Below, piece after piece: positions 1 to 35,011 of a stretch of 35,011 nt of DNA; within the stretch, counting starts at the first letter, position 1; each line of letters begins with the position of its first letter. The notes below the pieces were generated by a model. That model had not been told where the DNA came from. It ran no database searches and saw only the letters and a list, made by a program, of their open reading frames with translations. Origin of the DNA: Gammaproteobacteria bacterium (GTDB taxonomy: Bacteria > Pseudomonadota > Gammaproteobacteria > Pseudomonadales > Azotimanducaceae). The stretch is from NCBI GenBank assembly GCA_009843635.1, contig VYDB01000030.1, forward strand, positions 1 through 35,011, in the 5' to 3' direction. The position numbers were made by a program, and so were the translations under genes.

Positions 1-122
1 CCATGCCCCCCCACTCAGGCGTCAGCCAAAGGCGCGGGGGTGCGAGTAGTTACCTCACTGCTAGGCTGGGGTGGCTGGGTGAATCCGGCACGACCGTGGC
101 GAGCCCCTTGCACAAAGATGTC

Positions 123-152
123 GGGTTCCGCGCCAGTTAAGGCGCGGAACCC
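123..152 (+). other. Perfect 12-bp hairpin just upstream of the tRNA
   Basis: Bases 123-134 pair without mismatch with 141-152 around a 6-base AGTTAA loop, and the tRNA begins five bases later. Neither strand has a T-run after the stem, so it is not a convincing intrinsic terminator. It could be a processing signal in the tRNA precursor or the end of a transcript from outside the window. Confidence 0.5.
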
Positions 153-156
153 CAAG

Positions 157-258
157 GCCTCAGTGGCGGAACTGGTAGACGCAGGGGATTCGCACTCCCC
201 CGGAATGTTGCAGCAGAGTCTGCACGCCGTGCGGGTTCGACTCCCGCCTGGGGCACCA
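157..258 (+). tRNA. Class II tRNA with Leu-type body and CGC anticodon
   Basis: All arms can be folded: a 7-bp acceptor stem (157-163 with 248-254, one G-U pair), a 3-bp D stem (166-168 with 180-182) with a loop typical of tRNA-Leu, an anticodon stem (184-188 with 196-200), a T arm (231-247), discriminator A255 and encoded CCA at 256-258. The anticodon loop TTCGCAC has U33 and A37, which places CGC at 191-193. CGC would read the alanine codon GCG, whereas the body, discriminator A and long variable arm are those of leucine tRNA. The variable region (201-230) is 30 bases, longer than usual, and contains an inner 5-bp hairpin (209-213 with 220-224). It may be a leucine tRNA with an altered anticodon, a missense tRNA or a decayed gene. 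That it is a class II tRNA is certain; the decoding is not. Confidence 0.85.
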
Positions 259-449
259 GCCCGCCTCAACGCGGCGAAGACCGGGCAGGCCAACCCAGCC
301 TCCCAAGCGCTCGTGGAGGGAACCATGCCACCAACCGGAGCGGCGGTCAACAGCATCCGATCACACGAGCGCATCGACTCCAAGCGGGTACCCCGGACCG
401 AGGGCATAACGAACCGACACGCACCGAAGGTGCGCGTTCGCGCCCTCGC

Positions 450-466
450 ACGGCGCGAAGCGCCGT
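450..466. other. Small GC hairpin after the solute-binding protein gene
   Basis: ACGGCGC (450-456) and GCGCCGT (460-466) form a 7-bp stem with a 3-base loop, six bases past the stop codon of the minus-strand gene at 472. There is no T-run, so it may stabilise the transcript end rather than terminate it. The rest of 259-471 shows no gene. Confidence 0.3.
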
Positions 467-471
467 TCCCC

Positions 472-1347
472 TCACTCCGAGGCGGTTTCGTCAAAGGATG
501 CCGCACACCCCCGTTGCGCCGACCCTGAAGCCGCCAGCCCCTCCCAGTCCCGGGTTTCGAACCAGTAATGCCACCGTTCCGCCAACCATCCGTTGACCCG
601 GTAGTGCCGCACCCAACTGTCCAGGTAGTTCAGCGCATCCCCATCGCTTCTGCGCATCGCAATCGCCTGGGGAAGCTGGTCGAAGAGGGTATCGAAGGGG
701 CGATGCAACACATTCGGATGCTCGTGGATCGAGCGCGCCGCCATAACCTCATCGGCGGCGGTCGCGTGGGCCGCCCCGCTGGTGACGGCGTCAACCACCT
801 CGGCGTCGGTGTCGAAGGACAGCAGCATCGCCTCCGGAAACTCCCGCTTGACCAACGCCTCCGCAGTGGTGCCGCGGCGGGCGGCGAAGGTCACGTCAGC
901 GCGGTTGAAGTCCTCGACGCTGGCGAATCCGGGCGTGAGCCCGACGTTGGCGACGATGGCGGTGCCAAATTCCGAGTAGGGCACCGAGAAGTTGACCAGC
1001 AGGCTGCGCGCCGGCGTGATGGACATGCCGCTGACGATGACGTCGAACCGCCCATCGACCAGCGCTGGGATGATGTGTTGCCAATTCATGCGCACGAACT
1101 CGACGCGCACGCCGATGTCCTCAGCGAGCCGGCGGGCGAGGTCGATCTCGTAGCCGATCAGGTCGCCGCTGCGGTCGCACATGATCCAAGGCTCGAACAT
1201 GCCGACCCCGACCCTCAGCAGGGCCCGGAACCGCACGTGCTCGATCAACCCCGGCTCCCACCAGATTCGCTGGGCGGTTGCCGGGCCCGGCGCCAGCGGC
1301 AGTGCCAGCACCGCCAGGGCGATGGCCGTGTGCAGAAACCGCCTCAC
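472..1347 (-). CDS. Extracellular solute-binding protein, family 3 (amino-acid type)
   Basis: A 291-residue protein with a clear signal peptide (about residues 1-25, hydrophobic core then an Ala-X-Ala site). The mature part follows the bacterial family 3 solute-binding pattern: an early LRVGVG strand, then the stretch 'GYEIDLARRLAEDIGVRVEFV', where GYEIDLA is the family signature, followed by a 'W..IIPAL..GRFDVI.SGMSIT' segment and a later 'RRGTTAEALV' loop. It should bind an amino acid or similar small ligand in the periplasm. No ABC permease or ATPase gene lies beside it, so it is an orphan here; it could serve a transporter elsewhere or act as a sensory or enzymatic relative. The start is GTG at 1347. 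The last 25 or so residues are rich in Ala and Ser and may not be conserved. Confidence 0.85.
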   Translation of the reverse strand: MRRFLHTAIALAVLALPLAPGPATAQRIWWEPGLIEHVRFRALLRVGVGMFEPWIMCDRSGDLIGYEIDLARRLAEDIGVRVEFVRMNWQHIIPALVDGRFDVIVSGMSITPARSLLVNFSVPYSEFGTAIVANVGLTPGFASVEDFNRADVTFAARRGTTAEALVKREFPEAMLLSFDTDAEVVDAVTSGAAHATAADEVMAARSIHEHPNVLHRPFDTLFDQLPQAIAMRRSDGDALNYLDSWVRHYRVNGWLAERWHYWFETRDWEGLAASGSAQRGCAASFDETASE

Positions 1348-1350
1348 GTA

Positions 1351-1401
1351 TCACCCGGTGGCGTGGGCTTCGTCAATTTTGTCCCAGTTCATAGCCCCCA
1401 T
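1351..1401 (-). CDS. Possible 16-codon leader peptide
   Basis: An ATG at 1401, preceded by GGGAG at good spacing, opens a 16-codon frame (MGAMNWDKIDEAHATG) that stops three bases before the GTG start of the solute-binding protein gene. The layout would suit translational coupling, and the GTG has no clear ribosome-binding site of its own. This is a positional inference only. Confidence 0.25.
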   Translation of the reverse strand: MGAMNWDKIDEAHATG

Positions 1402-1781
1402 GGTAGCTCCCGCACGTGGGGATGCCTAATGCTGTGCGGCTTCCCGTGCAGAGCGTCGAAGGGGCAGGGCAGGCGTTTCGCCTCGCAGGGAGGGCATCGT
1501 GTCCTCGCCCGGATTCCCACGTCCCACAACAGCGGGGCGGCGACCTCGGCGGCTCGCATCTTCCACACCCAGGACGGTTCGCAGGTGATCCTGGTTCTCA
1601 ATGGGAACGGCCTCCTGGACAGCTTTGCGGTTCAGGTTACCGACCGCTAGCTTCCCGAACTCGCTTCGTTCGCCGTGGTGCGCTGGCGCTCATGAGAAGG
1701 GCGCCGGGGAGAAGGGCGCCGGGTCGATGTGGGTGGCTCGTTCGCCGATGATCTCGGCGACCAACCTCCCGGGCATGGCTC
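1402..1781. other. Intergenic stretch without an intact gene
   Basis: Between the solute-binding protein gene and the split-barrel protein gene I see no intact coding region. It holds one possible protein remnant (1552-1650, listed separately) and two short direct copies of 'agaagggcgccgggg' near 1695-1720. No convincing promoter or terminator was found. Confidence 0.5.
1552..1650 (+). pseudogene. Possible C-terminal remnant of a secreted, calcium-repeat-like protein
   Basis: The last 32 codons of a long plus-strand frame read like a real protein end. An 'ARIFHTQDGSQVILVLNGNG' segment followed by a short beta-type tail resembles the C-terminal secretion region of RTX or serralysin-type proteins, which have Asp/Gly loops alternating with hydrophobic strands. 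Upstream of it the frame looks like antisense noise. The match is by feel only; it may be chance. Confidence 0.2.
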
Positions 1782-2234
1782 TCAACGCGCCTCCATCCGA
1801 AACACCCACCGTCCCGGCGGCACCGGCCGGTCGGTGAGCGCCGCGAACAGCCGCCGCCGCTCGGCATCGTCCTCGATCCGTACCGCCCGCCGCTCGTAGA
1901 TCTCGATGCCGACCTTGAGCCGCACGTCCGGATTGCGGGCCACGTTCTTCGGCCAGCGCTTTGTCGCGCAGGCGTTGCACGGCACGTATAGATCGCCGTC
2001 GACGATCCATGACGTGGTGGTCACGGAGTGCGGGACGCCGTACCAAGTGGCGGTCTCGACGGAGATCTGCATGCGCCCCGGCGAACGGAAGGACCAGTCG
2101 GTGTCCTGCTCTGCGGCGAGCGGACCGCCGAGGCGCGTGCCGGGACGGCGCTCGTCCGGCTCGTACGGCACCAACAGGGCCGCAAGGTAGACGGCCGCCA
2201 GCACGGCGACGACGATGAGGACGGCTCTCTTCAT
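1782..2234 (-). CDS. Membrane-anchored split beta-barrel (PNPOx/DUF385-like) protein
   Basis: A 150-residue protein starting at ATG 2234. A longer frame runs to 2354, but its extra 40 residues are Pro/Gly-rich and would overlap the end of the amidohydrolase gene. Residues about 4-22 form one hydrophobic segment (signal anchor). The rest resembles the small flavin-binding split-barrel proteins of the pyridoxamine-phosphate-oxidase or F420-dependent reductase type: a threonine-rich strand, then 'DGDLYVPCN', then 'WPKNVARNPDVRLKV', the usual place where these proteins contact a flavin or F420 phosphate, and a final 'DDAERRRLFAAL' helix. It follows the amidohydrolase gene on the same strand after 65 bases, so the two may be co-transcribed. 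Substrate unknown. Confidence 0.65.
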   Translation of the reverse strand: MKRAVLIVVAVLAAVYLAALLVPYEPDERRPGTRLGGPLAAEQDTDWSFRSPGRMQISVETATWYGVPHSVTTTSWIVDGDLYVPCNACATKRWPKNVARNPDVRLKVGIEIYERRAVRIEDDAERRRLFAALTDRPVPPGRWVFRMEAR

Positions 2235-2299
2235 GATCGCTCCAAACGGTGAGTCTTGGCCCGTGCGCCCGGGCGATGGCGGGTATTGTGGCACTCCTG

Positions 2300-3769
2300 C
2301 TATTGCGCCATCCACTGCACCGGACGGCGCGGCTCTCCGTCCTTTATGACCCATTCCAGCTCACGGAGCGCGGAGATGCTCTTAAGCGGATCACCCCGCA
2401 CAACGATCAGGTCGGCGCGCTTGCCGACCTCGACGGTGCCGACCAGATCCTCGATGCCCATCATGCGCGCGGGCGTCACGGTGGCGGCACGGAGCACTTC
2501 GGCCGGCGTCATGCCCGCCTCGGCCATAAGCTCCATCTCCCGCAGCGCCGTCGGCCCGTGGAACATGTTCGGCATGTGCGGCCATCCGCCGCTGTCCGTT
2601 CCCATGGCGATGGGAACGCCGGCTTCGTGGTGCAGCATGAGGTTTTCCTGAAGGTTGCGGACCAAGGACTGCATTCTGCCTTCGGTGAGGTACATGTCCC
2701 CCCACCAACCCGCCAACCACTCGGGCATGTCAGGCGCGACGAGCAGGATGAACCGCTTGAAGTACAGATCCCACACCATTGGATCGCGCGCCGTTTCCCG
2801 CTCAACGGCGGGCACCGTCAGGCGCACCATGGGCGCATCGAGCAGGTCGGGCCGGTAGCGCATGGTGAAGGATTCGTAGATGTACAGCGTCGGAATGACG
2901 TGCATGTTGGCGCGACGCATCCGGTCCAGCAGTGCACCGCTTGGCCTGTCCCCTACCAAGTGCGTCAGTGCGTGCGCGCTGAGCCCGAACGCGATATTGA
3001 CGCCACGGTGGTCATCGACGTGCACATAGATCGGGCGCCCATGGTCTGCCGCGCGCTGCCGAATCACGGCGAGCATCTGCGGCGAGTGCGTGTCGTAGAT
3101 GTCGATCGGCGAGCCGTGGCCGTGCGTTGCGGCGACCTTTACGCCGACCAGATCCTCGATGCCCCCGTATTCGCGATACAGCGCGTCGACGTCGTCCGGC
3201 GTGGCTGACGCGCGCCAACGTGGCGCCCAGTATTCCGAGAGCGCCGCGCCATCCATGTAGCCGCCCGGATTGTGAAACGTGGGGCCGAGCGCCATCACCC
3301 GCGGGCCGAGGCCCCCAGCGGCCAAGTACGCCCGAATCTCGCGCAGCGCTTCCGATGCAATGGCGGCATCGAGCACCGTCGTCACGCCATTGGCCACGTG
3401 CGCCCGCAGATGGCGATGCATGAGCGCCCGACGGGCATCCGCGTTGTCCTGGCGGTGCACGGCCCCCGGGACAGCCTGGAAGTGCACGTGGCTGTCGATG
3501 AGGCCGGGCAGCACCGCCATGCCTTGCGCATCGAGCAACCGCGCATCCGGCTGCGGGGGACCGCCGATGGACACGATGACGCCATCGCGGACGTTGATCG
3601 ACGTGCGTCTGGGCGGCGCGCCGGTGCCGTCGATGAGCGAGGCGTTGATGATGGCGAGAGCGTTGCCACTCACTGCCGGATTGTCGGCGGGCTCCGCTGT
3701 GGCGCCTACTACAGCGAATGCCGCTGCAATGGCAGTCAACAAGCGCACATTAACCACGACCGTCTTCAC
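2300..3769 (-). CDS. Exported metal-dependent amidohydrolase (imidazolonepropionase/prolidase-like)
   Basis: A 489-residue protein with a signal peptide (about 1-25). Motifs of the amidohydrolase TIM-barrel superfamily appear in order: the 'GLIDSHVHF' metal motif (His94 and His96), 'GVKV' with Lys211 as the likely carbamylated ligand, metal histidines near 250 and 270, and 'GTDSGG' with catalytic Asp392. The C-terminal 'GTVEVGKRADLIVV.GDPL' closes the small beta domain. Such periplasmic members hydrolyse cyclic amides, acyl-peptides or other amide bonds; the substrate cannot be told. Length is usual for the family. GTG start at 3769. It heads a minus-strand pair with the split-barrel gene at 1782. 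Confidence 0.9.
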   Translation of the reverse strand: MKTVVVNVRLLTAIAAAFAVVGATAEPADNPAVSGNALAIINASLIDGTGAPPRRTSINVRDGVIVSIGGPPQPDARLLDAQGMAVLPGLIDSHVHFQAVPGAVHRQDNADARRALMHRHLRAHVANGVTTVLDAAIASEALREIRAYLAAGGLGPRVMALGPTFHNPGGYMDGAALSEYWAPRWRASATPDDVDALYREYGGIEDLVGVKVAATHGHGSPIDIYDTHSPQMLAVIRQRAADHGRPIYVHVDDHRGVNIAFGLSAHALTHLVGDRPSGALLDRMRRANMHVIPTLYIYESFTMRYRPDLLDAPMVRLTVPAVERETARDPMVWDLYFKRFILLVAPDMPEWLAGWWGDMYLTEGRMQSLVRNLQENLMLHHEAGVPIAMGTDSGGWPHMPNMFHGPTALREMELMAEAGMTPAEVLRAATVTPARMMGIEDLVGTVEVGKRADLIVVRGDPLKSISALRELEWVIKDGEPRRPVQWMAQ

Positions 3770-3947
3770 TCAGGTTCCGACGAGAGCAACGTGGTTAGTG
3801 TAGTGGAAGTGGAGACGGACGGCGTGCAATCAGCCGCTGGCAAAGCACGGAAAGCAGAAGCACGGTCCGAAAGATCGCAACCGGGACGCCCACCGTCGCA
3901 GTCGGCGCCGTCGGCCATCCCGCAAGCCCAAGTCCCGCTTTCGAGCC

Positions 3948-3953
3948 TATAAT
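3948..3953 (+). promoter_or_regulatory. -10 box giving a probably leaderless transcript
   Basis: A perfect TATAAT lies seven bases before the ATG at 3961, the normal distance to a transcription start, so RNA would begin at or next to the start codon. No ribosome-binding site precedes that ATG, in keeping with a leaderless message. No good -35 box is visible. Confidence 0.45.
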
Positions 3954-3960
3954 CACCCTA

Positions 3961-4686
3961 ATGAACAGGCTGAACCTTCACGACGGGCCGGCTCAAGCCG
4001 TGGGGCAGGCCGCTCGGGCCATCAGCACCCTCATTGATCTGAGCCAGGTTCTGCTTGGCGGAGGGACGGCCCTTGAGGCCCGCTGGCACCATCGCACCAG
4101 CACAGACCTGGACTTTTTCGCGACGGGCGAGGAGGTTGACGCCCTGTTTTACGACGTTGAGCGCTTCGCCTCAATGCTGGAGGATCTTTGGATCAGGGGT
4201 TGGATTAACGGGGTTCCTCCGACTGTCACGCAAAGAACTGTTTTGCACTTTGAGATTGACGGCACGCCGGTTTCCCTCGGCAGGGTGGACGGCTTCGAGG
4301 GGAACAGCGATGATGTCGAATTGCAAACCGGCATCACCTTGGCCACCAATGAAGACGTTCTAACGAAAAAGCTCGTTAACCGGCTTCTCGGCAACGGCAC
4401 GGCCACGGAGAGGGACGCCTACGATTTTCTGGTTGCCAAACATTTGGATCCCGAAGCCTTGGAGTACGCTTGGCGCAAAGTCCCCCTAGCGAACAGGGCC
4501 ACCATCACCGCAACCATCGCAAGCCGATTAAACGTTCCCGGCCCGCCCCCTGCCGAGAGTCGCGGCCTGACAGGGCTGGCCTATCCCGGCCTCGCAGAAT
4601 CCTTGTGGGAGAACTTGATCGAACTTTTTCATTCCGACCTCGACAGGATACCGCCGCTGCACGGAACCCACGAGCCCAATCCCTAA
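3961..4686 (+). CDS. AbiEii-like nucleotidyltransferase toxin family protein
   Basis: A 241-residue protein of the AbiEii/MenT nucleotidyltransferase family, the toxin half of type IV-like toxin-antitoxin systems that block growth during phage infection. The signature is complete: 'LLGGGTALEARW' (GGG motif at 33-35), then 'R.STDLDFF' with Asp49 and Asp51 as metal ligands. A later 'NEDVLTKKLVNRL' plus 'RDAYDFLVAK' is the second conserved block of the family (usually D.L..K and RD..D). It heads a plus-strand series with an unknown gene one base downstream. A normal AbiEi antitoxin is not next to it; the only AbiEi-like gene of the window is at 8764. The -10 box at 3948 suggests a leaderless message. 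Confidence 0.85.
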   Translation: MNRLNLHDGPAQAVGQAARAISTLIDLSQVLLGGGTALEARWHHRTSTDLDFFATGEEVDALFYDVERFASMLEDLWIRGWINGVPPTVTQRTVLHFEIDGTPVSLGRVDGFEGNSDDVELQTGITLATNEDVLTKKLVNRLLGNGTATERDAYDFLVAKHLDPEALEYAWRKVPLANRATITATIASRLNVPGPPPAESRGLTGLAYPGLAESLWENLIELFHSDLDRIPPLHGTHEPNP

Positions 4687-4687
4687 T

Positions 4688-5167
4688 GTGACGACCATGA
4701 AGCCTTTCAACCTTAATCTCGACCCACAGCTTGAAGTATGCCCGGACAAGGCCTTCGACACGCCCCTTGGCAACCAGCGTCCTCGTCCAATTCAATATCC
4801 GCAACTGAATCTCGATGCCCCCCAAGGCGCTGAGGCGCTCATGCGGCGCCTTTTGGCGGGCTACAGGCGCCCGACCTTGGACGAAGTCAAAAACGCGATG
4901 AGGTCCCCGAGTGAGGCCCCGCCTGCGCTGCTTCACCTGCTCGGCGAGCTTATCCGCCAACTCGACCCACTCGAGTTGGACAGCCTCATGCGCGACGCTG
5001 GCGGCTCGCCTAGGGAGGTTGCGGCCCTGATGCGCCGCACCGGCGTCGGCAAACCGATTTTGGTCACGTGGATCAACCAGTTTGCCGATGACCCCGGCTG
5101 GCACGACAGCGAGGCGTTAACCGTTTGCCTTGGGGAGTGGTGCCGCAAACGGGTGGCCAATCGCTAG
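4688..5167 (+). CDS. Unrecognised partner of the AbiEii-like gene
   Basis: A protein of 159 residues from GTG 4688, or 156 from ATG 4697. The first starts one base after the AbiEii stop codon, so the two are surely co-translated. I recognise no family. The first 50 residues are Pro/Asn/Leu-rich and probably extended. Residues about 60-150 are helical and mildly acidic, with 'LLHLLGELIRQLDPLELDSLM' and 'SPREVAALMRRTGVGKPILVTWINQF'; the latter could be a small helix-turn-helix-like or protein-binding unit. By position it could be the antitoxin or a cofactor of the nucleotidyltransferase; this is inference. Confidence 0.75.
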   Translation: MTTMKPFNLNLDPQLEVCPDKAFDTPLGNQRPRPIQYPQLNLDAPQGAEALMRRLLAGYRRPTLDEVKNAMRSPSEAPPALLHLLGELIRQLDPLELDSLMRDAGGSPREVAALMRRTGVGKPILVTWINQFADDPGWHDSEALTVCLGEWCRKRVANR

Positions 5168-5214
5168 CCGCGACCCTCGCACACTGGCCCGTTCCCAGCG
5201 ACTAAGCAACCATC

Positions 5215-6012
5215 ATGAAATCCTTCATCGTGGATGCCTTCACCAACACGGCCTTCAAGGGAAATCCCGCGGGCGTGTGCCTTGTCGAACGCCCCTTGAG
5301 CGACGAAAGGATGCTGGACATCGCAGCTGAGCTGAACCTCTCCGAAACCGCGTTCCTTCAGTCGACCCGGCAACCCGATTCGTTCTCCATCCGCTACTTC
5401 TCCCCCAAGAAGGAGATTCCGCTTTGCGGCCATGCCACGCTCGCATCGGCCAAGGTGCTCTCCGAGTTGCATCAACTCCGCAACGTGAATTTCGTGAACA
5501 TCCAAGAGATCACCCTCGCCACAAGCGTCTCTGAGGGCGGGATCTCGATGACCTTCCCGCTCTACGGCACCGTTCCGGCTGAGGCGCCCCCAAGGCTATT
5601 GGCCGCGCTTGGCATCGAGGCCATTGAAAACGCCGTGTACAACCAAGAAACGAACATACTGATGCTGGAGATTGCCGACCCCGAAGTGCTGGTCAACTTG
5701 GCACCTGATTTCGGGGCGCTCTACCGGTCGCATGATTCGATTGACGGCGTGCTGGTCACCGCGCCCGGTATGGGCGGCTACGACTTCTACTCCCGCTACT
5801 TCTGGCCTTGGGCCGGCACCAACGAAGACCCGGTGACCGGCGGCACCCACACTTTCCTCGCGCCCTACTGGTCGAAGAAGCTCGGCAAGAGGAAGCTGAG
5901 GTCATTCCAGTGCTCCCGCCGTTCGGGCTTCATGGATGTTGAGATCAAGGATGATGACATTCGCATCCGAAGCCAGGCGGTGATCGTCTTTGCGGGCGAG
6001 ATTCGGGTTTAG
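5215..6012 (+). CDS. PhzF family isomerase/epimerase-like protein
   Basis: A 265-residue protein of the PhzF (phenazine biosynthesis-like, diaminopimelate-epimerase fold) family. The family start 'VDAFTNTAFKGNPAGVC' is intact, the catalytic glutamate is Glu44 in 'LSETAF', 'CGHAT' is at 71-75, and 'GTNEDPVTGGTHTFLAPYW' carries Asp205 and the second glycine-rich loop. Members isomerise small metabolites such as dihydro-hydroxyanthranilate, but most are of unknown substrate. No other phenazine gene is present, so a phenazine role is unlikely. It follows the unknown gene at 4688 by 47 bases and may belong to the same transcript. Confidence 0.88.
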   Translation: MKSFIVDAFTNTAFKGNPAGVCLVERPLSDERMLDIAAELNLSETAFLQSTRQPDSFSIRYFSPKKEIPLCGHATLASAKVLSELHQLRNVNFVNIQEITLATSVSEGGISMTFPLYGTVPAEAPPRLLAALGIEAIENAVYNQETNILMLEIADPEVLVNLAPDFGALYRSHDSIDGVLVTAPGMGGYDFYSRYFWPWAGTNEDPVTGGTHTFLAPYWSKKLGKRKLRSFQCSRRSGFMDVEIKDDDIRIRSQAVIVFAGEIRV

Positions 6013-6053
6013 CGGAACGGCATCCGCATACGGGCGTTCGCGCGGGAGCAACC

Positions 6054-6134
6054 ATGAACATTGCCCAACCTATTTCGCAACCTTGGCAGTCAAGGTCTGA
6101 CCAAGCGGACGTATTGCGTCCAGCCCTTGCTTGA
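6054..6134 (+). CDS. Possible 26-codon leader reading frame
   Basis: An ATG at 6054 behind GGGAG opens a 26-codon frame that ends in TGA one base before the ATG at 6136. It has the best ribosome-binding site of the region, while the following methyltransferase ATG has none, so it may serve for translational coupling. It could also be the remains of an older start lost by a frameshift. Confidence 0.3.
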   Translation: MNIAQPISQPWQSRSDQADVLRPALA

Positions 6135-6135
6135 A

Positions 6136-6657
6136 ATGTTTAAGAAGGGCACACGGGGACGGGCGGTCTTGGGATCGTTTGTCTTCTTTCTGGCCGCTCC
6201 CGCTGTGATTGCCGGCGCCATTCCGTTTGCCTTGGTTGGTTGGACAATGGAGCTGCCGCTGTTGGGTCTGCCGGGCGAGCGGCTGGTGGGCATCGTGGCG
6301 GTCGGGGCGGGCCTAGTTGGCCTGCTGGATTGCTTTGCCCGCTTCGCCCTCGAAGGGCGTGGCACGCCGAGCCCGGTTGAGCAGACCGAAGTGCTGGTGG
6401 TTTCGGGCCTGTACCGGTTCGTGAGAAATCCCATGTACGTCTGCGTGCTGGCGATGGTTGCAGGGCAAGCGTTGCTCTTTGGAAAAGCTTGGCTGTTGCC
6501 GTACGCCGGGGTGCTGCTAATCGCATTCCACCTGTTCGTGACGTTCTACGAGGAGCCGAACCTCCGTCGAAGGTTTGGCACGTCGTACGAGAACTACTGC
6601 TTGCACGTACGCCGTTGGCGGCCCCGCTTGCGGCCGTGGCAAGGGACTGCTTCCTAA
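6136..6657 (+). CDS. Isoprenylcysteine carboxyl methyltransferase-like membrane protein
   Basis: A 173-residue membrane protein starting at ATG 6136; a TTG at 6061 would add 25 residues without hydrophobic content and is less likely. Three to four hydrophobic segments are visible (about 10-36, 48-65, 102-130). The family signature of ICMT/phospholipid methyltransferases is present: 'GLYRFVRNPMYVCVLA', then 'EEPNLRRRFGTSYENYCLHVRRWRP' at the C-terminus, which binds S-adenosylmethionine. Bacterial members methylate isoprenoid, lipid or small thiol substrates; this one cannot be assigned. It is the last plus-strand gene of the series starting at 3961 and faces the Rpn-like gene. Confidence 0.8.
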   Translation: MFKKGTRGRAVLGSFVFFLAAPAVIAGAIPFALVGWTMELPLLGLPGERLVGIVAVGAGLVGLLDCFARFALEGRGTPSPVEQTEVLVVSGLYRFVRNPMYVCVLAMVAGQALLFGKAWLLPYAGVLLIAFHLFVTFYEEPNLRRRFGTSYENYCLHVRRWRPRLRPWQGTAS

Positions 6658-6749
6658 CCGCCGACTCGTTGCAGGCCAATGGTCAGTTGAGTGCCGGTGG
6701 CCTCAGCGTAACATTGGAGTGTGGCGGGAAGACGCGCCCTGCGCGGACT

Positions 6750-7736
6750 TCAAAAACCGTTCTGACCGTTGTCGGAACCTGCAACGGCCTCCACACGGGC
6801 CAGCAGTTCCGCCGCATCCCCGCACTGAATCACCCAGTCGCCGACCTCGGCCAGCACCGCTAGGTCGGCGGTGCGGTCGAGAAGTGACGACAGCCGCTCT
6901 GCTGCCGCATCGCCAAACTTCAGCCGGACCTGCCGCACCGCCATGTCCCGCTGGCCTTGCTCCAAGCCTCGCACGCGGCCCTCTGCCAACCATTCCTCGG
7001 TCCACTTCTTCGCCGTTTCCGCCAACATCGTCAAGCCCTCCATTAGGTCTTCAATCTGTTCCCAGTCCACGTCCGGGAAATTCAGCGGGATCAACACTCG
7101 GACCGCCCAATCGAGGAAGGCCCGCGTCAGCTCATCCTCGCCAAGCCACGCGAAGGTTTCGCGCAGCACGTCCTCCATGGCCTTGAGCGTCCCGGCCGAC
7201 TCCAGCCGTATGAATGTGGACATCAGGTTACGCTTCGGCAAATCCTGCTTCGCCATCCGCCGCACGTCAAGCAAAAGGTAGCGGGGCCCGGCGACGTATG
7301 GCGAAAGCTCCGCTGGCGGCCCCACCCGTTCAGCGAGGTCCAAGGCCGGCGTCCAGCGGCTCGACCCGGTGTACAGCACGATGGGCAGTACCGCGGGCAG
7401 TTGGCCGCCCGGCCCCCAAGCCTCAGCTGCGAAGCCCTCGCAGATCAGTCCCGTAAGGGTCAACGTACGGGCCGGCATGCGCGTGACCGGCGTGGACTGG
7501 GCCTCGACGGCGATCACCACGCTGCCGCCGCCCTTGAGATCGACCATCCAAAGCAGGTCGCCGCGCCGGCGCCGAAGCTCGGCGCCCACGTGCTCGCCAG
7601 GCAGCGGCCGCAGCGTGTCTAGGTCAAGGTCAGCGACCCACTCTCCGGCCACGAAAGCCCGTAGCACATCGCGCATCGTGCGCACGTTGCCAAAGATTCG
7701 CTTGGCGGCCCTGTCGTGGCCTTCGTGGATGATCAC
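6750..7736 (-). CDS. Rpn family recombination-promoting nuclease / putative transposase (PD-(D/E)XK)
   Basis: A 328-residue protein from GTG 7736. A TTG at 7811 would add 25 residues, but family members begin shortly before the 'HDRAAKRIF' motif and GGAA precedes the GTG. The N-terminal part carries the family pattern: 'HDRAAKRIFGN', 'DLLWMVDLKGGGSVVIAVEAQSTP' (the D then E-x-Q nuclease core), 'LPAVLPIVLYTG' and 'YLLLDVRR'. The C-terminal half has 'EEWLAEGRVRGLEQGQ' and a final helix pair as in YhgA/RpnA relatives. Such proteins are DNA endonucleases that raise RecA-independent recombination and also act in phage defence. It stands alone, convergent with the methyltransferase. Confidence 0.8.
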   Translation of the reverse strand: MIIHEGHDRAAKRIFGNVRTMRDVLRAFVAGEWVADLDLDTLRPLPGEHVGAELRRRRGDLLWMVDLKGGGSVVIAVEAQSTPVTRMPARTLTLTGLICEGFAAEAWGPGGQLPAVLPIVLYTGSSRWTPALDLAERVGPPAELSPYVAGPRYLLLDVRRMAKQDLPKRNLMSTFIRLESAGTLKAMEDVLRETFAWLGEDELTRAFLDWAVRVLIPLNFPDVDWEQIEDLMEGLTMLAETAKKWTEEWLAEGRVRGLEQGQRDMAVRQVRLKFGDAAAERLSSLLDRTADLAVLAEVGDWVIQCGDAAELLARVEAVAGSDNGQNGF

Positions 7737-7924
7737 GTTCCGTTTCCGGCGGTGGTCGTTGGGGAAACGATAGGGACTCAAGGGGCAGGCGCGAAAGCGG
7801 CAATCTCCCAAACTGCTGTGAGAGATCGCCGCCGCGTAACTTGAACGACTCGGGCGATCTAGGAGCAGACATTAGCCCGTCTGAAGGGCCGAAAGGGCTT
7901 CGAATGGAAAACATGTTTGGCCTG

Positions 7925-8602
7925 TCAGGCGCTTTGTTTTTTGGGATTCGAAGAAGTTAACGCTATGGGGCGAGACCCCTCGCTCCGGGGACAACGCAAA
8001 GACCGAGCGGGGCACCTTGGACAGAGTTTGAGGCGGCTTGTCGAAATGCCCTTCAGTTCGAATCCGGCGGGCATCCGGGTTCGCATCGAGTAGAACCAGC
8101 TATGCACATCCAACGGCACTAGGGTTCCAGACCGCCAGAGCCAGTGTTCGTCGTACTGGAACTGAAAGCGCCCGTCCCCGTGTCCGCTGCCTCGGAGGTA
8201 TAGCACAGGGCCGAGGTCGGTCTGGATAAGCTCAGGGGGATGAAACATGCCGTCCACGTAAGACGGCTCAGGCTTTCGCACATGCATGACGGTGGCTTCC
8301 TGCGGGTTGGGTGCGGTTGCCCTCAGCAGCACTAAGACATTGCGCTGCCTCGAAGATTGACTTGCCCACCCTGGATTTGGCTGAGAGGGGTCGTCATAGA
8401 GGGCAAAATAGAGCGTCGAACCGCCCAGCTTCGCAACTTCGCCGAATTCCGCGACCTTGCAAGCCGCCGCAGGCTCTTCACTCCATACCGGAATGCAGGA
8501 AGTTCGAAACTCATCGAGCGTCCAGCGCAGGGCTTTGGCGCCCTCCGCATGGCTCAGCCCGCACCAAACCGACACGGTCACCAGCACCAAAAGGCGATGC
8601 AT
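7925..8602 (-). CDS. Secreted protein of unknown function
   Basis: A 225-residue protein starting at ATG 8602, with GGAG six bases upstream; a GTG at 8614 is the alternative. A signal peptide covers about residues 1-19 and ends in SHA. The body is hydrophilic beta-type sequence ('GGSTLYFALYDDP', 'NVLVLLRATAPN', 'FQFQYDEHWLWRSGTLVPLDVHSWFYSM') and I do not recognise the family. The last 35 residues turn into Cys/Arg/Pro/Ser-rich sequence unlike the rest, which suggests a frameshift near 8030 or a lost natural end. It sits directly behind the truncated AbiEii fragment, where the rest of that toxin would be expected. Confidence 0.65.
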   Translation of the reverse strand: MHRLLVLVTVSVWCGLSHAEGAKALRWTLDEFRTSCIPVWSEEPAAACKVAEFGEVAKLGGSTLYFALYDDPSQPNPGWASQSSRQRNVLVLLRATAPNPQEATVMHVRKPEPSYVDGMFHPPELIQTDLGPVLYLRGSGHGDGRFQFQYDEHWLWRSGTLVPLDVHSWFYSMRTRMPAGFELKGISTSRLKLCPRCPARSLRCPRSEGSRPIALTSSNPKKQSA

Positions 8603-8646
8603 CCTGTTCTCCACCGAGCGCTCTCGCGTAACGTAGCAGCCACTGC

Positions 8647-8754
8647 CTAGCCTGTCATCCGCAGGCAGGTGCCCCCCTTGAAAACCAAGCGGTGCAGGAA
8701 GCCCGCCTCGCTCATGGCGCCAAGCAACTCGTGGTGCAGCAGCTCCTTCTCCAC
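8647..8754 (-). pseudogene. Truncated AbiEii-like toxin, first 35 codons only
   Basis: Nine bases after the AbiEi-like stop codon, a GTG opens a 35-codon frame in the same reading frame. It translates as a helix followed by the strand and loop 'LHRLVFKGGTCLRMTG' and then a TAG stop. The 'FKGGTCLR' loop is the glycine motif that begins the AbiEii nucleotidyltransferase domain; an intact protein would go on to the DLDF metal site some 15 residues later. The rest is missing and a gene for a secreted protein follows at once. So the toxin of this AbiE pair has been deleted or replaced after its first 35 codons. Confidence 0.7.
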
Positions 8755-8763
8755 GGCCGGTGC

Positions 8764-9333
8764 TCAGGACGCCAGCATTCTCTCCCAGTCCGCGATGGCG
8801 TCTTGGTGCATTTCATCGTCGATCAAGTGGAGGTTCCAAGGCCGGATGCGGCGCAGATCGTCCGCTGCCAGCTCAGGCGAGGCGATGAGCATTTCCGTGG
8901 CGGGGTCCGTTTCCGTGCCCCGAAGTATCTGGGCCTCGCCCCGGTTAGTGTGGGAGAACTCCAAGTCTCCGTAGCGGGTGGCGTACTTACCTGGGCGGCC
9001 GGTCGTGGCGATGATGTAAACCATCGGCACTTGGCTGATGGAGCCGTGCTGCGACAGGGCATACTCGTAGCTGAGGTAGGAGAGGTGGCGCGGGCGAAGG
9101 CGCCGGGCGAGGATTCCGATGCCCCTGAACCCCATGTGGGGGTGTGCCAGGTTCAGGTACAGCCCCCGGGCAACCCGCTCGATGAGGCCAATGCCGACGA
9201 GCTTGCGCAGACCTTTCCTGAAGGCATTGTCGTCGTCGTTGTGAAAGAGGGTCCGCAGGCCAGCGGTGTTGAGCGCCGGAAACTGCCGGCCTGGGCCGAG
9301 GACCAGGACGCGAATGGCTTCCTCCAGATTCAT
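8764..9333 (-). CDS. AbiEi-like antitoxin / transcriptional regulator
   Basis: A 189-residue protein from ATG 9333; a TTG at 9375 is less likely. Residues 1-60 form a winged-helix-like unit ending in 'LVGIGLIERVARGLYLNL', typical of AbiEi N-terminal domains. The middle has the family's 'RPRHLSYLSYEYALSQHGSISQVPMVYIIATTGRPG' and 'GDLEFSHT'. AbiEi proteins repress their own operon and neutralise AbiEii nucleotidyltransferases. The partner directly downstream is truncated (8647-8754), so this antitoxin is an orphan; it might still act on the AbiEii-like protein encoded at 3961. Confidence 0.8.
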   Translation of the reverse strand: MNLEEAIRVLVLGPGRQFPALNTAGLRTLFHNDDDNAFRKGLRKLVGIGLIERVARGLYLNLAHPHMGFRGIGILARRLRPRHLSYLSYEYALSQHGSISQVPMVYIIATTGRPGKYATRYGDLEFSHTNRGEAQILRGTETDPATEMLIASPELAADDLRRIRPWNLHLIDDEMHQDAIADWERMLAS

Positions 9334-9409
9334 CTTGATATCTTTGCGTCTTGCGTTTCGGAAAGAATACTGCAACGTAACTTAACGACGCCTCAGTGAC
9401 CGACGGCAC

Positions 9410-10906
9410 TCACACTTTCCTTGCGTCCAGTAGACGAAGCCCCAAGTCGTCCAACTCCGCTTCCGTGGCAAAGGCGTGCCGGGCATCGAGCGCCTGCGCC
9501 GTCGCCTCCAGTTCACCCCAAGGCACCCCTGCCGTCCATCGCTGGATTCGGTGCAGTGCCTGCGGCAGCGGGTCAGGAGAGTTGCCTGCCGACAGCGAAC
9601 GTTGCGCTGCTAGGTAGTTCTCGCGGTACGCCGTGGGGATGACGATGGGATGCAGCCCGCCCGCCACCAACTCCGCATTCATCATGACCCGGGCCATGCG
9701 TCCGTTGCCGTCCACGAACGGATGTGTCTCGGCGACCAGGAAGTGCATGAATACGGCCCGGTCGAAGGGCGACTCCAGCGCCTCCAAGCGCTTGAACCCC
9801 TCGCGCAACGTCCCGACGACCAGCTCAGGAGCCACGAACTCCTTGGCGCCGATGCGGTTGCGCACGGACTTGAACTCGCCGGGGCGGATCGCCGGGCGAC
9901 CCTCCATGGCCACGGCATGACGGTTTCTCAGGAGTGACAGCAGTTCATCTGGCGTCTGGGGCGTGCGGGTCATTTCCCTTTCGCTGGACACAATGCGCCA
10001 CAGGCCAATCATGTCGTGCGCGTCGGCTGGGTGGAGAGGGTTCGGGTCCTGCCCCTTGAATATGAGGCCGACCGCCTCGTCCACCGTAAGCTCAGTGCCC
10101 TCAATGTAGTTGGAGAAGTAGGCTTCAAAAAAGGCCAGCGTATCTCTCGCCAAGCCCTTTCGAGCAGTCCCCCAAGGCACTTCAGGGCGCGGAACGGACC
10201 TCAGCGCCCCCACCAGACGGTCGCACAGCGCTATGGAAAGGGGAGAGTAGGGGGTGCCTGCCGCGCGCGCTTTCGCCAAGGTGCTGCGCAGTCGCCCAGG
10301 CACTCCCCCGGAAAGCTCATCGAACATGCCGTACAGTCGCTGGCCCTCGGCCTTCCTGTCGATCTGGGAAGCTATGCCGGCAGCGGCCTCCACGATCCTG
10401 CGCAGCGCATCCATCCCCGCTTGGGCCGCAACCCGCTCCATGTGCGCCTCCACGGCCTCCTGCCCCAATGTGCGGGGCAGCCGCCCCCGCACCGCGTGGG
10501 ACCGGCTTAGATTGTCGAGCATCGCGCGATGCGGGGAACTTAGGCGCAACACCCCGTCCATGAAGGGCGAGTCCCCTTGGACGGGCGGCGCACCCCTTCT
10601 CGTTCGGATCGTCAGGCCCGGCAATTCGATGTTCTTGCTCAGCGAAGAGACAATGCAAAAGCTGCCGTCCGAGGCAGGTGCCATCTCAATGGCGCTTCTA
10701 TCAGAAACCAACGCTCCCGGCGCATAAGCCGCCACCAGGTTCCAGAGGTTTCGGCGAACGATGTCCTCCGCCGCATCGTCCATGTTGCTTGTGTACAATC
10801 GGGGGCCAATCTTCCTGACCAGACTCCGCTTCAGCCTCCGGGATATTTGAAGGGATGTCTCTGACGTGGACAGAAACACCTCAGGGAGGGTGCTACTTTT
10901 GTTCAC
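9410..10906 (-). CDS. Fic family protein with AbiEi-like N-terminal domain
   Basis: A 498-residue protein starting at GTG 10906. The C-terminal Fic domain has the full active-site motif HPFVDGNGR (395-403), and the inhibitory motif 'SNYIEG' at 265-270 lies N-terminal to it, as in class II Fic enzymes, which are self-inhibited AMP-transferases. Residues 1-140 ('RRNLWNLVAAYAPGALVSDRSAIE', then strands up to 'LRLSSPHRAMLDNLS') resemble the winged-helix and effector part of AbiEi-like regulators, so the protein may join a sensing domain to the enzyme. The target protein is unknown. It is monocistronic, with AT-rich DNA upstream (10920-11010) that probably holds its promoter. Confidence 0.88.
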   Translation of the reverse strand: MNKSSTLPEVFLSTSETSLQISRRLKRSLVRKIGPRLYTSNMDDAAEDIVRRNLWNLVAAYAPGALVSDRSAIEMAPASDGSFCIVSSLSKNIELPGLTIRTRRGAPPVQGDSPFMDGVLRLSSPHRAMLDNLSRSHAVRGRLPRTLGQEAVEAHMERVAAQAGMDALRRIVEAAAGIASQIDRKAEGQRLYGMFDELSGGVPGRLRSTLAKARAAGTPYSPLSIALCDRLVGALRSVPRPEVPWGTARKGLARDTLAFFEAYFSNYIEGTELTVDEAVGLIFKGQDPNPLHPADAHDMIGLWRIVSSEREMTRTPQTPDELLSLLRNRHAVAMEGRPAIRPGEFKSVRNRIGAKEFVAPELVVGTLREGFKRLEALESPFDRAVFMHFLVAETHPFVDGNGRMARVMMNAELVAGGLHPIVIPTAYRENYLAAQRSLSAGNSPDPLPQALHRIQRWTAGVPWGELEATAQALDARHAFATEAELDDLGLRLLDARKV

Positions 10907-11130
10907 CTATCGAACCCGCTCGCGGCCTACATGCAAATAATTCTCTCGAAAAACGGCCAAAAGTGCAATTTTTGTGCATAAATTTTCGGGAAATCTTCAA
11001 AAACCAAGCGCTTGGGCTAAAGCGGCACTGGACCGAACTCCCAATGTTCAATCGGATGCATCTGACAATGTCCTCGGCCACAGCCCGCCAGCAGCGTTAG
11101 ACTGTGCGTTGTTCCACAAGGAAACGTCCG

Positions 11131-11745
11131 ATGCCACGAATCACACTGTACGAGCATGCGCCCACACGGTCCGCCCGCTGCCGGTGGACGCTCCTGGAGG
11201 CGGGTCTCGACTTCGACTCGGTCGGCAACCCGTCCGACTTCATCGATAGCGAGGAGTTTGCCGCCATCCATCCGCTCAGCAAGCTGCCCGCCGCGGTGAT
11301 CGACGGACGAGCCCTCTTCGAGTCCGCGGCGATCTCCACTGTCGTCGCTGATCTGGTGCCGGAACGCGAACTGGTCGCCAAACCCGGCACTTGGGCGCGG
11401 GCGCTGCACGACCAGTGGGTCTCCTTCGCGCTGACCGAGATGGAGCCGTGGCTGTGGAGTTCGGAGATCAACAGCGTCGAAATCCTGATGCCAAAGGAGC
11501 AGCAGGTTCCAGCCATCGTCCCCCAGAACAACGAACTGTTCCGCCGCAGCGCCGCCGTGCTCGATGCGGCGCTCGACCGAACGGACTACCTGATCGAAAA
11601 CCGCTTCACCGTCACCGACATCATCGTTGGCTACACGGTTAGCTGGGGCGAATCCGACGGGCTGCTGCACGGTTTCGAGAACCTCGGCGCCTACCTCGAC
11701 CGCCTGCGCACGCGGGAGCATTGCACGCTCCCGCGGCCGGGCTAG
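11131..11745 (+). CDS. Glutathione S-transferase family protein (copy 1)
   Basis: A 204-residue protein starting at ATG 11131, with AAGGAAA upstream. Residues 1-75 are a thioredoxin-like GST N-terminal domain: 'MPRITLYEHAPTRSARCRW', then 'HPLSKLPAAVIDGRALFESAAI', in which the Leu-Pro and the Glu-Ser form the usual glutathione site. The C-terminal helical domain includes 'DYLIENRFTVTDIIVGYTV', the N-capping motif of GSTs. The substrate is unknown. The copy at 13734 gives an identical protein. Its stop codon overlaps a fragment of a VOC gene. Confidence 0.85.
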   Translation: MPRITLYEHAPTRSARCRWTLLEAGLDFDSVGNPSDFIDSEEFAAIHPLSKLPAAVIDGRALFESAAISTVVADLVPERELVAKPGTWARALHDQWVSFALTEMEPWLWSSEINSVEILMPKEQQVPAIVPQNNELFRRSAAVLDAALDRTDYLIENRFTVTDIIVGYTVSWGESDGLLHGFENLGAYLDRLRTREHCTLPRPG

Positions 11746-11855
11746 GCGCGAGTGATTTGCCGTTCGAGATCGAGCAAGTGGGCACTCTCGTGATGTTCAG
11801 GGACACGGAGGGGAACACGGTGGGCGCGATGCAGTACCTGCCCGGCGTTCGCTAG
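11745..11855 (+). pseudogene. C-terminal remnant of a VOC (glyoxalase-like) protein, copy 1
   Basis: Directly after the GST gene, 36 codons read as the end of a vicinal-oxygen-chelate family protein: a strand with 'IEQVGTLVMFRDTEGNTVG' and then 'AMQYLPGVR' before TAG. The 'FRD..GN..G..QY' end is typical of this family. No start or earlier part is present, so it is a stump, probably left by the recombination that brought the GST gene here. Confidence 0.65.
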
Positions 11856-11928
11856 CACCAGACGAGCGCTGTTCAACGATTCATCTCGCCTCTTCAGCCA
11901 GTCTGCCCACAGTCCGCTCCAGCGTCGG

Positions 11929-12450
11929 TCAATCGGCACTGTCCGGTTCGTCGTCCCAGTAGCCGCAGGCGGTGTTGGCGCGGCCGATGAAGTGGAAGCC
12001 TTCCGCATCCGTCCCGAAGTCGGACACCGCCATCAGCTTGCCGCTGTCGGGATACTCCAAGAGGTCGTTGGTGGCGACGGAAGAGATCGCGAGGTACTTG
12101 AGCGGCGTTGCGCCGGTGTTGGTCAGCTTGTGGGCGAACTCGGCACGGCCGCGCGGTGCGCCCAGGACGTCGCCGGCCCGGACTTCGTAGGTGGCATCGC
12201 CGAATCGGTAGCGGCCTTGGCCCTCGAGAATGACGAACATCTCGTCCACCCCGTGGTGGACGTGGAAGGGGCAGCCGGACTTGCCTGGCGGAACCTCGCT
12301 GTATGTCGCCCCGAGCTTGGTCAGGCCGATGGCGTCTGCCACCCGGTTGTCTGCGGAGGCGTAGCTTTCGCCCCGTGAGAATGACTTGAGGGGGAGGGCG
12401 GAGAGGGTCACGACTGGTGTTATGGCCTTTTCGTTGCTGTCAGTGCTCAT
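11929..12450 (-). CDS. Cupin-domain protein (copy 1)
   Basis: A 173-residue single-cupin protein starting at ATG 12450, which overlaps the stop of the truncated antitoxin gene (ATGA). The first cupin motif 'FHVHHGVDEMFVILEGQG' gives metal ligands His63, His65 and Glu70, and the second motif supplies His107. Such proteins bind a metal and act as small-molecule sensors, isomerases or dioxygenases; the function is not predictable here. The copy at 14532 is identical in protein sequence. Translation is probably coupled to the upstream 71-codon frame. Confidence 0.85.
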   Translation of the reverse strand: MSTDSNEKAITPVVTLSALPLKSFSRGESYASADNRVADAIGLTKLGATYSEVPPGKSGCPFHVHHGVDEMFVILEGQGRYRFGDATYEVRAGDVLGAPRGRAEFAHKLTNTGATPLKYLAISSVATNDLLEYPDSGKLMAVSDFGTDAEGFHFIGRANTACGYWDDEPDSAD

Positions 12451-12662
12451 GGTGTCTCTCTTTCCCGATTGCTGCGAAGCACGTCCTCGCGTTCCTGAAA
12501 GTCGATGGTTGCGTTGACATAGTCGCGGAGCAAAGACTTGCCTGTCTCCACGTCGCTGGCCAGAAGGCAATCGGCAGCTTCCTTGAGAAGCGCCTCGCGG
12601 AAGAACGGATCGCGCTGGAGCCGTTCTTGCACCGTCACCTTGATGTCTCGGGTTAGTGCCAT
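12447..12662 (-). pseudogene. N-terminal half of an addiction-module antidote (HTH) protein, copy 1
   Basis: A 71-codon frame starting at ATG 12662. Residues 1-55 ('MALTRDIKVTVQERLQRDPF', then 'ALLKEAADCLLASDVETGKS' and 'LLRDYVNATI') match the N-terminal half of the roughly 100-residue antidote proteins of HigA/XRE type found beside RelE-like toxins. In those, an HTH with 'LG.......SLMRML..SGNP.. NL' follows; here it is replaced by 'DFQEREDVLRSNRERETP' and a stop. The DNA-binding half and any toxin gene are missing. The frame remains open and overlaps the cupin start by four bases, so it may still be translated as a leader. Confidence 0.65.
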
Positions 12663-12737
12663 CGTTTCAGTCTCCGTGCCGTCTGTTCCCGTAGTTCCAC
12701 AATTGGCTGGCGGCCCCCACAGGTCGGTGATTTGGTG

Positions 12738-12766
12738 TTGACAGATAGGACGAGGTGGCAGATGAT
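12738..12766 (+). promoter_or_regulatory. Probable promoter of the DUF3800 gene
   Basis: A perfect TTGACA at 12738-12743 is followed after 17 bases by GATGAT at 12761-12766, four of six bases of a -10 box. Transcription would start near 12,773, giving a leader of about 84 bases before the GTG at 12857, with a hairpin in it. Confidence 0.5.
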
Positions 12767-12808
12767 CACCGGCGAGTCGCATGACGCAAGTCCTGCCCTC
12801 ACTCCGAG

Positions 12809-12832
12809 GCCCGCACTCTGTGTGCGGGCTTT
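12809..12832 (+). terminator. Terminator-like hairpin in the DUF3800 leader
   Basis: An 8-bp perfect GC stem (12809-12816 with 12822-12829) with a 5-base loop is followed by TTTC. It lies between the likely promoter at 12738 and the DUF3800 start, so it could work as an attenuator, or it may be the leftover end of a lost gene. The short T-run makes it a weak terminator. Confidence 0.4.
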
Positions 12833-12856
12833 CGCGTATCTAGGGGCAGAGAGTTC

Positions 12857-13615
12857 GTGATCTACGTAGCATATCTTGACGAATTCGGGCACGTAGGCCC
12901 CTACGTTGGGCGCTCGGATTCTCGGCACAACAGAAGCCCAGTATTTGGATTCGCAGGATTCATCATGCCAGCGGAGGCGGTGCGAGGGTTTGGGACATGG
13001 TTCTTCAAGCGTAAGGGTGAACTATTCGCAAGGCAGATGGCGCAATCGCCGAAGCATCCGGCAACCTGGGAGAGGAAAGGCTCGGAGCTGTTCAGGGCAA
13101 GAGCTGTGCGGAGCAACCGGAACGTGCGCGATTTGCCCGGGAGGTTGTTTAGGGAGATCAGGCGGGTCAGGGGCAAAGTCATCTACGTTGGGGTCCAAAA
13201 GACCGCGACTCCGTCGGAACATCACGCAAATGGGCTGTACTCGGCAATGCTGCGCGAGGCGATTTGGAGGCTCGACCAGTTCTGTGAAGCGGAGGGTGGT
13301 CCGCAAGCAAAGTTCTTTCTCGCATTGGATGAATACAGCGGGCGGGACGAGTTGCTAACGCAGGTGTCGCGGGACATGTACGGGGGCACGGACCCGCGGA
13401 GGGCATTGATTGAGCCGCCGTTCCATCTGGAGAGTCATCGGTACCAAACTGTGCAGGCGGCAGATTGGATTGCGGCACTGATAGGACGCTTGGGCGCCTA
13501 CTGGGTGGAGCCTGCGGTGTGGCCGGAAAACGAGGTGTTTCAGCGCTACTACGGGGAGCGGTTGAAGCAGGTCCGCGTGAGAAGCGGAATTCGCCGCGAG
13601 GGCACCTTGGGCTAG
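12857..13615 (+). CDS. DUF3800 domain protein
   Basis: A 252-residue protein starting at GTG 12857, behind AGGGG. It follows the DUF3800 pattern: 'YVAYLDEFGHVG' at the N-terminus (Asp8, Glu9), 'FFLALDEYSGR' in the middle (Asp158, Glu159), and 'YQTVQAADWIAALIGRLGAYW' near the end (Asp203). These conserved acidic residues suggest a metal-dependent, RNase H-like nuclease fold, but no activity is established for the family as far as I know. Such genes are often found in mobile and defence regions. It lies alone between the two copies of the 1.64-kb direct repeat, so recombination between the copies would remove it. Confidence 0.82.
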   Translation: MIYVAYLDEFGHVGPYVGRSDSRHNRSPVFGFAGFIMPAEAVRGFGTWFFKRKGELFARQMAQSPKHPATWERKGSELFRARAVRSNRNVRDLPGRLFREIRRVRGKVIYVGVQKTATPSEHHANGLYSAMLREAIWRLDQFCEAEGGPQAKFFLALDEYSGRDELLTQVSRDMYGGTDPRRALIEPPFHLESHRYQTVQAADWIAALIGRLGAYWVEPAVWPENEVFQRYYGERLKQVRVRSGIRREGTLG

Positions 13616-13626
13616 CGTCGTCGTGG

Positions 13627-13650
13627 AACGGCGCTCTGGCGAGCGCCGTT
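13627..13650. other. 9-bp perfect hairpin after the DUF3800 gene
   Basis: AACGGCGCT (13627-13635) pairs with AGCGCCGTT (13642-13650) around a 6-base loop, 11 bases past the DUF3800 stop. No T-run follows. Part of the stem sequence resembles the hairpin at 450-466, though the loops differ. Confidence 0.35.
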
Positions 13651-13733
13651 GCGTGGGCCGGATGGGTCAGATGGACACGGCCACAGCCCGCCGGCAGCGT
13701 TAGACTGTGCGTTGTTCCACAAGGAAACGTCCG

Positions 13734-14348
13734 ATGCCACGAATCACGCTGTATGAGCATGCGCCCACACGGTCCGCCCGCTGCCGGTGGACGCTCCTGG
13801 AGGCGGGTCTCGACTTCGACTCGGTCGGCAACCCGTCCGACTTCATCGATAGCGAGGAGTTTGCCGCCATCCATCCGCTCAGCAAGCTGCCCGCCGCGGT
13901 GATCGACGGACGAGCCCTCTTCGAGTCCGCGGCGATCTCCACTGTCGTCGCTGATCTGGTGCCGGAACGCGAACTGGTCGCCAAACCCGGCACTTGGGCG
14001 CGGGCGCTGCACGACCAGTGGGTCTCCTTCGCGCTGACCGAGATGGAGCCGTGGCTGTGGAGTTCGGAGATCAACAGCGTCGAAATCCTGATGCCAAAGG
14101 AGCAGCAGGTTCCAGCCATCGTCCCCCAGAACAACGAACTGTTCCGCCGCAGCGCCGCCGTGCTCGATGCGGCGCTCGACCGAACGGACTACCTGATCGA
14201 AAACCGCTTCACCGTCACCGACATCATCGTTGGCTACACGGTTAGCTGGGGCGAATCCGACGGGCTGCTGCACGGTTTCGAGAACCTCGGCGCCTACCTC
14301 GACCGCCTGCGCACGCGGGAGCATTGCACGCTCCCGCGGCCGGGCTAG
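13734..14348 (+). CDS. Glutathione S-transferase family protein (copy 2)
   Basis: A 204-residue GST identical in translation to the gene at 11131. At the DNA level two silent changes near the start separate them. It has the same AAGGAAA ribosome-binding site and the same VOC stump after it. Because both the gene and its upstream 55 bases are duplicated, both copies are probably expressed, doubling the dose. Confidence 0.85.
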   Translation: MPRITLYEHAPTRSARCRWTLLEAGLDFDSVGNPSDFIDSEEFAAIHPLSKLPAAVIDGRALFESAAISTVVADLVPERELVAKPGTWARALHDQWVSFALTEMEPWLWSSEINSVEILMPKEQQVPAIVPQNNELFRRSAAVLDAALDRTDYLIENRFTVTDIIVGYTVSWGESDGLLHGFENLGAYLDRLRTREHCTLPRPG

Positions 14349-14458
14349 GCGCGAGTGATTTGCCGTTCGAGATCGAGCAAGTGGGCACTCTCGTGATGTT
14401 CAGGGACACGGAGGGGAACACGGTGGGCGCGATGCAGTACCTGCCCGGCGTTCGCTAG
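14348..14458 (+). pseudogene. C-terminal remnant of a VOC protein, copy 2
   Basis: Same 36-codon stump as at 11745-11855, with the same boundaries. The truncation therefore happened before the block was duplicated. Confidence 0.65.
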
Positions 14459-14531
14459 CACCAGACGAGCGCTGTTCAACGATTCATCTCGCCTCTTCAG
14501 CCAGTCTGCCCACAGTCCGCTCCAGCGTCGG

Positions 14532-15053
14532 TCAATCGGCACTGTCCGGTTCGTCGTCCCAGTAGCCGCAGGCGGTGTTGGCGCGGCCGATGAAGTGGAA
14601 GCCTTCCGCATCCGTCCCGAAGTCGGACACCGCCATCAGCTTGCCGCTGTCGGGATACTCCAAGAGGTCGTTGGTGGCGACGGAAGAGATCGCGAGGTAC
14701 TTGAGCGGCGTTGCGCCGGTGTTGGTCAGCTTGTGGGCGAACTCGGCACGGCCGCGCGGTGCGCCCAGGACGTCGCCGGCCCGGACTTCGTAGGTGGCAT
14801 CGCCGAATCGGTAGCGGCCTTGGCCCTCGAGAATGACGAACATCTCGTCCACCCCGTGGTGGACGTGGAAGGGGCAGCCGGACTTGCCTGGCGGAACCTC
14901 GCTGTATGTCGCCCCGAGCTTGGTCAGGCCGATGGCGTCTGCCACCCGGTTGTCTGCGGAGGCGTAGCTTTCGCCCCGTGAGAATGACTTGAGGGGGAGG
15001 GCGGAGAGGGTCACGACTGGTGTTATGGCCTTTTCGTTGCTGTCAGTGCTCAT
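14532..15053 (-). CDS. Cupin-domain protein (copy 2)
   Basis: A 173-residue cupin identical in translation to the one at 11929, with metal ligands His63, His65, Glu70 and His107 and the same four-base overlap with the upstream truncated antidote frame. It lies fully inside the part of the repeat where I saw no base differences. Confidence 0.85.
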   Translation of the reverse strand: MSTDSNEKAITPVVTLSALPLKSFSRGESYASADNRVADAIGLTKLGATYSEVPPGKSGCPFHVHHGVDEMFVILEGQGRYRFGDATYEVRAGDVLGAPRGRAEFAHKLTNTGATPLKYLAISSVATNDLLEYPDSGKLMAVSDFGTDAEGFHFIGRANTACGYWDDEPDSAD

Positions 15054-15265
15054 GGTGTCTCTCTTTCCCGATTGCTGCGAAGCACGTCCTCGCGTTCCTG
15101 AAAGTCGATGGTTGCGTTGACATAGTCGCGGAGCAAAGACTTGCCTGTCTCCACGTCGCTGGCCAGAAGGCAATTGGCTGCCTCCTTGAGAAGCGCATTG
15201 CGGAAGAACGGATCGCGCTGGAGCCGTTCTCGCACCGTCACCTTGAAATCTTGGGTTAATGCCAT
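15050..15265 (-). pseudogene. N-terminal half of an addiction-module antidote, copy 2
   Basis: A 71-codon frame as at 12447-12662, ending at the same place in 'RERETP'. It differs from copy 1 at five residues (5, 7, 12, 23 and 31), all within the first 31, and is identical afterwards. The change from diverged to identical DNA therefore lies inside this frame, near 15,172. As in copy 1, the HTH half is lost and its stop overlaps the cupin start. Confidence 0.65.
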
Positions 15266-15315
15266 CGTCTCAATCCTCGTGCCGTCGGTGACCGTAGTTC
15301 AACAATTAGCTGGTA

Positions 15316-15587
15316 GCCCCCGCGTACCCACTGCCGCTGGCGCCTCTCAGTCCGGCCCACGATACACCTCAAAACCTTGACATTGCCAAGCTGGTGAGTT
15401 TTTCTTGGTCCCGCAAACGCTTTTCGGGATGCCCGCCCTGCCGGGTCTCCCGTCGAATACAACAGCCTAGACCCGGAGTGGGGTAGCTCCCCAATCCTTG
15501 GCGAACAGGCGGGACTCATCTCGTTTCCGAGAAGCGTTTGCATGGCCCGGCGCCAGCCGGAAGTGAAAACGACAATGGAACCGTGCG
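15316..15587. other. Intergenic region without a recognisable gene
   Basis: Between the second repeat and the small membrane protein gene I see no coding region. It contains an inverted repeat: GCAAACGCTTTTCGG at 15413-15427 and its near-complement at 15527-15541 (one mismatch in 15), about 100 bases apart. It may be the ends of a small mobile element or an RNA structure. Confidence 0.4.
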
Positions 15588-15761
15588 ATGAGCGGGGAAC
15601 GCAACACAAACCGCGCGCTGGGCAATTTCACCATTTTCTTTGGGCTGACGATCATCACGTTGGGGATTTACCCGATGTACTTCTGGGTAAGCCGGCTCAA
15701 GCAGCAGAACACCCCGCTTGGCCAAATCCTGGCCCAGGCCAGACGCGGCGGGGATGGGTGA
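15588..15761 (+). CDS. Small membrane protein (57 residues), DUF4234-like
   Basis: A 57-codon frame from ATG 15588 with one hydrophobic stretch at residues 12-34 ('GNFTIFFGLTIITLGIYPMY') followed by 'FWVSRLKQQ' and a basic tail. The 'TLGIYPMYFW' turn resembles DUF4234-type small membrane proteins, in which 'LGIYPLYWL' is typical. The gene ends 12 bases before the methyltransferase start and so forms an operon with it. A membrane helper encoded next to a modification enzyme is unusual; whether the two work together is inference. Confidence 0.6.
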   Translation: MSGERNTNRALGNFTIFFGLTIITLGIYPMYFWVSRLKQQNTPLGQILAQARRGGDG

Positions 15762-15773
15762 TTGGAGTAGGCC

Positions 15774-17189
15774 ATGCGCTTCCAGCCCGACTCCCTGTAC
15801 TACGGCGACTGCTTGGACGTTATGCGGGAATGGCCCGCAGGTTGCGTTGATCTCTGCTACCTCGATCCGCCCTTCAACTCCAAGGCCAACTACAACATCC
15901 TCTTTGGCCGCGACAAAGGCCAAGCCGACCTTGCGGGCGACAGCTTCGCGCAGTTCGTGGCATTCGAGGACACTTGGCATTGGGATGACGCCGCGCAGGA
16001 TCGCGTTGACGCCATCGAAATGGCGATAGGGCATGAGGCCCATGACGTGATCCGAGGGCTGCGCATTGTGCTTGGCGAGTGCGGCATGCTGGCCTACCTG
16101 TCCTACATGGCTGAGCGCTTGATCGAGATCCGGCGCGTTCTGAAGCCGGAGGGAAGCGTTTACCTGCACTGCGACCCTACAGCTAGCCATTACCTGAAAG
16201 CAGTCATGGATGCGGTGTTCGGTGAGCGGAACTTCCGCAACGAAGTCGTTTGGTGCTACAAGGAAAACGAAGCTGCAACCCGTCACTTTCCCCGCAAGCA
16301 CGACGTCTTGCTTTACTACACGAAATCCGACAATCGGACCTTCAATGTGGTTCGAAGCAGTCAGCCAACTGAAGCTCAATTGAAACGCTACAACCACATC
16401 ATCGACGGCGAACGCTATGCCAACATGAAGGGGAAGATGCGAAAGCTCGAAGGCGGGGCGAAGGTGCGGGATTGGTGGCCTTTGCCGATAGCGCAGAAAA
16501 GTGAGCGCTTGGGCTACCCGACGCAAAAGCCCGTCGCCCTATTGGAGCGCATTATCAAGGCGAGCAGCGATCGGGGCGACATAGTCCTCGACCCCTTCTG
16601 CGGATGTGGCACAACGGTGGAAGCTGCGCGCAACCTCAATCGCCGTTTTGTCGGCATAGACATATCGCACTTCGCAATCGACTTGGTGCGTGACAGGCGG
16701 CTAGCGGATCGGAGCATTCCGGTCAATGGCGTTCCAGTGGACATGCGCACTGCTGAGCTAATGGCCCGTGAAAACCCCTTCGACTTCGAGAAGTGGGCGG
16801 TTACCCGCGTTCCGGGCATGGTGCCCAACGCCAAGCAGGTAGGCGACAGCGGCATAGACGGGCGCGGCAAGCTGCTCGATGGCGGGCTGGTGCTAGCCCA
16901 AGTCAAGGGAGGGAAATTCGCTCTAGGCCAGCTCCGGGACTTTCTGCACGTCGTTGGGCGGGAGTCTGCTGAGTGCGGCATCTTCACCACGCTGCACCCT
17001 GTTCGGTCGCCCAACGCGAAACGTGAGGCTAGTGCTGCCGGATATCTTGAACTGGGCGTGAACCGATACCCGAAGGCTCAGTTTTGGTCAATTGAGGACT
17101 ACTTCCAAAATCGCCATCCGACGCTTCCACCGCTGGCCGATCCGTACACCGGCAAGCCCATGCAGATGGACATTTTGGCGTCCGTATAG
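15774..17189 (+). CDS. Beta-class DNA methyltransferase fused to an Mrr-like nuclease domain
   Basis: A 471-residue protein. Residues 1-310 are an amino-methylating DNA methyltransferase (N6-adenine or N4-cytosine): catalytic 'DPPF' at 31-34 precedes the AdoMet-binding 'LDPFCGCGTTVEAA' near 272-285, the beta-class order, and 'GYPTQKPVALLERII' lies between them. The C-terminal 150 residues look like a PD-(D/E)XK domain of Mrr type: 'FEKWAVTRVPG', 'GDSGIDGRG' with Asp362, then 'LVLAQVKGGK' with Gln376 and Lys378, and 'CGIFTTLHPV'. A single chain could thus modify and cut DNA. The ATG at 15774 has GGAG upstream. No separate restriction or specificity gene adjoins. The recognition site cannot be read from the sequence. 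Confidence 0.88.
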   Translation: MRFQPDSLYYGDCLDVMREWPAGCVDLCYLDPPFNSKANYNILFGRDKGQADLAGDSFAQFVAFEDTWHWDDAAQDRVDAIEMAIGHEAHDVIRGLRIVLGECGMLAYLSYMAERLIEIRRVLKPEGSVYLHCDPTASHYLKAVMDAVFGERNFRNEVVWCYKENEAATRHFPRKHDVLLYYTKSDNRTFNVVRSSQPTEAQLKRYNHIIDGERYANMKGKMRKLEGGAKVRDWWPLPIAQKSERLGYPTQKPVALLERIIKASSDRGDIVLDPFCGCGTTVEAARNLNRRFVGIDISHFAIDLVRDRRLADRSIPVNGVPVDMRTAELMARENPFDFEKWAVTRVPGMVPNAKQVGDSGIDGRGKLLDGGLVLAQVKGGKFALGQLRDFLHVVGRESAECGIFTTLHPVRSPNAKREASAAGYLELGVNRYPKAQFWSIEDYFQNRHPTLPPLADPYTGKPMQMDILASV

Positions 17190-17331
17190 GCGCATAGGAG
17201 AAACCGCGTGAAACATGGCAGCTAGATCGGCGCTTGCGTCACAGAACGCCCAGCGCCAGCGCCACCTGCCTAGTGGTGGGACCGCCCGGAGAGACGGGCA
17301 CCTGTGCATTTGGTACACAATTCTCTTTTTT

Positions 17332-17351
17332 GGACAATTGGCCAATTGTCC
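17332..17351. promoter_or_regulatory. Perfect 20-bp palindrome, possible operator
   Basis: GGACAATTGGCCAATTGTCC is fully self-complementary with no loop, more like a dimeric protein site than a hairpin. A six-base T-run lies just before it on the plus strand. It sits between the two convergent modification-related units. Confidence 0.45.
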
Positions 17352-17368
17352 TCAAACGTTTTCGCGGA

Positions 17369-17385
17369 TGTACCAAGTCGGTACA
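17369..17385. promoter_or_regulatory. Second inverted repeat near the palindrome
   Basis: TGTACC and GGTACA are separated by AAGTC, 17 bases after the 20-bp palindrome. A related TGGTACACA lies upstream near 17,310, so three GTAC-type motifs cluster here. Confidence 0.35.
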
Positions 17386-17442
17386 GACATATGTGCTGAC
17401 CTCTCCAAATCCAAGAGACCGTCTTTGTGGGGGCTGCGCCAG

Positions 17443-20382
17443 CTACTGCGCCGCAAAGTTCTCGTCGAAGTCATCAAAACAAGCGACGATTTTCTTGCCG
17501 GGTTTACCAGGCGTATGGAGAGCTGGCGGCGCGGTACGACTTGAGAACCCTTCCGGCTGCATGAGGCATATCTTTCTGAAGTCACAGGCAGCACACTTAT
17601 CTTGCGAAGGACGCATCGGAAAGTCTTGCGCGACAATGCCCTCCACGGCCCATTCAATATTGGATATGGCTGCATCAAGCGCGGCGTCCGTGATTGGCAC
17701 TGGCACCCTTTGCCCATCTTTAAGCAGGTGAACAAAGCCCGCTTCAGTCACGTTTCCGAGGATATCGACGGCAGCCTTTGCGTAGAGCTGAACCTGTAGG
17801 GCAAGCTCGGTCCATTCCAAGGCCGAGTTCTCTTCAGGATTGTCACCACCCTCCATAGTTTTAAAGTCCACGACACAGGCATCGACAACGTTTCCTTGGT
17901 CGTCTTCCTTAATCATAAGGTCTATCGCTCCCGACACGACGGTCCCATTGGCGGGAATTTCGAACCGCGCTTCAAGCTGTCTGCTTTGAGCAAAGTCAGA
18001 AGCAAATCTCTCAACGTAGTCCCTGACTAGACTGGTCGCCCTATCCTTCGCACGCTCGTAGGGACCGGGGTTCTTGCTCGGATCGCGACTTGGAATCACA
18101 TGCTTCAAGTTGAAGGTATCTTCCGTGACTCTCTCCGCGTCAGCCTCGTTGGGAATCGCATTCGCAAACTCCTGATGAAGCTTCCCGATCGAAGCGTGAA
18201 CCGTCAATCCAAATCCAAATAAGTCGGGGATTGCCGGGCTGAAACCAAAGACCTTTCTGAACTGATAGTCCTTGGGACACCTCAGGTAGTATTTGATGTC
18301 CGAAAAGCTCGTTGGAAAATTGACCGCTTCAATTCTCTGCTGAGGTGGCTCACTCCCGTTTGAAGGGGGTGCAACTCCCGGACTAGTGGAAATAGCAGGA
18401 TCGTCAAGATGGCCAGCGAATGGCGACACTCGCATCGCACGTTTTCCACCAGGCACCTGTGCTGACCCAGTGACGTAAAGATACCTCTCGGCTCTCGTAA
18501 GCGCAGTGTAGAACAGCCGGGCCTCCTCGTCGCGGGTGGACTGGTAGGCTCCTCTCGATAACGACAAGTGCAGTAGTGGTTTAGGTATCCAGCCTGAATA
18601 CTGACTTCGGTTTTTTGGAAAACGCTGAGCTTCTACATCGACCACGAAAACGACCGGAAATTCAAGACCTTTCATCTTGTGCACAGTTGAAACTGTAACC
18701 GCGTTTGGTCGATTGAGGATTTCGCTTGAACTAGTGTCGTAGCCTTTCTCCGCAACCACCGAAAGGAAGTTCAGGATACTCTCGAAACGTCCCGTACTAT
18801 CCACGCTTGGGAACACAGTCTCCACATCCTGAATGATTTGACTGAACACCCCAAGATCCTGAACAATCGCGTCGTCGAATTTCGATTGAGCCAGCCCGAA
18901 GGCCTCTAGGAGATCAAAGACGAGGTTTTGGGGATACACCCGTCGTCTCGGTTGCCCAGGTGTGACTGGCGCATGAATCATCCGCCCCCAACCGGAAAAT
19001 ACCGTGGCGAGCATGGTGAAATTCGCGACCGGAAATGTGGACTGGACTTCTGATTTGAAAAACGCCGAAACAACCGCTCGATCTGGTGAACCGTTTCGCA
19101 AGAGTTCGAAAGCGCTTCGCATCACTGCTACTTGTGGCCGATCAAACAAACTCCCGCCGGCTTCCAAGCTAAAGTCAATTCCTCGCGCCGAAAGTGCGCT
19201 TGAATAGGCGACATGGCGTGGCGGATGATCGTTCGGTTCTGGCTGGCGCGTCGATCTCATTAGGATCGCGAAGTCAGATGGGGCTAGACCACGAACACGA
19301 CCATCGTCTTCTACGTACCTCGTTCCGATAAGCGCTTCAATTGTCTGGGCAACCCAGCTAGCCTCGTCGGCTCGATCATCAAACCACAGATTTCGAAATT
19401 CACTTGACTCAGTGGAGGGAACAGCTGACGGATTTTTCACGATCCGGTTAGCTCCCAGTTCGGCGTGTGCCATCGCGTCAGCGTTTTTCACGATCAGCTC
19501 CGTACTACGGTAGTTCGTGCCAATCGTATGAGCGCTCACAGCAGGAAACCTATCCTGGAATGTTTGAATTCGCGTAACGTCGGCACCCCGCCAGCCGTAT
19601 ATCGACTGGTCATCGTCACCGACAACCAGAAGCGAACCGCTGCTAGAGTGGAGTTGTTTTATCAGCTCGTCCTGAATTGGGTTGATGTCCTGATACTCGT
19701 CTACCAACAAATGCTGGACCTTGGATACTACATCAGTTGCGGTACCCGCTTTCATGACCTGGACTGCTAACCGTTGCATGAAGGAGAAGTCCAAAAATTC
19801 CCGTTTCAATAGTAGGTCGTTGAGTCCAGAGATGAAGGTGCCAAGTTCGGTATCATGAGCTGCCACATCAGGCAGCGAAAGCAACTCCTCGTTGTAGAGA
19901 TTCCAAGTCTGAGCGGCGCCAGTGATGGTTTCAAAATAATAGTTTCCGCGTGCTCGAGACCTCAATCGGTGTAATTCCAACGCCGGGTAGTTCTCGATAA
20001 GAAAGAGCTTTAGCCTGTTCTCGTCGAGAATCTCGAATTGTCGGTAGCGAGCGTCGATGTCACCCAAAATGTATTGACAGAATGAGTGAATCGTTCCGAT
20101 GAATATTCTACCGAGTAAATTTGGGTCAAGACCGCTTGCGGTTAGAGCCTCAGAAACTCGTAGCTTGATGGAGTCGGCAGCCTTTTCAGTGAATGTAAAC
20201 GCAACGACGCTCTCCGGGTCTACTCCGCGGTCCGCGATCAGCCACGCGATCCGATAAGCCAGCGTTCTTGATTTTCCCGATCCGGCGCAAGCTAGGGTAA
20301 GGACTTCACTCGCTGTGTCAGTTGCCGCCGCGAATTGCTGAGGATTCAGTTTTGCACGCAGTATTCTGTCAATGTTCGGCAT
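17443..20382 (-). CDS. UvrD-like helicase fused to a RecB/Cas4-like Fe-S nuclease
   Basis: A 979-residue protein. The N-terminal part has all superfamily 1A helicase motifs: 'ACAGSGKSRT' (Walker A, 33-38), 'VAFTFTEKAA', 'DEYQD' (228-232), 'GDDDQSIYGWRGA' (255-267), 'GTNYRST', 'VSTVHKMKGLEFPVVFV' and 'YTALTRAERYLYV'. After about residue 680 comes a PD-(D/E)XK nuclease of the RecB/Cas4 type: 'YYLRCPKDYQFRK', 'GAIDLMI', 'CVVDFKTM', 'QVQLYAKA' and 'DKCAACDFRKIC'. One early and three late cysteines would hold a 4Fe-4S cluster. It should unwind and cut DNA in an ATP-dependent way. It lies 19 bases behind the m5C methyltransferase gene and is surely its operon partner. GC content is visibly lower than in the core genes. 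Confidence 0.9.
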   Translation of the reverse strand: MPNIDRILRAKLNPQQFAAATDTASEVLTLACAGSGKSRTLAYRIAWLIADRGVDPESVVAFTFTEKAADSIKLRVSEALTASGLDPNLLGRIFIGTIHSFCQYILGDIDARYRQFEILDENRLKLFLIENYPALELHRLRSRARGNYYFETITGAAQTWNLYNEELLSLPDVAAHDTELGTFISGLNDLLLKREFLDFSFMQRLAVQVMKAGTATDVVSKVQHLLVDEYQDINPIQDELIKQLHSSSGSLLVVGDDDQSIYGWRGADVTRIQTFQDRFPAVSAHTIGTNYRSTELIVKNADAMAHAELGANRIVKNPSAVPSTESSEFRNLWFDDRADEASWVAQTIEALIGTRYVEDDGRVRGLAPSDFAILMRSTRQPEPNDHPPRHVAYSSALSARGIDFSLEAGGSLFDRPQVAVMRSAFELLRNGSPDRAVVSAFFKSEVQSTFPVANFTMLATVFSGWGRMIHAPVTPGQPRRRVYPQNLVFDLLEAFGLAQSKFDDAIVQDLGVFSQIIQDVETVFPSVDSTGRFESILNFLSVVAEKGYDTSSSEILNRPNAVTVSTVHKMKGLEFPVVFVVDVEAQRFPKNRSQYSGWIPKPLLHLSLSRGAYQSTRDEEARLFYTALTRAERYLYVTGSAQVPGGKRAMRVSPFAGHLDDPAISTSPGVAPPSNGSEPPQQRIEAVNFPTSFSDIKYYLRCPKDYQFRKVFGFSPAIPDLFGFGLTVHASIGKLHQEFANAIPNEADAERVTEDTFNLKHVIPSRDPSKNPGPYERAKDRATSLVRDYVERFASDFAQSRQLEARFEIPANGTVVSGAIDLMIKEDDQGNVVDACVVDFKTMEGGDNPEENSALEWTELALQVQLYAKAAVDILGNVTEAGFVHLLKDGQRVPVPITDAALDAAISNIEWAVEGIVAQDFPMRPSQDKCAACDFRKICLMQPEGFSSRTAPPALHTPGKPGKKIVACFDDFDENFAAQ

Positions 20383-20401
20383 GTTCTACTAGTCTTGGGA
20401 T

Positions 20402-21424
20402 CTAGAGGCGGTCTAGGGAGTACGCAATTTCTCGTGCGTGGTGTTCTGCAAACTTTGGGGGAAAGGCATTGCCGATCATCTGGGCGGCCGGATATCTTCC
20501 ACGTTCCAAGCTGAAGTGGTACCCGGACGGAAAACCTTGGAGCAAAGCAGCCTCGCGAAGCGTTATCGGTCTATTCTGTTCGGGATGAAGAAAGCGACCC
20601 TTTGACGGATTGATGCAGCCACCGGTGATTGTGGGGCTTTGGGATGCCCAACTCATTCGCCCGTAGACATCTTTGAAACCGTCGACTTTGGCGTGGCAAT
20701 CAAGCTTCAGATTTTCGGGCAAGGCTGCTCGGCTGCCACCGTTCAATGGAATGGCCTCGATTATTTGTTCGACGCGACGAGACCGTTTGGCTGCATAGTC
20801 GTGAAGTGGGTCGCTGCCTCGTCCAGGCTCCGGCATGCGCCCAATGGTTTGGTTGACAGTTCGGCGGCGCTTTTTCTCTTTGGGAAAGGTTGGTCCCGCG
20901 CCTCGTAGCGCAATCAGCACCATTCGGCGGCGCCGCTGAGGGACACCGAAGTCACGAGCGTTCAAGACTCTAGCTTCAGACTGGTAGCCGGCGGTGCTTA
21001 ACTGCTCTTGAATTGAGTCCAACCGGGTATCACCATACAGACCGGGGACGTTTTCCATCATTACGGCTTTGGGCTTCAGTTCTTTCACAAACCGCAAGAA
21101 ATCAAAGACAAGCTCGTTCTGCGGCTCATGGATTGCCACTTTTCCGTTCAGCGTTCTGAGAGTGGAGAAGCCTTGACACGGCGGACAGCCAGCAAGTAAG
21201 TCGAGTTCGCCAATTCTGAATCGAGCAGATTCTGCCAACGCGGTTGGCTTTACGGCTTTGATGTCTTTCTCAATGAGTCTAACGCGCGGGTGGTTTTTGC
21301 GATAAGTCGAGGCTGCGAGAGCATTTGACTCGATCGCACCGATAACCGAGAACCCGGCACGCTTTAGGCCGACGGTGAGCCCGCCCGGCCCGGCAAACAA
21401 GTCAATGGCTAGTCTTCTACTCAT
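20402..21424 (-). CDS. DNA (cytosine-5-)-methyltransferase
   Basis: A 340-residue m5C methyltransferase from ATG 21424. Motifs in order: I 'IDLFAGPGGLTVGL' (AdoMet), IV 'LLAGCPPCQGFS' with nucleophile Cys83, VI 'MMENVPGL' (Glu124), VIII 'VPQRRRRMVLIALR', then a target-recognition region of about 90 residues, IX 'REAALLQGFP' and X 'QMIGNAFPP'. It methylates cytosine in an unknown short site. The only other gene in its unit is the helicase-nuclease 19 bases downstream, with no ordinary restriction enzyme gene. It starts about 90 bases from the 3' end of tRNA-Ser, in AT-rich DNA likely to hold its promoter. Confidence 0.92.
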   Translation of the reverse strand: MSRRLAIDLFAGPGGLTVGLKRAGFSVIGAIESNALAASTYRKNHPRVRLIEKDIKAVKPTALAESARFRIGELDLLAGCPPCQGFSTLRTLNGKVAIHEPQNELVFDFLRFVKELKPKAVMMENVPGLYGDTRLDSIQEQLSTAGYQSEARVLNARDFGVPQRRRRMVLIALRGAGPTFPKEKKRRRTVNQTIGRMPEPGRGSDPLHDYAAKRSRRVEQIIEAIPLNGGSRAALPENLKLDCHAKVDGFKDVYGRMSWASQSPTITGGCINPSKGRFLHPEQNRPITLREAALLQGFPSGYHFSLERGRYPAAQMIGNAFPPKFAEHHAREIAYSLDRL

Positions 21425-21516
21425 TGGTCAGCAACTCTCGACGGACTCAGACTTTTCGCTGTTGTGGTACAAGGTTTGGTGAGAGTCATATAACTTATTG
21501 TTTTTGCTCTATAATT

Positions 21517-21609
21517 TGGCGGAGAGGGAGGGATTCGAACCCTCGATGAGCTATCAACCCATACTCCCTTAGCAGGGGAGCGCCTTCAGCCGCTCGGCCA
21601 CCTCTCCGG
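21517..21609 (-). tRNA. tRNA-Ser (anticodon GCU)
   Basis: A 93-base class II tRNA on the minus strand. The acceptor stem GGAGAGG/CCTCTCC is perfect, with discriminator G and encoded CCA. The anticodon loop contains GCT, which reads AGC/AGU serine codons, and the variable arm is of the usual serine length. Its 3' end faces the methyltransferase-helicase unit, a common place for integration of islands. Confidence 0.97.
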
Positions 21610-21638
21610 GACTACCCGCAGTGCGGGCGGGGCGGCAG

Positions 21639-21668
21639 TATAACCCGTAAGCGATGCGCTGGTGTCCC
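21639..21668 (-). promoter_or_regulatory. Probable promoter of tRNA-Ser
   Basis: On the minus strand GGGACA (21668-21663) and TATACT (21644-21639) are 18 bases apart, 30 bases before the tRNA 5' end. A GC-rich stretch follows the -10 box, as often seen in stringently controlled stable RNA promoters. Confidence 0.5.
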
Positions 21669-21671
21669 ATA

Positions 21672-21677
21672 TATAAT
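21672..21677 (+). promoter_or_regulatory. -10 box before murF
   Basis: A perfect TATAAT on the plus strand predicts a start near 21,684 and a leader of about 23 bases before the TTG at 21707. No good -35 box is seen. It lies back to back with the tRNA-Ser promoter. Confidence 0.45.
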
Positions 21678-21706
21678 CCCGCTTCGACCCAATCCCTTAA
21701 AGCCAG

Positions 21707-23089
21707 TTGAGCCCCCAAAAGTTGGAAACGCAGCCCCTCTGGCGCTGGCCTGAACTGTGCCGGGCCCTTGACCTGCCGGAGCAGGACGGCCCTGACATTA
21801 CTGGCCTATGCATCGATTCCCGCCGCATCCAGCCCGGCGAGCTGTTCATCGCCCTCACCGGCGATCCGGGGCCTCGCTTTCATGCCTCCAGCCGCTCCGA
21901 GCGCGATGGCCACGACTATGTGGCCCACGCCTTCGAGCGCGGCGCTGCCGGGGCCTTGGTGCATCGGGAGGTTGCCGCCACCGGCCCCTTGCTGCGCGTT
22001 GACGATAGCCTCGATGGCCTTTGGGCGCTGGCCCGTGCCCGGCGGCAGGCGTTGGGCGGAGAGGTGGTTGCGGTCACCGGCAGCAGCGGCAAGACCACGG
22101 TCAAGACCCTGCTGGGGGCGGCGCTGGGTGCCTTCACCACTGCGGGCAGCCTGAACAATCATTTGGGTGTGCCTCTGTCCTTGGCGTCCGCGCCGGCTGG
22201 GGCCGAGTGTGCGGTATTTGAGGTCGGCACCAACCATCCTGGTGAGATTGAAACGCTTGCGCGGCTGGTTTCGCCCACCGTGGCCCTTGTGCTCAACGTG
22301 CATCCGGCCCATCGGGAGTTCTTTGCTGATCTGGATGCTATTCGCACAGAGAAGTTATCTATTTTCAAAGGGTTGCGGGATAAAGGTGTGCTGGTGCTTG
22401 AACAATCTCTTGGCAAGGCGGGGCTGCCGGGTGATCTGTCCACGCTTGCTTTTGGCGATGGGGAGGGCGCGGATTGCCGTCTGGTGCGCACCGAGGGTGA
22501 TCGTGCCATATATAAGGTGGACGGGCAGCGCATTGCGGCCCATGTGCCTGGTGGTGGCCCCCATCGGGCGCTGTCGGTGGCGGCGGTGCTTTGCGTGCTC
22601 AAGGCGTTGGGCCGGGAGCTCAGCGCGGCAACCGGTTTACCGGACAGCTTGATTCCCGGTGGGCGCGGCAGCGAACGGCGTTGCGGCGGGGTGGTGCTGG
22701 TGGATGACAGTTACAACGCCAATCCGGCCAGCATGCGCGCGGCGCTTTTGTACCTGCGCAATGATCGGGGGCGGACCATTGCGGTGCTGGGGGAGATGTT
22801 GGAGCTTGGGGCTGAGGGTGAGGCCTATCACCGGGGGCTGGCTGAGGCTTGCCGCCACATTGACCGGGTTGTGGCGGTGGGTGAGGGGATGCGGGTGCTT
22901 TATGAGGAGTTGGCTGGGTCCCAGCGCTGGGTTTGGCGGGAGCGGGCTGATGATGCGCTGCTTGAGGAGTTGGTTGGGGGCATTCGGGCTGGGGATCGGG
23001 TGTTGGTTAAGGGGTCTAATCGGGTGTTTTGGGCTAGGCAGTTTGCGGATCGGTTGGGTTCCGCATTGGAGGCTGAGGGGGGAGGTTAG
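21707..23089 (+). CDS. murF: UDP-N-acetylmuramoyl-tripeptide--D-alanyl-D-alanine ligase (MurF)
   Basis: A 460-residue Mur ligase that adds D-Ala-D-Ala to UDP-MurNAc-tripeptide in the cytoplasm, the last soluble step of the peptidoglycan stem. Visible motifs: an N-terminal 'GLCIDSRRIQPGELFIAL' substrate domain, the ATP loop 'VTGSSGKTTVK' (124-131), 'LNNHLGVPLSL', 'FEVGTNHPGEI' and 'DDSYNANPASMRAAL', all MurF-specific. Length is normal. The start is probably TTG 21707; a TTG at 21722 would also fit. It stands outside the usual murE-murF-mraY cluster, between tRNA-Ser and a convergent gene it overlaps by four bases. Its last third is unusually G/T-rich on the coding strand. Confidence 0.95.
   Translation: MSPQKLETQPLWRWPELCRALDLPEQDGPDITGLCIDSRRIQPGELFIALTGDPGPRFHASSRSERDGHDYVAHAFERGAAGALVHREVAATGPLLRVDDSLDGLWALARARRQALGGEVVAVTGSSGKTTVKTLLGAALGAFTTAGSLNNHLGVPLSLASAPAGAECAVFEVGTNHPGEIETLARLVSPTVALVLNVHPAHREFFADLDAIRTEKLSIFKGLRDKGVLVLEQSLGKAGLPGDLSTLAFGDGEGADCRLVRTEGDRAIYKVDGQRIAAHVPGGGPHRALSVAAVLCVLKALGRELSAATGLPDSLIPGGRGSERRCGGVVLVDDSYNANPASMRAALLYLRNDRGRTIAVLGEMLELGAEGEAYHRGLAEACRHIDRVVAVGEGMRVLYEELAGSQRWVWRERADDALLEELVGGIRAGDRVLVKGSNRVFWARQFADRLGSALEAEGGG
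22976..23000 (+). other. G-quadruplex-type motif inside murF
   Basis: Four G-runs of 5, 3, 4 and 3 bases are separated by loops of 5, 2 and 3 bases on the coding strand, which fits the standard quadruplex rule. It lies in a stretch (about 22,780-23,200) with strong excess of G and T on the plus strand. Confidence 0.5.
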
Positions 23090-23910
23090 TCTTCCTTTGG
23101 TGCTTCCAGCGCCGCAGTTGAGTTGTTGGGGAGTGGCGCGGCTGGGGTTCGGGATGACCAGGGGAGTAGGCGGTAGCCGGTGTGGGCTGAGAAATCCATG
23201 AATGGGTACTTGATGATCTGGAAGTAGGGGGAGTAGTCGAAGTCGCTCGGCACGCAGAGCTTGGGGTTGCGGCGGAACAGGCGCAGTTCGTCGCCTTCGC
23301 CTTGTTGCACTAGGGGCAGGATGGGGAACTGCACCGCGCCGAAGGCCTCCGCGATCATCGTTGAGCAGACGGTGCGCGTCTGTTTGCCGGGAAGCTGGCG
23401 GAACAGGCTCGAGCGCCAGCGGCGCGGCATCAGGGCCCAAGGCAGCAGGAAGCGCAGCAGGTCGAAGATCTGCCGCAGGTCGTAGCCCTTGCCGATCTGC
23501 TGGGCGGCGTGCATCAGCACCTGCTGCGCATCCGGGTGGGAGAGGCCCTGGGGCCGGCACAGGCGCACGTGATCGTCCTCGTACACGCTCAACGGCCGCA
23601 CCACGCAGCCTTCGCCGAGCATGCTCTCGATCACCAGGCGCTCGCTGGCCGGCAGGTCGGTGGCCTCGCGCACCAACCGCCGCCCTTCCGGGTCTTCGAT
23701 GTCGTAGAGGCGGCCGACGTAGAGCGCGGCATGGCACCAGGGGCTTTGGGTCACGGTCTTGACCACGGCGCTGGCCCGGCTGCGGCCTTCCACCAGCACC
23801 ACGTCGCAGGGCTTAAGCTCCTGGCAAAGCCGCTCGAAGTTGCTTAAGGGGATGGGTGCGGGCGGGCGCTGCCGGGTCAGCCAGCGGATGATGGGGCGGG
23901 ATAGCATCAA
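23086..23910 (-). CDS. Permuted NlpC/P60-type (YiiX/YebB-like) cysteine peptidase family protein
   Basis: A 274-residue protein. It follows the permuted papain-like NlpC/P60 plan: an N-terminal 'LKPCDVVLVEG' strand, then 'SPWCHAALYVG' with the likely catalytic His60, and in the C-terminal half 'RTVCSTMIAEAFGAV' with the likely nucleophile Cys182. Relatives act on lipids, peptidoglycan or acyl groups; the substrate is not known. No signal peptide is visible, but residues 151-161 ('LLRFLLPWALM') are hydrophobic. The C-terminal 20 residues are Ala/Pro-rich. It is divergent from moaA and overlaps the end of murF by four bases. Confidence 0.75.
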   Translation of the reverse strand: MMLSRPIIRWLTRQRPPAPIPLSNFERLCQELKPCDVVLVEGRSRASAVVKTVTQSPWCHAALYVGRLYDIEDPEGRRLVREATDLPASERLVIESMLGEGCVVRPLSVYEDDHVRLCRPQGLSHPDAQQVLMHAAQQIGKGYDLRQIFDLLRFLLPWALMPRRWRSSLFRQLPGKQTRTVCSTMIAEAFGAVQFPILPLVQQGEGDELRLFRRNPKLCVPSDFDYSPYFQIIKYPFMDFSAHTGYRLLPWSSRTPAAPLPNNSTAALEAPKED

Positions 23911-24010
23911 CTTTCGCGCAACCGGTACCCGTTTCGGGCTTCATCATGAAAAATTGTATTTTCCCCTGAGGCGCCGGAACAGGCATACTACACCACAGGT
24001 TAATCAGGGA

Positions 24011-24988
24011 ATGAACGGTTCGATGATCGTTGACGCCCACGGCCGCCGCTTCCGCAACCTGCGCATCAGCCTCACCGCGGCCTGCAACTACGCCTGCACC
24101 TACTGCGTGCCCAACGGCAAGCGGCTGCAAGCCGCGGTGCGGGAGTTGAGCGCTGAGGAGATGGGCGAGGCGGTGGAACTGCTCATCGAATCCGCCGGCA
24201 TCGAGAAGCTGCGCATCACCGGCGGCGAGCCGCTGCTGTCGCCGAAGTTCGACGCGCTGCTGCCGGTGGTCATGGCGCTGCCGCTGGAGGACGTGTCCCT
24301 CACCACCAATGGCCAGTTGCTGCCGCGCAAGGCAGATCTCATCATCGATGCGGGCGTGCGCCGCATCAACGTCAGCTTAGATACGCTCGACGCCAACGGC
24401 TTCCGAGCCATCGCCCGCAGCGGCGACCTCGCCACGGTGCTTGAAGGCATCGAGCGCATGCTGGAGGCCGGCATCCGGGTCAAGGTCAACATGGTGCCGA
24501 TGCGCACCCGCAACGCCAACCAGATCCTGCCCATGCTCGACTACTGCTTCGAGCGCGGCATCGAGCTGCGCTTCATCGAGTTGATGAAGATGGGCCACCT
24601 GCGGGCGGGTAACCAATACATCCAGGATTTCTACGGCATGGACGAAATCCTGGAGGATATCGGCCAGCGCTACGAGTTCACCCGCACCGATGCGCCCTTC
24701 GACTCCACCGCCGCCCGCTTCGAGGTGCCGGGCCGGGGCGTGTTCGGCATCATCGCCAACGAGAGCGAGCCCTTTTGCAGCACCTGCACGCGGCTGCGCC
24801 TGTCCTCCGACGGCTACCTGTACGGCTGCCTCTCCAACGCTCGCCGCCACGACTTGCGCCCGGTGCTGGAATCGCCGCGCCCGCAAGCCCTGGCCCGCCT
24901 GCGGCAACTGCTGACCCGGGCCCTAGGCGACAAGCAGAGCCTCAGCTTCCGCGGCGAGGTCACGGTGATGAAGTTCATCGGCGGGTGA
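24011..24988 (+). CDS. moaA: GTP 3',8-cyclase MoaA (radical SAM, molybdopterin biosynthesis)
   Basis: A 325-residue radical SAM enzyme that turns GTP into the first molybdopterin precursor. The N-terminal cluster motif is C-x3-C-x2-C (Cys25, Cys29, Cys32), followed by 'RITGGEPLL'. The second 4Fe-4S cluster, which binds GTP, is given by Cys256, Cys259 and Cys273 ('FCSTCTRLRLSSDGYLYGCL'). The chain ends in the double glycine needed for activity. A longer frame goes up to 23759, but that part overlaps the opposite gene; ATG 24011 or ATG 24023 is the likely start, AGGGA lying just before the first. Its neighbour DUF1285 overlaps its stop by four bases, and a molybdenum enzyme operon lies 2.4 kb away. 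Confidence 0.9.
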   Translation: MNGSMIVDAHGRRFRNLRISLTAACNYACTYCVPNGKRLQAAVRELSAEEMGEAVELLIESAGIEKLRITGGEPLLSPKFDALLPVVMALPLEDVSLTTNGQLLPRKADLIIDAGVRRINVSLDTLDANGFRAIARSGDLATVLEGIERMLEAGIRVKVNMVPMRTRNANQILPMLDYCFERGIELRFIELMKMGHLRAGNQYIQDFYGMDEILEDIGQRYEFTRTDAPFDSTAARFEVPGRGVFGIIANESEPFCSTCTRLRLSSDGYLYGCLSNARRHDLRPVLESPRPQALARLRQLLTRALGDKQSLSFRGEVTVMKFIGG

Positions 24989-25575
24989 GCGGCGGCGCCC
25001 AAGCCAACAGCGGGGTTCAAGCCCGTTCAGCCCCCGCCGATTCGCTCTCGCCCTTTGCCGAGCTGTTGCAAATGCAGGCTGATCGGCGCCTGCCGCCAGT
25101 GGCCAACTGGCATCCCACCCGCGAAGGCGAAATCGACATCCGCGTGGACCGCGAGGGCGTCTGGCACCACGAGGGCGCGCGCTTCGAGCGGACGGCGCTG
25201 GTGCGCCTGTTCACCAGCATCCTGCGCAAGGAGGAGGGCGGCTACTTTTTGGTGACGCCCCAAGAGAAGCTGCGCATCACCGTCGAGGACGCGCCGCTGC
25301 TGGCGGTGGAGTGCGAGTGCGCGGGGCAGGGCGGCGACCAGGAGATCCTGCTGCGCACCCAAACCGATGACGTGGTGCGCCTCGATGCGGAGCATGCCTT
25401 CTGGCTGCTTGAGGGTCCGCTGGGCCCTCGGCCCTACGTTCACGTGCGCGATGGCTTGAACGCCCTGGTCGCCAGGGCGCCCTACTACCAGTTGATCGAC
25501 CTCGCCGAAGAGGCGGATGGTCGCCTGTGGCTGCGTTCCGCCGGCGCCCGCTTCGATTTGGGGGCCAGCGAATGA
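24985..25575 (+). CDS. DUF1285 family protein
   Basis: A 196-residue protein starting at GTG 24985, inside the moaA stop region (GTGA overlap), so translation is coupled. The DUF1285 pattern is clear: 'GEIDIRVDREGVWHHEGARF', 'LVRLFTSILRKEEGGYFLVTPQEKLRITVEDAPLL', then repeated beta-strands. The function of the family is not known to me. Coupling to moaA is a positional fact; a role in cofactor metabolism would be inference. Confidence 0.88.
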   Translation: MSGGAQANSGVQARSAPADSLSPFAELLQMQADRRLPPVANWHPTREGEIDIRVDREGVWHHEGARFERTALVRLFTSILRKEEGGYFLVTPQEKLRITVEDAPLLAVECECAGQGGDQEILLRTQTDDVVRLDAEHAFWLLEGPLGPRPYVHVRDGLNALVARAPYYQLIDLAEEADGRLWLRSAGARFDLGASE

Positions 25576-25576
25576 G

Positions 25577-27223
25577 CTACATGTTGGGGTAGTTCGGCCC
25601 GCCGGCCCCTTCCGGCACCACCCAATTGATGTTCTGGGCCGGGTCCTTGATGTCGCAGGTCTTGCAGTGCACGCAGTTCTGGGCGTTGATCTGAAAGCGC
25701 GGCGCGCCGTTCTCCTGCACCACCTCGTAAACCCCCGCCGGGCAATAGCGTTGCGCGGGTTCGTCGAACTTGGGCAGGTTGTCGCGGATCGGCACCTCCG
25801 GGTCCGCCAGCGTCAGGTGGCAGGGCTGGTCCTCCTCGTGGTTGGTGTTGGAGAGGAACACGCTGGAGAGCTTGTCGAACGACAGCTTGCCGTCCGGCTT
25901 GGGGTAGTCGATTTGCGGCGCGTCAGCAGCGGGTTTGAGGGTGGCGTGGTCGGGCACCTGGTCTTGGAGCGTCCAAGGGGTTTTGCCGCCGATGAGCTGC
26001 TCGGCGAAGGAGTAGGCGGAGCCGAAGAAGATGCCGAGCTTGTGCCAGGCCGGCCCGGCGTTGCGGGTGGAACGCAGTTCTTTGTGCAGCCAAGACGCCT
26101 CGAAGCGTTGCTGCAGATCCACTTCGGTGCCCGCCTCGCCGCGCTGCAGGGCGGCGAACACCGCTTCGGCGCCGAGCATGCCGGACTTCATCGCCGTGTG
26201 GCTGCCCTTGACCTTGAGCACGTTCAGGAAGCCGGCGTCGTCGCCCACTAGGGCCGCGCCCGGCACGGTCAGCTTGGGCAGTGCCTGCAGGCCGCCCTTG
26301 ACGATGGCCCGGGCGCCGTAGGAGACGCGGGTGCCGCCTTCGAGCTGGTCGGCAATCAGCGGGTGGTGCTTCCAGCGCTGCATCTCGTCGAAGGGGCTTA
26401 AGTGGGGGTTGGCGTAGCACAGGTCAACGATCAGGCCGAGGGAGACTTGGTTGTTGTCCAAGTGATAAAGGAAGCTGCCGCCGGTGGTGCCTGCCAAGCG
26501 GCCCAGCGGCCAGCCGAGGGCGTGCAGGATGCGCCCCGGCTCGTGCTTGGCGGGGTCGATGTCCCACAGTTCCTTGAGGCCGATGCCGTAGTGCTGGGTG
26601 CCGCTGTTCTCGCGCAGGCCGAACTTGGCCATGAGCTGCTTGCCGAGGTGGCCCCGGCAGCCTTCGGCGAACAGGGTGTACTTGGCGTGCAGTTCGTAGC
26701 CCGGCTCGTGGGTGTCCTTGGGCGCACCGTCCTTGCCGATGCCCATGTCGCCGGTGGCGACCCCCTTGACGCTGCCGTCGTCGTTGTAGAGCACTTCGCT
26801 GGCGGCGAAGCCGGGGAAGACGTTGACGCCCATTTCCTCCGCCTGCTCGCCCAGCCAGCGGCACAGGTTGCCCAGCGATATGGCGTAGTTGCCCTTGTTG
26901 TGAATGGGGCGCGGGATGATCAGGCGGGGCAGGGGGATGCGCGCCTTGGCGCTGGTCAGCATGTAGTACTCGTCGCTGGTGACCGGCGTGGTCACCGGGG
27001 CGCCCATGGATTGCCAATCCGGCAGCAGCTCGTTGAGCGACTTGGGATCGAGAATGGCCCCGGAAAGAATGTGCGCCCCGACCTCGCTGCCCTTCTCAAC
27101 GAGGCAGACGGAAACATCCTCGCCAGCCTCCGCCCCAAGCTGCATCAACCGGATGGCCGCCGACAGCCCCGCAGGCCCACCCCCGACGATCACCACGTCG
27201 AATTCCATGGACTCACGCTGCAT
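25577..27223 (-). CDS. Electron transfer flavoprotein-ubiquinone oxidoreductase
   Basis: A 548-residue ETF-QO, a membrane-bound flavoprotein that takes electrons from ETF and gives them to ubiquinone. Motifs: the FAD fold 'DVVIVGGGPAGLSAA' at the start, 'VGAHILSGAILDP', the ubiquinone-side 'GTTGGSFLYHL' and 'LVGDDAGFLN' region, and a C-terminal ferredoxin domain with one cysteine in 'RYCPAGVYE' and three in 'NCVHCKTCDIKDP'. The chosen ATG at 27223 has GGAGG five bases upstream; the ATG at 27253 would precede the transcript start predicted from the -10 box at 27254-27259. It is monocistronic and ends one base from the convergent DUF1285 gene. Confidence 0.95.
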   Translation of the reverse strand: MQRESMEFDVVIVGGGPAGLSAAIRLMQLGAEAGEDVSVCLVEKGSEVGAHILSGAILDPKSLNELLPDWQSMGAPVTTPVTSDEYYMLTSAKARIPLPRLIIPRPIHNKGNYAISLGNLCRWLGEQAEEMGVNVFPGFAASEVLYNDDGSVKGVATGDMGIGKDGAPKDTHEPGYELHAKYTLFAEGCRGHLGKQLMAKFGLRENSGTQHYGIGLKELWDIDPAKHEPGRILHALGWPLGRLAGTTGGSFLYHLDNNQVSLGLIVDLCYANPHLSPFDEMQRWKHHPLIADQLEGGTRVSYGARAIVKGGLQALPKLTVPGAALVGDDAGFLNVLKVKGSHTAMKSGMLGAEAVFAALQRGEAGTEVDLQQRFEASWLHKELRSTRNAGPAWHKLGIFFGSAYSFAEQLIGGKTPWTLQDQVPDHATLKPAADAPQIDYPKPDGKLSFDKLSSVFLSNTNHEEDQPCHLTLADPEVPIRDNLPKFDEPAQRYCPAGVYEVVQENGAPRFQINAQNCVHCKTCDIKDPAQNINWVVPEGAGGPNYPNM

Positions 27224-27253
27224 AGGGGCCTCCAAGACGTTTGCAATGGCCAA

Positions 27254-27259
27254 ATTATA
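27254..27259 (-). promoter_or_regulatory. -10 box of the ETF-QO gene
   Basis: A perfect TATAAT on the minus strand predicts a transcript start near 27,247. This supports the ATG at 27223 as the real start. No strong -35 box is seen. Confidence 0.45.
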
Positions 27260-27418
27260 GCGCCGTTGACGATCTGCCCTCGATTTGAAACGGAGTGCTC
27301 CTTGGGAGCCTTGGCAATGCCTATTCTTTTCTGATTCTGTGATACATTGCGCCCCCCGAAGAGCGGCAGTGCTTGACGCCGCTCGGGCTCAACATCCGAA
27401 ATCTAACAGGGAGGATTC

Positions 27419-28297
27419 ATGGGCGAATTTGCCTACGTGGCCCCGCGCAGTGTCGCTGATGCCGTCGGCGTTCTGCAGGACCATGCCAACAACGGGCGGC
27501 GTGCCCAGGTTCTGGCGGGCGGCACCGATCTGCTGGTGCAGTTGCGCGGCTTGGACAAGGCGCCGCGCACCATCGTCGACGTCAAGAAGATCGAAGAGAC
27601 CAACCGCCTGGACATCGGCGGCGATGAAATCTACATCGGCGCGGCCATCCCCAGCGCCATCCTGAACGAGAACGAGGAACTGAAATCCCTCCTGCCGGGC
27701 CTGATCGAATCGGCGGACCTCATCGGCTCCACCCAGATCCAGGGCCGCGCCTCCTTGGGCGGCAATCTGTGCAACTCATCGCCCGCCGCCGACACCATTC
27801 CCGCCATGATCGCCGACCGCGGCATCTGCGTCATCGCCGGCAGCGGCGGCGAGCGGGAAGTGCCGGTGGAGGATTTCTGCACCGGCGTGGGCACCAACGT
27901 CATGACCGGCGATGAATTCCTGCTCGGCCTGAAGTTCCCGCGCCCGCCGGCCAACACCGGCGACGCCTACCTGCGCTTCATCCCCCGCACCGAGATGGAC
28001 ATCGCCGTGGCCGGCGCCGGCGTCAGCGTCACGCTGGACGGCAGCGGCACCTGCACGGCGGCCCGGGTGGGCATCGGCGCCGTGGCCCCGACTCCGCTGC
28101 TGGTGGCCGATGCCGCCGCAGCGTTGGTCGGCACCACAGTGGATGACGAGGCGCTAGCCGCCGCCGGCGCCGCCTGTTCGGCCGCCGCTTCCCCCATCAC
28201 CGACAAGCGCGGCACCGTCGAATACCGGCGCAAGGTCGTCGCCGTCCTTTGCCGGCGCGCCGGGGCCATCGCCCGCGACCGCGCCTTGGCCGCTTAG
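27419..28297 (+). CDS. Molybdenum hydroxylase, FAD-binding medium subunit
   Basis: A 292-residue subunit of the xanthine dehydrogenase/CO dehydrogenase (CoxM, CutM) type. The first FAD loop is 'LAGGTDLLVQL' (from about 32), the second 'GSTQIQGRASLGGNLCNSSPAAD' (103-125), both typical. It passes electrons from the iron-sulphur subunit to an acceptor. A strong ribosome-binding site (GGGAGGA) precedes the ATG. It is the first gene of a medium-small-large operon; the small subunit starts 13 bases after its stop. Confidence 0.93.
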   Translation: MGEFAYVAPRSVADAVGVLQDHANNGRRAQVLAGGTDLLVQLRGLDKAPRTIVDVKKIEETNRLDIGGDEIYIGAAIPSAILNENEELKSLLPGLIESADLIGSTQIQGRASLGGNLCNSSPAADTIPAMIADRGICVIAGSGGEREVPVEDFCTGVGTNVMTGDEFLLGLKFPRPPANTGDAYLRFIPRTEMDIAVAGAGVSVTLDGSGTCTAARVGIGAVAPTPLLVADAAAALVGTTVDDEALAAAGAACSAAASPITDKRGTVEYRRKVVAVLCRRAGAIARDRALAA

Positions 28298-28310
28298 GAG
28301 AATTACCCCC

Positions 28311-28790
28311 ATGAGCAAAATGCACATCCGCACCACCATCAACGGCGACCAGGTCGATTTTCTCGGCTCGCCGCAACAGTCCCTGCTCGACGCGCTGCGC
28401 GACGAGGTGGGCAAGCTCGGCACCAAGGAAGGCTGCGGCACCGGCGACTGCGGTGCCTGCTCGGTGATCGTCGATGGCCGCTTGGTCTGCTCCTGCCTGA
28501 TGCTGGCCGCGGAGGCCGAAGGGGCCGAGATCACCACCATTGAAGGCATCGCTGAGGGCGACGGCCTGCATCCCATTCAAGAGAAGTTCCTTGAGCACGC
28601 GGCCCTGCAGTGCGGCGTCTGCACGCCCGGCTTCATCGTCGCCACCAAGGCGCTGCTCGACCGCAACCCGGACCCCGACGAGCGCACCATCCGCTATTGG
28701 CTGGCTGGCAACCTGTGTCGGTGCACCGGCTACGACAAGATCGTTCGGGCGGTGCAGGATGCCGCCCAGGAACTCGCCCACGAGGCATGA
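28311..28790 (+). CDS. Molybdenum hydroxylase, [2Fe-2S] small subunit
   Basis: A 159-residue iron-sulphur subunit (CoxS/CutS type). Two 2Fe-2S clusters are encoded: the plant-ferredoxin-like one by Cys42, Cys47, Cys50 and a cysteine at 60-62, and the proximal one by 'QCGVCTPGF' (Cys101, Cys104) and 'NLCRCTGY' (Cys136, Cys138). It relays electrons from the molybdenum site to FAD. AGGAGA precedes the ATG. Confidence 0.95.
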   Translation: MSKMHIRTTINGDQVDFLGSPQQSLLDALRDEVGKLGTKEGCGTGDCGACSVIVDGRLVCSCLMLAAEAEGAEITTIEGIAEGDGLHPIQEKFLEHAALQCGVCTPGFIVATKALLDRNPDPDERTIRYWLAGNLCRCTGYDKIVRAVQDAAQELAHEA

Positions 28791-28827
28791 TTGAACTGAA
28801 ATTGATACGTCCAACAGGAGGTCGTAA

Positions 28828-31086
28828 ATGGCTGAGGCCGTAGATTATCGATATGTGGGAACCAGCCCGGTGCGCCCGGACGGGGTGGACAAGGTCACCG
28901 GCAGGGCGCAGTTCGGCGCCGACCAGAATCTGCCCAACATGCTGCACGGCAGCGTGCTGCGCAGTCCCCACGCCCATGCCCGCATCAAGAGCGTGGATGT
29001 CTCCAAGGCCCTGGCCATGGATGGCGTCCACGCGGCCGTGTCCGGCGCCGACTTCCCGTCGGTGCAGAGCGGCGAGGTTGGCGGCGAGGGCGGCGGCGAC
29101 GTGGCCGACATCGCCAAGAACGTCATGGCCCGGGACAAGGCCCTCTACCACGGCCATGCGGTGGCGGCGGTGGCGGCCACCAGCGTGGAGATTGCCGAGC
29201 GGGCCTTGGACGCCATCGAGGTGGAGTACGAACCGCTGCCGCCGGTGCTCGACGTGGTGGAGGCCATGGCCCCGGACGCGACCCTGCTCGATGACAACTG
29301 CTTCACCAAGAACCTGCCCGAAAAGCCCGACAAGCCGAGCAACATCGCCTCGGTGATGGTCTTGGCCCGGGGCGACCTCGACGCGGGCTTTGAGCAGGCC
29401 GACGTGGTGGTGGAGGGCGAGTACCGCATCCCCATGGCCCACCAGGGCTACATCGAGCCCCACGCCTGCACGGCGACGGTCAACGAGGAGGGCAAGGCCA
29501 CCGTCTGGTGCTGCACCCAAGGCCACTTCGAGTTCCGCGCCATGACCTCGAAGATCCTCAACTGGAAGATCGGCGACCTGAAGTTCATCGCCTCGGAAAT
29601 CGGCGGCGGCTTTGGCGGCAAGACGGTGGTTTACTTGGAGCCGGTGGCCGTGTTGCTGTCCAAGCACGCCGGCCGGCCGGTGAAGATGGTCATGTCCCGC
29701 GAGGAAGTGTTCCGCGCCACGGGCCCCACCTCCGGCAGCGTCTGCCGGGTGAAGATAGGCGCGCAGAACGACGGCAAGATCACCGCCGCCAAGGCTTGGC
29801 TGGCCTATGAGGCCGGGGCATTCGCTGGTGCGCCGGTCATGCCCGGCGCCATGTCGATCTTCGCCCCCTACGAGATCGAGAACTTCCTGGTCGAAGGGCA
29901 CGACGTGCTGGTGAACAAGCCCAAGGTGGCCGCCTACCGGGCGCCGGGCGCGCCCCAAGCGATGCACGCCTTCGAGGTGGCCTTGGACGACATCGCTCGC
30001 CAGATCGGCATGGACCCCCTCGATTTGCGCATGGTCAATGCCGCCGATGAGGGCACCCAAGCCCCGTACGGGCCGAAGTTCCCGGCCATCGGCTTCAAGG
30101 CCTGCATCGAAGCGGCCAAGAAGCACCCCAACTACACCAAGCCGGTGCCGGAAGGCGCCGGGCGCGGGGTGGCTGCGGGCTTCTGGTTCAACATCGGCAT
30201 GCAGTCGAGCGCCGAGGTGCGCATCAACGAAGACGGTACCGTGATCGTCATGGAAGGCAACCCCGATATCGGCGGCTCCCGGGCCTCCATGGGCCTGATG
30301 GCGGCGGAGACCCTGGGCGTGCCCTACGAGCAGGTCAAGACCTACATCGGCGACACCGAAAGCACCGGCTTCTGCAACGTCACCGGCGGCAGCCGCACCA
30401 CCTTCGCCACCGGCTTGGCGGTGGTGCAGGCTTGCGAGGACATCATCGCCCAGTGCAAGTCGCGGGCGGCGGCGACCTGGGGCATGGATGACGACCAAGT
30501 GGAATGGCAAGACGGCCAGGCGGTTCCAGCGCCCGGCGTGAATGCAGACGTCAGCCCCTTAAGCTTGGCGGACATTGCGGCCAGCGCGCCCAAGACCGGC
30601 GGCCCGATCCTTGGCCGGGCGTCGTTGAACGCCCAGGGCGCGGGCGCCAGCTTCTCCGTCAACTTCGGCGACCTGAAGGTGGATCCGGAAACCGGCGCCG
30701 TTGAGGTGCTGTCCTTCACCGGCATTCAGGACGCTGGCAAGGCCATCCACCCGGCCTTCGTGGAGGGCCAGATGCAGGGCGGCGCCGCCCAGGGCCTCGG
30801 TTGGGCGCTGAACGAGGAGTACATCTATGACGCCGACGGCGTGATGGAGAATGCGGGCTTCCTGGACTACCGGGTGCCCGTGGCCTCGGACCTGCCGATG
30901 ATCGACACGCAAATCGTTGAGGTGCCCAATCCGAGCCATCCCTACGGGGTGCGCGGCGTGGGCGAGACGCCCATCGTCGCCCCGCTGGCGGTTGCCTCCA
31001 ACGCCGTGCGCGACGCCACCGGCGTGCGCATCAACGACCTGCCGCTGTCGCCGCCGCGCATCCTGGCGGCTTTGAGCAACGACTAG
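28828..31086 (+). CDS. Molybdenum hydroxylase, molybdopterin-binding large subunit
   Basis: A 752-residue catalytic subunit of the xanthine dehydrogenase family, holding the molybdopterin cofactor. Motifs: 'GGGFGGK' near 269-275, 'AYRAPGAPQAMHAFE' near 369-383, 'GGSRTTFATG', and the catalytic glutamate Glu713 in 'GVGETP'. The active-site loop AYRAPG lacks the AYXCSFR of form I CO dehydrogenase, so it is not a classical CO oxidiser; it looks more like hydroxybenzoyl-CoA reductase, aldehyde or N-heterocycle oxidising relatives. The substrate cannot be fixed. AGGAGG precedes the ATG. Confidence 0.93.
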   Translation: MAEAVDYRYVGTSPVRPDGVDKVTGRAQFGADQNLPNMLHGSVLRSPHAHARIKSVDVSKALAMDGVHAAVSGADFPSVQSGEVGGEGGGDVADIAKNVMARDKALYHGHAVAAVAATSVEIAERALDAIEVEYEPLPPVLDVVEAMAPDATLLDDNCFTKNLPEKPDKPSNIASVMVLARGDLDAGFEQADVVVEGEYRIPMAHQGYIEPHACTATVNEEGKATVWCCTQGHFEFRAMTSKILNWKIGDLKFIASEIGGGFGGKTVVYLEPVAVLLSKHAGRPVKMVMSREEVFRATGPTSGSVCRVKIGAQNDGKITAAKAWLAYEAGAFAGAPVMPGAMSIFAPYEIENFLVEGHDVLVNKPKVAAYRAPGAPQAMHAFEVALDDIARQIGMDPLDLRMVNAADEGTQAPYGPKFPAIGFKACIEAAKKHPNYTKPVPEGAGRGVAAGFWFNIGMQSSAEVRINEDGTVIVMEGNPDIGGSRASMGLMAAETLGVPYEQVKTYIGDTESTGFCNVTGGSRTTFATGLAVVQACEDIIAQCKSRAAATWGMDDDQVEWQDGQAVPAPGVNADVSPLSLADIAASAPKTGGPILGRASLNAQGAGASFSVNFGDLKVDPETGAVEVLSFTGIQDAGKAIHPAFVEGQMQGGAAQGLGWALNEEYIYDADGVMENAGFLDYRVPVASDLPMIDTQIVEVPNPSHPYGVRGVGETPIVAPLAVASNAVRDATGVRINDLPLSPPRILAALSND

Positions 31087-31120
31087 GCCTTACAGCGGAG
31101 CGGCTCAGCCGCAAAGTCGG

Positions 31121-31363
31121 ATGGCCAAGGTCGTGTTCCCCGATCACCTGCTCGCCCACACCGGGGGCGAGCGGGAGATCGAGGTGGCGGTGGCCAACTA
31201 CCGGGACCTTCTGACCATCCTAGAAAAGCGCTGGCCCGGCGTTCGCGAGCCGCTGAACAAGGCGGCGGTGGCCATTGACGGGCAGATCTACCAAGACGCC
31301 TTTCTTGAGCCGATCGGTGCCGACAGCGAAGTGTTCTTCATGTCACGCATCGAAGGCGGCTAG
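31121..31363 (+). CDS. moaD: MoaD/ThiS family sulphur carrier
   Basis: An 80-residue beta-grasp protein ending in 'SRIEGG'; the terminal Gly-Gly is the site of adenylation and thiocarboxylate formation in MoaD. Other family traits are the 'YRDLLTILEKRWPG' helix and a hydrophobic 'SEVFFMSRI' last strand. It would hand sulphur to molybdopterin synthase. It starts 34 bases after the large hydroxylase subunit on the same strand, so it belongs to the operon and probably serves cofactor supply. No moaE lies nearby. It overlaps the convergent HAD gene by four bases. Confidence 0.85.
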   Translation: MAKVVFPDHLLAHTGGEREIEVAVANYRDLLTILEKRWPGVREPLNKAAVAIDGQIYQDAFLEPIGADSEVFFMSRIEGG

Positions 31364-32013
31364 GCAGCGGGCATCTCGATGCCCGTGATCTCCGCCAACT
31401 CCTGGATCGCTTGGTCTTCCTCCAAGACCTTGATGGTCTGCATGCCGAGCTGCCGGGCGGGCTTTAGGTTGATGCCGAGGTCGTCGAGGAAGGCGCAGGC
31501 GTCGGGTGCGACGCCGAGCCGGGCGCAAGTGAGGCGGTAGATCTCCGGGTTCGGCTTGCGGATGCCCTCGACGCTCGACTCCACCACCAAGTCGAACAGG
31601 TCCATCACGGCTTCGGTCTGCTCGCGCTTGGCATCGCTGGTGGCCATCGCTGGGCCGGTGCCGGATTTGACGTTGTTGGTGATGCAGGCCACCTTGAAGC
31701 GCGCCTTGCAGCGTTTGAGCACCTCCACCATGCGCGGCCGCAGGTCGCCGCTCAGCAGCGCGATGACGTCCCGCCCCGGCACCTTGCAGCCCCTCGCAGC
31801 CGCCTCGGCGGCGAACGCCGCGTCGAACTCCTCCAAGGTGAGTTGGGCCGACTCGAATTGCGCCCAGGCGTTGCCTTCCGGGTTGGTGGCGTTGATGCCG
31901 CGAATGAAGTCGTTGGGCAGCCCGTGGGCCTGCTCGTAACGGTTGAAAGCCTCGAACGGCGACGTCGTCAACACGCCGCCGAAGTCCCAGATGACGGCCT
32001 CGATGGTTCCCAT
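31360..32013 (-). CDS. HAD-superfamily hydrolase (subfamily IA)
   Basis: A 217-residue phosphatase-like protein. Motif I 'VIWDFGGVLT' gives nucleophile Asp10, with Gly in place of the second aspartate, as in the DFGGV group related to the epoxide-hydrolase N-terminal phosphatase. Motif II is 'CITNN', motif III lysine lies in 'EGIRKPNPEIY', and motif IV is 'AFLDDLGIN'. A helical cap covers residues 18-85. The ATG has GGAGG upstream. Substrate unknown. Confidence 0.9.
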   Translation of the reverse strand: MGTIEAVIWDFGGVLTTSPFEAFNRYEQAHGLPNDFIRGINATNPEGNAWAQFESAQLTLEEFDAAFAAEAAARGCKVPGRDVIALLSGDLRPRMVEVLKRCKARFKVACITNNVKSGTGPAMATSDAKREQTEAVMDLFDLVVESSVEGIRKPNPEIYRLTCARLGVAPDACAFLDDLGINLKPARQLGMQTIKVLEEDQAIQELAEITGIEMPAA

Positions 32014-32070
32014 GCGGCTTTGACCTCCCGGAAAAAAGGGCGAATACTAACCTTGATTTAGAGTGACGGC

Positions 32071-32859
32071 ATGATGGACTTGCAGGATGGCGTGGTCATT
32101 GTCACCGGCTCATCGAGCGGCGTGGGGGCGGCTTGCGCCCGGCAATTGGCGGAGTTGGGCTGTCACGTCGTCATCAACTACGCCCACAACGAAGCCGGGG
32201 CTAAGCGCACGGAAGCGGAGTGCCATGCCTTTGGCGTTGAAACCGAGGTGGTCCAGGCCGACGTGAGCGACGATGCGGACTGCCGCAAGCTGGTCGCCGC
32301 GGCGGAATCGAGGTGGGGACGGCTCGATGGCTTGGTCAACAACGCCGGCACCACCAAGTTCTGCGCCCACGACGACTTGGAGGGCTTGGACAAGCAGGAT
32401 TTCCTGCACATCTACGGCGTCAACACGGTGGGGCCTTACCAGATGGCTCGCGCCGCCGCCCCCCTGATGCGGCGCGGCGGCCGGGGCAGCATCGTCAACG
32501 TGGCTTCCATCGCCGGGGTCATGGGGGTGGGCAGCTCAATCGCCTACGCCGCCTCCAAGGGGGCTTTGATCACTCTAGGCCTCTCCTTGGCGCGGGTGCT
32601 GGGGCCGGAAATCCGGGTCAACACGGTCTGCCCAGGCTTCATTCAAGGGGATTGGCTGGCCGAAGGCATGGGCCAGGAGACTTACGACCGCGCCAAGGCC
32701 TACCTGGAGCAGAACACGCCGCTGCGCCTCACCACCACGCCGGATACCGTCGCCGAAGGCATTCTCCAGTTCCTCACCGGCGCCAGCGTGGTCACCGGCG
32801 AGACCCTAATTCTCGACGGCGGCCATCACCTGATGCAGACGCCGATGGCGCGGCGTTAG
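32071..32859 (+). CDS. Short-chain dehydrogenase/reductase
   Basis: A 262-residue classical SDR. The cofactor motif is 'VTGSSSGVGAACA' (residues 11-23), followed by 'VNNAG' (89-93), catalytic Ser146, Tyr159 and Lys163 (Y-x3-K), and the C-terminal 'VTGETLILDGGHHL'. It should oxidise or reduce a hydroxyl or keto group with NAD(P); the closest general type is 3-oxoacyl-ACP reductase-like (FabG-like) but the substrate is open. Two in-frame ATGs start the gene. It is convergent with phoR, three bases apart. Confidence 0.92.
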   Translation: MMDLQDGVVIVTGSSSGVGAACARQLAELGCHVVINYAHNEAGAKRTEAECHAFGVETEVVQADVSDDADCRKLVAAAESRWGRLDGLVNNAGTTKFCAHDDLEGLDKQDFLHIYGVNTVGPYQMARAAAPLMRRGGRGSIVNVASIAGVMGVGSSIAYAASKGALITLGLSLARVLGPEIRVNTVCPGFIQGDWLAEGMGQETYDRAKAYLEQNTPLRLTTTPDTVAEGILQFLTGASVVTGETLILDGGHHLMQTPMARR

Positions 32860-32862
32860 AGT

Positions 32863-34155
32863 TTAGTTTTGCGCTTGCAGTTGGTCGGGCCGGAATTGGC
32901 AGTAGAAGCGGCTGCCCTTGCCAACCTCGCTTTCGATTTGCAGTTGGCTGTTGTGCCGCTTGAGGACGTGCTTGACGATGGCCAGGCCCAAGCCGGTGCC
33001 GCCGCGCACCCTAGCACCCGCCAAGTCGACGCGATAGAAGCGCTCGGTCAGCCTTGAGAGGTGTTCGGGCGCGATGCCCACGCCTTCGTCGGTCACCTCC
33101 AGCGTGGCGCCGTCATCGCCGGCCGTCCAACTGATGCTGACCTCGCCGCCTTGGGGGCTGTACTTGATGGCATTGGTGATGAGGTTGGTGCAGGCGCTGT
33201 GCAACTCCTTCTCGAGGCCCAGCACCCGCAAGCCGCACGACATGCGCTGGGTGATCCGATGGCCGTTGCCGGCCATGCCCGCCAAGTCATCCACCACGCC
33301 GCCCACCAATTGCTTGACGTCGATTGCGGTGAGGTCGCCCGGTTCGGGCGCGGGGCTCGATTCCAGCCGGGTGAGCATGAGCAGGTCATCGACCAGGGCC
33401 TGCATGCGGTGGGTCGGCGAGCCGAGCTTGCTGACCAGCCGCCGCAGGGTGGCTTCGTCGAGCACCTCGTCTTCAATGGCCTCCAGGTAGCCGACGATGA
33501 TGGTCAGCGGGGTGCGCAGCTCGTGGGAGACGTTGGCCACGAAGTCCTGGCGCATGCTCAGCAACCGGTTCAGGTGGGTCACGTCCCTAGCCAGGATGAG
33601 ATCCTGGTTCTTGGCCACCGGCACGCGGCGCAGCTCCAGCCGCTGGCCCTCGATAAAGGGGGAACTGAATTCGGCAGTGGGATCCGGCGTTTCCTGGTTC
33701 AGCAGCCGAATGGCGTCCGGATGCCGCAGCAGGGTGCCGAGGTGTTTGCCGGTGTCCTTGCGTTTCAAGTGCAGCAGGGCCACCGAGGCGTCGTTGAAGC
33801 TCTCGATGTTGCCGTCCCCATCCACCAGGATGGCGGCATCCGGCAGCGCCGCCGTCACGCCCCGAAAGTGGGAGGTCTGCTGCAGGGCTTCGTGCGTCCG
33901 CCGTCGCGCCTGCTTCAAGGACCGGCGCAGGGAGCGGCTGGCTTGCTGCAGGCCCTCGTTGGCGAACTTGGGGCGCCGCAGCGGCTTTTTGGCCCAGCGC
34001 ACGAACTTGCGCAAGTCCCGATGTTGGTAAACGAGCCCGGCTGCGGCAGCGGCGAACAGGGTCCATCCCAAGACTCCGAGCGCGAGACCCATGACTAGGG
34101 CAGCCAGCGCCAGCGCACCGGCGGCCAGCAGTTCCTTGCGACTGTAGAGGCTCAT
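32863..34155 (-). CDS. phoR: Phosphate regulon sensor kinase PhoR
   Basis: A 430-residue histidine kinase whose ATG overlaps the phoB stop by one base (TGATG), so 34155 is preferred over a longer frame to 34293. Residues 9-44 form the membrane region without a large periplasmic loop, as in PhoR. A PAS domain covers about 95-195 ('PDAAILVDGDGNIESFNDA'), then the H box 'FVANVSHELRTPLT' with His211, the N box 'NLITNAIKYSP', and G boxes 'DEGVGIAPE' and 'GGTGLGLAIVKH'. It phosphorylates PhoB when phosphate is short. The cognate Pho box lies upstream of phoB. Confidence 0.93.
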   Translation of the reverse strand: MSLYSRKELLAAGALALAALVMGLALGVLGWTLFAAAAAGLVYQHRDLRKFVRWAKKPLRRPKFANEGLQQASRSLRRSLKQARRRTHEALQQTSHFRGVTAALPDAAILVDGDGNIESFNDASVALLHLKRKDTGKHLGTLLRHPDAIRLLNQETPDPTAEFSSPFIEGQRLELRRVPVAKNQDLILARDVTHLNRLLSMRQDFVANVSHELRTPLTIIVGYLEAIEDEVLDEATLRRLVSKLGSPTHRMQALVDDLLMLTRLESSPAPEPGDLTAIDVKQLVGGVVDDLAGMAGNGHRITQRMSCGLRVLGLEKELHSACTNLITNAIKYSPQGGEVSISWTAGDDGATLEVTDEGVGIAPEHLSRLTERFYRVDLAGARVRGGTGLGLAIVKHVLKRHNSQLQIESEVGKGSRFYCQFRPDQLQAQN

Positions 34156-34838
34156 CAGGCGGGGCTGAATCGATAGCCCACGCCGCGCACGGTTTGAATG
34201 AATTGGTCGGCGCCGTGGGGCTTGAGCGTCTTGCGCAGGCGCAGCACATGCACATCCACCGTGCGTTCCTCCACGTAGATGCTGCGGCCCCACACGCGGT
34301 CGAGGAGTTGGGCGCGGGCAAAGGCGCGCTCCGGATTGCGCATGAACAGTTCCAGCAGGCGGAACTCGGTGGGGCCGACCTTCACCGCCTGCCCATCGAC
34401 GGAGAGCTTGTGCGCCTTCAAGTCCAAGCGCAATGGCCCGTGGGCGATGATGGCGTTTTCCGGCGTGCCGGTGCGCCGCAGCAGCGCCCGCATGCGGGCG
34501 ATCAGCTCCTTCGGCGAGAACGGCTTGGTGAGGTAGTCGTCCACGCCGGAGTCAAAGCTCTTGAGCTTGTCGGTCTCTTCGCCGCGGGCGGTGAGCATGA
34601 TCATCGGCAGGCTGGCCGTGTGCTCATCGCGCCGCAGCCGGCGGGCCAGTTCCACGCCGCTCATGCCCGGCAGCATCCAGTCGATGATGAGCAGCGCCGG
34701 CAGCGGGCCGTCGAGCTGGCGCAAAGCGGATTCGGCGCTGTCCGCCTCGCAGACGCTGAAACCCGCTCGGGTCAGGGAGAAGTTGAGCATCTCGCGAATC
34801 TCCTGCTCATCTTCAATGACCAAAACCTTGTTGTCCAT
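34155..34838 (-). CDS. phoB: Phosphate regulon response regulator PhoB
   Basis: A 227-residue OmpR-type response regulator. The receiver domain has Asp10 and Glu11 for magnesium, phospho-acceptor Asp53 ('IIDWMLPGMSG'), Thr83 and Lys105. The winged-helix DNA-binding domain follows ('VGPTEFRLLELFMRNPERAFAR', 'VDVHVLRLRKTLKP', 'TVRGVGYRF'). Together with PhoR it controls phosphate-starvation genes, and a Pho box 48 bases upstream of its ATG indicates self-control. Confidence 0.95.
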   Translation of the reverse strand: MDNKVLVIEDEQEIREMLNFSLTRAGFSVCEADSAESALRQLDGPLPALLIIDWMLPGMSGVELARRLRRDEHTASLPMIMLTARGEETDKLKSFDSGVDDYLTKPFSPKELIARMRALLRRTGTPENAIIAHGPLRLDLKAHKLSVDGQAVKVGPTEFRLLELFMRNPERAFARAQLLDRVWGRSIYVEERTVDVHVLRLRKTLKPHGADQFIQTVRGVGYRFSPA

Positions 34839-34869
34839 GCGGGCGCCTGCGGGGGGATGGCTTGGCGGA

Positions 34870-34903
34870 ATTACAGGGCGGAATTATGACGAATCCATGA
34901 CGG
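34870..34903 (-). promoter_or_regulatory. Pho box and -10 box of the phoBR promoter
   Basis: On the minus strand CCGTCAT (34903-34897), GGAT and TCGTCAT (34892-34886) form two 7-base repeats with an 11-base period, close to the consensus CTGTCAT-N4-CTGTCAT. Ten bases later comes TGTAAT (34875-34870), a good -10 box at the classical distance. A weaker third repeat may lie upstream. PhoB would act here in place of a -35 box. Confidence 0.7.
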
Positions 34904-35011
34904 CAAAACGACTCCCAGCGGCGCGGCGGCTGATTGGCCGGTTGGTGTTGCTTTTACCGCCAGGCCTATTCAAAAGTCCTTGATTTGCCGTTGATCGGTC
35001 GGGTTTTTGGA

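Follow-up and report, generated by a model that had tools for sequence, protein, structure and literature searches.

A family of leucine-bodied class II tRNA genes with mostly alanine-type anticodons, set in a larger conserved unit, in the Azotimanducaceae

We report that a tRNA gene combining the body of a leucine tRNA with the alanine-type anticodon CGC, found near the end of a contig from an uncultured gammaproteobacterium, belongs to a conserved and duplicated family. Judging from the sequences compared here, we give close to an even chance to the reading that this family encodes a tRNA that would be charged by LeuRS, would be able to read alanine codons and would arise from a structured precursor.

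The window, which is the whole stretch of DNA analysed (35,011 nucleotides), is an entire contig (G000:C108) of a MAG-like draft genome of 4.49 Mb that comprises 152 contigs and is 96.46% complete; 156 bp precede the tRNA gene. Positions 157-258 of the forward strand form a complete class II tRNA with A73, an encoded CCA and a Leu-type body. The features of the locus are given below.

123..152, + strand: 5' GC-rich hairpin with a 12-bp stem (123-134/141-152) and a loop at 135-140, 4 bases upstream of tRNA position 1
157..255, + strand: class II tRNA body of the Leu type, tRNA positions 1-73 (Rfam RF00005, 49.0 bits)
191..193, + strand: anticodon CGC in the 7-nt loop TTCGCAC at 189-195 (sequence and alignment)
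201..230, + strand: variable arm of 30 nt (alignments)
256..258, + strand: encoded CCA (sequence)
259..351, + strand: conserved domain 3' of the tRNA, which carries GGCCA at 288-292 and closes with GGTCAAC at 345-351 (motif counts and pairwise identity)

The match to RF00005 (E 1.1e-7) exceeds the gathering threshold of 29, and our own covariance model R1 scored the window copy, itself used in building that model, at 122 bits. The acceptor stem has 7 bp including one T-G pair, a D-arm is present, and the anticodon stem (184-188/196-200) consists of 5 uninterrupted base pairs. In the outer parts of the variable arm, C201 is position 44, GG at 202-203 is matched with CC at 227-228, and G229 is followed by T230, which is position 48. 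The inner stem is formed by TGCAG (209-213) and CTGCA (220-224) around a variable loop (214-219). The T-arm occupies 231-247 and A73 lies at 255. The complete cloverleaf with discriminator A and encoded CCA, and the 30-base variable arm with its inner hairpin, had been described in the earlier note from the letters alone and are borne out by these results. Many of the matches listed for a wide sequence pattern look by eye like the group I intron tRNA-Leu(UAA). This assignment was rejected for the window copy on account of its uninterrupted 5-bp stem and 7-nt loop.

ARAGORN missed the tRNA at 157-258; its sole report in the window was a tRNA-Ser(GCT) at 21517-21607. When 19 family loci were supplied to the program, it recovered 4 of their 22 family copies, which exposes an annotation gap. 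The tRNA-Ser(GCT) adjoins genes for a C5-cytosine DNA methylase and a UvrD helicase-PD-(D/E)XK nuclease, and the region they occupy (17443-21607) resembles a defence island at a tRNA. The window also contains a repeated block, 11104-12570 and 13707-15173, the copies being 2603 bp apart. Each carries a GST-like ORF (11104-11745 and 13707-14348) and a cupin ORF (11929-12570 and 14532-15173) with the same translations.

We compared the window copy with ten tRNAs of the host genome, where the ordinary leucine tRNAs carry the anticodons caa, cag, gag, taa and tag and the ordinary alanine tRNAs ggc and tgc. The 5' half scores 24-30 against the five leucine tRNAs and 18-22 against the tRNAs for Ala, Ser and Tyr. 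Leucine is set apart less cleanly by the last 28 nt at the 3' end, which have 18-26 identities to Leu, 16-17 to Ala, 17-19 to Ser and 18 to Tyr. All 23 aligned family copies have U8, A14, A15, G19, U48, A58 and A73, while G18, A20a, U54 and U55 are found in 22 and C56 in 21. The pairs C2-G71 and C3-G70 are present in every aligned copy, and so are U33 and A37, as in a decoding loop. According to PMC9976931, leucine identity in E. coli rests on A73, A15-U48, G18G19, A20a and contacts between the D and T loops, the anticodon is not involved, U8:A14 is crucial for the Aquifex LeuRS, and the long variable arm is characteristic of tRNA-Leu without being an identity element. Each position of the bacterial leucine set (A73, A14, A15-U48, G18G19, A20a) is kept in 22 or 23 of the 23 copies, and the 30-nt arm of the window copy agrees with the long arm of a tRNA-Leu. 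Since the leucine-identity nucleotides are present, charging by LeuRS is plausible. Together with the CGC at 191-193 and the likeness to host leucine tRNAs, they substantiate the proposal, made from the sequence at first sight, of a leucine body with a foreign anticodon. Charging by AlaRS through G3:U70 was ruled out, as position 3 pairs as C3-G70 throughout. A dedicated second LeuRS was likewise ruled out: among 13 genomes, 10 of them with the element, 12 hold one full-length LeuRS above the cut-off. The exception, G002, has a second LeuRS that is cut by a contig end, and the contamination of this genome is 6%. A single LeuRS per genome suggests that the usual enzyme would do the charging.

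The distribution of the family was examined by covariance searches with models built from 10 copies (R1) and from 23 copies (R2). With R2, 26 copies (matches of at least 94 nt) were found in 16 of 206 genomes of the host family and in three of its 37 genera, namely in six of the nine genomes of the host genus (g1), nine genomes of g50 and one of g15. With the E cut-offs of 3e-12 or 1e-12 and the strict filters applied, these searches may have overlooked relatives at a greater distance. The presence of the same gene in relatives, proposed in the earlier note as a check, is therefore confirmed, though three of the nine members of the host genus (G001, G003 and G006, two of them single-contig assemblies) gave no match with R2, which indicates that the element is dispensable. 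A DNA search of 38 relatives revealed two more copies in the host genome, on C34 (GGC) and C31 (GGC, decayed), and others in four further g1 members; one additional copy (G002:C173) is cut by a contig end. The remaining matches within the family are all 82-88 nt, the length of ordinary tRNA-Leu, and the eight inspected are tRNA-Leu(TAA). Outside the host genome, no long form was found in 390 genomes of the order and 369 of the class, drawn evenly from larger groups, where all matches were 82-88 nt and were judged by length only.

Named genomes were covered by a pattern scan. Among the matches listed with a title, the long-arm form occurs only in Gammaproteobacteria MAGs. Those listed are RHO1_bin_53, RHO1_bin_72, RHO2_bin_33, RHO3_bin_63, IRC4_bin_23, CAR3_bin_15 and SB0665_bin_27, along with Candidatus Azophilus lithoversatilis peze_46, which NCBI places in Pseudomonadales, Azotimanducaceae. 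We take RHO, IRC and CAR in these names to denote marine sponge hosts. The scan gave at least three further long-arm matches (L260, L267 and L279). A strongly diverged paralog lies at 1970-2063 of L333 (G209:C10:61469-61562); it has CGC, a Leu-like body and the 5' hairpin, and GGCCA is absent from the 70 nt after its position 73. Short-arm Leu-bodied tRNAs with alanine anticodons were also seen elsewhere among the matches listed (two in L178, and L216, L222, L247, L254 and L305). Their hosts are Azospirillum cavernae (TGC, two close together), an actinomycetote (Actinomycetota, GGC), two Gemmatimonadetes (CGC) and a member of the Desulfovibrionaceae (TGC), with one more on a viral contig (TGC, judged by eye). 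These are possibly independent cases.

Structural conservation was examined in the 23-copy alignment. In this alignment, which was fitted to the model and hence leans towards the structure, 98.3% of cells are paired and 14 of 28 pairs show compensatory change; none of 500 shuffles reached any of five measures. For every one of the five pairs of the inner variable-arm stem, at least one copy shows two-sided change. When pairs were counted in just the 10 close copies, covariation was not in excess. Disagreement between anticodon and isotype can mark decaying repeats, as stated in the tRNAscan-SE 2.0 paper (PMC8450103); the covariation speaks against such a reading here. The CCA follows position 73 in 25 of the 26 copies; the exception is G008:C72, with CCT instead.

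Conservation reaches beyond the tRNA and takes in a GC-rich hairpin just upstream of it as well as a 3' domain with GGCCA. The 45 nt upstream of the 26 copies have a mean fold energy of -23.3 kcal/mol, compared to -11.4 for 37 ordinary host tRNAs, and 22 copies fall below the ordinary-leader minimum of -19.4 kcal/mol; the control leaders come from one genome and the copies from 16. The longest perfect upstream stem is 7-12 bp in 24 copies and 5 in the other two, and the stem sequences vary between copies and clades. Within 70 nt after position 73, GGCCA is found in 22 of the 24 copies with enough sequence and beside 2 of the 37 ordinary tRNAs. Mean pairwise identity among nine g1 copies is 0.73 for the 5' hairpin, 0.90 for the tRNA and 0.78 for the 3' domain, and falls to 0.29 in the next 9 columns. 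Among six copies at the g50 locus, the corresponding values are 0.87, 0.84 and 0.83, with 0.30 beyond. The 5' extent differs among g1 copies: the alignable region starts near the hairpin in some and roughly 165 nt upstream in others. In the nine g1 genomes searched, the sequence of neither flank occurred apart from the tRNA. A further conserved stretch, reaching from about 165 nt to about 45 nt before the tRNA, contains TTTTCCTACAGA in seven of seven aligned g1 copies (L051, L055, L057, L058, L059, L061 and L062).

Several further possibilities were considered. A peptide starting at the ATG of the 3' domain was rejected, as this ATG is present by eye in eight of nine g1 copies and in only four of six at the g50 locus. 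Membership of another Rfam family was rejected because the only matches were below gathering scores. A scan of window positions 1-500 gave no sigma-70-like promoter match, and inspection by eye for a pseudoknot in which the anticodon loop would pair with the 3' domain revealed no covarying partner.

The anticodons of the 26 copies are CGC in 13, GGC in nine, GGA in two and CAC in two; 22 are thus of the alanine type and four (GGA or CAC) are not. A leucine anticodon, which would have told against the mismatch had it turned up in close relatives, is present in none. On a tree built without the anticodon, from a short alignment and without support values, position 34 changed six times, each time between C and G. 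Under equal rates, the chance of six C/G-only changes is roughly (1/3)^6. Exchange between paralogs could be an alternative source of this pattern, and position 34 ranks among the more variable columns of the alignment. Two changes were counted at position 35 and two at position 36; with 34 of the 99 columns free of any change, neither position stands out for its conservation. Because they are no better conserved than many columns, we weighted the decoding reading down and the regulatory alternative discussed below up.

We explored the possibility that GCG has been reassigned to leucine by aligning ETF-QO to 2gmh. Alanine stands opposite 8 of 17 GCG codons and leucine opposite none; for 30 GCC codons, alanine stands opposite 12 and leucine opposite one. 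Reassignment was rejected on this one protein, since GCG still faces alanine. GCG makes up 262 of 777 alanine codons in 16 ORFs, and with the codon this common, strong decoding by a leucine-charged tRNA would be costly.

Five g50 genomes (G206, G209, G211, G213 and G214) hold a copy at one orthologous locus with homologous flanks, and the flanks of G215 are in common with G203 upstream and with G204 downstream. In g1, a locus beside a Type ISP restriction-modification gene is common to G000 and G004 and partly to G002 and G007. Tandem copies are present in G203 (three) and G214 (two). An Lhr-like helicase gene and the gene downstream of it abut in G007 and are separated in G008 by 482 bp that contain the element; no target duplication was seen by eye at this G008 junction. 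Some copies are broken: G000:C31 has lost an anticodon-stem base, G002:C236 has an insertion in the acceptor stem and G203:C207:38-134 has lost T-loop bases. The insertion in the G002:C236 copy (L059, about 3097-3153) is MITE-like, measures some 55 bp and has inverted ends that match imperfectly. The suggestion in the earlier note that the tRNA might be decayed accordingly fails for the window copy and holds for sister copies such as G000:C31. Searches of phages and plasmids gave no blastn match at E 1e-5, and 13 matches of a viral pattern scan were by eye intron-type, short-arm or incomplete. With no such blastn match and no long-arm form in the viral scan, a phage or plasmid origin was rejected. 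No transposase was recognised among flanking ORFs, a weak test in which 20 were translated and two of them run against Pfam.

We propose that transcription probably gives an RNA of about 230 nt that exceeds the tRNA on both sides, with the order 5' hairpin, tRNA and 3' structured domain, and that its processing would yield a tRNA with an encoded CCA. The ordinary cellular LeuRS, an enzyme that in E. coli needs no anticodon, would charge this tRNA with leucine. In competition with normal tRNA-Ala, the ribosome would then put leucine at some alanine codons, GCG for the CGC copies and GCC or GCU for the GGC copies. The flanking structures may limit or condition production of the tRNA, since unrestricted Ala-to-Leu mistranslation should be harmful. 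What we observed is the sequence and its structure, how conserved and how widespread it is, where the unit ends on the 3' side, the leucine-identity nucleotides, the alanine-type anticodon and, in one protein, GCG codons that still align with alanine; transcription, processing, charging, decoding and regulation are predicted. It is favoured by the covariation, the leucine-identity nucleotides, U33 and A37, the confinement of position 34 to C or G, the single LeuRS, the recurrence of CGC and the 5' hairpin in the divergent G209:C10 copy and the orthologous g50 locus in five genomes. Against it stand the four non-alanine anticodons, the ordinary conservation of positions 35-36, the broken copies, the dispensability of the element, the abundance of GCG, the lack of a sigma-70-like promoter match in window positions 1-500 and the one copy without an encoded CCA. 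The fullest form of the proposal is rather unlikely. It would make the element a new RNA family of bacteria: a class II tRNA with an Ala anticodon, charged by LeuRS and carried in a hairpin-flanked precursor of about 230 nt, would act as a switchable Ala-to-Leu mistranslation device, and duplication and insertion would spread it within a single family of uncultured Gammaproteobacteria.

A regulatory role, also suggested in the earlier note, stays a candidate because conserved structure flanks the tRNA. The tRNA may be one structural part of a larger regulatory RNA with no role in translation, an explanation we take seriously while leaning against it. Both flanks are nearly as conserved as the tRNA, similarity falls after GGTCAAY, ordinary tRNAs seldom have the hairpin (0 of 37, against 22 of 26 copies) or GGCCA (2 of 37, against 22 of 24) next to them, and the anticodon positions 35-36 are not unusually conserved. 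There is also a precedent in the tRNAOther of Bacillus cereus, which, according to PMC3399842, sits in longer RNAs extended at both ends, flanks a genomic island and is said not to act in translation. However, the leucine-identity nucleotides, U33 and A37 are kept in this family while the stems drift, and 22 of 26 anticodons are of the alanine type, none of which a pure scaffold would require. In addition, all copies but one of the 26 encode the CCA. The kept translation features speak for a tRNA that LeuRS would charge and that would pair with alanine codons, and the flanks for an RNA that is longer and perhaps under control; the two views may be true together.

It is improbable, in our judgement, that the element is a tRNA-bearing repeat which duplicates or transposes and so spreads, more or less as a tRNA-derived SINE would if it were bacterial, and in which the anticodon would merely be inherited. 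Such a repeat would agree with several copies per genome in differing neighbourhoods and with differing 5' extents, with the tandem copies in G203 and G214, the 482-bp insert in G008 and the decayed copies. It is at odds with the copies that occupy orthologous positions in g50 and at a single g1 locus and with the compensatory evolution of the fold; nor did we see, within the scope given above, a target duplication at G008, a phage or plasmid match or a transposase. The origin of the window in a MAG-like draft of 152 contigs, with the gene starting 157 bp from a contig end, would allow for an error of sequencing or assembly, or for a solitary tRNA-Leu in decay whose anticodon has mutated. This is very improbable indeed, being contradicted by the covariation and by 26 copies in 16 genomes.

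The family of leucine-bodied tRNAs was compared with known systems. The nev-tRNAs of nematodes, cited as a parallel in the earlier note, are a fair one in mechanism: like the family, they are conserved in genomes and combine a variable arm with non-leucine anticodons. According to PMC4300185, those with the anticodons CCC and UAU are leucylated in vitro and no mistranslation was detected in C. elegans. Of the three features that define this nematode class, the variable arm and the non-leucine anticodon are present here and leucylation is predicted; unlike the eukaryotic nev-tRNAs, the family is bacterial, has mostly alanine anticodons and is flanked by RNA structure. Bacterial parallels are tRNAProX and the allo-tRNAs. 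The tRNAProX of Streptomyces and Kitasatospora (ProA, ProN and ProT) likewise have dual identity, with body and anticodon of different amino acids, ProA bearing an alanine anticodon. They are described in PMC11415595 with a Pro body, A33, A34 and a dedicated ProRSx. In contrast, the present family has a Leu body, is of class II, has U33 and C or G at position 34, shows no apparent dedicated LeuRS and has conserved flanking structure. Membership was ruled out by the body, U33, C/G34 and the one full-length LeuRS in 12 of 13 genomes. Allo-tRNAs are also bacterial, have missense potential and are charged by body rather than anticodon, and one overlaps a transposon-related frame. They mostly have serine identity and have an 8/4 or 9/3 acceptor branch (PMC7609411), and membership was ruled out by the 7/5 fold of our alignment and the leucine identity. 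The tRNAOther resembles the family as a tRNA-like element whose RNA extends on both sides, the flanks of the family being known from sequence; unlike it, the family keeps translation features and its copies are dispersed. By analogy, the family may work like tRNAProX, allo-tRNAs and nev-tRNAs while falling outside the first two classes. No description of a Leu-bodied bacterial tRNA family with alanine anticodons was found among the matches listed in the open-licence literature.

Natural tRNAs with mismatched body and anticodon are uncommon, and whether their mistranslation is selected for is an open question. This family adds a bacterial example with a Leu body, in which most anticodons are those of alanine, the covariation is deep and further RNA structure is conserved. 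If the decoding reading is true, leucine might sometimes be put where alanine is written.
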